A stretch of DNA of 64,000 bases. Origin: Cudoniella acicularis. Lineage: Eukaryota; Ascomycota; Leotiomycetes; Helotiales; Helotiaceae. Position 1 is the stretch's first letter. Each line of letters begins with the position of its first letter. The translations under genes were made by a program, and so were the position numbers. Below the pieces are notes generated by a model. It did not search any database. It saw only the letters and a program-made list of their open reading frames with translations, and was not told the DNA's origin. Positions 1 through 64,000 of the stretch are shown piece after piece. Location of the stretch: contig JAAMPI010000105.1 of NCBI GenBank assembly GCA_013054445.1, positions 1 through 64,000 of the forward strand, written 5' to 3'.

Positions 1-174
1 GGGGGAAGCGCGGGGGTAGCATACCAGCGCCGGTATCGTTAACCAATCATCAATACCGAATTTCGCCTTCTGAGAGAACCTCGTAAAGAATCGCATCGCA
101 ATGACAATACTGCATAGGGCCAAGAAGGTCCCACCGGCAGCGAGCACATAAGAAGGGTCTTGGTCGTGTCCCAT
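1..174 (-). CDS. Rhodopsin-domain (SAT4-like) integral membrane protein, N-terminal fragment
   Basis: The reading frame starts at the ATG at 174 and runs open for 58 codons to the window edge, so the gene is partial at its 3' side. The fragment shows a first membrane segment (about residues 9-28, ending ..CSIVIAMRFFTRF) followed by the FGIDDWLTIPAL motif. Fungal seven-helix proteins of the 'rhodopsin domain' family (PF20684, near plant-pathogen SAT4/PTH11 relatives) carry this combination of helix 1, basic loop and G-x-DDW at the start of helix 2. A GT near codon 52 (GTATGC) might be a splice donor. The 840 bp upstream give no convincing extra exon. Substrate and role are unknown for most members. 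Family assignment is fairly sure; function is not. Confidence 0.6.
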   Translation of the reverse strand, partial: MGHDQDPSYVLAAGGTFLALCSIVIAMRFFTRFSQKAKFGIDDWLTIPALVCYPRASP

Positions 175-1015
175 GATAATCGCAAAAACTTCACCGACTC
201 GATGAGATACTGAGGGTAAAGTTGGAAGTTGTTGAGCGGATGATGTGATTCAGGTTTTGGGTAAGTGTTCCTAGGAACGCTGTGGGTGCCATGTGTTGGC
301 GGGGACGGACAACCACTTATAGGACGTGGATGCCAATCAATAAGCATTATGTGCATAAAAGATCTGGGAAGCGGCGTCCAATCAAGTCCCCTGACTCTAT
401 GTCCCAGCTCTTGTTTCTCCCATTCCAGGGGAAATGGCCCGATCAGTCGGCCAAGCTCCAATACACTCTTGGTTGTACTACCACACCGATGTCATTCAAT
501 ATGGGAACGCTATAGTTGTGAAGTTCAAGGAATCATGCCTCAAAAGGCGAGACTTCTATTTTTAATCTCCGATTTTCACATGTGAAGCAGTACGCCGAGT
601 TGGTGTTTGTTGGAAACTGCGTGGATGGATCTTGATAACAAATCCTGGTGATGCAACTGACTTTGCATTAGCTGAAATGAGTTGTATTTGCCGGACATCG
701 CTCCGCTTTGGTTCGACATTTGCTGTGTGACCTTATTCCTTATCTCCGGCTTTGCAGAAGCATCTCGGCGCCCGAAAGTCGAGGTCTTTGTGTTACCTTC
801 CAACAGCGTCCAACGGCCAACACGAAGAATGATTGCCATAGCAGCAAGCCCCACATAGGTAGCAACTGGGTCCCCGGTCGATACAACTCACGACGAAATG
901 CTAGTGGTTGTTAGGATTAAGTCAAGATTTTTAGTTTCTACCTCGAAGTTGATATAATTTGATAAAACAATTCTTCCACATTGCCCACAACCACTCGAAG
1001 CACACCTCCCCAATC
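175..1015. other. Intergenic, no supported gene
   Basis: Several short overlapping frames exist on both strands (for example 576-854 on minus, with a hydrophobic start GLAAMAIILRVGRW). None has a recognisable domain or a consistent splice structure. It should contain the divergent promoters of the rhodopsin-domain gene and the acetyltransferase. Confidence 0.4.
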
Positions 1016-1827
1016 ATGCCACCCTATGTCGTGAAAGAGTTGCAGACGAAAGAACAGCTGGATGCAGTGGTAGACGTGATTTGGAAAGCGCAGTACTCGC
1101 CTTACATGCCATCCTCGTCGATATTCTTCCCTGTTTCTGGATACACACCTGAGGATAGAGCAGCTGGAATTTCTGCATCCAAGGAACGATTGTGGAAGGA
1201 ACACTTGTCTTCCAGTCCAGCGGAACATACTTGGATCTTTGTAGAGGACTCCGCAACTTCCGAAATTGTAGCGGGTTCGCTATGGGAGTGGCACGAGAAG
1301 AATAAAGTTATGGATGGAATTCCAAAGATTGATATGTATTGGTGGCCAAATGGTGAGGCTCGGGAGTTTTGCGAGGAAATGTTAAGACAGTGTATGACGC
1401 CTCGTTCCCTATGGATGCATAGACCAAACGCTGGTAAATTCTTCTCTTGGTCTTCAAAAAAAAGCTCTGAACTAATAACGTGTGTATGTTTATAGGAGTT
1501 AGCATGATGGTCGTGCACCCGGAGCATCGAAAACGAGGTGTTGGTGGGCTCATGATGCAATGGTCGAACAGAAAACTTGATGAGGGAGGCATCGAGGGAT
1601 TTGTTGAGGCTTCGGAGCTGGGGAGGGAACTCTACGAGAAGTGGGGATATAGGGTGGTGATGAAAATTGCATTGTTTTTGCCTCCCAACAAAGGAGACAT
1701 ATGGAATAAGTTGGCTCATGAAATGATGCTACCTCCTTGGTATGCAATGTGGCGTCCTGTGAACGGTGTTGTAAAAGCAGGAGAACGGAACCGACCGTGG
1801 CAACTTGTTCCACCATTGCATCCCTAA
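1016..1827 (+). CDS. GNAT-family N-acetyltransferase
   Basis: Two exons, 1016-1433 and 1496-1827, are joined across a 62-nt intron (GTAAAT..ATAG) and give 249 residues. The frame closes exactly with codon GCT|GGA split 1+2. The protein has an N-terminal substrate-side part with W/Y-rich strands, then the acetyl-CoA loop VVHPEHRKRGVGG at about residues 145-157, matching the Q/R-x-x-G-x-G/A motif A of GNAT enzymes. After this comes ..ELYEKWGYRVV.., the usual strand with a Tyr near the catalytic position. Such fungal enzymes acetylate amines or small metabolites in the cytosol. The gene lies 430 bp from the 3' end of the putative RiPP precursor, so it could be a tailoring enzyme of that locus, but fungal genomes hold dozens of GNATs and proximity is the only link. 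Confidence 0.82.
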
Positions 1828-2258
1828 TCAGCAGTGTTCAATTGTCATTGCACTTTCGTTGGGAGGAGCAGCATTGGAATGAAACTTGGAAGACACAAGC
1901 ACAAATTCCACGCCTGAAATCTTGAATGGGGGTGTATCTGTTCATCCTGTCGACATTCATAAACTACAGCAGAGACCATTGCACCTTGGTATCGATCAGA
2001 TTGAAGATACAGCTAGATAAGAAATACATTTAAACCGGAATGTGTGATCCGTGCATCAAGAATCCAATACCAATCACTGAATTCGAGCTTGAACGAATTG
2101 TGATATTGTGATTTTTAGGTAAGTCGTGAAGTAGTCGTAAGTCCTACAATTAGATTTCCCTTCCCTGATGCTCCTAAGACTAAATTTAATTAGCCTCCAA
2201 AGTTTTATTTGTGTATGATGGACAAATATGTGAAACTCACTTGTAAATATCACCACGA
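1828..2258. other. Intergenic, 3' flanks of two convergent genes
   Basis: AT-rich spacer between the acetyltransferase stop (1827) and the precursor stop (2259). I see no gene or repeat. Confidence 0.4.
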
Positions 2259-2471
2259 CTAATCGATTGCTCCCACAGAATCGTTGTCGATCTCAGTAAG
2301 AGTGGAAGCATCGAAACGTTTATCAATGGCTCCCACATCATCATTGTTAATCTCGGTGAGAGTAGAAGGATCAAATCGCTTCGCGGCGTCGTGAGAGGGT
2401 CTCACAGCGAGACTGGAGCTGCTGACAGCAAAGACAGCTACCAGCAGGTAAAGGGAGGAGAAAAGACGCAT
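2259..2471 (-). CDS. Putative Kex2-processed repeat (KEP/dikaritin-type) secreted peptide precursor
   Basis: A single-exon frame of 70 residues starts at the ATG at 2471. An in-frame ATG at 2501 would add 10 polar residues and spoil the signal peptide, so 2471 is preferred. Residues 1-22 form a clear secretion signal (MRLFSSLYLLVAVFAVSSSS). A short leader ends in KR at 31-32, followed by an 18-residue unit, KR at 51-52, and a second 18-residue unit that ends at the stop. The units read FD(P/A)STLTEI(N/D)ND(D/S)VGAID, giving an exact 20-residue period. This signal-plus-KR-repeat layout is that of KEP proteins and of precursors of fungal RiPPs such as ustiloxin-type dikaritins, cut by Kex2 in the Golgi. 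A UstYa-type gene starts 890 bp away in the divergent direction, which supports a RiPP role. The units have Phe but no Tyr, Trp, His or Cys, unlike most known dikaritin cores. A secreted signalling peptide is the alternative. Confidence 0.72.
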   Translation of the reverse strand: MRLFSSLYLLVAVFAVSSSSLAVRPSHDAAKRFDPSTLTEINNDDVGAIDKRFDASTLTEIDNDSVGAID

Positions 2472-3360
2472 GTTGGATATTTTTTGGGGTTGATGGGACA
2501 ATTTCTGGCAGTATGTTGTTAGTATGACAAAACCGTATCATGGGATAACTACCTTGTATTTCAAATAAAATTTGTTGGTCTGAGCAAGCACTAAGTGTAA
2601 ACGTATTTGTATGAGGTAAAGAATTACCTTTTCGAAGGTAATTACACAGTATGGAGAATTTCGACCTTGAGACACTTATGGGTGAGGAGTTGGTGCTGCC
2701 GTGTAAGAAAGATGCTCGGAAATGGATAAGGGGGAAATTTCAATATGAAACTAAATCAAATCCCAAATTTTTTTCAATCATTCACGCTTTAGGCAATTCT
2801 CTATCTCAACACCGGAGTTTTGTGTGGGTCGTATATGCTAAACTGCCGGTGGCGCAATAGTTGTGTGACAGATGTGACATGCATATGCATCCAGTATTAA
2901 TTGCAGCAAGCAGCCGAAATCTTCACACCACTAATGAGTACTTTCCTTCCCTTATCTCTGCATGCCTCCATGGTTTGTGTCAAAAGTGATATTGCCAATG
3001 ACTCATTGGCCACTATCGAGGCTCTTCATAATCCTATCGGAATCGTATTCCTTTCTCGGTAGGTGTTACGAGTTATGTAACAAGAGTTTGGAGATTAGAA
3101 GACCAACTTTCTAACCCTCCCACAGAGGCATCCTCGAATATAGGTGGGTTGCGCTGTCGGGATATTCCAAATCAGTCTTTTCACATGAAACTGGACCAAA
3201 GCAAGGACCTTTCCATGTCTTTCTTTGGAGTGCGGAAAGCTAACCCTCCGATATCATTTAGACAGTTTAGGCAGCAAATATTTTCTATCTCAAGCTCTCC
3301 GCTATTCTCAGTCTATCAACTTCAAGCTGAAGCGATCTAGCGCCAACAAAAACAACAGTC
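2472..3360. promoter_or_regulatory. Divergent intergenic region between precursor and UstYa-like gene
   Basis: An 890-bp AT-rich spacer holds the promoters of both divergent genes. Short open frames (for example 2651-2860 on plus) lack any recognisable feature. A shared bidirectional promoter is inference from orientation. Confidence 0.4.
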
Positions 3361-4347
3361 ATGGAGTCACCCTCAAAAGAACGCTTGTTACAGGACGATC
3401 TTGCAGATGAAATCTCGAGCTTCCCATATCAACTACCCAAATCTCAGTTTTCTGGTTCTTTTGCAATCAAATTTATGCTGGTAACAATAATTTGCCTACT
3501 GGGAAGCAATACCTTTCTTCTGGTTCATTACCAAGCAGCTCAAAAGGAAAGAAGGCACGTTCTGGGTTCCTCACAATATGGTATGTAGAAGCAAAAAAGA
3601 ATTGAAGTATATTTGGCCGACTTACATCTATAGCTGAATTAGCATTTGATACTCCAGTGGTATATCACAATTACACCGACTACTGGGGATCCAATCAAAC
3701 ACTTGCAGATGAGCTTTGGGACAGCATTGACACGAGCCCCTTAGTTGTTGCTCTTGGAGATGACTGGGCAAAAAAGCACAATCTTCCACTCTCAATCTTC
3801 CGCTTCCCATGGGATCCATCTGCAAAGGGTGTATACTACCTCAAGGCATTCCACGGACTACATTGCCTCGTAAGCTCCTTCCAATTTATCTAGCATTTTT
3901 CATATTCTAGGGTTGGCTTGCCTGCTTATCTAACCATTAACGCTTCCTTAGAAATCCATGCGTAAAGCATATATAGAATATGAGCGCGGCTTAACACCTA
4001 CTATTCATGCGGGTCACTTCCACCACTGCATCGACGCCCTTCGACAGGATGTGCTGTGCTACGCAGACGACACACCCATGCCGATGCACGATTTCCCTAA
4101 TAAAGTCGGCAATAACCAGATACGGACGTGCCGGAATTTCGACCGGCTGATAGAGTGGACGCGTGAGCCGGAACGTCACGCTTGCTATCATCGCTGGAGT
4201 GATTACAAGGGCATGCCGAAGAATAAGCTGGAGATGTTTGCGTTTTGTGATAAGGATTCGGAATACCATCCGTTAATGAAGGCTTATTTTGAGAAGTTTG
4301 GTCACAAGCCGCTGTATGGAGCAGATGATCATTTTAGATCGTCTTAA
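3361..4347 (+). CDS. UstYa-family (DUF3328) oxidase-like protein
   Basis: Three exons, 3361-3580, 3634-3869 and 3952-4347, encode 283 residues; both introns (53 and 82 nt) are GT-AG and keep frame. A short polar N-terminus precedes one membrane helix at about residues 37-57, so this is a single-pass type II protein. The two family motifs H-x-x-H-C are intact: HGLHC at 147-151 and HFHHC at 174-178, followed by ..LRQDVLCYAD. DUF3328/UstYa proteins catalyse oxidative macrocyclisation or related oxidations in fungal RiPP pathways (ustiloxin, phomopsin, asperipin) and act in the secretory route; they also appear in some other secondary-metabolite clusters. The divergent KR-repeat precursor 890 bp away is the natural candidate substrate. 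Only one copy is seen here, whereas ustiloxin has a UstYa/UstYb pair, and no tyrosinase or P450 is next to it. Confidence 0.86.
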
Positions 4348-4650
4348 GGCATAGGAATAAGATAGCTAGCTTAGAGCTAGCAAAGTAAGCAAAATAAAAC
4401 ACACTTCTTTCTCTTTATTGGGCCGTGATTAGGAAAGCAAAACCTGTCGACCGATTGGCAACATAACTGAAATCTCTATATATATCGTATCCTACCTTTA
4501 GAGTAAGTTTACTGTTTTCCCCTAGCGGTCTTTGCCAACTTTGGAGACCTGAAATTATTATAATGACATTTCCTTCCCATTTTAGGTTGTTTATCACCCC
4601 AAGTCAAAGCATTCCCGGAAACAAATACCTACATCTGAACACCTCTCACT
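4348..4650. other. Intergenic, 3' flank of UstYa-like gene
   Basis: AT-rich spacer with no supported feature. Confidence 0.35.
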
Positions 4651-5376
4651 ATGAAATCCACAACTATTCTCGTAGCCATAGGCTTTACCCTGGCTACCCC
4701 AGCATAAGGTGCTCCTGTTTTTACCTGCCCGGTTGGTGACAAGTTACCGCGTCCACGTGACCACACTATCACATAAAAGCTAGCTTCCTCTAATTAGGAC
4801 TGTAACAACCACAACTCTCACTGCAACACCCATTTGACTCTGCAGCTCTGTGGACCAACTGCCTTTTCTGTTGGAGAGCAAGAATACAGATTCTGGGGCG
4901 CAGGGATGCCATGGATCTTTCGTTTCCCTTGCTTGTTTTCGAAGCGCTATAATTTCTACCCCAACTACCCCAACGCCCCCAACTGGGGTTCACCTGCTGC
5001 ATTCTATTCACATGACAGCTTTTTATATCGCGAGAACAGAATTACCATTAACTTCCCCCATTTAGGTCTCTCATATTGTCCTGCACCTCTGTCATTTCAT
5101 TGCGATAATAGATTACTTACCCTTCTGACATTTCTTGAAAATCGACCCGGTGTAGCAATTGTTACTCCAACGGCGAATTTAGTAGCTTCTGGAGCAAAAT
5201 CTAAATATACTGTGGAGATCCAACTGTCGTCGGCGATGGAGTCGATAAGGAAGAAAATGCATATATTGGACGTCGAACCTCGCTTTCCTCAGTCTTCTCG
5301 AGCAAATTCTCATCCCTCAACGTCAAATCCTCAAGTCTTCAAGCTTTCTGTCCCAATTCCAAAACTTCAACCCTGA
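4651..5376 (+). pseudogene. Relic of a small Cys-rich secreted protein (tentative)
   Basis: An ATG at 4651 opens a hydrophobic signal-like stretch (MKSTTILVAIGFTLATPA) that ends in TAA at 4705-4707. In the same frame the text continues with GAPVFTCP, as expected after a signal peptide. A possible intron from about 4730 to 4797 (ending CTAATTAG) leads into an open frame from 4798 with regularly placed Cys (DCNNHNSHC..) that stays open to 5376. This looks like a secreted small-protein gene broken by one stop codon, but no family is recognisable. The latter part (from about 4900) may be non-coding promoter of the next gene. Confidence is low; the open frame alone could be chance. Confidence 0.3.
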
Positions 5377-5447
5377 GATCAAAGAAGCTCATCAATTTTA
5401 TCTATAATCTTCCTTTGACCTCGACATTTACGCCACTGTCACTCAAA

Positions 5448-6539
5448 ATGTCTTCTCAAACCGTCTTCCGCCTTACTTCAAGAGACGGCTTCGAGGGGCT
5501 CCAGGCTTTCAAAGAGCTGATTCCCACCGTCGGCCAATATGAAGTCCTCATCAAAGTGCGAAGCGTCGCATTGAATCAACGAGACGTCGCCATCGCCACC
5601 TCTACGTATCCGCTTCCTGTGAAAGATCAGGTCATTCCTTGCTCCGATATGGCCGGTGAGGTTGCACAAGTAGGAGATCTTGTTAATGGGTTTTCCATTG
5701 GCGACTCCGTTCTTGCCCCGCTCAATCCTTCATTTGTGTACGGCGTCTTGCAGGACTCCCACGGCTCCGACACCTTTGGTGGCCTCAGAGATGGCATGCT
5801 TAGGGAATATATCGCATTGCCGGCACACGCCATGATCAAGCTGCCCAAGTCGTCTCATAGCTTCACTCAATGGGCTGCTGTGGTACAGGCTGGCACGACA
5901 GTATGGAATTCTTTTTACGGCAATATGCCGTTGAAGCCGGGTGACACAGTACTCGTTCTTGGTAAGATTGTCCAAACCTCCCCCCAAAACATCAACTTAC
6001 CATCTATAGGCACCGGAGGGGTTTCCTTGACGGCTCTCATCTTTGCCAAAGCTGCTGGTGCAACCACCATCATCACATCGTCCAGCGACAAGAAGCTCGA
6101 ATATGTGAAATCCAAATTCGGTGCCGACCACACAATCAACTACAAAACGCATCCCAACTGGGCTGCTGAGGTACAGCGCATCACTAACGGTCAGGGTGTA
6201 AACCACATCATCGAGATTAGCGGTGCGGGAACGATCCAGCAGAGTCTTGATTCTGTTGCGCGCGGAGGGATCATTTCTGTAATTGGGTTCTTGACAACTG
6301 TGCCCCAAGACAAAATGCCCAATGTGACTATGTTATCACTAATCCATGGCTGCGTCGTTCGTGGCGTTCAGGGTGGATCGAAGCAGCAACTTGAAGAGGC
6401 AGTTCGATTCATGGGAAGTCGTGAACTGCAGATGCCCGTGGACAAAACATTTGGTTTCAATCGGGATGAAATTATTGTGGCTCTGAAATATGTCGCCTCC
6501 GGCGAGCACATTGGTAAAGTTTGCATCAATCTAGACTAG
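5448..6539 (+). CDS. Zinc-independent medium-chain alcohol dehydrogenase / quinone reductase-like protein
   Basis: Exons 5448-5961 and 6010-6539 are joined over a 48-nt intron and give 347 residues. The intron length is a multiple of three, so the unspliced frame is also open, but it would place 16 foreign residues inside the nucleotide-binding loop. After splicing the Rossmann motif reads LVLGTGGVSLTAL at about 167-179. The N-terminal GroES-like domain has ..VALNQRDVAIA.. and ..IPCSDMAGEV... The GHE zinc motif and structural Cys quartet of classical ADHs are absent, as in the NADPH-dependent quinone-reductase branch. An in-frame ATG at 5415 would add 11 residues; 5448 fits the family start. 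The substrate is unknown. The last 14 nt of its coding region overlap the coding end of the convergent regulator gene. Confidence 0.88.
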   Translation: MSSQTVFRLTSRDGFEGLQAFKELIPTVGQYEVLIKVRSVALNQRDVAIATSTYPLPVKDQVIPCSDMAGEVAQVGDLVNGFSIGDSVLAPLNPSFVYGVLQDSHGSDTFGGLRDGMLREYIALPAHAMIKLPKSSHSFTQWAAVVQAGTTVWNSFYGNMPLKPGDTVLVLGKIVQTSPQNINLPSIGTGGVSLTALIFAKAAGATTIITSSSDKKLEYVKSKFGADHTINYKTHPNWAAEVQRITNGQGVNHIIEISGAGTIQQSLDSVARGGIISVIGFLTTVPQDKMPNVTMLSLIHGCVVRGVQGGSKQQLEEAVRFMGSRELQMPVDKTFGFNRDEIIVALKYVASGEHIGKVCINLD

Positions 6540-8739
6540 TATCTGCTAGAAGTTGGAGACTAGATCCAATGGTGTTATCAATCTCAAGAAAATGAACGCC
6601 TTGGAATATTTGAGCCCATATCTTGACAACCGTGGTAGCCATCCGGTGAAAGTGAGATGCGTCGTCTTCCAGAATATCCAGCGTCTCGGCAAACCACGTC
6701 TCTTTGATGATGCCAGTGATAATTCTCAGAAGCCTTCTCTCGACTTTACGCAGCCCTTCAGTACCGCAAGATCTTATATTCATCGAAATCATCTCAAGCC
6801 AGTCTTTGAGCAGCGATGCGCATTCGAGACTGCATAGCGAATGCTCAATGCTCCAGATTGGTGTCTTGGTGCGAGCCACAAACGCGATTCCGAGACGTAC
6901 TGGTAGGCTAAGAGCATGCGCAGCGTGGAGGATAGCTCTATCGAGGTGCGGCGATCTGTTCAGATTACATTTTTTGCCCAATCGTAGATCTCCTGAGAGA
7001 AGTCCTCGACATGGGCCGAGGTCTGAATTTAGACCAATATAAGCAAGTCTAAGTAGTGCAGTTGCGCTGAGTCCGAATGATGCATTGGGCGATAATGGAT
7101 CGAGAGTCGATTCATCAGTGAGCTCCCAGGATAATTGCCAGGTGCGAAGAGCGGTTTCGAAATATTTGACAGTGTCTGGCTGCAGCGATCCTGTAAATCC
7201 ATGGCGGTCGATGTATATTTGCTGAAGCAGTCCATGAATGAGTAGATAATTAGAGAACGAAGAAACACTTTCATCTTTGGGAATTCCAGTGCCATCGAAA
7301 AAAGAGCGGAGCCCATGCTGGAACTGACGTTCGATTTGACGAGTAGTCTGGTGCCATTGTGTTGCATTGTTCGATTTCCATTGTTCGGCATAACCAGGTA
7401 AGCAAACACCAACTTCATGATTCAGGATCAGCGGAGGAGTATTGAAAGCGATACTGTGCAAGTTGAACAGTACGTATGCAGTGAGTAAAGTTCTTCTCCT
7501 TTCCTCAACAGCGACCCACAATGACCAGTCAATGTCCTGTGGCATTCCATCCGATTCTGAGATTCCATTCTCCCTCACAAGCACGGCCAGCCGACCGCCC
7601 ATGGATAACGCGTCTGATAAGATTTTATTGTCCGCCCACGATGCAAAAGTAATGAGCAAGATGAACGTCTGTATCGTTCCTAGATTGGGCTTTTTGTTCG
7701 GAATTGAATGACCTTGTCCAGATAGCAAGTTCGATGTCAACCGGAGGTCCTCACGGCGTTTCTTCTCCAACAAAATTGCTTTAGCCATGAAGTATAGCTC
7801 ATATGATTTGGAGTATTCAAATCTGTATAGTGATCCGAGCGTAGCCATGGCTAGCAATAACTCGACATCCTTTTGCTCGGCCGCAAATGTTGCAGGGTGG
7901 ATAAATGGAAGAAACTTTTGGACGCATAAAAAGAAGAATTCCAGATATCGGGTTAAGGTGTTTCTGGACGGCAATGAGCACCCAGTTGGAAGTACTTCGG
8001 AATAATCTTGAACCCCAAGGCAGAATCTTTCATAACCAGATCCAGTGATAGACCATGGCACAGCATTGGCACCGGTATTGCCTTCGGATTCATCCTCATG
8101 CTCGGTTTGATTGTTATTCTCGAGTTGATCTTTATTTTCGGCGTCATCCTCGGCGTCATCCTCGGCGTCATCCAATGGTGGCAGGCGAGAACTAAACCGA
8201 GAAAAGTTGCTTATCCCCGGATGCTGGATATTTGGCGGTGTATCAATGAACATAACGTTTGTGTCAAAGAGCGTAGCTGGTAGCGTATCTTGGGTCATAA
8301 AGTCTGGGTCCCAAAAGGGATCGAGATTAAAATCAAGATCAAAATCATTTACACCTACCTCCACCTCGGCAGCATTACAGACCGTAGGTGCCTGCACAAC
8401 CTCTGGAATCTCTGCACGAAGTGGCGAGATCGAAGGAGGTGAGGGGTGTGATAACCTGGCATGGCGGACTAGAAGGTCTCTGTATGGGTATTAAAACTTG
8501 TACACATATGGCTAGGACGATGAGAAATCTACTCACTGTCTAGTGAAGCTCTGCCCGCAGTCGCAGGCAAACGGCTTTTCATGCGTGTCTGCCAATTGTT
8601 AGTAGATTTATAAAAGTACTTGCCATATAGGGCCCGTCTTACGCGTGCGCTCATGCCGCAGTAAGTGCTCCATCCGTTTAAACTGCTTACTGCAGTACCG
8701 GCATGGTGCGACAACGGTTTTAGGTCTGCCTCGAGGCAT
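6526..8739 (-). CDS. C2H2 zinc-finger transcription factor with fungal_trans domain
   Basis: Three exons (8739-8643, 8588-8537, 8479-6526) give 700 residues, with total length divisible by three. Residues 13-33 are a C2H2 finger (C-x2-C-x12-H-x3-H). Residues 41-61 form a second finger of the fungal CxC-GxxFxRxDLLxRH type, both close to the N-terminus. Residues about 85-200 are acidic and low complexity and include a 12-bp DNA repeat encoding DDAE units. From about 200 the fungal-specific transcription factor domain (PF04082) follows, with ..RYLEFFFLCVQKFLPFIHPATF... It is a nuclear DNA-binding regulator. Its 3' end overlaps the oxidoreductase coding end by 14 bp, tail to tail. Target genes cannot be told; the neighbouring oxidoreductase or NmrA gene is a possible guess. 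Confidence 0.9.
8139..8174 (+). repeat. 12-bp in-frame tandem repeat in regulator gene
   Basis: Three copies of CGGCGTCATCCT (the last ends in CA) lie in the acidic region of the C2H2 regulator and encode repeated DDAE on the minus strand. Copy-number change would keep the frame. Confidence 0.85.
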
Positions 8740-9469
8740 TGAGAGGGTTGTCCCTAAAGGAATATCGTTTCCGGATGGGTCGCTTTCGTCGTAACATGCG
8801 GCATTTAAAACCGGGTCGTGGTCTCAGTTATCTGGGAAAAATAGGCTATTTCTAACGTGCACTTTCGGGGTTCGGGCCAATTAACACTCCGTGGGAGCTT
8901 TTAGTAACAAATAAACTGAATTAACACAATATATCATAGTAAGAGTCTATTAAATATAGCGAGAGGGTCAAGCAATAAGAAATAAGATACTTAGTGTCTT
9001 TTCTCAAAATTTTATTTATTTACGAATAAAATTAAAAAGTTAGAGTGTATATGGAGTAACTTGAAGAAGCGGGGAAGGAAGGGGAGAGTAGAGAATAAGA
9101 GTTTGTTCTAAAATTATGAGATATTGAGATTAATATTTTGAAGCAGGGGAAGGGTGTGACAAAAAGAGTGCGCAGCGAAAGAAGACATAATTCATGCTTT
9201 GGGTTGTAATGCAGGTATTAGCTCCTACGCACAGACCCTCAAACAACATGATTTTAACACAAAGATTCTCTCACTGGGTAATCACAATATAAATGAAACA
9301 CAAATATTAATTAACACTGGTCGCTTTCCCAATCAAAGCTAGGTGTGAAAACAATCTGGAACTTACCCCCCTTTTACCCCTTTCACTAAGCGACCAATTT
9401 TGCAACACCACAAATTACCGCATCTCCACACCACAATCACCAAATCGATTCACTTGCACAAATGCCTAC
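8740..9469. other. AT-rich intergenic region
   Basis: 730 bp between the start of the regulator and the end of the NmrA-like gene. It is A/T-rich with purine runs around 8930-9160. No gene or clear repeat is visible. Confidence 0.4.
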
Positions 9470-10665
9470 CTAATCACTCCAATCAATGGCTCCAAAAGCT
9501 TCCTTGCTGCTAACAAACCGCTCCCCAACCAACCCCAATTCCTTTCCCGTAACCACTTGCTCCCCATTCACCTTACTCCAACTCTCCTTCCCACCATCTC
9601 TACTAAACTCCCCCCCAAAACGCCATCATACTGCCCATCTCCGCTCCCCATCCGCCAGGAAATAACCTCTCATACGTCTTCTCATCCGTCTGCACATACT
9701 CAACCGGTTTCCCCGTGACCTCGCTCCAAGTCTGGAGCAGCTCGACACTAGTTGTGGTTTCCACGTATGCGAGAACGGTTTTGGCAGGGAGGGTGAGGTG
9801 TGGTTTCTGTGCTGTGGCGAGAGCGAATGCGCCGATGTTGGAGGGTGCGGAGCCGATGCTTAGAATAGGGGTAGAGGGAGCAGAGGGCTGGATGAAGATG
9901 TGTTTGCCGGATGGTTTCTAACTTTTTGTTAAAAAAAAGATGAAAAAAAAAAATCGAGCAACATGGCCTCAAAATGAAAGAAATAAAATGAGGAAACAAA
10001 TGGGACACTAACATGCAACGCAGGCCTGAAAACCGGGAAAGTGTAATTCGCAGCGAACCAAGTGATCCAGAAGAACGTAGTTTTGGCCAAGAGGTTCGCA
10101 TCCGCGGCAATGAAGGCATCGACCTTATTTTTCGTTTCGAAATGCGGGATCACGTATTTTCCGTTGGTGATTTGCGCGGCGTTGGGGAGGGTGCTCCAGA
10201 TGTAGTGTTTGAGGGTTGGTGTGGAGGCGGCGGCGCGCGCGAGGTTGATGCCTTGAGTGGGTTCGACGGCGAGGGCGTTGGAGGCGCCGCCGTTGATGAA
10301 GGGCTCAAAGAAGTCGGTTACGGCGAAGATTATGGTGGCTCCCTGTGGGTGTGTTAGTTATGGCTGTTTAATAGGGTGAGGTATTGTAGAGAAAATGATG
10401 GGTTTGTGTGCGTAGGTAAGGCAGCGGAAGATATAGGGAGATGGGATGACTTTACATGGAAAGCTTTAACTAGGCTCGCCTCGCTGTTCAGATCTGCTGT
10501 TACTACTTCGACGCCTTTCTCTGCGAGTGCCGTGGCTCTGGAGCTGGAGGCGTTACGGGTGATGCCACGGACATGGTAGTTACCGGTCGCGAGGAAGGCG
10601 TTGACAACGGAGCCGCCTTGGACCCCGGTTGCGCCTATTATGGCAATGATGGGTTTGCTAGACAT
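9470..10665 (-). CDS. NmrA-like NAD(P)-binding protein, with a one-base frameshift near its 3' end
   Basis: Three exons (10665-10456, 10342-10013, 9917-9470) encode an NmrA/HSCARG-type protein of about 329 residues. The N-terminus IIAIIGATGVQGGSVVNAFL has the GxxGxxG dinucleotide motif, followed by ..YHVRGITRNASSSRA... Exon 2 holds the ..TIIFAVTDFFEP.. and ..HYIWSTLPN.. strands usual for the family. NmrA-like proteins are SDR-fold sensors or reductases that bind NAD(P) and often lack the catalytic Tyr. In exon 3 a run of seven C on the plus strand (9610-9616) shifts the frame: with seven, TAG TAG follows at once; with six, the frame runs on for some 50 typical residues to the TAG at 9470. The total length is also one base over a multiple of three. 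Either the gene lost its C-terminus or the homopolymer was miscalled. Confidence 0.78.
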
Positions 10666-11749
10666 TGTGTCTGAGATTTAATGCACAATTGGAAATTCGG
10701 GAGAGAAACAGTGGTATGTAGATGAATGACGTTGAGCGCTGAAGCTTTCTGCCTAAGGGGTGCAGGGTCGACAAAGGAATTAAGTGCTGACAAAGGAAGA
10801 TTTCAATATTATGATATGATTTTTCTGATAAGAGGGAATAAAAAGGGCCACGAACCCTCTCATATATACTCCGACCCCATAAACGCAAGCCTGGTCTTGC
10901 GCAGACAAAATATAACCTGTATCTGCGAGTTGATTTGGCTTTGAAATCCAACTTGATCACTTCAACTCACAAATTCGATATCGCACATGTTGAATAGAAC
11001 ATTTCCATGGAATGATGTTTGTGTTACGTACGCACAAACCAATCTGAGGGCTTAAGCTATGGAGCGCACTGTACAAGCTTGAAGCTTTTCCGACAACGTA
11101 TGGTCGGCCAATTTAGCCGACTATGGAACGCCGGCACTTTCTTGAGTGATTAAGGCGTCATAGGGCTGCACGAAACTAATCGTGAGTGATTATTAAGAGA
11201 CCCGCAGGGCACGCAATCATACGCAGTTGATTAATGTGCAATTCGACGTTGACACTGCGGTTGGGTGCATGAAACATAACGAGGGGACGAAGCTTGAATA
11301 AATCCGATAGGCTCGTGCAGGGAGTTGATGTTCGTTCATGCGGTTCGTGCATAACCAACTGATGCTTAGAAATCGAATAGCAAAATGAGGGTTAGGTAAC
11401 CAACCACAATTTGCGAAATCAGGATTTCAAGTTTTTGGGTAGATGGATTTTGATTTTCCGTGGAAATACCTCGTTTTATGACAGACGTAGTATGTCGTCC
11501 CCCTTAAACAATGTGTTAGCCTCTCTCCCTTGGAATATAGTTATAATTTCACTTTTTCTAACCACCAGAGCAAACTTCCTTTGCTTACCAAGTGTTCTCG
11601 GGGTTCGGCCTCGCTAATACGCCGGTAGGAGCCTCTTGCTGATAAATGGCCCAAATCAAGACTTCTGTGACGGTAAAAAAAAAAAGAGAAGTATAAAGGG
11701 TCATCAAATAATACCTGGAGTTACCAATTCCGCGGAAGACAGCGTAAAA
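10666..11749. other. Intergenic between divergent NmrA-like and SDR genes
   Basis: About 1.1 kb, holding two divergent promoters. Short frames such as 11411-11617 show no domain. A (A)n tract is present at about 11675. Confidence 0.4.
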
Positions 11750-12751
11750 ATGGTCTCGCTCCAAACGGTGCAGCAATCCAACGCTCGGTTAGCAACCCTC
11801 CCACAGGGCCTTGTCGCCCTGTTCATCGGCGCCACGTCAGGCATTGGCCAGAGTGCTCTCCAACATTTCGCTCAGCATGCTTCCTCCCCACGCATTTATA
11901 CGGTCGCCCGGCCGGCAACGGTTGTCTCTCACGAAAACCTCCTGACCTCGCTCCGGCAATCCAACCCGACCGGCACCTATAACTTAATCACAGCCGACGT
12001 CTCGCTCGTTTCCGAAATCGACAAAGTTGTCAATGCCATCTCGCAAAAGGAGACCAGGGTCGACATCCTCTTTATGTCTGCCGGCTTCATGGCCTTTGAA
12101 GGCCGCAAGGACACCCGCGAGGGGCTCGATCCGTCCATGACAACGCGGTACTACTCCCGGCTGCGGGCCGTTCAGCAACTCCTCCCGTTGCTCAACAATG
12201 CCGCCGTGCCGAGCCCACGGGTCATCTCAGTCCTAGCTGGCGGGATGGAAGGGCCTCTCAACGAGCAAGACCTCGACCTCCGCGACGCAAACAATTGGTC
12301 CTTTTGGAACTCGTCGGTGCAATCTACTACCATGGGCACGCTGGCTCTTGAACGGTTTGCGCGCAAGAACCCGCGCCTGAACATTGTGCATTGGTATCCC
12401 GGGCCGGTAGCCACACCTGGTCTGGCGAAGGCCGGGAAATTCGGCATGTCACCGCCAAACCCGATGAGCCAGGAGGAGGGCGGCGCACGTGCTTTGTTCT
12501 TGGCTACCAGTGATAGGTATACCGTCCCGGGAGGAGGAGGTCTGGTCCCTAAGCCCGATGGCCTTGAGGTCGCAAAGAAGTCGGGTGGTGGAATTTTTCT
12601 AATTGATCCATTAGGGGAGAGCACTGATAACGAAGGATTGTTAGCCGAGTGGAGGAAAAGAGGCGTCGATGAGGCGGTTTGGAGCTTTACACAGAAGGTA
12701 TTTGCTGCTTGCGCTGATCAGGGTACTGATAGCTCTAAGGATGAGTTATGA
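11750..12751 (+). CDS. Short-chain dehydrogenase/reductase-like protein lacking the YxxxK motif
   Basis: A single-exon gene of 333 residues. The frame is open from 11636, but the ATG at 11750 (MVSLQTVQQSNARL) fits the family start. The Rossmann motif LFIGATSGIGQSAL is at about 25-38, ..LFMSAGFMAFEGR.. is the NAG-like strand, and ..VISVLAGGMEG.. sits where the catalytic Ser strand lies. The expected Y-x-x-x-K is missing: the helix reads SVQSTTMGTLALERFA. This is a known sub-type of fungal 'NAD(P)-binding' SDR proteins found near secondary-metabolite genes, and whether they catalyse redox steps is unclear. Codon use is more G/C-rich than in the flanking genes. The substrate is not known. Confidence 0.84.
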   Translation: MVSLQTVQQSNARLATLPQGLVALFIGATSGIGQSALQHFAQHASSPRIYTVARPATVVSHENLLTSLRQSNPTGTYNLITADVSLVSEIDKVVNAISQKETRVDILFMSAGFMAFEGRKDTREGLDPSMTTRYYSRLRAVQQLLPLLNNAAVPSPRVISVLAGGMEGPLNEQDLDLRDANNWSFWNSSVQSTTMGTLALERFARKNPRLNIVHWYPGPVATPGLAKAGKFGMSPPNPMSQEEGGARALFLATSDRYTVPGGGGLVPKPDGLEVAKKSGGGIFLIDPLGESTDNEGLLAEWRKRGVDEAVWSFTQKVFAACADQGTDSSKDEL

Positions 12752-13309
12752 GAAGTATGTGGCGTACCTATTTTTGCGGGGATAAGGTGGAAGCAAAGGC
12801 AGAATAGGAGGTGGCTGGGAAATTGGTAGGCTCCGAGTGCCAATATTCGCCACTTTTCGCCACTCCAACAATGCTATCTTTTGCACTCTCAAATGAGATA
12901 CTCTCCTTCGTAAAATGACACAGCAATTGGTGAGTCAACAGAAAACAACAGAGACAAGAGAGGCCTTACGGGAAACGCGCATTGCTGAGTGGCTGCTGCG
13001 ATTTTTCAGGCCGAAAGAAGGCCTTAGTGGGGCATTGCCGCCTAGATGTATCCAGGGTATCTTGCATGAGAATTTGGGGGTTGAAGTAAGCACGCTCGAA
13101 AAGTACTGAGTATCGAGGCCGTTTTGAGGGTTTGGTATTTGGTATAAAAATGTTGTTCCCATCCGAAGTTAATTTGCGTTGCGAGGAGAATTTCACGATT
13201 GTTACGAAGCATTCTGACTGATATTATCTGCCTGTCTTTTTCGATCGGAGAGCCTTTTCATTCCTTGTCCAAGCCCGCTATTTTGCAGTTGCACTTTGTC
13301 ACCACAAAA
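12752..13309. other. Intergenic, AAA gene promoter
   Basis: Contains a small unsupported frame (12915-13109) and a TATAAAAA at about 13142, some 165 bp before the AAA ATPase start. No other feature is seen. Confidence 0.4.
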
Positions 13310-16300
13310 ATGACCCTGACGGAGGAGACTGATATCGTCGACAATGTTAATCCGGAAGATATTGTCAACAATCTCAATTCGGAAGAGGTCGATGTTTCCT
13401 CGGGCTCGGAGCAGACCACAATGACACCAACGAGCGGGTCATCAATCGACGGCAATGATGGGGAAGAGCTCGCGGCTGGAGAAGCGGCATCGGACTGCAC
13501 AAATGTTGGGGTTGTCGAAAACCAGGTCGATCCACCAGAAGCACAGCAATTGACTGCGGAGCAGATGTCTTCGGCCTTGCTCAAAGACGTTAGTGAGGCA
13601 GTAGGTGGAGGAGTCGGAAGTAGCATTCTAGATTCTATGAAGGCTGAGCCCCAGGCCCACTCGGTATCAACTACACAGACGCGTCCCACTGCGAATGACA
13701 CAGTTGCAACATCTACAGACGTGGTGATGTTGACCGAAGGCTCAGATGATTCAGCATTGGCTTTTGATCCCCGGGGTCCCATCACATTCGGCCACTCAGC
13801 TATCGACATCACAGAAAACCTTGCTACCCATGTTCCATTGGAAGAACCTCAGGTGGACAAGATTCCGGATGAAAACGAGAATGCAAAGATTTCCGAAGAG
13901 AAAAAATCTGATGGAGTAGAGGATAACGAACCACCAAAGAATGGCGCACCAAAGAATGGCGACGACATCCCAGGGGATGAAGAGAAAGCCGACGAGGAAA
14001 AGGCCGATGGTGGGAGGGCTGAGGAAGAGAAATCCGAGGAAGAGAACATCAACGAGGAGAAAGCTGATGAGGAGAAGGCTGAGCAAGAGAAAGCAGAAGA
14101 AGAGAAAGCCGAAGAAGAGAAAAGTGACACAGCCAAGAACGGTGATGAGGTGACAGAATCTAACACTTTGGACGAGCTAATAGGACCTGAATACCTTGAT
14201 GATCCTAAAGAGAAGATAGACGAAGAAAAGGCTGACGAGGAGAAAACCGAAGAAGAGAAAGCTGACGAAGAGGATGAAGTTGAAGAAGACCCCAAAGGGC
14301 CAAGCGCCGATGAGATCCTTGAAGAGGTAATGGTAATGGTCGGCTTAGAAGCAGTGAAGGCTCACTTCCTCAAAACGAAATCGAAGATTGAAATGATGAG
14401 AAAGCAAAATGCCGACTTGACCAAGGAGCGGTTTAGTATTGCATTCATGGGAAATCCCGGGACTGGTAAGTGTTCCGGCGAGAATGGCCCCCATTATCAG
14501 ATATCCTAACACGAGAAAAGGGAAAACAACAATTGCAAGGTTGTATGCCAACTTCCTCAAAGCCCTCAACGCTGTCCCTGGGAAAGGGTATATCGAGACG
14601 AATGCGATGAGAATCGCATACAAGGAGGATGTTCGGGGAACCGCTTCCATGCTTGAAGAGCTAGGCGATGGAAAAGGAGGAGTATGCCTGCCCGTTTGAT
14701 GTTTCCCAATGTCGCACTAGCTAATAGACTCAGATTGTTTTTGTTGATGATGCCCATCAGCTCGTCCGTAACAAAAGCGACCTCCAGCACCTTCTTGGAG
14801 AAGTGGAGATAAAGCAAGGAAAAATTGTCTTTATTTTTGCGGGATACACGGATAAGATGGAGGAGTTTCTCGGCTACAATCCTAGTGTTGCCAGCCGAGT
14901 TCCAAACACGCTCAAGTTCCAAGATTACACGGAAATTGAACTGCAGCAGATTTTGGTCAAATCGATCAAAGACCGATTTCAAGACAAAATGATAGTTGAA
15001 GGTGGAAACGACGGTTTATATGTTCGAATCTTCATCCACCGCTTGGTTGGTCGACGTGGACAAAACAACTTCGGTAATGTAAGTGCGGTCGAGACGGCTT
15101 TCTCGAAAGTATTAGAGCGACAAGCATATCGTCTCCATCAAGAACGAAAAAACGGGAACGAACCGGGCGATTTCTTTATTACAAAGGAAGACATGATTGG
15201 GCCCGGTCCCACAGATGCACTTAGCACGAGCAAAGCTTGGAAGGAGCTTCAAGAAATGGTCGGCCTTGAGGATGTAATTGCTTCGATCAAATCATTCTTC
15301 CACAGGGTTCAAGTTAATTATCGACGGGAACTTGAAGAAAAGCCGCTGATTCAGGTGGGCCTGAATAAAGTTTTTCTTGGACCGCCCGGAACCGGTAAAA
15401 CGACGGTTGGCAAGCTCTACGGTCAAATCCTCGCAGACTTAGGCCTACTCACGAATGGCGAGGTGATGGTCCGAAATCCCTCCGACTTCATTGGGGAGTA
15501 CATTGGGCATTCTGAGGCAGCTACTAAACGAATTCTCAACGCCGCTGTCGGCAAAGTTCTTATCATCGATGAAGCACATATGCTATATCCCGGGAAACGA
15601 AGTGGGGGATGCAATAAATCAGACATCTTCAGAGTCGCCGTCATCGACACTCTGGTTTCCGAATTAACGAACACCCCGGGTGAGGACCGCTGTGTCATTC
15701 TGATGGGATATGAGGAGCCTATGATGGAATTATTCCACTACAGTAATCCAGGACTCGCAAGGCGATTTCCACTTCAAAGCGCGTTCGTTTTTGAAACATT
15801 TAGTATCGACCAGTTGACCAAGATTCTGGATCAAAAAGTTGAGAAGGAGGAGCTTGAGTTGGGTCCACAAGCTAGACAGGTTGCGATCCACTTGCTCACT
15901 TTGGCTCGCGATCGTCCCAATTTCGGAAATGGCGGCGAGGTCGACAACTTGCTTGCAAGAGCCAACAGCCAACAACAGAAACGAATAGCATCTATTCCAC
16001 ACCACAAAACTATCCTCGAGGCGCAAGATTTCGATCCAAACTTTGAGAGAATGATCAGTCGGGGAGCCAATTGCAGAGAGCTTTTCAAAGACTTTGTTGG
16101 GAGCGAGAATATCATCTCACAATTTGAGGGCTACCAACAAATTGTTGCAGGCATGCGCATGCACAACATTGACCCCAGGTCTCACATACCATTCACGTAT
16201 CTTTTCAAAGGACCTCCAGGAACCGGCAAAACAACCACTGCTCGGAAGATCGGTCAAATCTACTATGACATAGGATTTCTCTCCGAGCCACGCGTTATCG

Positions 16301-16911
16301 AATGTTCAGTTTCTGATCTCGTGGGAGAATACAAAGGCTGGACTGGACCGAAGGTTATTGATCTCCTCGACCAAGCGCTCGGGAAAGTATTGTTTGTCGA
16401 TGAGGCGTACAGGCTCGGACATGGCGATTTTGCTACGGAAGCCGTGAGTGAGCTTGTAGACTGCATCACGAAGCCACGATACGCAAACAAGCTGGTCATC
16501 ATCCTAGCAGGATACGAATCGGATATGAATAATCTTCTTCGTGTTAATCAGGGGCTTGCTAGTAGATTTTCAACAGAAGTCGTATTTCACTCTCTGCCTC
16601 CTGAGCAGTGCCTGGCACTTCTTCATCAACGTGTTGGAGCTCTCGGCATTCATGTCGGTGGTTTGGGACCTGATGCTACGGAGAACGGATCCATAGCCTT
16701 GAATAAGTTGTTCAACGACTTGGCTGCAACACCCTCATGGGCCAATGGCCGTGATATCGAAACCCTTGCTAAGATTGTGATCGGTGAGACTTTCAGGTCT
16801 TGTGCTGCAGAGGGCAAGGCCGGTGATTTGACGTTGTCATACAACAAATTAGTTGCAATTTTGGGAGGCTTGCTGGAACAGCGGCGAAATCGCGTGTTGG
16901 ATTTTCAGTAA
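13310..16911 (+). CDS. Three-module CbxX/CfxQ-type AAA ATPase with acidic repeat N-terminus
   Basis: Exons 13310-14465, 14521-14681 and 14734-16911 give 1,164 residues. Residues 1-330 are acidic and low complexity with many EEKA(D/E) units. Three AAA modules of the CbxX/CfxQ/SpoVK type follow. Module 1 has a Walker A (GNPGTGKT, 381-388) split by intron 1 and a Walker B reading IVFVDD at 440-445, so the usual catalytic Glu is Asp. Module 2 has GPPGTGKT (655-662) and IIDEAHML. Module 3 has GPPGTGKT (932-939) and FVDEAYRL. The ATPases act as ring-forming chaperone or remodelling motors; fungal members remain largely uncharacterised. Start choice: an in-frame ATG at 13199 would add 37 residues of UTR-like sequence, so 13310 was taken. 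Confidence 0.9.
13980..14280 (+). repeat. Degenerate 15-bp repeats encoding EEKA(D/E)
   Basis: Purine-rich imperfect repeats (GAGGAAAAGGCC-like, five-codon period) build the acidic Glu/Lys segment of the AAA ATPase. The antisense frame is an artefact of this composition. Confidence 0.75.
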
Positions 16912-17488
16912 TGTTCCGTTGAATCTACAGTGAAAAGTGCGCTATATATATAGGCTTAAGGCCCTATAATTGCCACCCGAATAGCAGGTTCCAGCACATG
17001 CTTACAGTGAGTAATCACTGTATTTCTAAGCCTTCGCCACTATATTACCAATCTTATAGTGGAAGCTTCTAGTGCTTCTAGGGCCTTTGCCACCTATATC
17101 CAACGTCGCGGCTAGGTAAAAGGTCTGGATCCCGAAGAGGATTTTAGAAGTAACGGATTTCACGAATTTCTTTTGTATTTTTGCGAAGAGGAGCCAGTGG
17201 CGACTACAGACTGCCTTTTGCTTTCAATAATACGTTTGGGTGGATTATTGTTGACTGGTCGGGGTTGCTTTTCGCTCAAGACAAATTGTATCCCGGGTTT
17301 CTGATGTTCGCGACTTAATCCACGCAAAAGATAACATTGCTCCACCTGTGAAGCACAATTATAAACTTCTACCACTATATCTATCCTCTTTAAATAAATG
17401 TCATTTTACTGCTCTCTGACGTTCGGTACAATTACGTGGCAGAAATTATTAGGACCAAAAAGTGAGTTCCGAGTGGACCTTGGTCATA

Positions 17489-17604
17489 TTAGCCGTGCCC
17501 TTCGTAGCAGAGGCCTCCCTCTTCTAATAAATCATCGTAATATAGCCTACCACTTACTAGTTGCCTAAATGAAAAGCAAAATACTTGGTCAATTAACGTT
17601 AGCC
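17489..17604 (-). promoter_or_regulatory. Two putative XlnR/Xyr1 sites (GGCTAA) upstream of xylanase
   Basis: TTAGCC, the complement of the XlnR/Xyr1 core GGCTAR, occurs at 17489-17494 and 17599-17604, about 195 and 85 bp before the xylanase ATG. The xylanase regulator consensus is established in Aspergillus and Trichoderma; binding here is inference and six-base cores occur by chance. Confidence 0.4.
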
Positions 17605-17625
17605 CCCTGTAATTGTATTTTTAAG

Positions 17626-17632
17626 TATAAAT
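17626..17632 (+). promoter_or_regulatory. TATA box of xylanase gene
   Basis: TATAAAT lies 58 bp upstream of the xylanase start codon at 17684, a usual distance for strongly inducible fungal genes. Confidence 0.45.
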
Positions 17633-17683
17633 CCAAACAACTCGCTCGCTGCAAACATCAGACAAAACGCTCCACTCACAACT

Positions 17684-18425
17684 ATGGTCTTGTTTTCTTC
17701 CTTCCTTCTCGTAGCCAGCGCAGTTTTAGCCGTTCCGGGTCCGGCGAGTCAGTTTCCCCAACCTGCTGGAACACCAAGCTCCGGTATAAACAACGGTTTT
17801 TACTACAAATATTGGGATGATGGCGCCGCGACTGCGACATACATCAACGGAGCGGCAGGTCAATATAACCTCACTTGGTCGGATAGTAGTGGCAACATAA
17901 TTGGTGGGAAGGGATGGAACCCAGGATCCGGAAGGTAGGTCAATCAAATTTCTGCATGCACAATGATTTCGTCAATCAAAAAAACATCTGAATTGTTGAT
18001 CGTTATTTCCACACTACAGGACAATCACGTATTCCGGGACATTCGCCCCTGACGGCAACGCGTACCTCTCCATTTATGGATGGACAACCAATCCTCTAGT
18101 CGAATACCACATCGTCGAATCATACGGAAGCTACAATCCATCCAACGGAACGGTGGGTGCGAAAAAGGGAATTGTCACCACGGACGGAGGAACGTACGAT
18201 ATCCTGGAGACGTTTCCCATCTCGATACCGCCAATCCCGGGGGTAGCAATTCCGCAACGATACTGGTCTGTTCGAACTTCTAAACGGGTTGGTGGTACCG
18301 TCACGACGCAGGCGCATTTTGATGCGTGGGAGAAGGTGGGAATGAAACTGGGTGATCATAATTATCAGATTGTTGCTACTGAGGGGTATCATGGTAGTGG
18401 ATTCTCTAGCATTACTGTTTCTTAG
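17684..18425 (+). CDS. GH11 endo-1,4-beta-xylanase, secreted
   Basis: Exons 17684-17934 and 18020-18425 over an 85-nt intron encode 218 residues, the usual length for single-domain GH11. Residues 1-16 are a signal peptide ([16 protein letters not shown]). The beta-jelly-roll markers are present: ..[11 protein letters not shown].., ..YNLTWS.., ..GGKGWNPGS... The nucleophile strand is [12 protein letters not shown] with Glu at about 112. The acid/base Glu is in ATEGYHGSG at about 205. The enzyme hydrolyses internal beta-1,4 bonds of xylan outside the cell. No carbohydrate-binding module follows. Two GGCTAA cores and a TATA box lie in its promoter, in line with xylan induction. Assignment is firm. 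Confidence 0.96.
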
Positions 18426-18945
18426 TTGGATTTGGTGCTTTTAAACGCTTCTAAAAGACAATATTTGGAAAAATATTAGTGGCTTCAGCAAAAAAGTTAT
18501 TCGTGTTTTATAACAATCAAAGGAACCTACTGTGAATAAATCCTAAGCTTGTAGCTGTCTCATTTTATCTATTTGAAGCGATTTCTCGTTCGCGGAAAGC
18601 ACCTTAAATGTTAATGCAAGTGAAAAAAATCGAAGGACCACATTTCACCACACTTAACCAAGAATAGGCTAGGGAAAATAGCAATGTCATATGAAACTTG
18701 TAGAATAGCAGAAGAAGAAAAGACTCTTATTGAACTTTCCTATCGAATAAACAAATCTTTTGTTATAAGCGGTAAAATCATAATTAAATCTGCAGCGGGG
18801 CTAACTAACTGCATGATTTATAACTTCTAAATGTAAACAGCACATGTGGCTTAATTTGGATAGAATGTGAATAGGTGTTTGAAGGTCTTATATTGTGGCG
18901 ACGAAATCCAATCGACTTCGCTATAAACGCTGTTCCTTATGAGAA
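18426..18945. other. Intergenic, convergent 3' ends
   Basis: 520 bp of AT-rich sequence between the xylanase stop and the HET gene stop. Nothing else is seen. Confidence 0.4.
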
Positions 18946-20892
18946 TTAAATTTTAAAAATATCCAGCCAAGGAAACAAAACCTTTCTCTTTTCCCATCCA
19001 CTAGCAAAGTACAGCCCGTTTACCCATTTCTTGGTGATTAATTCTGGTACCCCCTCGGCGTTTGGATTTAGTAACTCAACTCCCAAAGATACGTGCTTGT
19101 CGATTTCGCCCCAGTTTCCGCTAGACTGACGAGAAGTCGTGAAAATGTACTCAAAACTTTGGTCATTTGCATCACAGACAAATATTCCGCGGTAAGGTGC
19201 ACCTGTATTGTTGGGCCTGCCAACCAGACAGCCCAGGCGTAGAACCTTTCTTGGGTCCGTCATTGCGTGAACTATCTCACTGGCCATCCAGTACATATAT
19301 TGCTTCGCAAAACTATCTTTCGACTGCTTCTCTTCGTCCAGGTAATAGAGAAGATTATCTGCAAGTATCTTATAACTTCTTCCATACACTCCAGATCCAA
19401 GCTCGTGGGCCAGTTGTTTTAAACGATATCTTTGGTGGCCCTCGAGGCCACCCCGAGTAGGATCTTCCCCGGGCAGCTTTGTTTCGCACTTCACTTTAAT
19501 TCTCTTTTCGACCTTCCAAAGATGACCAGATGTTTGCACGCCTTCATTCACAAGTTCTACCCCGGTAAGTCGACACCCTTTGATGAAGGTGAGTTCCGCT
19601 TCAATAGGTGATTCGAAGCTATCCAGACTTTGGCTCTTCAGGAAGTTAAAAATGTTTCGCGTGGGTAAGTGGTTATCACTTTGCCCATTATTGATGATTT
19701 CGCCATTAAGTAAGTGTTGTGTCAAAATGGCTAGACTGTGACTAAATCTACCACGACCCAGCTCATTGGCATTCAATCGTATATCGTAATTGCAGCAATT
19801 TGCTACGATGGCCAATCGGTCCCAAGGTTTTGTTATCTGTCTTGCCCCAATATCTGCGAGAATCGTTGGTGTCATTGGCTGTTGGATGATATCGCCCCCA
19901 TCCTCATCTTTCTCACAGAGTTTTATTGTGTATTTCCCTGCTCTTTCCAAAATCTTGCTGCAAATTTTCACATCCTCTGAATTAGACCGAAAGAAGTGTT
20001 GATAGGCTTGGCAGAACTTTGTCACTTCTGCGCGAAAGTCCGCAGAATTAACACAAAGCTCCCCAGGGACAATTTCGAAGATCCGCTTTGACCTTTTCAG
20101 CTGTTCTAAGGCGGGGTCATGGGAAATAAGGAGGACCATATTGACTGAAGCCTTGTAGTCTTCCTGAAAAGTCCAAGCTCGCATCCACCAGCCCGCCGAT
20201 GTTAGCCATTCTATCAATTCCAAGGCCATGCCAGCTTTGTGTAGCATACTCAAGTCACCCTTGAAGTCCACAAATCTTCCCATCATAAACTCCGTCAAAA
20301 TATTTAGGTCCTTGTCGGTCCTAATATGTCTGTTGATAATGGCAAGAGATTTCTGACTGAGGCTGTACACCAGGTCCATAGCTTGAGTGGCAATTTCCAG
20401 TTCCTCTTCGTCGTCCTGGTTGATACATATCCTGTCTATCCAAAAGAGGTTGCAACGGGTACAATTTGCATACTTTATCACTCGCTCCAAGACTATGTCC
20501 CTCACATTGCTCGGGAGTTGTTGACCACCCCCCTCCCCCCTCGACTCGATCAAATAGCTTCCAACAGCAAGCTCTTCCTCGGGCTCAGGTTCCCACGCCC
20601 AGGAGACCGCAACATAGTCCCTCTCCTTGAAGTTCTTAACTGGATTGATCTTGCGTCTTCCGAGAACCATCTTTAACGGTTCGACCTCGACGAATTCTCC
20701 ATCCTCTCCGTAACGTCGTTTTTGGCCGACTATCGAAGGAATAGAAAGACATTCCAGATTGCTGATCCATTCAACTGATTGCTGTTTCGAAAATTGATGT
20801 TTTTGAATTTCGAGAAGGGTCGCGCATATTGGAGCTGAAAGGCGTGTCCGAATATCCCCAAGGCTGCAGGAAATGTCACCGGAAGGCTCCAT
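18946..20892 (-). CDS. Heterokaryon incompatibility (HET) domain protein
   Basis: An uninterrupted frame of 648 residues starts at the ATG at 20892. The open frame extends 30 codons further upstream without an ATG, so a spliced upstream exon is possible. The HET domain (PF06985) runs from about residue 95 to 250, with ..DYVAVSWAWEPEPEEE.., the block ..LFWIDRICINQDDEEE.. and ..AWTFQEDYKASV... In intact HET proteins these three blocks are the conserved core and act in non-self recognition and cell death in the cytosol. The C-terminal half ends with ..GLYFASGWEKRKVLFPWLDIF.. and is typical of long orphan HET proteins. It lies beside the ABC transporter on the same strand, with a 740-bp spacer. 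Confidence 0.88.
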   Translation of the reverse strand: MEPSGDISCSLGDIRTRLSAPICATLLEIQKHQFSKQQSVEWISNLECLSIPSIVGQKRRYGEDGEFVEVEPLKMVLGRRKINPVKNFKERDYVAVSWAWEPEPEEELAVGSYLIESRGEGGGQQLPSNVRDIVLERVIKYANCTRCNLFWIDRICINQDDEEELEIATQAMDLVYSLSQKSLAIINRHIRTDKDLNILTEFMMGRFVDFKGDLSMLHKAGMALELIEWLTSAGWWMRAWTFQEDYKASVNMVLLISHDPALEQLKRSKRIFEIVPGELCVNSADFRAEVTKFCQAYQHFFRSNSEDVKICSKILERAGKYTIKLCEKDEDGGDIIQQPMTPTILADIGARQITKPWDRLAIVANCCNYDIRLNANELGRGRFSHSLAILTQHLLNGEIINNGQSDNHLPTRNIFNFLKSQSLDSFESPIEAELTFIKGCRLTGVELVNEGVQTSGHLWKVEKRIKVKCETKLPGEDPTRGGLEGHQRYRLKQLAHELGSGVYGRSYKILADNLLYYLDEEKQSKDSFAKQYMYWMASEIVHAMTDPRKVLRLGCLVGRPNNTGAPYRGIFVCDANDQSFEYIFTTSRQSSGNWGEIDKHVSLGVELLNPNAEGVPELITKKWVNGLYFASGWEKRKVLFPWLDIFKI

Positions 20893-21727
20893 ACTATCTT
20901 TTTCCAGTAAAATGTTGGCCCAAAACGGGCGCGGACTTCCATTAATAGTTGGACGATGTGAATAGCCAGGTGAAGACTGCAAGAATGTGCCGCCACGAAG
21001 ACACGTCTGGTTTTGAGCTCAATTTTATTTGATGCGGTTTTTCTAGTCTGGGTGTACAGCAAGACATGCATGCTGACGTGTCAAGCATGTCACCTGACTT
21101 GATAAATTGGACCCAATGGCAAGGCGGCTGTTGCAAAGTGCAAAACCGGAGCTGTGCAGAAGAGTATAGCAGAGTACAATTTTGGCATATTGAAAAATCA
21201 TCTTCTTTTCGTACCTAAATTAGTGTATTCTTCCATCTGCGCCTCCGATGATGAGGCTGAGCCACCTAAGGTTATCATGTGTGTGTAAGTGAATATGCAT
21301 TCAAAAGTGGTTCTAGAGGATTCTTTGGCCGCAAGAGAGCTAATATGAGCCCCCTTGAGTGCTAAAATGGCCTCTTAGGGCATGCTCAGGCTGAGTTTGC
21401 CGTGTGCTCCGGCATTGCTCAGGAATTCTCACTCTCGTCTTATGTAAAACGGCCACCACTTATATGTAGACACTGAAACGAAACCACGTGAAAATGATTT
21501 TAGACTCTAACTTTCGTAGTAGTTTTGGTATTTTGAAGTGTTTAGGGGGTTACTTAGCGAGCACTAACATTTTCACAGAACCCACTATAAGAAATAAGCA
21601 CAAGCAACGTACTTAACGAGCAAGCAACTGCAATACAGTGAAAATGAGAATCTGAAGCTGAAAAAGGTTGCTACATTTAAAGGTAAAAGGGTCGATTTTG
21701 CTACCTCTCGAGGGCTTGTGATTGGCA
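20893..21727. other. Intergenic between HET gene and ABC transporter
   Basis: 835 bp. Sequence just upstream of 20892 stays open in the HET frame to about 20982. The rest shows no gene. Confidence 0.35.
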
Positions 21728-24700
21728 CTAGAATAAGCCAGTTAGCTCACTGCGTCTCATGTTTTCAAATGTCAGAGAAGAATGATTTACCATTTGATAA
21801 TACAACCCCCGTTTTCGCAATAAAGAGGCATGATCACCCGTCTCAACTACGCTCCCATCACCAATTACAAAGATCACATCCGCGTTCTGCACAGTAGCAA
21901 GTCTATGGGCAACAACTACCATAGTTCTCCCTTTCCCCGTTCGTTCAAAAACAGCTTGCACAGCTCTTTCAGTCTCAGAATCGAGGTTCGACGTCGCCTC
22001 GTCAAGGAGTAGGACGCGAGGATTTCGAATTAGAGCTCTTGCAATAGCAATTCGCTGTTTTTGACCTCCTGACAAAGCTACGCCTTTAGCACCAACGGCA
22101 GTTTCGTAGCCTTCTGGAAGGGAGGAAATGAAGTCGTGAATCTCTGCTTCGCGGCATACTTGGTGAAGTCTTGTATCTGAAATTTTGTCCTCATCTACAC
22201 CAAGTAGAATATTTTCACGAATTGAACCTTCTATTAGGCCCGCTTCCTGCGCCACAAGGGATATAGAGCGTCGATACTCGTCTAGGTCAATCTCATTAAT
22301 ATCAGTCCCTTGATATAAAATCCGACCTTTCTGGACTTTATAAAACCTTTCAATTAGAACAAGAATTGAGTCAGCTACTGGCATTCCTGCCTTGAAAACT
22401 CAAAGATGTAGTACTAACCTTTCGAGCAGAGAAATGATGCTCGTTTTGCCGCAACCTATTTTGAGTTTCAGTGTATTTCCTGATTAATATATCGCATAAA
22501 AGAGAGGAACCCACCAGATGGACCAACAATAGCTGCAAATTGGCCCCTTTCAATCTATAAAAAGTGAGGATTTATAATTTCGATTTTCAATAGAACTTAC
22601 TGTCAAGCTTAACCCTTTTAACACTGGGACATCTCTTGTAGGATACTTGAAGGAGACATTCTTTAGTTCGATCTTTACCCCTTGAGAACCCTTTTCTTCC
22701 GCTTCTGAATCCAGGTGTTCGAGAGGAATTCCTCTCAAAGTATGCTTGCCCCGCCTTCTCATACTCCTAATTCGGTTTGCGGCAGCAAAAGCTTGCGCTA
22801 TGTCTGCATGAAATTAGTAAAATGAGCAAGCCGCTGGAGACATAGGAACTCATACTAGGTCCAAAACTCAGCGATTGCCCAGCACTTGTGCTTCCTTGAA
22901 CAACAGCTAAATAGATGACCACTGGATTTATTCATTATCATGATTCCTGAAGGCTGACTGAAGACTTACAGTAATTAAACGGCGAGTATTCATGGCTTGC
23001 GAGGAGTTGTCCACCGTACCTGAATGCGGTCAGCTTTCTTGACAGAATCTTGAATGAGTGCAACTCACCATAGTACAAAAGCCATGCAAAGCAGAGCGAT
23101 ACTATCACTCAATGCAAAAATTAACGTTGCCAGTCGAGCCTTCTGAAATGCTTTCCTCGTGTGGTTCCGCAGCATAATTTCATATCGGTAGTAAATCTCA
23201 GACTCAAGAGTAAGTGAAGACACAGTTCTGAAAGCGCCAATACATTCAGTTGCAAATTTTGAACTTTCCGCAAACACCTCGTGATTCATTTTTTCGAACT
23301 GCGTCTCGTATCGAATTCGGAAAAATCCGGCTGCAAGAATGATTGGCATTGAGGAACAGACAGTCAATAGAGTCAGCTTCCAGCCAAAGCAGAAGGACAT
23401 CAAAATCGATCCCACGATATTGAACATGGAAATGAGTACGATGGCCATGTTGATGCCGAGGAGCTGCTGGAGTAGAGTTGGGTCGCTTGCCATGCGTGAG
23501 GTTAAGCCGCCCACTGAGTTTTCTTCTTCGTCGTAGTAGGAGACGGGTTTTAAGAGAACATTCTGGAAATATTCCCGGCGGTAATTGGCTGTAATGTTCT
23601 GCAACAATTAGTTTTTGCCTATTATTGCACCATGCCAAGGGTCGAACTAACGAAAGAGACAGTATTAGACGACCATGCAAGGGTGAAATAGCTGATTCCA
23701 ACTCCGACTGCCAGGATTGTAAACATGAGACACCACCAGTTAGTCTGGCTCTGTAGGTATTCTCCCCATAAATTGAACAAAGATATGAGTTTCGCGAACA
23801 GAAACGCGTGTAATGGGAACGCAGCTGAAGCCATGAATCAGTGAGTATGTCAAAAGTGACGCCACGAAAAACGTACCTCCAGCTCCAAGAGTGCCGAGCA
23901 ACATTAAGCTATACCATTTCCACTGAGGCTTTTGCTCCCAGAGAAAGACACAAAAGCTACCAAAAAGGCCGTTTGATTCTGTAATTTTGTCACCAAAGTC
24001 CGGATTTGAGTCAAGATCAACACTGATGTTCTCGAACGCCGTTAGATCCGAATCGTGACTCTCCGTCTCAAATTTATCAGCTACAATCATCGAGTCATCC
24101 CCCATAGATAAATTCTGAGCATTTGCAAGGGCCCAATAAGGCCCCTCTGTGTCACGAAGAAGCTCAGCGTGGGTTCCATGTTGAGCAACTTGCCCTTTTT
24201 CTATTACCACAATATTGTCTGCGTTCATGATTGTGGAAAGCCGATGCGCAATAGTGATCGTTGTTCGGTTTTTCGAAACTTTGTCTAGGGCAGCTTGAAC
24301 GATCTTTTCGGCGTGGACGTCAATTGCGCTTGTTGCTTCATCTAGGATTAATATTTTGGGTTGTTTGACGATGCTTCGTGCGATTGCTAATCTCTGGCGT
24401 TGACCGCCACTGAGCTTGATACCGGCGTCTCCAACTGGCGTGTTATATCCCTTTCCGAGTATCAGTCTTGTTTTGTCGAAAAGTGGAAATCATGATCTGA
24501 AGCGAAGAGGTGACATACTTCAGGGAGTCTGGTTATGAACTCATCTGCAAATGCTTCAACACAAGCTTTCTTGACTAAAGCTCTCTTCCTTTTCTTGCTA
24601 ATATGCTCCCACTTCGTGCCTATCAAGCCAAACTCGACATTTTTGAATATCGTAGTGTTGAAAAGGAACGGTTCTTGCTGCACCAGTCCTATCTGCGACC

Positions 24701-26793
24701 TCCACCAATTGAGATCGATCTCATGGAGCTTCGTACCGCCAACTGTGATAGTCCCATTTCGAAAGAATGAAGTCTCCATCTTTGGTTAGAATCTTTTAAA
24801 TTATCCACTAGCAAGCATAGAACTTACTATCGTATTATCAGTCATGTTGCCATCGAGCTCATACCACCGCTCTATCAATCCAATAATTGTGCTCTTCCCT
24901 GACCCAGTCGCCCCCACAATAGCAGTTCGCTTCCCGGCCGGAAAACGGATACTTAGATTGTTTAGCACTTTCACATCAGGTCTCGTCGGATATGCAAAAT
25001 TAACATTTTCAAGGACAATATCCTTCCGAGGAGAGACTTCTGGGGCTTTAATACCCTGAGTTCGAGGTTTTGGTGCATCGATGATAGTGAAAAGAATACT
25101 AGCAGCTCCGGCGGCTTGAGCGGCTGTTGTAACGGGGCTGGCGATACTTCCAATAGACATTACGATTGTCATGATCGACATGAAAACTCTTTTTCATGTT
25201 AATAAAAGCGTGAGTAGACTTGATGGTACTCACATGATCATTGTTGAGACATCTGAAATTCTGAGATCCAGATATAATTTGATAGCGTACCAAAATGATA
25301 AGGCGAAGGTCCTGTTGGTCAACTTTTAAAATAATATTTCAAATTCAGGTAGAAGAAGCCTACGCATGAATGGCAAAAAAGGCTACACAGTTATTAGCTG
25401 GTTTATTCTGTGTAGTGAATTGGTGAATTTCATTAGACTTACCAGGTGCCTGTTGGATTGCGACTAACGGGGACATCAGCAGCCCACGGCGTCGTGATTC
25501 ATTCACCCACCCAGCATAACGCTTCGTCATTTTTTTTTCAGCTCCACACGCAACAACCATTCGAATAGACCCAAAGACTTCGCTGGCAATAGAAGATGAC
25601 ATACGATCAGCATGCTCTATTTCTTTCATCATTTTAACCAAAAACGGAGTCGTAATGCTGTAGAACACGACGATAAACAGCAATCCACTGCTTGTTACCA
25701 GTGTTAAGAGCCAGCTGTAGTGAAATGACACAGCTAGAGCAGTAATTACTAAAGAAATACTTTGAAGGAACATAGAGAGTTTCTCCGAGATTCCGATTTG
25801 AAGAATATTAGTGGTGATGGTGAGGATCGCTGCTGTCTGGCCCGGGGGGAGAGCATCGAGTACTGAAATGGGTTGTTGAAATAGGGCTTTCAGGTAGGAG
25901 AGCCGTATTGCTGCTGATACACGGATGCTCACCATTCGAAAGCCTAACTATTTGAATTTCAGCTTCTATTTCTGCAAAATAGGGGGAGTGGAAGCTTGCA
26001 ATTGCCACATAATCAAGCAAAAGCCTTCCCAAAAAGAGGTACACTATGTACAATCTGTATTGTTATGTCAGAACTTCCGTTGTTTTTAATACCTGGAAGG
26101 GGAAATTATACACATTTTTGTTGATAGTTGCTGTGAACATTTCTTTCGTCTCTCCTGAATCCGGTCGGTAAAATGCACTGAATGTGCTTACGAGGTCACC
26201 TGAAAAATAGTTAGTAAATCAAAAATTCCATGAAAAGATTCAAGGGAGCGCACCAAAAACGATGTTCATCAGCGGAAGCGTGACACCGGTGCATATAGAA
26301 GCACAAATAGCAGCAAGTAAAATGAGTATGTCATTTCGGGCTGAATATGAGAAAATTCTCTGTTCCAGTTGTTAATTTGATTTTCATTTACTAAGAAAGA
26401 ATGTTGGCAAGGTCATACCACGAAGTGAGAGAACGCAATTTTATATTCCGCGCTACTGAAAGAATTCTTCTTTTCTTCGCCACTGTTTTGTGGTGGAGGC
26501 TTCCCATCATCGTTCTGAACTTTTTCAAATTCCGCTGGATCCGGCAGTAATGGCTCGTTTACAGCATCTGTTGAACCTTGCCAGTGGCTGGGTGGTGTTA
26601 CTGGCGTCTTCTCGTCTTCAGTATTTAGTGACAGTTTATCAGCTTTAATAACGGTCACATGGTTTGGAGACGTAGGTGATGCTAAAGATCTCTGTGAGAG
26701 CGGAAAGAAATTTATCTGGTCATTAGATTTCGCTTCCCCTTCATCTGGAATTGACGGCTCTCTCGTGGAGAGTGATTGGTATTCGTGAGACAT
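21728..26793 (-). CDS. Full-size ABCB (MDR/Pmd1-type) multidrug ABC transporter
   Basis: A many-exon gene starting at the ATG at 26793 (a GTG nine codons earlier is not used) and ending at the TAG at 21728; roughly 1,300 residues. A soluble N-terminus of about 125 residues leads into TMD1, then NBD1: Walker [11 protein letters not shown] (near 24905), Q-loop [10 protein letters not shown], signature [14 protein letters not shown] and Walker [16 protein letters not shown]2 and NBD2 follow: Walker A VGPSGCGKTS split by an intron, signature [14 protein letters not shown], Walker [14 protein letters not shown]-loop [10 protein letters not shown]. The last exon begins at 22346; an in-frame ATG at 22384 is inside the preceding intron. 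Both ATP sites look canonical. Such pumps sit in the plasma membrane and export hydrophobic compounds. Position near an HR-PKS makes self-protection or product export plausible. I did not fix all exon borders. Confidence 0.9.
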
Positions 26794-28110
26794 AGGAGCT
26801 GATGGATATTGTACGAACACCCTTATTTTTGTTGGAAAAATTTCGTTGACCTTCCTCAGCTGTACTCTTCACGTGCTCATACCTTCTGAAAGATCGCCCG
26901 GTAGTGGCGTTTGATCGCGGCATAGGTATAACTTTGCTGATGTTGACTTTTGTTTTGCTAGTTTCGGGACAGCTCCGGTCGTGTGTCGAAATAGTGAATC
27001 GCGCTAGGTTTCACTGACTCGGACTTCTATCAATCAACGCTCGGATGCGAGAACAGACGCTGCGAGGTAGCATCAAAGCGGGAACAAAGTTCGGTCCGAA
27101 CACGAATCCGAATCAGGGACCAGGCTTAGAAATTAGTTATTGAATCGTCACGCCTTAGCATAGATGGGATTTTCCTAGCTGAAGATCATATCAAGTTCGA
27201 TAGATAATAGGTTTTGAACAGTGAATCTAATGAAAGTTGGGAGAAGAAATCTTCGATGTGATTAATTTCAACCTTGATTTCTTAGCTCGTTGAACTACTT
27301 ACTAGATTAAACTGCCAAGTTTCACGACTGGATGACCTCCGCGCTGCGGCCTAAACAACTGGGGTGTATTAAGATTGTTTCTAAAAAGTTCGAGCGCCGG
27401 GAACAAACCAAGTACGACCAATACCAAGAACCTGCCAATTCAGGACGATAGTTTTTGACACAGTGACATTTACTTGGGTTGGTAGTTATTTCGCCGCTGC
27501 ATGCTAGTCAGGTGAATGGTCAAGGGGTCAACTTCAGGTGTGGTTGAGATAGTCTTTTGTGGCATTTTTCGCAGAATGATATTGTAAATTTGAAAGATTT
27601 GAAATATATTAATTTGAATAAATTTATAAGAGAGCATTACATTCTGTAATTGGGGTTTAAACGAGATTGTGAAAACAGTTGAAATAATTAAATAACGAGG
27701 AATTATTAATTCAAGAGATTTACGTATATATCTAGGAGATCAGTTCAGAATTTAGTTTGCTGAGATATTTAGTCTCACCAAAGTTAGAAGCCATCTCACT
27801 TTCGAAGCATTTTCCAGAAAAGACACATGACTGACCAACTTACGATCCTAGCCCACGCCCATTAGATATTACACAATGCATATCATTTATATTGGAAAAC
27901 AGAATTATTATGTTCAAGTAAGGTATCAATTTAAGGGTGGTGTATCTTAGCTCAGTATACTGGCTAATGATTGCTGGTAAGAAGAAAACAAAGAAAGGAT
28001 GCCGACCGGCCATTTCCAAGACCTCTATAAAACTCCGTAAGATGATATCCGGACCAATCTAAATGCAAAGATTTCCCGTTTTTAATTCCTATTGATTGCC
28101 CCGAATGCAT
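26794..28110. other. AT-rich intergenic region, 1.3 kb
   Basis: ABC transporter promoter side (26.8-27.2 kb), then a strongly A/T-rich part (27.55-27.9 kb). No supported gene. Confidence 0.4.
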
Positions 28111-29173
28111 TTATGCCATACCCAAGTTTAAACACATCGTTCTAATTATGTCTCCAAGCTCTCTGACAGTATCTTTGTCTCGTGGTAAAGTATGTCCTTT
28201 GGCATGATCAAAAAGGTAAGCAGTGTCCATATCGCAAATGTTATACAGTGCCATGGATCCAGCTAGATAAGGATCTAAGGAGCCAACTTGAAGAACAATT
28301 AGCAAAACTACCCAATAAAATAGACCTGCAATAAAAGCTTACTGATATGGCAAGTAGGAATAGTGATTGTCAAATCTGTCTCGTCCGCGAGGGCGATCGA
28401 ATCAAACTCAGGGGTCATCGGCGGCCACCCAGCGAAAAAAAGAGCACACCTGAACATCGGCGGTATCCCCTCTGTCTCGAATCTTCGCTGCTCATGTAAT
28501 ATCAAAGTTGCTGCGATGGTCGCACCTTCGGAATATCCAATGATGCCGTCAAAAGGTCCATCTTCTTCCATAATGCGATATAAATAATCCATGGCCTCTT
28601 GAGCACTTTGATTTTTGTGCTTGTCATTGGTACCGGGAACAGAGATGGCGTTGATGCTGCCCTTCATTAATTCCCGCATCTGGTCTTCTGCTGTTGCCCC
28701 TTTGGGAAAGTTTCGAATTCGTTCGAGGATATCGCCGCCGCCTGATTCTGTCTCCGCAGGTCTCATAAATCGAAAATACGGTCCTTGTCCAAAATAATCT
28801 TCAAATCCTTCAGGTGGGAAGGCTTCAGCCGGTCCGTGGATGAAATGCAACTCAGCAGTTTCGTCAGAGCGCAGCTCTTTAACAAGGGGAGCTTGAAAAA
28901 ATCAGTATCGTTATCTTAATTCTTTTATGTGGAAGTAGCATACTGAGCTGGACCTCAAATTTCTGTGAAGGAATTAGTTTATATTTTTTTTTTTTACCTC
29001 TGAATGCGAGAGTAAACAGTAACTAGTTAAGGAAAATTGGAATGTGAAAAGGCTTTCAACCGAGTCATCTCGAAACATTTGAACTCCCAGCGCGAAAATA
29101 AAGCCCAATCAGTGAAGGAATTTGAACGTACATCTGCGCTTCCATACGCTCCACATAAGCATAAGAATTTCAT
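28111..29173 (-). CDS. FSH1-family serine hydrolase (LovG-like)
   Basis: Four exons rebuilt by frame: 29173-29132, 28962-28944 (a 19-nt micro-exon), 28891-28343 and 28286-28111, giving 261 residues, the usual FSH1 length. The start MKFLCLCGAYGSAD matches the family N-terminus. The micro-exon supplies ..KFEVQL.., and exon 3 opens with ..PLVKELRSDETAELHFIHGP... The nucleophile elbow GYSEGA has Ser at about 141; Asp in ..GSLDPY.. and His in ..AKGHTLPRD.. complete the alpha/beta-hydrolase triad. FSH1 proteins include LovG, which releases the product of an HR-PKS lacking a thioesterase. The HR-PKS starts 1.6 kb away in divergent orientation and has no release domain, so product off-loading is the best guess. 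A general esterase remains possible. Confidence 0.86.
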
Positions 29174-30800
29174 GGTGAAATTAATTAAAGTCCTGCGAAC
29201 TCAAGGTAGAGTCGTTGAAAAGAGTGCGAGAAGAGACCAGTCTACTTCAAATTAATTTTGAATTATGTGAAGGAGTGACCAAAAGTTAGAAATTTTCAAA
29301 ATGTCCCGGGAGTACACAACCTTTCAGACAAAATCTAATCTTTCTTTCCTAATCCCAATCATAATCAAAAACGATTTTCTCGGCACCAAAAACCGCTGAA
29401 ACGCAGCAAGCATTACCATTGTTTGTGATCAATGAGAGATGTCCGCCGAATCTACCGCCGTATATTTTCCTAGCTTAACGTCCCTGTTACCACGCTCTGG
29501 TGCGGCAACCCTGTAACAGCTCTTGAGGATGCAAAGCTCGGGCTCCCGGAAATCTGAAAGAGAGCCCCGGGGATCAGGAACGGGGAAGAATATGGTAAGG
29601 TTCTCCAGTGGTATGATCGAGTCGGGAAGATTTTGAGTCTCCACTACCGGTTTGAAAAGTGCAAAAGTTCTGACGTGAAGACCACTTACCCCTGAAAGAA
29701 TTCATTCTTGGCCATAGTAGTCTGGTAGATCCATGTTGGACTCATGTCACTTACCCATACCTGGATGCCTGCTTGTAATAGGGGGCCGATTTGGAGGTGG
29801 ACCAAGGGAAAGGAGAAGCAAGTGGCATGAGATATGGAGTTGAGGAGCGGTTGATCGACAGGAGATCTGATCGACGGCGCTGCTGGGTCTGCCACCATTC
29901 ATTTCCGCCACAACGCCACCCGCACAGGACAAACTTTAATCCTACCCCACCTTGAGTCCATGCCACGTTTTGAAGTGAAACGTGTATTTTATTTTCTTTC
30001 CTCTCTCCAACCACGATGGCCTTCAAAGTGCCCAAAGCTTGGTGTTGATCGCCATTCGTTCTAGACGTGCAAACAAACGGGTGGCTGGTGCCAATGTGCC
30101 GTACGACCCCTACGCCAAGCAGTTCGAGCTCCCGGCAAGACCTTGTCAGCCTCTCCGGTCTCACGAAGCTTGATGGCACGGCAGCCTGCAGTCTAATAAT
30201 CCCTTCAAGCAGGGAAGCAGTTGTGTTTCTTCTTGCACTGCCCGCAGGTTTCAAGCCCCCTTCTCTGCGTTCACAGAGTCACAGCTCTTGCCAAGGATGG
30301 ATGCAACTCACCAGTTCCCGGAAACTCAGGGACGAGCCTGTCTGATTAAAACCACGCAGCATCATGCTTCACTCGGTAGTATGGTGGCAAATCTACCCGG
30401 AACCTAAACCTTGGCAAGTTTGCAGTCTTGTTCAGATAGGACTGGAGAAGTGGGGGTTAGCAATCGTCCCTGCAATTCAAATGGTAGATGCCCCAATTCA
30501 ATGCACTGGAAGTGCATTGCAGAATCTCTCTGAACTTGTGATGGCAGCCAAACACAGCACACTCAACTCCGCTTTCCCATTCGCCTAAAGGGATTCACTG
30601 AGCTCAGATTGCTGATCGGATTAGCACTCCGGTGAAACGTGCGCCTGTCTGAACTCCACTCAATAAGGAATGGCTCAAAAGGAACTACCCATAGCTCGGA
30701 GACAACATACTTCACATGGCTGGTCTGTCCAATCTCTAAATTTTGAAAAGTCAACAAAATTTTCTGTACATACAGAAGGCGCCGTGACAGCTGGAAGGAT
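29174..30800. other. Intergenic between divergent hydrolase and PKS
   Basis: 1.6 kb with several overlapping short frames on both strands (29.7-30.6 kb) but no domain, no consistent codon pattern and no splice-supported exons. It is probably the shared regulatory region of the hydrolase and the polyketide synthase. Confidence 0.4.
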
Positions 30801-33800
30801 ATGGCTCCTTCTGCAATTGCCTTGGTCCACCAGGGAGAAGGTGCGAATGGGACATCAGAGTCCAACACGAATGGACACATCAGAAATTTCGACAATGATC
30901 AGAACAACATACATGTGGACGATCCCGAAAAGCTCTACAAAGATGCCTACACGCATGGCTACACAGAAGGCTACATTTCTGGTTATACCAAATCAGATTT
31001 TCCAAAGCAGATACCTATCGCAATCGTGGGAATGTCCTGTCGCCTGCCCGGCAACGTTACTACACCGGACGAATTCTGGGAATTGTGTTCGCGAGCCCGG
31101 AGTGGATGGTCCGAAGTCCCAAAGGAAAGATTTGACAATGCCAGCTTCCATCATCCAAACCCGGGCAAGAATGGTTGCTTCAATGCGATTGGGGGCAACT
31201 TTCTCAAGGAAGACTTAGGATTATTCGATGCGCCATTCTTCAGTCTCACTGCTCAAGAAGCAACATCTATGGACCCGCAACAGCGACTTTTGCTTGAATG
31301 TACTTTCGAGGCCCTTGATAGTGCGGGGATTCCCAAACATCAAATTGTTGGAAAAGAGATGGGAGTCTTCATTGGTGGCTCATTTTCGGAGTATGAGTCG
31401 CAACTATTTTCTGATACTGAGACTATTCCCATGCATCAAGCGACCGGTGAGTGGCGGGTTCCTGAAGAAATTTGATTTTAACTTACGAGACGAGGCTGCG
31501 CTTTTGCAATGCAGTCCAACAGAATTTCCCATTTTTTCGATCTAAGGGGGCCAAGCTTCACAATAGACACCGCCTGTTCATCAAGTTTAGTCGCTCTGCA
31601 TCAGGCTTGTCAAAGTTTGCGAAACGGCGAATCGAAATCAGCAATTGTTGGTGGCTGTCATCTCAATATGCTTCCTGAGTTTTGGATCTCGATGTCAAAG
31701 TCGAGGTAAGTCCACAGCCTGGAATATTAGAAGCCGCGGCTAAACAGATACAGGCTATTCTCAGACGAAGGAAGATCTTTTTCTTTTGATAGTCGAGGAA
31801 CAGGATATGGCCGTGGTGAAGGATGTGGAATTGTTATTTTGAAGCCCTTGGACCAAGCTTTAAAAGACAACGACGTCATCAGATCGGTCATTGTCGCAAG
31901 TGGCATTAATCAAGATGGTAAAACTGCCGGAATTACTATGCCAAATGGGTCTGCTCAAGGTGATTTAAGCCCAGAAATTTTTGGAAAAGCCAACTAACAT
32001 CAATTTCAACAGAGGCACTGATGCAATCGGTCTACAAAAGTGCTAGGATAAACCCTAGAGATACTGGATATGTAGAAGCCCATGGTACCGGTACCAAAGT
32101 CGGAGATCCTATTGAAGCCGCTGCTTTACACAATATCTTTGGTGAAGACCGAACGGCAAGGAATCCACTCTTTATTGGCTCCGTGAAGTCAAACATTGGC
32201 CACTTGGAAGCAGCTTCTGGTAATTGAAAGGCCCTTAAAGATGCCTTACAATTGATTAATTATTTTGGTAGGAATTATATCAGTAATCAAAACGACGATG
32301 ATGCTGGAACGTGGCTTTATTTTACCTAATTACGATTTCAAGCAACCGAATGAGAAGATCCCATTTACCAAATGGCACTTGAAGGTTAGTTGAGATTCAA
32401 TTATCAAAACCTCCTGAATAAGACTAATCTAGTACAGGTGCCTATCAATCAACGGCCGTGGCCAAGACCGAAGCGCTTTGCAAGCATTAACAACTTCGGC
32501 TTTGGAGGGACGAATGCCCATGTTGTTCTCGAACGCGCTCCCTTTTTAAAGGAAAATGAATCAGATTCAGGAGATTCTGCGACTCAATTCCGAAAATTAT
32601 TTGTGTTATCTGCTAATGATAAAAGTGCTCTGGAAGCACTTATGAAGAATATCGGCATCTATTTGGAACAGAGACCGGAAATATTTCAAAATGATTTAAT
32701 GAGTAATATTGCGTATACACTTGGACAACGGCGGTCATTTTTACAATGGAGAGTTGCAATTTCGGCCATTTCGTCATTTGATTTAATTCAGACATTGAAT
32801 GGTGGAAAGATGTCTCTCCTTCGGGAGACTGAACCTCTGCGGATTGGGTTCATTTTCACGGGTCAAGGAGCCCAGTGGAATGCAATGGGTCGTGAACTAT
32901 ACGACCAATATCCCGTGTTTACATCGACTATAGACGCTTGCGACAGATGCTTGGTCTTATTCGGTGCACCCTTTTCTCTTGTTGGTGAGCTTTTTTGAAC
33001 CCAAACATCTTTGTGCAAGCTTTCTGGCACTAACAAACAATCCAGATGAGTTGCAGAAAGACCCTGAAACCTCCCTCATAAATGAGGCACATATCAGTCA
33101 ACCAGCATGCACAGCAATCCAGCTAGCTCTTACGGACTTGCTCAAGTCGTGGAACATTTCTCCAGCCGCCGTCACGGGCCACTCCAGCGGTGAGATTGCT
33201 GCAGCATACGCAGCCGATGTCTTGCCTCTCAACTCGTGTATGGCGATCTCATATTACCGCGGCATGACTACTATGGCATTGAAGAAAAGATTTCCGGATC
33301 TCAAAGGATCCATGATGGCCGTCGGATGCAGCAAGGAGGAAGTTATGCCTCTCATCTCAAAGCTGACTGCTAAAGAGGCTCGGATTGCTTGTTTCAATAG
33401 CCCCAGTAGCTTGACGATTTCTGGCGACGAGCCTGCCATTGATGAACTCCAAGCTGCGATGGAAGAGAAGCGATTGTTTAACAGAAAGCTACAAGTGGAT
33501 GTTGCATACCACTCCCATCACATGAAACTGGTTGCTAAAGACTATCGAGCATCTTTACAGTCTTTGTGTCCGCCCAAAGCGGCGCAAGTCAGATTTTATT
33601 CATCACTTGTAGGACATCTTGCTGATGCCTCTGAGCTTGGTCCAAATTACTGGGTCGACAACTTGACTCAGCCGGTTCGGTTTTCCGAGGCTCTGACAAG
33701 CATGTGCAAACCGATTGATGGTTACAAAACCGGCGTCAATATGCTTATCGAGATTGGGCCACACTCTGCACTCGCGGGACCCGTAAAGCAGATATTGAAA

Positions 33801-36800
33801 GCTTGCGGTTCGAATGCAGTGAAGATTCCCTATGCCTCTGCTCTCGTGAGAAAGAAGGATGCTGTTGAGACAACTCTGGATTTGGCTTCTACACTCTTCA
33901 CAAAAGGGGCCACTGTCGATCTGGGTGTCGTCAATTTTCCAAGACCAACCAAGAAACCAACGCTTTTGGTTGACATGCCTCGCTATCCTTGGAATCATCA
34001 AACCCGATATTGGCACGAGTCTCGTATGATGAAAATGCACAAAAATCGAACTGTGCCTCGAAACGATCTTCTCGGAACGTTGGCCAATTATTCGAATGAT
34101 TTAGAGCCAACCTGGAGAAATATCTTGCGGATCGACGACCTCCCTTGGCTTCGGCATCATAAGATTCAGTCTTTGACGCTCTTTCCAATGTCTGGCTTCG
34201 TGGCAATGGCTGTGGAGGCTGCGTCTCAAAGAGCGGCTTCACGCAATATTCATTTTGACAATTTCGAGCTTCGTAACGTCAGCGTCAGCGCCCCACTCAT
34301 GGTTGCTGAGGAGGATATTGAGATGACTCTTCAATTACGACCCCACCAAGAAGGAACTTTAGTTTCCTTTGATATCTGGGACGAGTTTCGCATTCACTCC
34401 TGGGCAGCGAACAAAGGTTGGACGGAGCACTGCAAAGGACTCATTACTGTCAAGACGAAAGGAAATACCACAGTGAATGCTACTCAAGAACCACAAAAGT
34501 CCGAGCCTTTGCTTAACACAATGAGAAGCGAAATAATTCAGGCAGGAGCAAATGTGGTGGACAAATCCAAATTATACGATTCCCTTTCCGAGATCGGAGT
34601 TTCTTATGGACCTGTTTTCCAGGGTATGAACAACTGTAGAGCAGGCAATAGTAATTCATCGGCAGATATTACCACTGTCGATACTGGAGAAGAAATGCCG
34701 CAAGGACATCAGAGTAGCATGATTATCCATCCAGCATTACTCGAGCAACTTGTCGAAATGTATTGGCCAATACTCGCAGCCGGGCGTTCTTCCATCGACA
34801 CTGTCTATCTCCCTTCATCCATTAAGCGCTTGACCATTTCTCGCCAAGTCACTGAGCTCACAAAGATGCCAGGAGGCAGTCTTCGAGCTTTCTGCAGGGG
34901 CTCTCAACCTTCCTCACACGCCAAGCCGATTCAAATGTCGATGTTCGCAACTGCTCCGGACTCCTCCCAGGAAGCACTTATTTTACTAGATGACTTGACG
35001 ATTTCGCCAATTCTAGAGGGAGGAATCCCGACAGAAAGTGTGGTTCACAGGGAGCTTTGCTACAAATTGGACTGGGAACCAATTTTGGAGCCTCTAAGCC
35101 CTTCTGCTACTTTCCATATTACGCCGAGTGAAAATCCCGACGGTAAAACAAACAGAAATTCTATTCATTTGAATGGGGTTACCAATGGACATTCCAACGG
35201 AGTGTCAAACGGTTCATCTCAAAAGGCAAATGGGATTGCAAATTTTCTCGAGGGAGAAGTTGTGATAGTTCGTGGAGATTCTGAACTCCAGAGCGAGCTT
35301 GCATCGAAGTTAGCCAGTGTTATAGGGCACTTGACAGGCAGGAGACCAAATATTGGTACCCTGTCCGATATGAACACTGAGGACAAAGTCTGCTTATTTC
35401 TTCAAGAGCTTGACCAACCCCTTCTGTCATCCCTCATATTGACCGAATTTACATTCTTGCAGAATATTTTGACGAAAGTCCGAGGGATTCTTTGGGTTGT
35501 TCGCGGCGCATATGTTAAATCATCAAATCCAGACGCAAACATGGTCACTGGGTTGAGCAGAAGCATTCGTTCGGAAACGTTACTTAAATTCGCAACCTTG
35601 GACTTAGATTCGAAGTCTATACTCGACAGCGATGGTGTCGTGGACGCAATTCTGAAGGTCTTCAAGGCAACTTTTGGTCCCAGTGCTGAAGCAAATTGCG
35701 AATTGGAATTCACGGAGAGAAATGGCAGCTTTTTCACTCCCCGTATCGTTGATGATACTGAGATGAACGAGTATGTACACAAACAGACGAAGTCCTCTGT
35801 TCTAGAGCCGACGTTATTTGCGCAGGGAGACCGACCGTTGAAGATCGTCATCGAAACACCCGGCGCTTTGGAAACTCTGCATTTTGTCGATCAGTTAATC
35901 GAAGAAAGTTTGCCAAATGATGAAGTTGAGATTGAAATCAAGGCAGTGGGTATGAACTCTGTAGATGCCGCGGCCATAATGGGACAGCTTGAGACATCAA
36001 ATTTCGGCTTTGAGTTTAGCGGCATGATCGTCAAGATCGGAAGCAAAGTCGCCAAATTTTCGGTTGGGGATCATGTTGCTGGAATTTCGGTCTCTCAAGG
36101 TGTTTACTCGACCTGCACTCGCACCAAGGAAGCGTTGATATTTGGAATCGGCGATTCTATTTCTTTCGAGGAAGCAGCTTCGATACCAGTTGCATTTTCC
36201 ACCGCATATTATGCCCTGGATGACCTAGGGAGACTTCATAAGGAAGAACGGATTCTAATTCATGGCGCCACCAGTGCAGTGGGCCAAGCAGCGATTTGTT
36301 TGGCTCAGATGATGAGTGCTGAGACATACGTCAGCATCGAGAGCACGGAAGACAGAGAACTGCTCAAGCGGATCTATGGTTTAAATGATGACCATATATT
36401 CTCAAGCCAAAGGTCTTCGTTTGGATCGGCAATTCGCAGACTCAGTGGTAAAGAGGGTTTCGATGTTATCATAAATTGTGTCTCCACAAGCATGGACAAC
36501 CTCACAGATATATGGGACTCTCTCGGCAGTTTTGGGCGTTTCATTGATGTTGGAAGACAAAATTATAACGTGAGGCTCGAGACTGCTCGACTTAATCACA
36601 ACCAGAGTTTCCTGTCCGTGGATTCGATTTCCTTGGCCACCGAAAGACCAAAAATCATGGGAGGCCTGATTTCCAACATCTCCGAGCTTCTATCACGAGG
36701 CAAGATAAGACCTTGTTCAAGTACGATTTTTCCAATGTCAGATATTGAGACGGCGTTCAAAGCTTTACAGAGCGGGAGCACGACAGGCAAATTAATTGTT

Positions 36801-38074
36801 GCGCCACAAGCTGGTGACAAAGTCAAGGTCAGTACTTAATTTCCCTTCTGATTTGAATTGTCATTGGAGTGTCATCATTAACGGCTTCTTAGGCAACTCC
36901 TTCTAGTAAAAACGCCAAACTACTCCTTTCAAATGCCACATACATTCTGATTGGTGGCACAGGCGGGCTGGGAAGAAGTATGGCTCGATGGATGGCCGGT
37001 AAGGGAGCGAAGAACCTTGTCCTTGTCTCCAGAAATGGAACATCCACTGGAAAGGTTAAGGATTTGATCGATGAGCTTTCTGCAATCGGAGTCAATGTTG
37101 CAGTAAGGCAGTGCAATGTGTCAAACAGCGACTCGGTACAAAAACTCATCAGAGACGATTTGGCTGGCATGCCGAAAATCAGAGGTGTTATCCATGGAGC
37201 TATGGTTCTTCATGTAAGTTGTTCTCCATAATCTTTTGGGTGTCACTAATACTTGCAGGACGTATTGTTTGAGAAGATGACTTATGAGCAATACTCCACA
37301 GTCATAGAATCAAAAGTCTGGGGTGCCTGGAATTTTCATAATGCCTTGAAAGATCAATCTCTCGACTTTTTCGTGGCCATCTCGTCAACAGCTGGCGCAG
37401 TCGGGAATAGAGGTCAAGCTGCATACTCAGCAGCTAACACATTTCTCAATGCATTTATCCAATATCGTCTCTCACTAGGTCTACCAGCTTCCTCCCTCGA
37501 CCTAACTGCCGTTTCAGATGCCGGTTATTTGGCAGAAAACCTTGAAGCGGCTGCCGAAGTTTTCAAGAATCTCGGAAGCGACACCATTTGCGAAGCTGAA
37601 GTGATGGCACTCCTCGGAGCAGCAATAGATGGCCATCTTGCACACATTTGCAACAATCACACCATCACTGGGGTGCGGATTACGCCTTCCACGCCTTTCT
37701 GGACGACAGATGCAAAATTCAAACACTTGAGACTAGCAGCAGAAGCAGCGGCTGCCAAAAACAGCAGTCAAGCCGAATCCATCTCTTTCAACGCAGCTCT
37801 CAAAGTGGCCCAATCTCTCGAAGAAGCTCAAGATGTGGTGTGTCAAGGGTTGCTCAACATTCTTCCTTCCGTGTTAATGCTAGAAAAGGAGGACATGGAT
37901 ATCACGAGATCGCTCTCAAGCTATGCATTGGATTCACTGGTGGCGATTGAGGTTCGGAACTTCATCACGAGGGAGTTTGAGGCCAACTTGCAGGTTTTGG
38001 AGTTGTTGTCTAGTGGGTCCATTGAAACGTTGGCTAAGGCTATTTGTATAAAGAGCAAGCTGGTTTCGTTTTAG
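30801..38074 (+). CDS. Highly reducing type I polyketide synthase (KS-MAT-DH-ER-KR-ACP)
   Basis: Nine exons: 30801-31446, 31495-31705, 31754-31959, 32013-32219, 32272-32384, 32438-32984, 33046-36827, 36893-37213 and 37259-38074. They total exactly 2,283 codons (2,282 residues). KS spans about 71-500 with DTACSSS (Cys 243), VEAHGTGT and [15 protein letters not shown] has GHSSGE (Ser 690). DH (from about 985) keeps His 1015, but the HxxxG Gly is Ser 1019 and the second-motif Asp is Glu 1210. ER follows, with [13 protein letters not shown] at about 1,715. KR has GGTGGLG at about 1,920 and the S-Y-N set in [23 protein letters not shown] has DSL (Ser 2237). The DH-to-ER distance leaves no C-methyltransferase, and no thioesterase is present. 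It builds a reduced polyketide chain from malonyl-CoA. Neighbouring FSH1 hydrolase, SDR and ABC pump suggest a small cluster. The product is unknown. Confidence 0.96.
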
Positions 38075-38525
38075 AAATTAGATAGAAAGCGACCTATAGA
38101 TTAGTGTACGCTCGCAAGAAATAGATTACCACGGAGTTTGGAATTCTTACCTTGATGCTTTGACCACCTTTTCGTTTTTGTCTGTGTGCTGAGACGCATC
38201 GGTAGGGTAAACCCGACGGGCCCAGAATTTGTCGCTTTCATAATAGAGTGAAATGCAACTCCACGCGAGCCTTCTAAGCATAGTCATGCATATATACTGG
38301 CTTGGGTCATTGTTGGTGGGGCAATGTTTCCGATGTGGGGCCTCACTGGCTGGAAATGTCCTCAGGGATCTGGTTTTTAAATGTATGTCTTTGTGCCCAA
38401 AACATTTTGAGCACCTACTTCTAGCAGCCTTTACTATCATTTTTTTCTGCCTTAAAATTTCAATATTTCTGTCACGGGAACCGGGTTGTTCTCTTTGACG
38501 TTAAACAACGTACTAGATTGAAACT
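38075..38525. promoter_or_regulatory. Spacer between PKS and SDR, SDR promoter
   Basis: 450 bp, tail of the PKS to start of the SDR in the same direction. No other feature. Confidence 0.4.
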
Positions 38526-39773
38526 ATGGATCCCGCTGAGTTCGGTATCTCAACTCTCCCTCTCCAGCATGAACCATATGTCGCCATCTCCTCAGAAACA
38601 CTAGCGAATACTAACGTAGGCAAAATTGCTGTCGTGACAGGAGCGGCTGGAGGTAACGTGACACCCACCCACCAGTTCACGAAATTCCTCTTCTTCCTTT
38701 CACTCACAATTTACTTGAAACTTAATTCTATCTCTACTCGATTAGGAATAGGAGCCGCGATAGCTGAATCCATTGCAAAGACTGGTGCCAACATCGCCTT
38801 ACTTGATCTCACGGCTGAAAGTCAAGATGGGACGAAAGAATCTTGTGAGAAGGCTGGTGTGAAAGCGCTGGCGTATAGCTGCGATGTGACGGATTTAGAA
38901 AACGTGAAGAAGGCTTTTGAGCAAGTTGGGAAGGATTTGGGTCCTATTGAGTGGGAATTTTCCTTCCTGCCGATTCTACGGAAAGAAGGTTGCTGATGCG
39001 AGGTGTGCAGTATACTTGTCAATAATGCGGGGATCTTCGAACAGCGTCCTCTTTCTATGGCGAGTTTCGAGAGCATTTGGCGCCAAGTTGAGGTTAATTT
39101 CAAAGGAGTACGAGATTCTTCTTTCTTTCAGGTTACACATATATTATTTGCCAAGAAGTGTGCTGAATGCTTTTATCTAGCCCCTGATAACAACGCACAT
39201 GGTGCTCCCGGGAATGATGAAGCGCCGTCAAGGCTGTATCATTAACATCGCCTCCCGCTCTGGAACTGTCGATGTCCCTATGGCTCTGGCATACAACACG
39301 TCTAAGGCAGCTCTGATCCGTATGACGCATACTTTGCAAAGAGAAATGGAGATCGAAGGCTTGGATGATGAGATTCAGGTTTATGCTCTGCATCCTGGAG
39401 GTGTGTTGACTGCTATGGGAAGCTGTATGTTTTTTGTTATTCTCCGACTCTTTTATCTTCACTGCTTCTACGTGTGTATGGCTGACAAAAGTATTTCGCA
39501 AATCTAGCCGCAACCGCCCCAGACGTCACAGAGAAATACGGAATAGTAAAAGACGAAGCCTTCTACAAGTTTCTTTTCAAAGACATACCGGCTTTATGTG
39601 GTCAAACTTGCGCGTTTCTTGCTGCTGGTAGGGGGAAGGAGCTGAGAGGGTTTTATCTTGATTCGAGACAGGATGTTACGAAATTGCTAGGTGTTGGAAG
39701 GGAATTTTTGAAGAAGGAACAGTTGAATACTCTTGGGGTGGACTTTTTGGAGGGGTATTGTAATGAGCCGTGA
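38526..39773 (+). CDS. Classical short-chain dehydrogenase/reductase
   Basis: Five exons (38526-38652, 38746-38950, 39011-39107, 39181-39424, 39508-39773) give 312 residues, with all frames closing. The dinucleotide motif VVTGAAGGIGAAIAES is split by intron 1, ..DILVNNAGIFE.. is the NAG motif, and the catalytic Ser (NIASRSGTVD) and YNTSK (Y-x-x-x-K) are intact. It is therefore a working NAD(P)-dependent oxidoreductase by sequence, acting in the cytosol. An N-terminal extension of about 30 residues precedes the Rossmann fold. It lies 450 bp after the HR-PKS in the same direction, which suggests tailoring of the polyketide (alcohol/ketone interconversion). The substrate is inference. Confidence 0.9.
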
Positions 39774-40672
39774 TATGGAGATTATTGAGCGATTTTTAGG
39801 CCTAGAGTTTTATCTGGGGTTTCTTTTAGTATTTGAGGGAAAGTAAGTTGGGGTTTGAAGGGCGATTGTGATGAACCACTTTAAAAGAATTAAAGGGCTA
39901 CTAATAAATCTACTGATATGATTCAACAAACAGTTAGGCAATTCCTATAAGATTTTGTATTTTTAAACTTCTCTACTTAAACCTCGCTAAAAGTCATGTA
40001 ACTTTCAAGTGCTCGTACAAAATCCCGGTCCAGGGATAAATTAAGAATTTTGGTTCTCTACTTTGTGCATTTTCTTTTTGACTTCGTTCAATAACAGCTG
40101 ATCTATGTTTTATCACTAGTGTTTAAGACGAGTCTTCTACTAAGTGTGAGTCCCTTCGATGTTAACTCATGATGTAGAAAAAATCACGAGTGCAGTAGCT
40201 ACCCCGCTACCCCGCACCTTCTTATATGGTACCGCCGAACCTCCGCACCGGGACCAGTTTCTCCGCATTTGCCCCAGGTTCTCACAGCAGGCCGAATAGA
40301 AGACGCTATTCTGAGAATATTAGAATCTAAAATTCTGAAATAAATGTCGTCCTGTAGGATCCTCTGCGTAGGACTACCAGGGTTTGCACACGCCACCATG
40401 CATTTCTTTTTCCGGAATGGGGACAGTACACGCTAATGCATGCCTTTTCGGGCCTTCCTTGTATAGTGTTTGTCCTCCCCTATCTAGGGCTGACCAGCTC
40501 GGTGGAACTTGATGTTTCGGCTGTTACCTTTTCACGTCAAAAATCACGTCAAAGTCTTGAGTTATTAACACGATTTTGATTTAAGACCTCTCCGATGTTT
40601 TTGTTAGCGGCGACTTTTCATTAAAAGTCAGCACAGCACTAGGAATCCCTAAATTTCGCTACTCGGGCAAAG
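39774..40672. other. AT-rich intergenic region
   Basis: 900 bp between SDR and amylase; contains the amylase promoter. A short G/C-richer patch at 40.2-40.4 kb carries an unsupported minus frame. Confidence 0.4.
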
Positions 40673-42555
40673 ATGTATTCCTCAAAACACATTTTAACTT
40701 CTATCGTCTTTTTGCTGAGTGTTCTCACCACAGCAATATACTCAGCGACCCCAGAACAATGGAGAAACCAATCAATCTATCAAGTATTAACTGATCGATT
40801 CGCAAGAACCGATGGTTCAACAACCACTTCTTGTCTCCCAGGATACGCAGGATTCTGTGGTGGCACATGGCAGGGAATTATTTCCAAGCTCGATTATATC
40901 CAAGTGGGTTTACTGCTAAATGAATAAAGGCGGGTGTCGCAGCTGATTAAACTTGAAGGGAATGGGGTTTACTGCTATTTGGATCTCACCAGTCGTTGAG
41001 CAGGTCGCCGACCCAGCTCGGGCATACCATGGATACACGGCGCAGAATCTTTATGGGTTGAACAGTAATTTTGGGACCGAAGATGATTTAAAGGCTCTGT
41101 CGAATGCTCTTCATAATAGGAATATGGTTTGTTATCATGTTCTTTTGTTTGAACGATATAATAACTGTGTTGATTTCCAGTACTTAATGGTTGATGTTGT
41201 GGCCAACCATATGGGTTCTGGTGATCAAGCTGAGTTGATCGACTATAGTATTATCAATCCATTTAACCAGAAAGTTTATTTTCACGTTAACCCTATTTGT
41301 TGGATTAATGATTACAATAACCAGTCTGAAGTGGAGTTGGTGAGATGCTCAGTCATTTACAACTTTTTGACTGATACAACATTTTCATGCGAAGAAACTT
41401 GCTGATTTTCAAGAATAGTGCTGGTTAGGCAACGATAACTACCCTCTCCCAGATCTGAACACTACACAAAATGTCGTTCGAGATATGTTTAGTACTTGGG
41501 TCGAATACTTGGTCTCCACATACTCCAGTGAGGACATGTCCCAAATTTTGTGAATTAAATTGATAGTTTCATAGTTGATGGGCTGCGGGTCGACACTGTT
41601 AAGCATATTGAAAAGCCCTTCTGGCCAATTTTCAACTCAGCTTCCGGAGTTTATAATGTCGGAGAAGTCGCTGACGGTGATGTCGGATATGTTTGTCCTT
41701 ATCAGGACTACATGGACGGACTCCTAGCTTATCCATCGTAAGTTTCTCTTCCCAAACAATTGGACCTCAGCTGATGTTCATAGATACTTCCAAGCTACGC
41801 AATTTTTTTCGAACACCTCTGTAACTTCTGCAAATTTTATTGCTGAAGTTGAGTATATGAATAGCCAGTGTAAAGATACAAGTTTGCTGGGGTCATTTAC
41901 GGAAAATCATGACCAACCCCGCTTTGCTTATTATACGGATGATATGACGGTAAGAAAACGCCAAAATCAATATGAATAACTACTGAAAGGTTGTATCTCA
42001 GCTTGCAAAGAACATAGTAACATACACCATGCTTGCCGATGGGATTCCCATCAGTAAGTCTTCACTCAACTCCCTCTGAACCGCTTCTACCTAACACCCT
42101 CCCTCCAAGTCTACCAAGGCCAAGAGCAGCACTTCTCCGGTGCCGCCGACCCCTACGACCGCGAAGCCCTCTGGCTCACAAACTATAACACCAGCACACC
42201 CCTCTACGAACTCACAACCGCCCTCAATGCACTCCGGACCCTCGCATTCTCATGCTCTTCTTCATATCTCACATGGCACCAGCAAGTTGTCTACTCCGAC
42301 GACCACAATATCGCGTTCAGAAAAGGTGATTCGAGTTATATGACTCTAATGATTCTGAGTAATTTGGGGGAGAACGCCGAGAATTACAGTGTGTTGATGG
42401 AGAATGTTGGGTTTCCGTCTGGACTGACGGTTGTGGAGGTGTTGAGTTGTGAGAGCATGGTTGTGGATGAGAATGGGAATTTGGAGGTGGGTTTTGTACG
42501 GGGACGGCCGATGGTGAGTTTGCTGAACCTGCCTTTTTCAGATGAGGCCGAATGA
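40673..42555 (+). CDS. Secreted GH13 alpha-amylase
   Basis: Eight exons (40673-40903, 40959-41126, 41181-41339, 41419-41527, 41575-41737, 41784-41949, 42002-42053, 42110-42555) total 498 codons, i.e. 497 residues, the length of fungal Taka-amylase-type enzymes. A signal peptide covers about residues 1-24. The four GH13 regions are present: region I VDVVANHM, region [12 protein letters not shown] with the nucleophile Asp at about 229, region III GEV with the acid/base Glu at about 253, and region IV ENHDQPR with the third Asp at about 320. It hydrolyses internal alpha-1,4 bonds of starch outside the cell. The usual Asn after the region IV Asp is Gln here (HDQ rather than HDN), a mild change. 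No starch-binding domain follows. Its neighbourhood to the PKS cluster seems incidental. Confidence 0.93.
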
Positions 42556-43651
42556 GTCCCTACCAAGACTTATCTTAACCCCAACATCACTTGGCTGGGA
42601 ATATCACGAGATTCTTAAGCTGACTTATGATTAGGTTTTCTATCCGTATTTCCTTCTGGAGGATTCGGGATTATGTGATTGAGATTTCTTTAAATTTTCT
42701 CATAGCAACAAACCCGAGAACATTTTAATATGAAATTGAGCCCGTAATATTTCTTTCATAGAGACGAGGATAATTGTCCCTCCCTTCAGATACTCAGCCG
42801 TCAATGTTGCAAAGGTGTGTGTAACTTGAAAAGATAAACAGTATAAAATGGTAAGATACTATTGTGAGAATATGAATATAACCCAGTGGTTCCAAGTATT
42901 TCGCTTCTTTATTGATGTAACAATTCTATTTCGTGGTTATTTAATTATTTTGAAGTGTTTGGTGTGGTCTCGCTAAACGGAAAAGGTGGATGCGGCCAAA
43001 AACTTGGTTAGCAAACTTTCAAGCATAGGGACCTGCACACTATAATTTAGCGACCACGCCCTAAACTACAGGGATATGAATGCTGAAAGCCAGCAATCAA
43101 TCGCTAAAATACAGGGACCAGGACACTGTGATTCTGCAACAGCCAAGTTATGCTTCCACGCATTAATTGAGAGGATATTACAATATTGCGCAATGAATGA
43201 AAAATAGTTCAGAATTTCTCTCGTTAAGGTTTAGTAGCTATTTTGTCGCGAAATACTAAATAATAAGTTGGTTTGATCGCATGGTGCGATTGCGACGCCT
43301 GCGCGTTAATATATGCTGAAGTGCAGGGGCCTCTACCTTGTAGGGTATGTTCGGCCCCCTGAAACAAGCGGTTGTTCACCAAAACATTCAAGCTGAACAA
43401 CTTGGATCTACCTAATATGTAATTATTGAGAATATTTAATTTATCCCCAGATGTAGTCTTTCTTCAGTATATCACAAATATAGAACTGATTTGTAACTTA
43501 TTCTGTAACAGAGAAGAAGTTGTTTAATCAATCAATCGACTATTCTCCTTTGAAAGGAATAATTCATTTGCATGCTAAAACCATCTAAACGCCAAGCTCT
43601 GATAACACTAAATCGCTATTCAACAGGCAACTATTATATCAGGGTATACTT
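42556..43651. other. AT-rich intergenic region, possible old repeat
   Basis: 1.1 kb with no gene. At 43.0-43.4 kb short phrases such as 'ATAGGGACCTGCACACT', 'ACAGGGACCAGGACACT' and 'GTGCAGGGGCC' recur in diverged form, which may be the remnant of a repeated element. Confidence 0.35.
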
Positions 43652-45206
43652 TCAAGCATAGTGAAAGGAAGGAGGTCGATCTTCTTTCCTCAGATACTCA
43701 GAGCTTTCCGCTGCTGGCTCAGCCACCATAGCCTCCGGTGGCCATTGTTCCCACACTTCTCCATTTGCTTCCTGAATCGGCTCTGGTTTCTTTGATGATC
43801 CACCAGCTGGTGGATAATCATCCTGCATCTCATTCTTGCCCTTACTTGCGCCCTCACCGGCATTTTCCATCACCGATGGACAAGGTGGGTAAGGTGGAGC
43901 TTGTTCCCAGTTTAACTCCGTCTCCCTCTCAACTCTGGTTAGCTCTGGAAATAACGGATTGCCAGCACCCTGCGGTCGAGGTGGATACGCAGGTGACTTC
44001 TCGTCCATTTGTCCCGATGGCGCATGCTCCCAAACTTCATCCTTCTGATTTTGACTTGGTTCCGTCCTTTTCTCAACATACATATCTCCTGGCGGTGCCT
44101 GCTGCCCAAGTTGATCCACCACCACATGATCGAAGTCGTTCCGTCCCTCAGCCTGCTTAACAACCTCCATCAAATTCCGCACTTGCATCGGAACATGTCT
44201 CACGTTCCCTCTTAGGATTTCCCCAACAGGAAGTCTCTCTCCATAAAACCTCGCATTTTCATCACTTCTCTCAATGATAATCGTACCATCACCTGCATCC
44301 CAGCATACAAACCACGACTCTTCATGTAACTCCAGCACGGCGTGCGATTTGAGTTTCGAACAACTTGAGCATCAAGCATGCCACCGCTACCAACCGGTCC
44401 CGCAGCAACACTGATCTCGCCACCAAGGGAAACTCGTAATTTGCTGAATGCTTCCAATGCTTTGCGGTTGTTGATCACGATAACACAGTCGTAGATGTCG
44501 ATTCCGGCCATGAAACCGACCCCGAGGGTATGGATTAGAAGTCCGGAGGGAGGAGACCAACTGCCGTCTTCTTTTCTAGCGATCAAGACACCTGAGCCGC
44601 CTGCGCCTGAAACCCAAAGGCCAGTTCGCATGGTGCTGAAAATTGCGAGACCGACGCAATTCTGGATCACGGACTGAGGAATTTTGACGAGAGATTTTTG
44701 GTGTTTCTTTGGGCCCGGAGAGCTCGAGCCGGAGGGTAGTTCTTTGTAAAAGCCATCTTCTGTTCTCGAGATTAATAATTTGCCACGTGATTAGTGGAAA
44801 TGGGGGATGACAAACTGCAGAATGACCTGAGAATCCGAGCCGCCTTGTCGGATTCAATGTCAAGTGTTGTTGGCCAGAAAGCTTCACTTCCAATTTTATT
44901 TGTGAGTTTGTTGACTGGACCACCGAGCTTCTCGAAACCGCTCCAGGCAATGTCGAAGGCCGCCTTCCCCTTATTTTTCCATCCGGATTTACCTGATTGA
45001 GCAGGCTGTTGATTTTGCTGCGCTGAAGGTTGGTAGTAGGGTTGCTGGGGAAATTGTTCCTGCGATGGAGGCTGCTGTTGAGGATTGTTGGCGTATTGTG
45101 GTGGGAATGAATGATATTGTGGTTGTTGTGGGGTATATCCATCAAAGGATCTCTGAGGCGGTTGGTCCTGCGGGTATCCGGATTTTTCGTCTGCCATGCT
45201 TGCCAT
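43652..45206 (-). CDS. SYLF-domain (Ysc84/DUF500) lipid-binding protein with a one-base break
   Basis: Exon 1 45206-44816 encodes a Pro/Gln-rich N-terminus (about 75 residues). Exon 2 44759-43652 carries the SYLF domain: ..SVIQNCVGLAIFSTMRTGLWVSGAGGSGV.., ..GVGFMAGIDIYDCV.. and ..GGEISVAAGPVGSGG... SYLF proteins bind phosphoinositides and actin-patch components at membranes. After ..SRGLYAGMQ the frame stops matching: the expected DGTIIIERSDENARFYGE continues one frame over, starting at about 44290. The exon total is one base short of a multiple of three, so one base is missing around 44288-44293 relative to the family. No intron repairs it. With the base restored the product would be about 499 residues with a Pro-rich tail of 'WE(Q/H)xPP' phrases. 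A real loss of function or a sequencing error are both possible. Confidence 0.8.
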
Positions 45207-46772
45207 TATTTGTTGCGACGCGAGGGATTGTCAAATAATTGTTGCGTTCAATTAAGTGGGATCCGTTGATATTTGGAGGTTTTTAAGAAAGTGTTGAATA
45301 ATGGGGGATGAAGGCGAATTTCTACGTCGGAGAGCATGATATATAGTTCCGCTACGGTCCGGGACTCGCATCGCTAACTTTGGATGACGAGGAAGACGCG
45401 AATTTTGGGGCTCGTTCTCGCACTGCCACAAAAGGGGAGAAGCGAAGTGGCCAATGATGTCATAAAACCCTGTTGAGCTGGCTGGCATTACCCCTGAAGA
45501 TAAACGAGAAATCAACTGTCACGTGAATCGATATTTGGTAGGCATGTTTTTGCGATCATCAGGCCCACCAGTTGTACCTCGTTGCTATACTTAGACATAC
45601 GTCCGGGCGTGGAAGCAAAGGTTGAGGTGAGCCGTACATGATACTGTGTGCTGGTTTCTGTGAAGCGCGCCCAGGAACCTTAACCAATAAGTTCAAATCT
45701 AGCGATCAATAGGAATTTGATGCGATGCAACAGAGAAAATATTGGAATCCTCCTTTAGGCACCTTTTGAAAACCTAGATATAAATGAATGGCGAATGCAG
45801 TCGAAAGAGCTTCATGTCTTTTCTAATTCTTTGCGGCGTTAAAGGGGAGTTCCCCGCACTATAAATCGGGGTCTAAGCGAAAACAGACAGGAACACACAC
45901 TTTAAAACAAGAAAATATTTAAAAAAAAAAAAAAAAAAAAAATTTGCGTTTAAAGGGGCAGGTAACTAGAAGAATTTCATAACAATATCTGTATTCAAGC
46001 TTTTTTTCTCAGCCTCGTTTGAAGTTATTTAAATTTTGAAGTGTTTTCTTTTTAGGCAAATCGACGCGATGTGCCAATATGGTGGTGCCTGGGATGATTT
46101 TGAGAGTGTGCCTAGGAGCAGAGGTTGTGTAATAACTCGAGACCGGGTAATCATGTCTCTGCCTCGGTGGGACAATTTCGCTCCCAATTTTTCATTTTGG
46201 ACGGGGCCTCTTGGTGCAAGGGGCAACAAAGGGGGAAATTATTTGGGGGTCAAGAAGAAGTAGGGATTTAGCCGCTGGACGTGTAGTGTAACTAAATTCT
46301 TTCCTAAACGAAGTATGCAAATGGACGTATGGTTTTGGACTATAAAATTCTGCTATGTCTATAAAAGGGTTAATTACATCAAAAATTAAAGAACCAAAAG
46401 TAGGTTAATAAATTGAGTGTCTGGAAAGCCTATTTTATTCATTTAATGGTGTGCTTCTGCCGTAGTTCAAATAAACGTCGGTCCTAAAAATTTAAGAGCA
46501 AGCTCGTGCGTGTAACCACACTGCCTCTCTCGCGTACACATTTCGTCACAATAAAATAGAAGGATGCAGCACTGCAGAGGTGTAGCAAATTAATGCCTGA
46601 CGATAGTGACAGTGTTGCTTGTCAAGCACTTAGTGGAGCACACTCCATATGCATATCCGCATGCGTAATCAAACAGGCAGATTAACACCGTAATTTTAGG
46701 TATATCATCTCGACGAAGCCTTTCTAGATTTGGCACGTTTAGAGGTGAAATTGCCCCCCAGCTACATGCAAT
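45207..46772. other. Intergenic 1.57 kb with a long A tract
   Basis: Contains a poly(A) tract of about 23 nt at 45920-45942 and AT-rich flanks. A frame at 46036-46263 lacks any domain. No gene is supported. Confidence 0.4.
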
Positions 46773-49155
46773 ATGAATCGAAGCACTGTCTCTTCAATGA
46801 GCGAGATTGCTGAACCTTTTAACGATATCCAACACAATTTTCATTCATCCCAGGACTCAGGTACGAATTTCATTGAGATCCTCAAGAAAGCCGCTGACTG
46901 TACTTAGTTTATGGCATAAGTGACGCAGATGCTACGAACAGAGAAACTTTGGAATCCGAAATCGCCAGGCCTATCAATAATTTCCAAGACGATGTTCAAG
47001 GATCAAAGAAGGATGTTCCAGAGAAGCCCGATGGCAATATCTCTATTTCCTCTTGGAAGCTTGGCTGGAAGACACCAGCAGCACTGTTCGGGTTTTTTGT
47101 TCTTGGTAGGTAAGAATCAGCGGTTTATAGACTCCTGCTAATCCCTTAATTTCAGCATGCCTTTTGGCTGCAATTCATCTTGTTCTTTTTAGATATGTCG
47201 ATGGAAAATCAGCAGAGGGCCCATTTTCTATTTCTCAGACCTATGTTTCTGTAGCATCTTATCTCATCACGAACAGTTTTAGCGCGTCCCTCCGGGCATC
47301 TCTCCTGGTCGCATTTTCGCAGCACATGTGGCGGATCTTTCGAAAACAATCAACAAAAGTCTCCTCTATCGAAAACCTCTACGGTCTTCCACACAACTTC
47401 TTCCTTCTGTTCAGCACAAGTATTCCACGAACATCGCCGCTACTTTTCATTCTGGCTCTTGGTACTTGGCTTGTGTCAATTGCCACTATTTACCCTCCAA
47501 GTGCCCTTACAGCCGCTTCAACCCCCCTTTTAAGCAATGAGCTGATTCTTGTGCCCACCTTCAATCCAAATTATTCAACACCAGATCTTCATATTACCGA
47601 TCCTGAGGGCGACGACGGCCTAGGATACCGTTTCTCTCCCATAGCATATATTTACTATGATAATCATGGATTGACCTATGAGTTAGTCGCGCAGTTTTAA
47701 TTTATCAAATCAATCATCTTAGAAACAGAAAGAGACTAAAGATTCTACCAGTCATCCAACCCCCTATTTAGCATTGGAATCCAAATTTACGTTGCAGTCG
47801 GGGCGAATTCCTGAGACTCGATCGCCATGTGGGAACAATTGTACTTTTACTACAAGTTTCGTTGGACCTTACCTGCACTGTAATCAATCAACTTTCAACA
47901 CCCTTGTCCCAGTCGTGCAGTTGGGCGAGGACATGGGCAACTTTTATGTCGATTATTATTCTGGAGTGTGGAATCTTGAAGCGCCTGCGTATAACACGTT
48001 CAAAATGGCCAACACAGAAGACTTCGAGGTTTGGATGTCTAACATGACGTCTAACGTCTCTTTTAATATTAATCGCCCTCTAGGAGTACTCGTGCAGCCT
48101 AATATGGATTCCGCCCATTCACTGGAAAATCATGATTTTAACCTACTGGTTGAAACTCAACAGCTCTTCTGTATCCCCAGCAGAGCTATGTATCGTTTGA
48201 ATACTACGTACACAGATGGTGTTTATAACATGTCGCTCTCAACGGAATATCTGGGATCCCTCGCCGAAGTCTGCCAGAAAGGAAATTGTGCTGAGGACCA
48301 AAATGGACTGGATGTTATATTTGAAGCGATGAGTGTATTCGCAATAATTTAATCGATGATCGACCCACTGATGGGAAGTATCACCCGCGCTACAATGGAC
48401 ACAAGTGGTTCTTGTCTGTCCCCAATAATGACCAATTACACCCTTGAAAATGGAACCACTGCGTCTGTCCCGATATGCAATGTCGACTGGAAGTTGGGCC
48501 ATGTTCCAACTGATTTCGAAGAAGGCTTCGTAGGTAAGATTGCCATTTCTTTCCTTCTGTCCCCTTTGTGGGAAAATTAGAAAACTGATATCTCTGTAAA
48601 GATCAAGGAAATAAAACAGTCATCTTAGAGACTCGTTTTAACACTGATCGAGATGATCCTGCATCTATCGGCGCAAATCTCACAATCACATCCCATCTCG
48701 TGAACGAGACATTATTCAACGTAACACTAGGAGCAATGTACACCTTGGACTTCTATCAAGCACCCGCAAATGTCACGAAAATGCAATTCAAAAACACCTA
48801 TTCCTTCTCAGCGCCCAAAAATTTGATCATTCCATACACCGTCTGCCTGCTTCTTCCCTTGCCATTCATACTACTGGGATTTAACTCCTTGCGACTCAAC
48901 GGCGTCCCAGCAATGGATGGTAGTTTCCTGCAAATCCTAACGACCGCAACTGGGAGCAAGAAACTCGAGAATGCAGCGGCGGGGGGTTGCCTTAGCGGGG
49001 ATAACAATATGCCGAAGGAGCTGTTGAATATGAAGATTCGATTTGGGGAGTTTGTTGGAAGTGATAATAGAGTCTTAAGGACTGGGTTTGGGACGGAGGA
49101 TGAGGTTGTGCCGCTGGTGAGGAAGAGGGGTACTTATGGCGGGGTAATAGAATAA
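46773..49155 (+). CDS. Fungal integral membrane protein of unknown function, interrupted by one stop codon
   Basis: Five exons (46773-46860, 46929-47105, 47156-47681, 47752-48533, 48602-49155) total 709 codons, and every junction keeps frame. The layout is typical of a fungal orphan family: a cytosolic N-terminus, one helix (..LFGFFVLACLLAAIHLVLF..), the block ..SYLITNSFSASLRASLLVAFSQHMWR.., a second helix (..LLFILALGTWLVSIATIYPPSALT), a long N-glycosylation-rich extracellular part, then a final helix (..PYTVCLLLPLPFILLGF..) and a short tail. Members are sometimes labelled 'formylmethionine deformylase-like', without support. In exon 4 a TAA at 48350-48352 (codon 464) interrupts the frame between ..FEAMSVFAII and SMIDPLMG.., and no intron can remove it. 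The rest is intact, so this is a recent nonsense change or a sequence error. Confidence 0.72.
48350..48352 (+). other. In-frame TAA in membrane-protein gene
   Basis: Coding continues in the same frame on both sides, with matching family features and intact downstream splicing. No GT-AG pair that removes it keeps the frame. Confidence 0.75.
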
Positions 49156-49674
49156 GCTGTTCTTTAAGAATCCGTAGTATTGAGTCAGCAATCCGAACGC
49201 TTTATAACCCAAACTTGAATTCATGAATTCACTATATCTGTCTTTATTTAGCTGTCCTTCCGTTTCTTCTGCAAGTACAACGGCCTTATCCGTATATAAT
49301 CATATCATCATTGTTTAAGTAAGTATAGTATCTTAGTTATATTACTTTCGATTTTATGAGACAATGAAAGATAAATCTAGTCTTTCTAGTTTCTAGAAAG
49401 TTTACGAGGAATCAAAAATAAATATATTTTATTAATAAAAAAAGAGAAGAAAAGAACTAATGTGGGAATAGTATTTCACTAGGCTTACCAGTCTGCTAGG
49501 AGTGTGTATTTAGTGAAAACGATTGATCGAATCAAAATTGGTCATGTACTCGCTTAAATATCATTTCTTGACGCGGTGCGCGAAATATATTTGCCGCCTA
49601 ATCTCTCGGTTTCTTTCGTCTTCATATTTCGCTGATTCCGGTCTAGTCGCACTGTCAATACCCTCTATATAACT
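49156..49674. other. Intergenic, AT-rich
   Basis: 520 bp between the membrane-protein gene and the HET pseudogene. Nothing recognised. Confidence 0.4.
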
Positions 49675-51634
49675 ATGGGTTATATCAATCCGGAAAACAT
49701 GACGGAAAATTACGAGATATCCACGATACATGGGGACGACATGTGCCGTCGTTGCTCCAAGGCGCTCAATTTCCAGAGGCTTGTTCTAATTTGGGAATCG
49801 AGAGACCGAGCTGAATCAACACCAAGACTTCTCATTGATAACTTAGGGTGGCCAAACCAATGGCCTATCAATTCATGCTTCCTTTGCAACTTACTGAAAT
49901 CCCTGATACCCAAGTCTGCATTGAAGAATAAACATCGATATCTATGTTTCGGAATATACTGTCTGCACGCTTCGGAAAATGAAACGACATGGAGGTATTT
50001 ACATCCTCCTGTCTTTGACACGATTCCTTCAATGTTTCTCTTGGAAATGACCAACGAAAACAAGAAATACGAAGCCAATGAATGGTACACCAGGTTCCCT
50101 TTACAAAAGGAGCGCACCCACCACAATCGGATCGTCAAACCCCTTTCAATCGATTTTAGAATACTTCAAAACTGGCTGTCTCTTTGTCAGAAAGTCCACG
50201 TAACAAGATGTGGTCCCGGCTCTTTCACCGCCGTTAACTTACTAAACGTTATCAACTGCCATTCGCGAAAAATTGTCCTAGGCAACACATTACAATATGC
50301 AATCTTAAGTTACACGTGGGGAGAAAACGAAGAAGCACCACTCTATTCGGACCATCTAGGAGACAATCTCCGAAGACTATAGAAGATGTTATCACAGTCG
50401 TGAAAAGACTTGGATTTCGATACCTATAGATTGATCATTACTACATCGATCAACAAAACAACACTCATGCCACTTGTCAAATACAGCAAATGGATTTGAT
50501 TTATCGGAATTCTCAGCTTACAATTGCAGCTGCTGCCGGGGTAAGTACTTCTAAAACACACATATTACCCCTAAAACTTCTTAAATCAATTTGTGGTTCT
50601 TTGGAAACTGATACTATGGCTGGTATTTATTGAATTATGAATCGACGCTGACTTAACTCGCTTAGCTTGGACCGGCATACGGTCTCCCAGGTATCGGCCA
50701 TCCTTGGAAGCCACCATTTGCAGTCATGGTTAGTGAACACCTCTTCAGTCCTGGGAAGACTGCAAACTCTATCATCTCCGGTTCGCGGTAGGCAACTCGT
50801 GGATGGACGTACTAAGAAGGAATATGTTCCCGCCGACGGCTTGTCTTCACAGACGAGCAAGTGTACTACGAATGCGACGGCAATTATACCTACGAATCGT
50901 TCGCCAACTTTTGGGATGATTTTGGTGATGGATACCCCGACAATTGTCGCATGGCCCACATTATAGCTCCTTCGGATGTTCTCAATCAAAATCCTTTGGG
51001 TATCTTCGATTGTATAAACAATACTCCATGAGAACAGTCACTTATCAGTCTGACAGACTTGATGCATTTCTAGGTGTACTCAAACACTTCGAAAGTGAGC
51101 CCCACAAAATTCGCCATTTTTGGGGCCAACCTATCATGCCACTTCCACGGGGGGCACCAAAACCGAGTTGGAGTCACGTACTGTAACATTATATTATGCG
51201 CCACAATTCCTTGAATCCCTTTTTCGTCGTTTTAACAATTTTGAACCTAAGGAATCCCACCGACAGAAGTCATTTCCAAGCTGGCCCTGGACTGGTTGGT
51301 CTGGTCAGTCGCTTCGCGATCTTCGGAATCAATTTGGGTGTACGATTCCAATTCAATGCTACAACCCGTTATTGAAATCGAACTTGTTGACGGGAAACTA
51401 CTTAGCTGGGCGGAGTTTCATCTAAACTATGAAAGGCTTCAGATCTCTTCCCTCACCAGCAGATACATTCACATCTCAGCACACATTTATCCTCTTGTGG
51501 AATTGAAAATGGGGGAGGGTGAGAGGTACGAGTGGAGCTTTCAGATGGACCTACTATTATCTCAAAAAACGGCATACTATCACTTCGTCCCTCGCTCTTT
51601 CGAGATGAAGATTCCCAACAATGATGTTCTTTGA
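49675..51634 (+). pseudogene. HET-domain pseudogene with RIP-like stop codons
   Basis: An intact first frame (49675-50382) has a Cys-rich N-terminus and reaches the start of a HET domain (..LQYAILSYTWGENEEAP..). Then the frame breaks: from about 50370 the HET text continues in another frame (..IDHYYIDQQNNTHATCQIQQMDLIYRNSQLTIAAAAG) with a TAG at 50427-50429 where the family has Trp. After an intron at about 50540-50665 the next block has TAG at 50789-50791 (Trp position) and TAA at 50813-50815 (Gln position, in ..GWTY-stop-EG..). Further frame changes follow, and recognisable C-terminal text is spread over two frames to 51634. The three readable stops are TGG-to-TAG or CAA-to-TAA, that is C:G-to-T:A transitions, as made by repeat-induced point mutation or deamination. 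The gene is not functional. Confidence 0.85.
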
Positions 51635-52262
51635 GACGATGGACGGGGAAATGCATATGGAAGCGGCTAATTTTTATTTGTAAGTGAACTCGGAAGTTTT
51701 CGGAATTTAGAATCACGCTTTCTGAGAAGAGGTATAGGAATTAGCAGCTTTGTTTTATAGCATTAATGAATTTCGATTTTATACAGCTGACGGTTGCGAT
51801 CTCTGGGGTGGCGATAGCTCTAAAAGGGTGTTTTGGGAGTTGGTCTGCACTTACCGGTCGATTCGGGTTGGATAATTGGGTTCTTAAACAGAAGCTAGAC
51901 GATGGGAATAATCATAGGAATTATTCAAACGACATGTCCACGTAATCCAGCCAACAGAGCTGGGAGTAAAATAACCACTAACGTTTCATCATTCGGTAAT
52001 CTGAGCTCCTCGCTGGGCTGTTGCTTTATCCTAACATCTAGAAGTCATAGTAACATAGTGTAAGCCATCAAGTTCTCATGCAAAAACGTGATTGTTTAAA
52101 CGCTTTCAGAAAATATTTGTTTTTCGTGGGCGGTGTCGCGTTGTAGAACTGAAACTGGGCCGCCTTTTTTTTCAAGGTACTTTAGTTGCGGGAAAGACCA
52201 GAACACAAAGCGATCATCACTAAGCTGTAAGTCATCCTTTCTTAATCACGCCGCTTATATAG
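51635..52262. other. Intergenic between HET pseudogene and LTR copy 1
   Basis: 630 bp, no gene seen. The first part may still be decayed HET sequence. Confidence 0.35.
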
Positions 52263-52638
52263 TGTTGGAGGTAAGGGTATAACCGTAGTACGCGGTATAT
52301 AGTATATAGAAGATATATCTATATAGTCGTCGGTAGGCGGCTAAGGTGTGGATAGCGGAAGAAGAGTCGACTGTTAGGTCGAGAGTGATTCAAGTATATA
52401 GAATAATAATATGAATTTGACTTAAAGACTTATCTATCTACAAAGGGGTGAGCGGACTATATATACTACAAGTGTAGTTACTAGAAGCTTCTATAACTTA
52501 GAAATCAACGCTTAGAAATCAACGCTTATAAATCAACGCTTATAAATCAAAGCTTATAAATCAAAGAACAACCTAGAAGATTCTAGTAAGGTCTAAACCT
52601 TAAGCCTAGAATAGTGCTTATTACCTAATAATGTAACA
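52263..52638 (+). mobile_element. Solo LTR-like element, copy 1
   Basis: Starts TGTTGGAGGTAAG and ends ..TAATAATGTAACA, so it has the TG..CA ends of an LTR with a TGTT/AACA short inverted repeat. It shares a nearly identical core of about 240 bp (from GCGGAAGAAGAGTCGAC at about 52356 to the end) with the copy at 53393-53654. It is AT-rich and non-coding. The 5' boundary was placed by likeness to copy 2. No target-site duplication is evident here. No internal retrotransposon region or second LTR of the same insertion is attached. Confidence 0.6.
52501..52566 (+). repeat. 14-bp tandem repeat inside LTR copy 1
   Basis: About 4.7 copies of (G/T)AAATCAA(C/A)GCTTA. LTR copy 2 has only about 1.7 copies at the same place (53560-53583). 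Confidence 0.85.
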
Positions 52639-53014
52639 TTTTTAACGGTTTTCGGCTAAATTTTAGTATAAAATCACGAAAATCAAAGAAATACTATAGA
52701 ACTAAATAAATAAAAGCATAAGGGCGACTATTATTTAAATTTTGAATTAGTAAGATTAAAGGGCTAGTTCGGGCTAAGAGAATAGTCAATTACGATTTTT
52801 AATATTATTATAGGGTTGTGGTTTTATTTTAAAGTGAAATTGTGAGTTTTAGCTGTAAAATGGTGTTCGGGTTAACTTCAATGTTTTAGTACTGTAACAA
52901 GGTGAAGTTTGAAAAAGACAATATGAAACTGCAGAATGACACGTCGGAGAAGGAGAATTTGAAATGGAGCCAGCAACAGCATTTCCCGGCGTCAATTCGT
53001 GAGAACTTCAGACT
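52639..53014. other. AT-rich sequence between LTR copy 1 and MFS relic
   Basis: No gene. A frame at 52902-53093 is unsupported. Confidence 0.35.
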
Positions 53015-53392
53015 CTACAACTCTTTCTCCACATCCTGCCAATCGGTCGCGATGACGATCCTTGGGGTGAAAATTCGGAGTACTAACGCATAGACAGTCT
53101 CAATATTCTTTGTGCCCGCAACACAAATTGTTAAAATGGACCAAATGATTTCCATGGCCGGAAGCCAGATTGAAGGTCTGATTTTGCTCATCGCAGTCTG
53201 GGAAGGAAATTGTCCGATGATGTATCCAATGATCCAATATGTAGTGAGTAGATTCAGGTCATTTCCCGTGAGCTTAAGGTCTTCCTTCATTCCGGATACA
53301 TATGCATTGGAGACCTTTTATTGTTAGTGTGGAAAAGCTTTTGTCGGGGACAGACAGCTCTTACATTGGTCTGGTGGAGATATTTGACAAAG

Positions 53393-53654
53393 TGTTAGAA
53401 GTAAACGTGTGTGGGCGGAAGAAGAGTCGACTGTTAGGTCGAGAGATTCAAGTATATAGAATAATAATATGATTTTGACTTAAAGACTTATCTATCTACA
53501 AAGGGGTGAGCGGACTATATATACTACAAGTGTGGTTACTAGAAGCTTCTATAGCTTAGAAATCAACGCTTATAAATCAAAGAACAACCTAGAAGATTCT
53601 ACTAAGGTTTAAACCTTAAGCTTAGAATAGTGCTTATTACCTAATAATATAACA
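53393..53654 (+). mobile_element. Solo LTR inserted in an MFS exon, copy 2
   Basis: 262 bp with TGTTAGAAG.. and ..ATATAACA ends. The left flank ends in CAAAG (53388-53392) and the right flank begins CnAAG (53655-53659), so a 5-bp target-site duplication is present if the N at 53656 is A. Removing the element and one copy restores GCTTACTTTGTC (Ala-Tyr-Phe-Val) on the minus strand, exactly as expected for the transporter. There is no coding sequence. A 5-bp duplication with TG..CA ends points to an LTR retrotransposon that recombined to a solo LTR. Confidence 0.85.
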
Positions 53655-53655
53655 C

Positions 53656-53656
53656 N
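53656..53656. other. Undetermined base (N) in the target-site duplication
   Basis: A single N at the element/gene junction. Repeat-driven assembly ambiguity is likely. Confidence 0.9.
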
Positions 53657-53883
53657 AAGTAAGCGACGCAGATGTAGCTGAGAATTAACCAGTCAAGCCT
53701 GGCAATAAGAGCTCTCTCTTCGGGAGACTTGTCAAGGGAATCCCATACGACAGTTAGTATTCTTTTGCCAAGCGTCTTTTCCTTTGCTGGTGCCTTTGAT
53801 TCTAGACCCCGTTCACCAACAGAAGAGTCTGATGTAGCGACATCGACAGATGCGAAGTGCTTGTCTGCGGATAAGATACCCAT

Positions 53884-55318
53884 GGCTGACTTATGTTGAA
53901 CAAAAAAAGTTGAGTCTTAACTCGCAGCACCGAGTTTTCTTATATCACCATCAAAATAGATTATTCGATCTGGTAGTCCTCTGCCTTGTAGAGCTCACCT
54001 CATTGGTGCTAAACTTTCGCCATCAATCTCATTATCGAACAATCTTGATTCTGCGGAGCGGGTGCGGGAATTGAATGTCACAATCTCCTACTTTGGCCAA
54101 GTGGGTTGGGTAAGTGGGATTTCTCCACCTCTTGTCGGACTTAGCCAGCAGAACCACGCCGACGGAACTCCCAGCGTCACGGATGTCTAATTTTGTTCCA
54201 CTCCCACTTTCAGACGCTAAATAAGCATGCATACCAATTGAGGGGCTTGTGGCTCATGTGGAGCTTGTGGAGCTTCACGAGAAGCCTGCAAGTTATCTGC
54301 ATTATATCATACTGTCCTACACCGCAGAAATGATCTCGCACACTTTCAATTTCTTACGGCACTGGGTCTAGGTTCTTAGTTGGTCCGGAAGGCAAGAATT
54401 ACCGTGCACTTGTGGGTTATTGTGGGCGAGGTCGTTTTCACGGTGTAGGAATTATTAATTGGTTCACCTGCTTGAGTGAACTCGTAACTCGCAATAGTAT
54501 AAAAATGTGGCTAATGTGCACATAAGACTGATTTGTCTTTTATGAACCAATATTTTAAGTAATTTTGAGTGGTGTGAGTACTCGGTCAATGACTTGGCGC
54601 TTGTGAGACGAAAAAGATGATCTTGTAGGCCATGTACTCCTTAAACCCCTTACTCGTTAGCGAGGGAGCCCCTGAAAGTTCAGGTGTAACTGGGCAATCT
54701 TTCGGTCAAGGCCCACCACAATTGAAAATCGTAAACTTCATCGGAATAGTCGTTCAAGTACAAATCCTTATGTTTCTCGAGTAAACTATAATATGTTGGG
54801 GTCGGAAAACTGTAGCAAGTAGATTCATTCACTTATCAAAACATGTAGATGAAGTCATCAAGTAATCACAAAATAAACGCGCTACTCGGTCGGCTTTTCC
54901 TAAGTACCAGGAAGGATTAAAAACTAGAACAGCCCACAAATACTCACAATACGATAACAACTCACACGTGTTATAACAATAGCCCGTTTTACCCCGATAA
55001 TTGAATGTAAGTTCTACTGAAAAAGCTGAGTGATTAAGAATAAGGACCTGACATTCAGAAAACACCTGAACGAGTAGAAGAAAAAGTTTTTTCGTTTTAA
55101 TGGGAAAGACTCAAATTGATCTGTACTGCTAATCCTGTTACGACTGAGGATATATGGAAGTGAAGTTGGGTTGCTAAAAGAGTGTGTATTGCTTAGTCTA
55201 GTCTACAGAACAGCTTTTGGTGGGAGCTGTGTCCCTTATTTATAGGCCTCCGATGCCCACATGCTACCGAGGTTCCTGCTCATCTTCCTACGCATAAACT
55301 ACAGTAATAGCTTATGCC
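53884..55318. other. Intergenic 1.4 kb
   Basis: Between the MFS start and the NLR stop. Short frames on both strands, none with a domain. No repeat recognised. Confidence 0.4.
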
Positions 55319-55471
55319 TTAGCCCACGTGATCGATGACACCGTAGGATCTAAAGGCATAATCATCATAGCCACTTCCTTTGAATCCTTCGGGTGCGACC
55401 CCTGAGCACGTGACCTGGAATCGCTTCCCCAACAAATCCGCTTCTATCCAGGCAAGAGAGTCTTCATCGGC

Positions 55472-55546
55472 CTCCTCTTCCTCGCTCTCCTCTTCCTCAC
55501 TCTCCTCTTCCTCGCTCTCCTCTTCCTCGCTCTCCTCTTCTTCTTT
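55472..55546 (+). repeat. 15-bp minisatellite in NLR 3' end
   Basis: Five units of CTCCTCTTCCTC(G/A)CT (the last diverged) encode EEEES on the minus strand, directly after the ankyrin-like repeats. Confidence 0.85.
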
Positions 55547-55559
55547 CACTCCATAATTG

Positions 55560-55990
55560 ATCAACAACTCAACTACAGAGTGCTTCTTCTTCCGTTTTGC
55601 TGCATGCAAGGCGCTTCTATACTTCCCGTATTGCAACTTCGCGTTAACGTCCGCTCCACCTTCCTCTACTAAAAGCTTAACCACCTTTTTTCTTCCCCAG
55701 TTGGCAGCAGCAGCAGCAGCTAGCGCACTCCCGTAATCCCCGTGTTGCAACTCCTTATTTACCTCTGCCCCCTCTTTAATCAAAAGCTCAACTACTTCAT
55801 TTCCTCTCCAGCCCAAAGCAGCAGCAGCTAGCGCACTCCCATAATTACCGTATTGTAACTCCTTATCCACCTCTGCCCCCTCTTTAATCAAAAGCTTAAC
55901 TATCTCTTTCTTATTCCCAAACACAGCAGCAGCTAGCGCACTACCGTAAGAATTGGCAGTTTGCATGTTTACTTCTGCACCATGCTTGAC
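55560..55990 (-). repeat. Near-identical ankyrin-like repeat units
   Basis: Four consecutive units share phrases such as YGSALAAAA and ELLIKEGAEVNKELQ with high DNA identity, unlike ordinary ankyrin repeats, which diverge quickly. High internal repeat conservation is a known trait of rapidly evolving fungal NLR receptors. Confidence 0.75.
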
Positions 55991-58949
55991 AAGGTGCCTG
56001 CATGTCGTAACAGAATTTGATACCGACGCTGCAAGTGATAGATATGTATCGCCGTATTTTGTTCTGTTATCCAGTTTTACCCAATTAAAATCGTGCCAGG
56101 TGGGTAATACAGTATCAAGCGCAAAAGCGCAGAATGCAAAGCTAGATATGGACACAGATTCTAAAGATCTAGGTAGAAGAGGATATCTCCAGACCGAAGA
56201 GCCTGGCAGTTTATTTTCTTCCTTTGTAACCATTCTGTGCCAACATCGATACTCAGCGCTACTGTCTGTTGGTAGTCCAAGAAAGCATTCAAGAAGAATA
56301 GACAGTCGTTTCTTGTTTTCCGTGGTATCGATCTCTCGTGTATGAATTGGCCAGTAATGTCTCGCGTAAAGGCTGAGGTTTTTGAACCCTTGATCAAGCA
56401 ATGGATCATCTCGCCCGCTATCACCTTCTGCAAGTAAATATTGGTTGGCATGTCCTGGGGCTGAGCCTTTTGATATTACCCATTTTTCCTCCCGATCATA
56501 AAGTACCGTGTTGTTGAGCAGTAGAAGACAAACACTTGCTACCAAGCAGTTTGCTTGACTTTGACTCCAAAGATGGTTCTCGAAGTATTCGATGACGGAA
56601 AGATGGGAGGGAATCCAGACTTGTCTGGCCGAGTCGATCACCAAAAGATTGTGGCAGTATTTCAACACCAAATCCTCGTCAAGGCCACTAAGAGGTTTGA
56701 GAGTGTCGCTATTCTCATCCTGGCAAATTGCGGGAAGGAGCTCTTTTGTTTCAAGAGGTTTGCAGGCGCACATGACCCACTGGAACGCGCGATCTGCAAT
56801 GCGTCTTTCAACTTTGGTCATCGAGTTGTAAATCTCATCGTAAGTTTGTATGAGGTCGTCGGGAAGTTTTCCTAGTCGATCCAGAATATCTTCTTTCAAA
56901 TCCAAAGTAAGGAGCTGTTCGAGTTGCAGGAATGCCCATTGAAACCTGTTATTTATCAGCATGGTTCTACCCCTTGACCTTTTGTACTCACATTCCCTGA
57001 CTTTTGTCTTGTAATGTTTCCACAATTTTTTTTTTGGAGTTCGGAATCCACCGTCATGTGCCATGTAGGATGTTTAGATATTCGGCTGCCCACAAATCTG
57101 GTGATGTCTTCGTGGTTATCTGTAGCTGTGATCTCAATGTTTGCATGATGCTTCAATTTCCTCTTGATGTCGTCATCTGGCCGACTGGAAATAAATATTT
57201 TCAAAGGGTTCTTTGCCTCTTCTGCCTCTGAAAGGAGGCATTCGAAAATTTCGATCAGTTCAACGCGGCTCTGGCTTTCACACTCGTCAAGAGCGTCCAA
57301 GATGAGCGTGGTTTGGGGGTAGATGTTAATGAAGTCTAGGAGAAGCTTTTTACAGTCGTTCATTGTTAGTTGGGAAGCTCTCTGCCTAGCCTCATTGTAG
57401 AATTGTTTAACACTCCTTTGAATTGAATGGCTGTCACCGGCAATAGTTGAAAGCTGCCGAACATAAGCCTTCAATACTGATAAAGGGTCTCCACGTCCCG
57501 GCTCATTCCTCTTGCAGTAGAAGAATGCAAAACCTTGGTTTGGATCACGTTTAAGAGCACTTTGTACTTCATCAATAACCTTGGAGGTGAGAAAGGTTTT
57601 GCCTGTTCCAGCTGTTGATGCCAACTAGTAAGTAATATCTCTTTCATCACTCGAAAGTTAACTTACCAGTTCCGCGCAACCAGAAAATAATTGACAAACT
57701 TGGTTCCTGCCATTCTTGAAAGCGGCTGTGACTCAGAAGCCATTCACATGTATCCAGCGTACGTTTGTTCTTCACTGTTTCGTGGTGTGTTCCATAAAAA
57801 ACGTTTGAAGTCCAGTCCAAGATCTCGAGTCGTTCCCTATCTCCCATTTTCTCGAGGAAACTCAACACCCGTTCATCGATGCGAAGAATTGGTTTTTCCA
57901 GAAACTCAAGTAGCCTTCTGGTCACCGCATCTACTTCTTGACTGCGCGTACGCTCGCAGTTCTGAGCTTCGTGTTCCACCCGTACCTCGAGCCTTTCGCA
58001 TTTGTCTAAGAGTGTAGAGACCTCGTCAGGGTTCAGTATGGCGTGAAAAGCTCGTTTCGAAGTATTTTCGGCGAAGCGTCGATGGCAAAGAGCTATTATT
58101 TGAAACATTACCGAGTAAAGCTGTACCAACGCTTCTTCGAGGCATTTCATCACGTGTTCAGGTATTGTCCCAGGGGGATATAGTCTTTCATAAATGGCCC
58201 CACGGTTCATCAAATATGAGAGCTTTTCGATTGCAGTGACAAGAAATCCCATTTGTTCGTGTTCACCAATTGCTGCCTTTGCCCATAATTAGCCATCGTG
58301 ATTTCCTGGAGTTGACTTGATATACCTGAAGCAAGAATCTAATGCCGGCCCATGGTAGACCTGCATGAATGGGGTCAACGTTACTCGCAATGTCACCAAT
58401 TTGTTTAAACTTGTTCAGTCAAAATATGATCTTTCCAGCAACATCTCTTAAAATAATGTCCTTTCCTCTGAAATGGAATTTGAATGACTTTGCTTCACAT
58501 TCGTTGCGCACCTCTTTGGTGAGCTGAAGCAAGTCATCCATTTTCTTGGGCAACGGCTGCTCGGTATCCAGCGTAGGTTGAAGCGATTGTATTGCTAGTT
58601 GTTCAGCTTCTGAAAGGCTGTGAAGAGCATCCAGCCACAAGCCCTGAGTCTCAGTGGTGCTTGTAGTTGTTGCGGATTCTGGCTGCGCGTTGCCTGCTAG
58701 ATCCGTAGACTTAGAGGCGCTGGATAATCTAACAGTTGCATTGAGCTGTGTTACCAGTATTGTGTGGGGCGTAGTAGATGGGGTATTGGTTCCGGCACTT
58801 TCTGTCCTAAGCCCCGCTCGAAGTGAAGTCCTCAAAGTGAGAGCATTCGAACTTGACGGTTGGGCATTTCCTGGAGAGGTAGAGCGCCTAAACCTAAGGG
58901 TCTGTATCAACCTGTCTCGCTTTCTCGGCCGAAGTAGAACCGTAGACAT

Positions 58950-60017
58950 TTAGACTGAATTGTGAATCGCGATAAACCGAAGTTTTTGTTTAACGGTAGC
59001 ANGGACNGTGTAACGTTCTGTTATNACGTGAGATCTCGATGTCACGTGAACGGGGTTTACTTAGCCTTNGAAGCGTCAAGCAGNTTCTGGTAGAGCGTTA
59101 TCCTAATCNAGTGATGATATTNGAATATGAGTTGAGCACNNNNTCNAACATAGGANANCTATATNGCTATATAGGTAGTTGGTGGTGGTGAGGGACCGAG
59201 ATGTCGCTAGGCCGTCGAGCTCGCCTCGTCCCCTCGATCCCTCGGCCCCCTCGTGACAGACGTTATTCGTGTGGCGCCCAGAGTGTTGGACATATTTCAT
59301 CATCGCATTGTCCTCCAGCCTGGTAGATATTGCGACGCCGATTGCAGCAGCGATAGATGATGGTGAGTCCGTGACACATTTTCCTGTTTATCGACGTGAG
59401 GGATTGTGGTTTTATGAATTCGCGAAAATCGCAGGTATATATTTATTCTGTTTCTATAAGTTTTCGTATCTAAAACGGGAGAGGTCCAACTTACCTTTCT
59501 GGCGTGTAGGTTGAGATATATATGTATAGATTGAAAGATTGAGAAAGCTGAAGTAAATCAAGTTCCTTGCCTTAATTATATTCGAGCTGCCTGAAGATCC
59601 CAAATACGAGTGCGCAAGTTGTACCAGACTTTATAGCCAGAACTGTGCCATTGTCCCACTTCGAATTGACAAAGGCGGTCTCGGAACAATGTTTTATCAT
59701 TCGCAAAACAACAGCTTCAGCTTCGCGGGGGCAACGACTATTTGTTTTAGGAATCACTTAACAAAAACCTTGTTGTTTCAACGGTGAAAATAAAAATTGG
59801 AACAAAGAATGGTTATGACTTCTACCTCTGAAACGAGGGCCCTCGGTGATTCTTGTAATATAATAATAAACAGCAGTTCTTTTCTACAAATAAAAGAGAT
59901 TTCTCTACATCTGTAGAATTATGTTTTAAAACTTTGAAATTCCAGCAACGAAATTAAAACACTAAACATTTTATGTCAAGAGACCCCAGATCTCGCACCA
60001 GTGTGTATTAACAAATC
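58950..60017. other. Intergenic with N-rich repeat-like segment
   Basis: Ns occur between about 58982 and 59165. The rest (59.5-60.0 kb) has no supported gene. See the possible retroelement entry. Confidence 0.4.
58982..59500 (+). mobile_element. Possible LTR-retrotransposon fragment
   Basis: A segment with scattered Ns, then G/C-rich sequence (59185-59260) followed by GTGGCGCCCA at 59271-59280. TGGCGCC resembles a tRNA primer-binding site just downstream of a 5' LTR. The following 200 bp have one open frame without a recognisable gag. The Ns suggest collapsed repeat copies in the assembly. LTR borders were not found, so this is tentative. Confidence 0.3.
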
Positions 60018-60494
60018 ATGTGTAGAAAGTACAACATTGAGCACACGGAGTGTGGCCATCACCAGACAAGGGATTCATATGTCTTCCCTTGCTCGAAAAA
60101 GGACTGCGATAGGGAATTTGAAACACTTGTATCTTCGCCACTTTTGTACAATGAATGTTTGCACAAGGGTTTCCCATTTGATAGGGTAGGCTGGCCAGGA
60201 TATCCTCCCGGCCAAAAGCAAAACCCTGTCATCCGCAAGGCGGTTGAAGATATGTTCAAAATGCTACCTAAAAGTGGAATTAAAGTATTCACAGATAATA
60301 CTGGCGCTAGCTATCATTACGAAGCAACAAAAGTTGATATTTTTCAAGGCCCTCTTGCTATCTCTAGTCAGAAGGGTTTACAACTACCTTGCACGGCGCT
60401 AGATCACGCCATGAATGCGAAAATTACAGAGAAGACAATCACACTTCAAGAGCTACAATTCTTCATTCAGCTTGTAGACGCAGTTATGAACTAG
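60018..60494 (+). CDS. Small Cys/His-containing hypothetical protein
   Basis: A single frame of 158 residues starting MCRKYNIEHTECGHHQTRD. The N-terminus has Cys/His pairs (C2, C12, H14, H15, C25, C30) that could bind zinc. The rest has no known domain. The opening MC-x(n)-CGH resembles the protein at 61437-61697, so the two may be distant relatives. A spliced link to the RING-like frame that starts about 40 bp downstream is possible, but no intron that keeps both frames was found. Confidence 0.5.
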   Translation: MCRKYNIEHTECGHHQTRDSYVFPCSKKDCDREFETLVSSPLLYNECLHKGFPFDRVGWPGYPPGQKQNPVIRKAVEDMFKMLPKSGIKVFTDNTGASYHYEATKVDIFQGPLAISSQKGLQLPCTALDHAMNAKITEKTITLQELQFFIQLVDAVMN

Positions 60495-60533
60495 ATAATC
60501 CAATATACTGAGAAAACACTCTGTAAAAATTTG

Positions 60534-60833
60534 GAGGCAGCCCGTTTGGAACGATATCCAAGAGGAGATTTACCGGCGGAGGATGCAGTCCAGCTTCCAT
60601 GTGGTCACATTTATGGGCGAGATTGCCTTTTCAAATGGACCAAAACTTGGGATCGAGCTACGAATCTGCGAATTTGCACACTGCGCAACACCGATTTCGG
60701 TGTAGGAAAAGACGCGAGGATAGTCACTCCTGGGAAAACATACGTGCCATTAGACCCAGAGCCCGAAACGCCTTGGTGGATAGAGGTCTTCGTGCGAGAC
60801 TTAGTAGCCGCTTTGAAATTACAGTATCGCTGA
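60534..60833 (+). pseudogene. RING-finger-like fragment without start codon
   Basis: The open frame has no ATG. It contains ..EDAVQLPCGHIYGRDCLFKW.., the central C-x-H-x2-C core of a RING domain, then ..NLRIC.. where the last C-x2-C pair is expected but only one Cys remains. The first C-x2-C pair is also missing, so this is a partial or decayed RING E3-type domain, or an internal exon of a gene I could not assemble. Confidence 0.4.
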
Positions 60834-61436
60834 CTAGGTGAGCCAATTTCGCCCTCAAACGCGTAGAGCCACATTTTGAGACAAGAATCTAAGGGTACTA
60901 AGCTCCTTATTCAATAGACAATAGTATAACAATATGCAAACTCATAATTCTAGATTTTTGAAACTGAAAGGGGCAAATTTGCAATAGTGACAGTAGAAAT
61001 GAATTGGTAGCTATTCAGAACTTCAAATAGCAAATAGTTCAAACCAACTTGTGCGAAATAAAACAATAGAAGAGATAAATACACGTATTCGGAACTTCAG
61101 GTAGAAAATGACCTAAATAAAGGTTCGCGACATATTGGCAGTACACATGAAAACAGAGTCTGTAACAATTTTAATAGCAAACAATAAGAAGCATTTCATC
61201 TCAACAATAAACAACAGAAACAATTCACAGATCACAAAGACACAGAAACAAACTTCCTCTTGGTTCTTGGTTAATATCTTGTTCTGTTTAATAAAATAGT
61301 CTCTGGCAAAAATGCATAAATTTAAGTGGTCAGTTAGTTAAACACAACACAACTTCCTCTAGCAGAAATCAACGTGATCGCATTCATTCATTATTGCTTA
61401 TATAGCTTGGCATTTCAATAACGACAAAAAGTCAAT
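60834..61436. other. AT-rich intergenic region
   Basis: 600 bp, A-rich on the plus strand. Nothing recognised apart from the promoter of the next small gene. Confidence 0.4.
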
Positions 61437-61697
61437 ATGTGCCAACTAATCTTCGAGCAGTGGGCCTGTGGGCACATATCTGGAGATTTGCATGAACTGT
61501 ACGCATGCGAGGAAGGATCTCGCGACCCTTCATATCCCTGCGAACAAATAAGGGGAACAATTCCCCATCCTGGTAAATGTCCAAAATGCCAGGCAGATGA
61601 TGAAGCAGTTGCAAAGACCACACAAAGGCTTGAGAAGATGGAGATCAGTCCATCTGTTGACGGCGCCGCACAAGGAATTCAGCAGATGAAGCTGTAA
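61437..61697 (+). CDS. Small Cys-rich hypothetical protein
   Basis: An 86-residue frame starting MCQLIFEQWACGH. Cys and His at 2, 11, 13, 18, 24, 35, 49 and 52, the last two as KCPKCQ, suggest a zinc-binding knuckle. A short coiled C-terminus follows. Small 'MC..CGH' proteins are widespread in filamentous ascomycetes but uncharacterised. No signal peptide, so it is probably cytosolic or nuclear. Confidence 0.6.
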   Translation: MCQLIFEQWACGHISGDLHELYACEEGSRDPSYPCEQIRGTIPHPGKCPKCQADDEAVAKTTQRLEKMEISPSVDGAAQGIQQMKL

Positions 61698-62806
61698 TTT
61701 AAGGACACGCCTGAAGAGAAGGGATTTTAGGTAAATTAAAAACAGCCCCCCACCAAGCATTTCCCCATGAGCGTTGCCGAATTTGAACAATGAATTGAAA
61801 TTTATTAGATTGTACCACTGCACTTCCATTGTTAAATTGTGATAAAGACTTGAGATGCGTCAGAAAAACTTTCATCGTGCAACATTTGAATACGATTATG
61901 CAGACTTACGACAGAATATACAAGCCGATTTGCTCTTACCAGGGAGTAAGAGTCACACTGGGGTAGAAGATAAAAGCCATGACCACTTGACGTGGTGTAC
62001 TTCCAACATCCATCACTTGATGAAAGATGGATAACAAGAGAAAGTCCGGGGCTGCGACGCAATTTAACTCGTGGGAAGCGGGTAGCATTAGCAGTGGCCC
62101 GACGCGAGGGTGTGAGAATAGCTTCCCGTATCACGTGCTGCCGCGAATTTGTAACAAATCGACCTGGAGATTTTGTCTTTGTGCCTCGAATCTGACTAGC
62201 TCTTAATCCAAGTCTTTGTTGTGCTCTTTGCACTTCCCAATTCACCTCTTACGCATACCTCACAAATCGAAAGATCACTAATTGATCGGCCCTCTGAAGA
62301 CGAGGCTGAGATCCTGTCGTTTCTTCCTCTTCCACTCTTCACTCGAGTGACGCGCTTGTCTAGCATTGAATTTCGGTATGGTTCCCGATTCCCTACCAAC
62401 TTTCTCATAGTCGCATCTTCAGGTCTGCAGTCAATTGGCGTCTGCTATTGTTTCTCAAGAAACTGTCCTGTGCGGCTCTTGCTATATAGCTCAAGCATTT
62501 CTTGATCCCGACTGCCTCGTTCTCGCTTCCTCAATCTCTAATTTGATCAACAGAACTCGGTCAACCCAACAACTACTTCAATTACCAACCACTTCGACTG
62601 CTATCGACTCTCATCTGCTGCTAAACACTGCAATCGCGTGTCCGGGTTCATTAGTTGTAAGTGCTCTTTTTCACAGCCTCGAGCCTTAAGAATATTCTCC
62701 TAACCCGTTCAGCCTTACATACAACCCGAGTCCAAAGCTGACATTCAGACTTCTGTTAGACAACCAATTTCGGCCTCCCCCACCCGTATCTTCCCGAATC
62801 TTCATT
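61698..62806. promoter_or_regulatory. Intergenic and SUMO promoter/5' leader
   Basis: 1.1 kb. The last 200-300 bp are C/T-rich (for example CCTCCCCCACCCG at about 62774), as in 5' leaders of highly expressed fungal genes. A leader intron is possible (GTAAGT at 62658) but not proven. Confidence 0.4.
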
Positions 62807-63103
62807 ATGTCTGACAACGGAAGCCCCGATCGCTCCTCTCCTCCTGTTAAAGACAAACCCGAGACACTCTCAATCAAGGTTAAGGACCAAAATAATCAAG
62901 AGATGACCTTTAAGATCAAGTACACGACAAAGCTTGAGAAGGTCATGGCCGCCTACTGCAAAGCCCAAGAGATTGACATTGGTACTCGGCGCTTCCTTTT
63001 TGAGGGTCACCGAATCCAGAAAGACGATACCCCGCAATCACTCGAGATGGAGGATGACGATATGATTGACGTCTTCGTTGAGCAACAAGGAGGAACCCAA
63101 TAA
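62807..63103 (+). CDS. SMT3: SUMO (Smt3-type ubiquitin-like modifier)
   Basis: A single-exon gene of 98 residues. A flexible charged N-terminus (1-19) precedes the beta-grasp fold: ..LSIKVKDQNNQEMTFKIK.., ..KLEKVMAAYCKAQ.., ..RRFLFEGHRIQKDDTPQSLEMEDDDMIDV... It ends VEQQGGTQ, so maturation by the Ulp protease removes the last two residues to expose the GG used for conjugation to target lysines through E1/E2 (Aos1-Uba2/Ubc9). The conserved D-D-x-I-D-V-x-x-E-Q-x-GG block is diagnostic for SUMO against ubiquitin or Nedd8. It acts in the nucleus and cytosol and is an essential or near-essential housekeeping gene. Confidence 0.96.
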   Translation: MSDNGSPDRSSPPVKDKPETLSIKVKDQNNQEMTFKIKYTTKLEKVMAAYCKAQEIDIGTRRFLFEGHRIQKDDTPQSLEMEDDDMIDVFVEQQGGTQ

Positions 63104-64000
63104 ATACTACACGGTGGCAAGAGAATAACTTCTGCGGGAGTTTATGGGCCTTTGCGATACTGGGAGATGAGCATCGTTGCATGACGCATCACCTTAGCTA
63201 TGGCTGGCTCGGCGCGTTCCCTCTACTACATGGAATTTCATGGAGGCTACTGCGCACCCGCGCTCACCACCTCTACGAGAATCACGAAAAATTTCCTTCG
63301 TCTTTTACAATGGGTGAATATTTGGCATACAGAACCTGGGATGGGAATGGTCTTCTTTCTTCCGCCAAACTGAGTTGGCGATATCTGCCAATTACACCAA
63401 AAGAGCATGGGCAGCATTGCCATCTTCGGAACTTTCTTCAGATCGTGACTTTACCCCCTGTACATATTCTCTGGACACTTTGGATGACGACATTGCCCAC
63501 AATGCGGCGAAAATAATCCGGGCTGTTACTGAGCCTATTCCGAGAAAACCTTGAGAATTAATATGATGCTGAGATTCCTTCAACGATGTTCATTATAGCC
63601 CAAACCCTTAAGCCCACAGTTTTAAATAACTCTCACTGTTTAGGTAGCGCGACCTCACTGGCTATCAGGACCCGCTCGTGGGATATACAGGCAAGTGGGC
63701 TTCCGTCCTAACTTTTCTCAACATCACCAATGACTAACTTTGAAAGCGTATTTTGAAACAGTGGTTTGTCGCGCCCTCTAGGTGCTATCGACAATTGTTT
63801 CGGCTTTACACCACTACATCTTTAGGCTTCGCAGGAAACCCGATGTCAATCCTTTTCCTACCCCACAGTATCGGGGCAGAAAAAGCTCTAGCCAATAGGG
63901 CATGCATAAGAATCTGTCCTGTCTTGTGTTGTTGCAGTATTAGTGTGTGCAAGACGCCGCAAGTGTGCAGAGGCATATATGCATACATTATTATTCCTTG
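63104..64000. other. 3' flank of SUMO gene, no supported gene
   Basis: 900 bp to the window end. The frame at 63181-63516 has no domain and probably lies in 3' UTR or spacer. Confidence 0.4.

Follow-up and report, generated by a model that had tools for sequence, protein, structure and literature searches.

Ustiloxin and phomopsin, both dikaritins (ust-RiPS), are made from secreted Kex2-repeat precursors encoded near UstYa-family (DUF3328) oxidases; their clusters hold two and five UstYa genes, respectively, together with a tyrosinase, and their rings close on tyrosine (PMC7329392). Asperipin-2a, from Aspergillus flavus, has a leaner cluster with one Kex2-repeat precursor and one UstYa gene (PMC7329392, PMC12048977), accompanied by reductase and transporter genes (PMC12048977), and its ring also closes on tyrosine (PMC7329392). 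In vitro work has demonstrated that family members form the Tyr-Phe ether of asperipin-2a by means of a dicopper site (PMC12186524), and evidence from CctR, the cyclochlorotine hydroxylase, describes DUF3328 proteins as lumen-facing, dimeric, dicopper, O2-dependent C-H oxidants whose activity is abolished by changes to the conserved His and Cys residues (PMC12435403). Lichen RiPP clan R2 is different again, with a single UstY gene, no tyrosinase and flanking GNAT acetyltransferases, and with no repeat precursor identified in the account given in PMC12048977.

In the relevant part of a survey of 7878 Kex2-processed repeat proteins (KEPs), DUF3328 genes lay near 22% of them, most often as the next gene, and tyrosine occurred in 65.6% of the repeats of DUF3328-linked KEPs versus 38.2% of the repeats of those without DUF3328 near (PMC7329392); tyrosine-free repeats beside DUF3328 genes are a minority, and are not new. 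That survey defined KEPs by at least three repeats of at least eight residues between dibasic sites (PMC7329392), and an alternative rule, as worded in PMC6339444, calls for at least three repeated motifs with the C-terminal piece excluded, so that a precursor with two cores would be passed over by both. The dikaritin criteria of Ding et al., as quoted in PMC12048977, further include a tyrosinase, a methyltransferase, multiple DUF3328 genes, and transporters or peptidases.

Here we describe a precursor-UstYa pair near the end of contig C58 of the helotialean ascomycete Cudoniella acicularis, in a stretch of 64,000 nucleotides called the window. We read it, with a probability of about 0.77, as a small dikaritin-like (ust-RiPS type) locus in which cores released by Kex2 would be oxidised by the adjoining UstYa enzyme. 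As in ustiloxin and phomopsin biosynthesis, a Kex2-repeat precursor apparently destined for secretion lies near a UstYa-family gene, but there is only one such gene, only two cores, and no tyrosinase match on the contig. The one-to-one pairing is that of asperipin-2a, whereas the cores are 18 residues long and lack the tyrosine on which that ring closes; the single UstYa gene, missing tyrosinase and, by description, a nearby GNAT gene recall lichen clan R2, except that a repeat precursor is present. The locus is real and, for this class of fungal peptide pathways, not unusual; its tyrosine-free core family is its most interesting trait.

A two-core precursor and its divergent UstYa gene

The precursor (Table 1) has the layout MRLFSSLYLLVAVFAVSSSSLA-VRPSHDAA-KR-FDPSTLTEINNDDVGAID-KR-FDASTLTEIDNDSVGAID-stop, in which the signal cut after MRLFSSLYLLVAVFAVSSSSLA is our guess. 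Its initial Met is followed by a hydrophobic stretch according to a crude hydrophobicity rule for signal peptides, and the protein is apparently secreted. The spacer before core 1, FDPSTLTEINNDDVGAID, ends in AAKR, and KR again separates it from core 2, FDASTLTEIDNDSVGAID; the preliminary description of a secreted 70-residue precursor with two KR-bounded 18-residue repeats is thus right as to the frame and the repeats, although core 2 runs to the stop codon with no KR behind it. With two cores only, the second of them C-terminal, the protein has fewer than three repeats and is strictly KEP-like. Tyr, Trp, His and Cys are absent from the cores, which contain one Phe.

The two repeats differ by 8 silent and 4 replacement changes over 12.3 and 41.7 sites, respectively (dS 1.50, dN 0.10; dN/dS approximately 0.07), meaning that the peptide and not the DNA is being kept: the repeats are under purifying selection. 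Searches with the precursor returned only itself in its own genome (E up to 0.001), no relative among plasmids and, in a database of 5.8 billion proteins, again only itself, in an entry with no source listed. Of three core strings sought in the literature, two gave no match and the third matched only papers on mistletoe, where, judging by the titles, it is a chance run of letters.

Table 1 Features of the precursor-UstYa locus and its nearest neighbours in the window
Feature	Position	Strand	Details
Rhodopsin-like membrane protein gene	1-174	-	5' end only, the contig end truncating the gene; 75% identity with the sister-locus gene over 52 aa
GNAT acetyltransferase gene, possible member	1016-1827	+	One inferred intron, 1434-1495
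RiPP-type precursor gene	2259-2471	-	70 aa (70 codons), read without an intron; start resembling a signal peptide, then a short KR-terminated spacer and two cores of 18 residues
Divergent intergenic region, candidate shared promoter	2472-3360		889 bp between the two start codons
UstYa/DUF3328 oxidase gene	3361-4347	+	Three inferred exons, 3361-3580, 3634-3869 and 3952-4347; 283 aa
Zinc-type MDR reductase gene, possible but unproven member	5448-6539	+	Identified by Pfam

The neighbouring gene, with inferred introns at 3581-3633 and 3870-3951, matches the Pfam UstYa family (PF11807/DUF3328) with an E-value of 2.3e-23 (83.7 bits against a cut-off of 25) and encodes both HxxHC motifs, HGLHC and HFHHC; score and motifs together identify it as a UstYa gene with the motif pair intact, as had been proposed. 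In an alignment of 28 sequences that includes it, no sequence departs from the first His, and each of the remaining motif residues (three His and two Cys) is conserved in at least 90%. An AlphaFold2 model, with a mean pLDDT of only 63 and a pTM of 0.53, would set both HxxHC motifs at, or close to, the beginnings of helices (84-100 and 109-123); a sequence search of the PDB with the orthologue P0003 gave no relative at E up to 1. The gene model includes a hydrophobic stretch that we take to be one membrane helix and that full-length relatives also have, and P0003 is among the relatives with a similar N-terminus. CctR likewise combines a DUF3328 domain, the HxxHC pair and one membrane helix, and it acts on a non-aromatic C-H bond (PMC12435403).

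The predicted protein is 100% identical over 74% of its length to the C. acicularis (Helotiales, Ascomycota) protein G7Y89_g2405 (P0002). That public model has a different first exon, which fits an ATG at 2651, and it is missing the hydrophobic stretch; as drawn over window positions 2651-4347, its first exon looks wrong.

The two genes diverge, and the spacing of 890 bp given earlier measures 889 bp; the intergenic region shares no more k-mers with its counterpart at the sister locus described below than shuffled sequences do. Contig C58 carries one UstYa locus and no tyrosinase match. A P450 haem signature is absent from the six unspliced frames of the window, a search in which an intron-split signature would be missed, and Pfam found no P450 in the 19 of 37 long window frames scanned (up to approximately 38 kb), all in keeping with the earlier statement that there is one UstYa-type gene and no tyrosinase or P450 nearby. 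A single UstYa gene without tyrosinase is not unusual, given that asperipin-2a has one UstYa gene and that six of the eight precursor loci found in this genome do too. Measured by the dikaritin criteria, a repeat precursor adjoins a UstYa-family gene and the pair is kept in a collinear sister block; of the further features, there is no tyrosinase match and a single UstYa gene, and the ABC transporter exons lie some way off, at 21.7-25.9 kb.

The word 'minimal', which the preliminary description had attached to the locus, goes beyond what the contig allows: the window and the contig share their first base, 2258 bp short of the precursor, so further genes may lie to the left, and the GNAT and rhodopsin-like genes may belong to the locus. 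The rhodopsin-like piece, 58 residues long, has no Pfam match of its own. For the GNAT gene we found no copy in the 9.9 kb examined of the sister contig, which counts against its membership, and no match in region L039, which has a weak GNAT itself. The MDR reductase similarly has no copy in those 9.9 kb, leaving its membership as possible.

The sister locus and other precursors in the genome

Elsewhere in the genome, the best match to the window UstYa is on contig C1329 (61% over exon 2; the next by E-value, on C702, has 43-47%). This contig had been sampled before its kinship to the window enzyme was known. Its UstYa gene diverges, across 913 bp, from a 102-residue precursor annotated as G7Y89_g7612, with two 20-residue cores, SSTISAIGQETDNAAMGDIE and GSTIAAIGQEADNAAMGGIE, and a shorter third, DFLAEINLDELGSIG; the first two contain no aromatic residue and the third one Phe. 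Between repeats one and two, KR included, dS is 1.09 and dN 0.11 (dN/dS approximately 0.10). Beyond this precursor lies a gene matching Fung_rhodopsin, whose first exon is the counterpart of the rhodopsin-like piece at the left end of the window (75% over 52 residues), and the order and orientation of three genes (rhodopsin-like, KR-repeat precursor, divergent UstYa) are therefore common to the two contigs.

The likeness between the cores of the two precursors is suggestive, not strong: the similarity of LTEINNDDVGAI to LAEINLDELGSI was the best among nine other frames tested, and 5 of 500 shuffles did as well. Gene order and the relationship between the UstYa genes carry the case. A two-row alignment of the precursors retrieved these two only from the 5.8-billion-protein database, and none outside their own genome. 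In a FastTree tree built on approximately 100 columns, the C1329 enzyme groups with one from Halenospora varia (support 0.99), a placement suggestive of an old origin for both blocks. The C1329 UstYa (L043:4003-5403(-)) is cut after its first HxxHC and continues in frame into unrelated sequence, which we take to be transcription-factor-like; Pfam finds the UstYa part only. This enzyme is probably inactive, and the loss of its second HxxHC weakens the evidence that the sister locus gives for a shared reaction. In the public gene model of its nearest relative, Halenospora P0020, the two motifs appear as HLLHS and QILHC.

The 53.2-Mb genome gave 121 UstYa matches, merged into 78 loci on 62 contigs. 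We scanned 284,666 bases, comprising 25 regions round UstYa genes on 23 contigs plus the window, for frames with at least two similar KR- or RR-bounded segments; 18 of the contigs came from the top-ranking UstYa matches and five from lower rows, which makes the sample not a random one. Ten rows came out, representing eight distinct precursors and two frames, L032 3994-4479 and L041 2517-2639, that we rejected as other-frame shadows on the same stretch and did not count. The rest of the window gave no second precursor, and no match at all came from 20 dinucleotide shuffles of the scanned sequence. Precursors were thus present on 8 of the 24 UstYa contigs examined (C40, C58, C279, C336, C801, C1329, C1520 and C1603). 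Of the eight frames, four satisfied the crude signal-peptide rule (the window, L032, L036 and L043); L040 had a weak value and L022, L039 and L041 none, perhaps because introns cut these frames. All precursors other than those of C58 and C1329 carry Tyr or Trp.

At each of the eight loci the nearest UstYa gene is divergent from the precursor, an outcome with a chance probability of 1.5e-5 at one in four per pair, or 6e-5 with the two sister loci, which are not wholly independent, counted once; the pattern impresses less at C279 and C1603, each of which offers a choice of several UstYa genes. With UstYa matches merged by hand into genes, C1603 has two and C279 seven, the remaining contigs having one each. 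Contig C279 (L031, L032) packs its seven genes into 17 kb, beside a six-repeat precursor with cores STDGPSIAIPWTKNYGEYEE or close to it.

Proposed processing and competing readings

In the pathway that we envisage, the signal peptide would direct the precursor into the secretory pathway, where Kex2 would cleave behind each of the two KR sites and the KR left on core 1 would be trimmed off by a carboxypeptidase; as core 2 ends at the stop codon, both products would then end alike, in GAID. Unmodified, these 18-mers have calculated masses of 1934.87 and 1881.85 Da. The UstYa enzyme, predicted to span the membrane once and to expose its catalytic domain to that lumen, would meet the precursor there, and a dicopper centre formed from HGLHC and HFHHC would, with O2, oxidise a core C-H bond by dehydrogenation, hydroxylation or cross-linking. 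The two genes are probably co-expressed from their shared intergenic region. Since the cores lack tyrosine, a tyrosine ether of the ustiloxin, phomopsin or asperipin-2a kind is impossible within them, leaving hydroxylation, dehydrogenation or another C-H cross-link. Of the earlier proposal that the pair makes a cyclic peptide, release by Kex2 and modification by UstYa draw support from the collinear sister locus, the purifying selection on the repeats and the eight divergent pairs out of eight, while 'cyclic' is unproven for cores without tyrosine.

The most serious competitor, which we consider improbable without dismissing it, is a plain Kex2-processed repeat protein whose linear peptides stay unmodified, in signalling or at the cell surface, beside a UstYa gene of another pathway. 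In the survey, 6120 of the 7878 such proteins had no DUF3328 gene near, and tyrosine-free repeats were commoner among these than among DUF3328-linked ones, by the percentages given above (PMC7329392). At the sister locus, moreover, the UstYa gene is truncated, yet the precursor is still an open frame with low dN/dS. What speaks against an accidental neighbourhood is that the divergent pairing has been kept in two diverged blocks and recurs at all eight precursor loci.

A precursor of an alpha-type sexual pheromone would share the signal-peptide-like start, the KR sites and the short repeats. C. acicularis has a detectable alpha-factor, and no functional ste2 could be annotated in it, according to the relevant part of PMC10569646; leotiomycete alpha-factor repeats, as described there, overwhelmingly contain GQ or PG, and those quoted, such as WCGRPGQPC, have two Cys. 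The window cores contain no Cys, GQ or PG, and this reading is nearly excluded. A chance open frame whose repeats are not a gene is also very hard to credit: the protein has no listed source and no homologue outside its own genome, as such a frame would, but shuffling all the sequence scanned yielded no match in 20 rounds, dS far exceeds dN between the repeats, and the collinear sister has an annotated precursor. What the analysis shows directly is the frames, the motifs, the selection on the repeats and a linkage that persists in a sister block; splicing, signal peptide, processing, co-expression and the reaction with its site are deduced from these.

If the dikaritin-like reading is right, two-core tyrosine-free precursors, missed by the three-repeat rule of the two published surveys, are real and under selection, and the substrates of UstYa enzymes include peptides devoid of tyrosine. 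More tentatively, and on balance doubtfully, there may be a Helotiales lineage of precursor-UstYa pairs in which the copper enzyme modifies peptides where an ether bridge would find no aromatic partner. Aliphatic, hydroxy or acidic side chains in an ST[LI]..I ... G.I[DE] frame might, for instance, be dehydrogenated or cross-linked there, and the linked GNAT might add an N-acetyl group. The divergent arrangement, should it hold in a wider sample, would give a simple route to unannotated precursors beside the many UstYa genes of such genomes; our literature search found no text joining DUF3328, a precursor and this arrangement.

Gene families near UstYa loci and further genes of the window

We asked which families lie within 5 kb of UstYa loci, using loci merged at 1.5 kb from exon matches, which are not exact gene counts. 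Five of 46 GNAT loci did (0.58 expected), the window GNAT and a GNAT on C1520 below the Pfam cut-off among them, and 4 of 45 (0.57 expected) without the window locus; for GNAT loci over the Pfam cut-off only, the figures were 4 of 39 (0.49 expected) and, without the window locus, 3 of 38 (0.48 expected, p 0.013). Tyrosinase loci were near UstYa in 3 of 27 cases (0.34 expected), from 39 of 48 rows, the other nine being on contigs already included. Among the matches listed for Fung_rhodopsin, 8 of 142 loci were near UstYa (1.79 expected, p 5e-4), counts that are lower bounds, with 150 of 301 candidates scored and 161 matches; these eight cases are independent of C58 and C1329, whose rhodopsin-like genes are not among the matches listed. 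Rhodopsin-tyrosinase pairs were above chance too (4 of 27, 0.73 expected), whereas rhodopsin-GNAT pairs were not (2 of 46, 1.24 expected). The Poisson values assume an even spread of loci, and such genes may share cluster-rich regions. In the literature we found DUF3328 together with rhodopsin only in work that, by its title, concerns a basidiomycete symbiont.

Past the UstYa gene, at 4650-5376(+), an ATG and a signal-peptide-like stretch broken by stops are followed by an open frame without a Pfam match (4798-5373), perhaps a decayed gene for a small secreted protein. An NmrA-like reductase frame lies at 9932-10357(-), 5.6 kb beyond the UstYa gene. Farther along are ABC transporter exons (21731-25947), an FSH1-type hydrolase (28311-28901) and exons of a highly reducing polyketide synthase (30747-38071(+)), the last two spanning 28311-38071; this group is probably a separate cluster.
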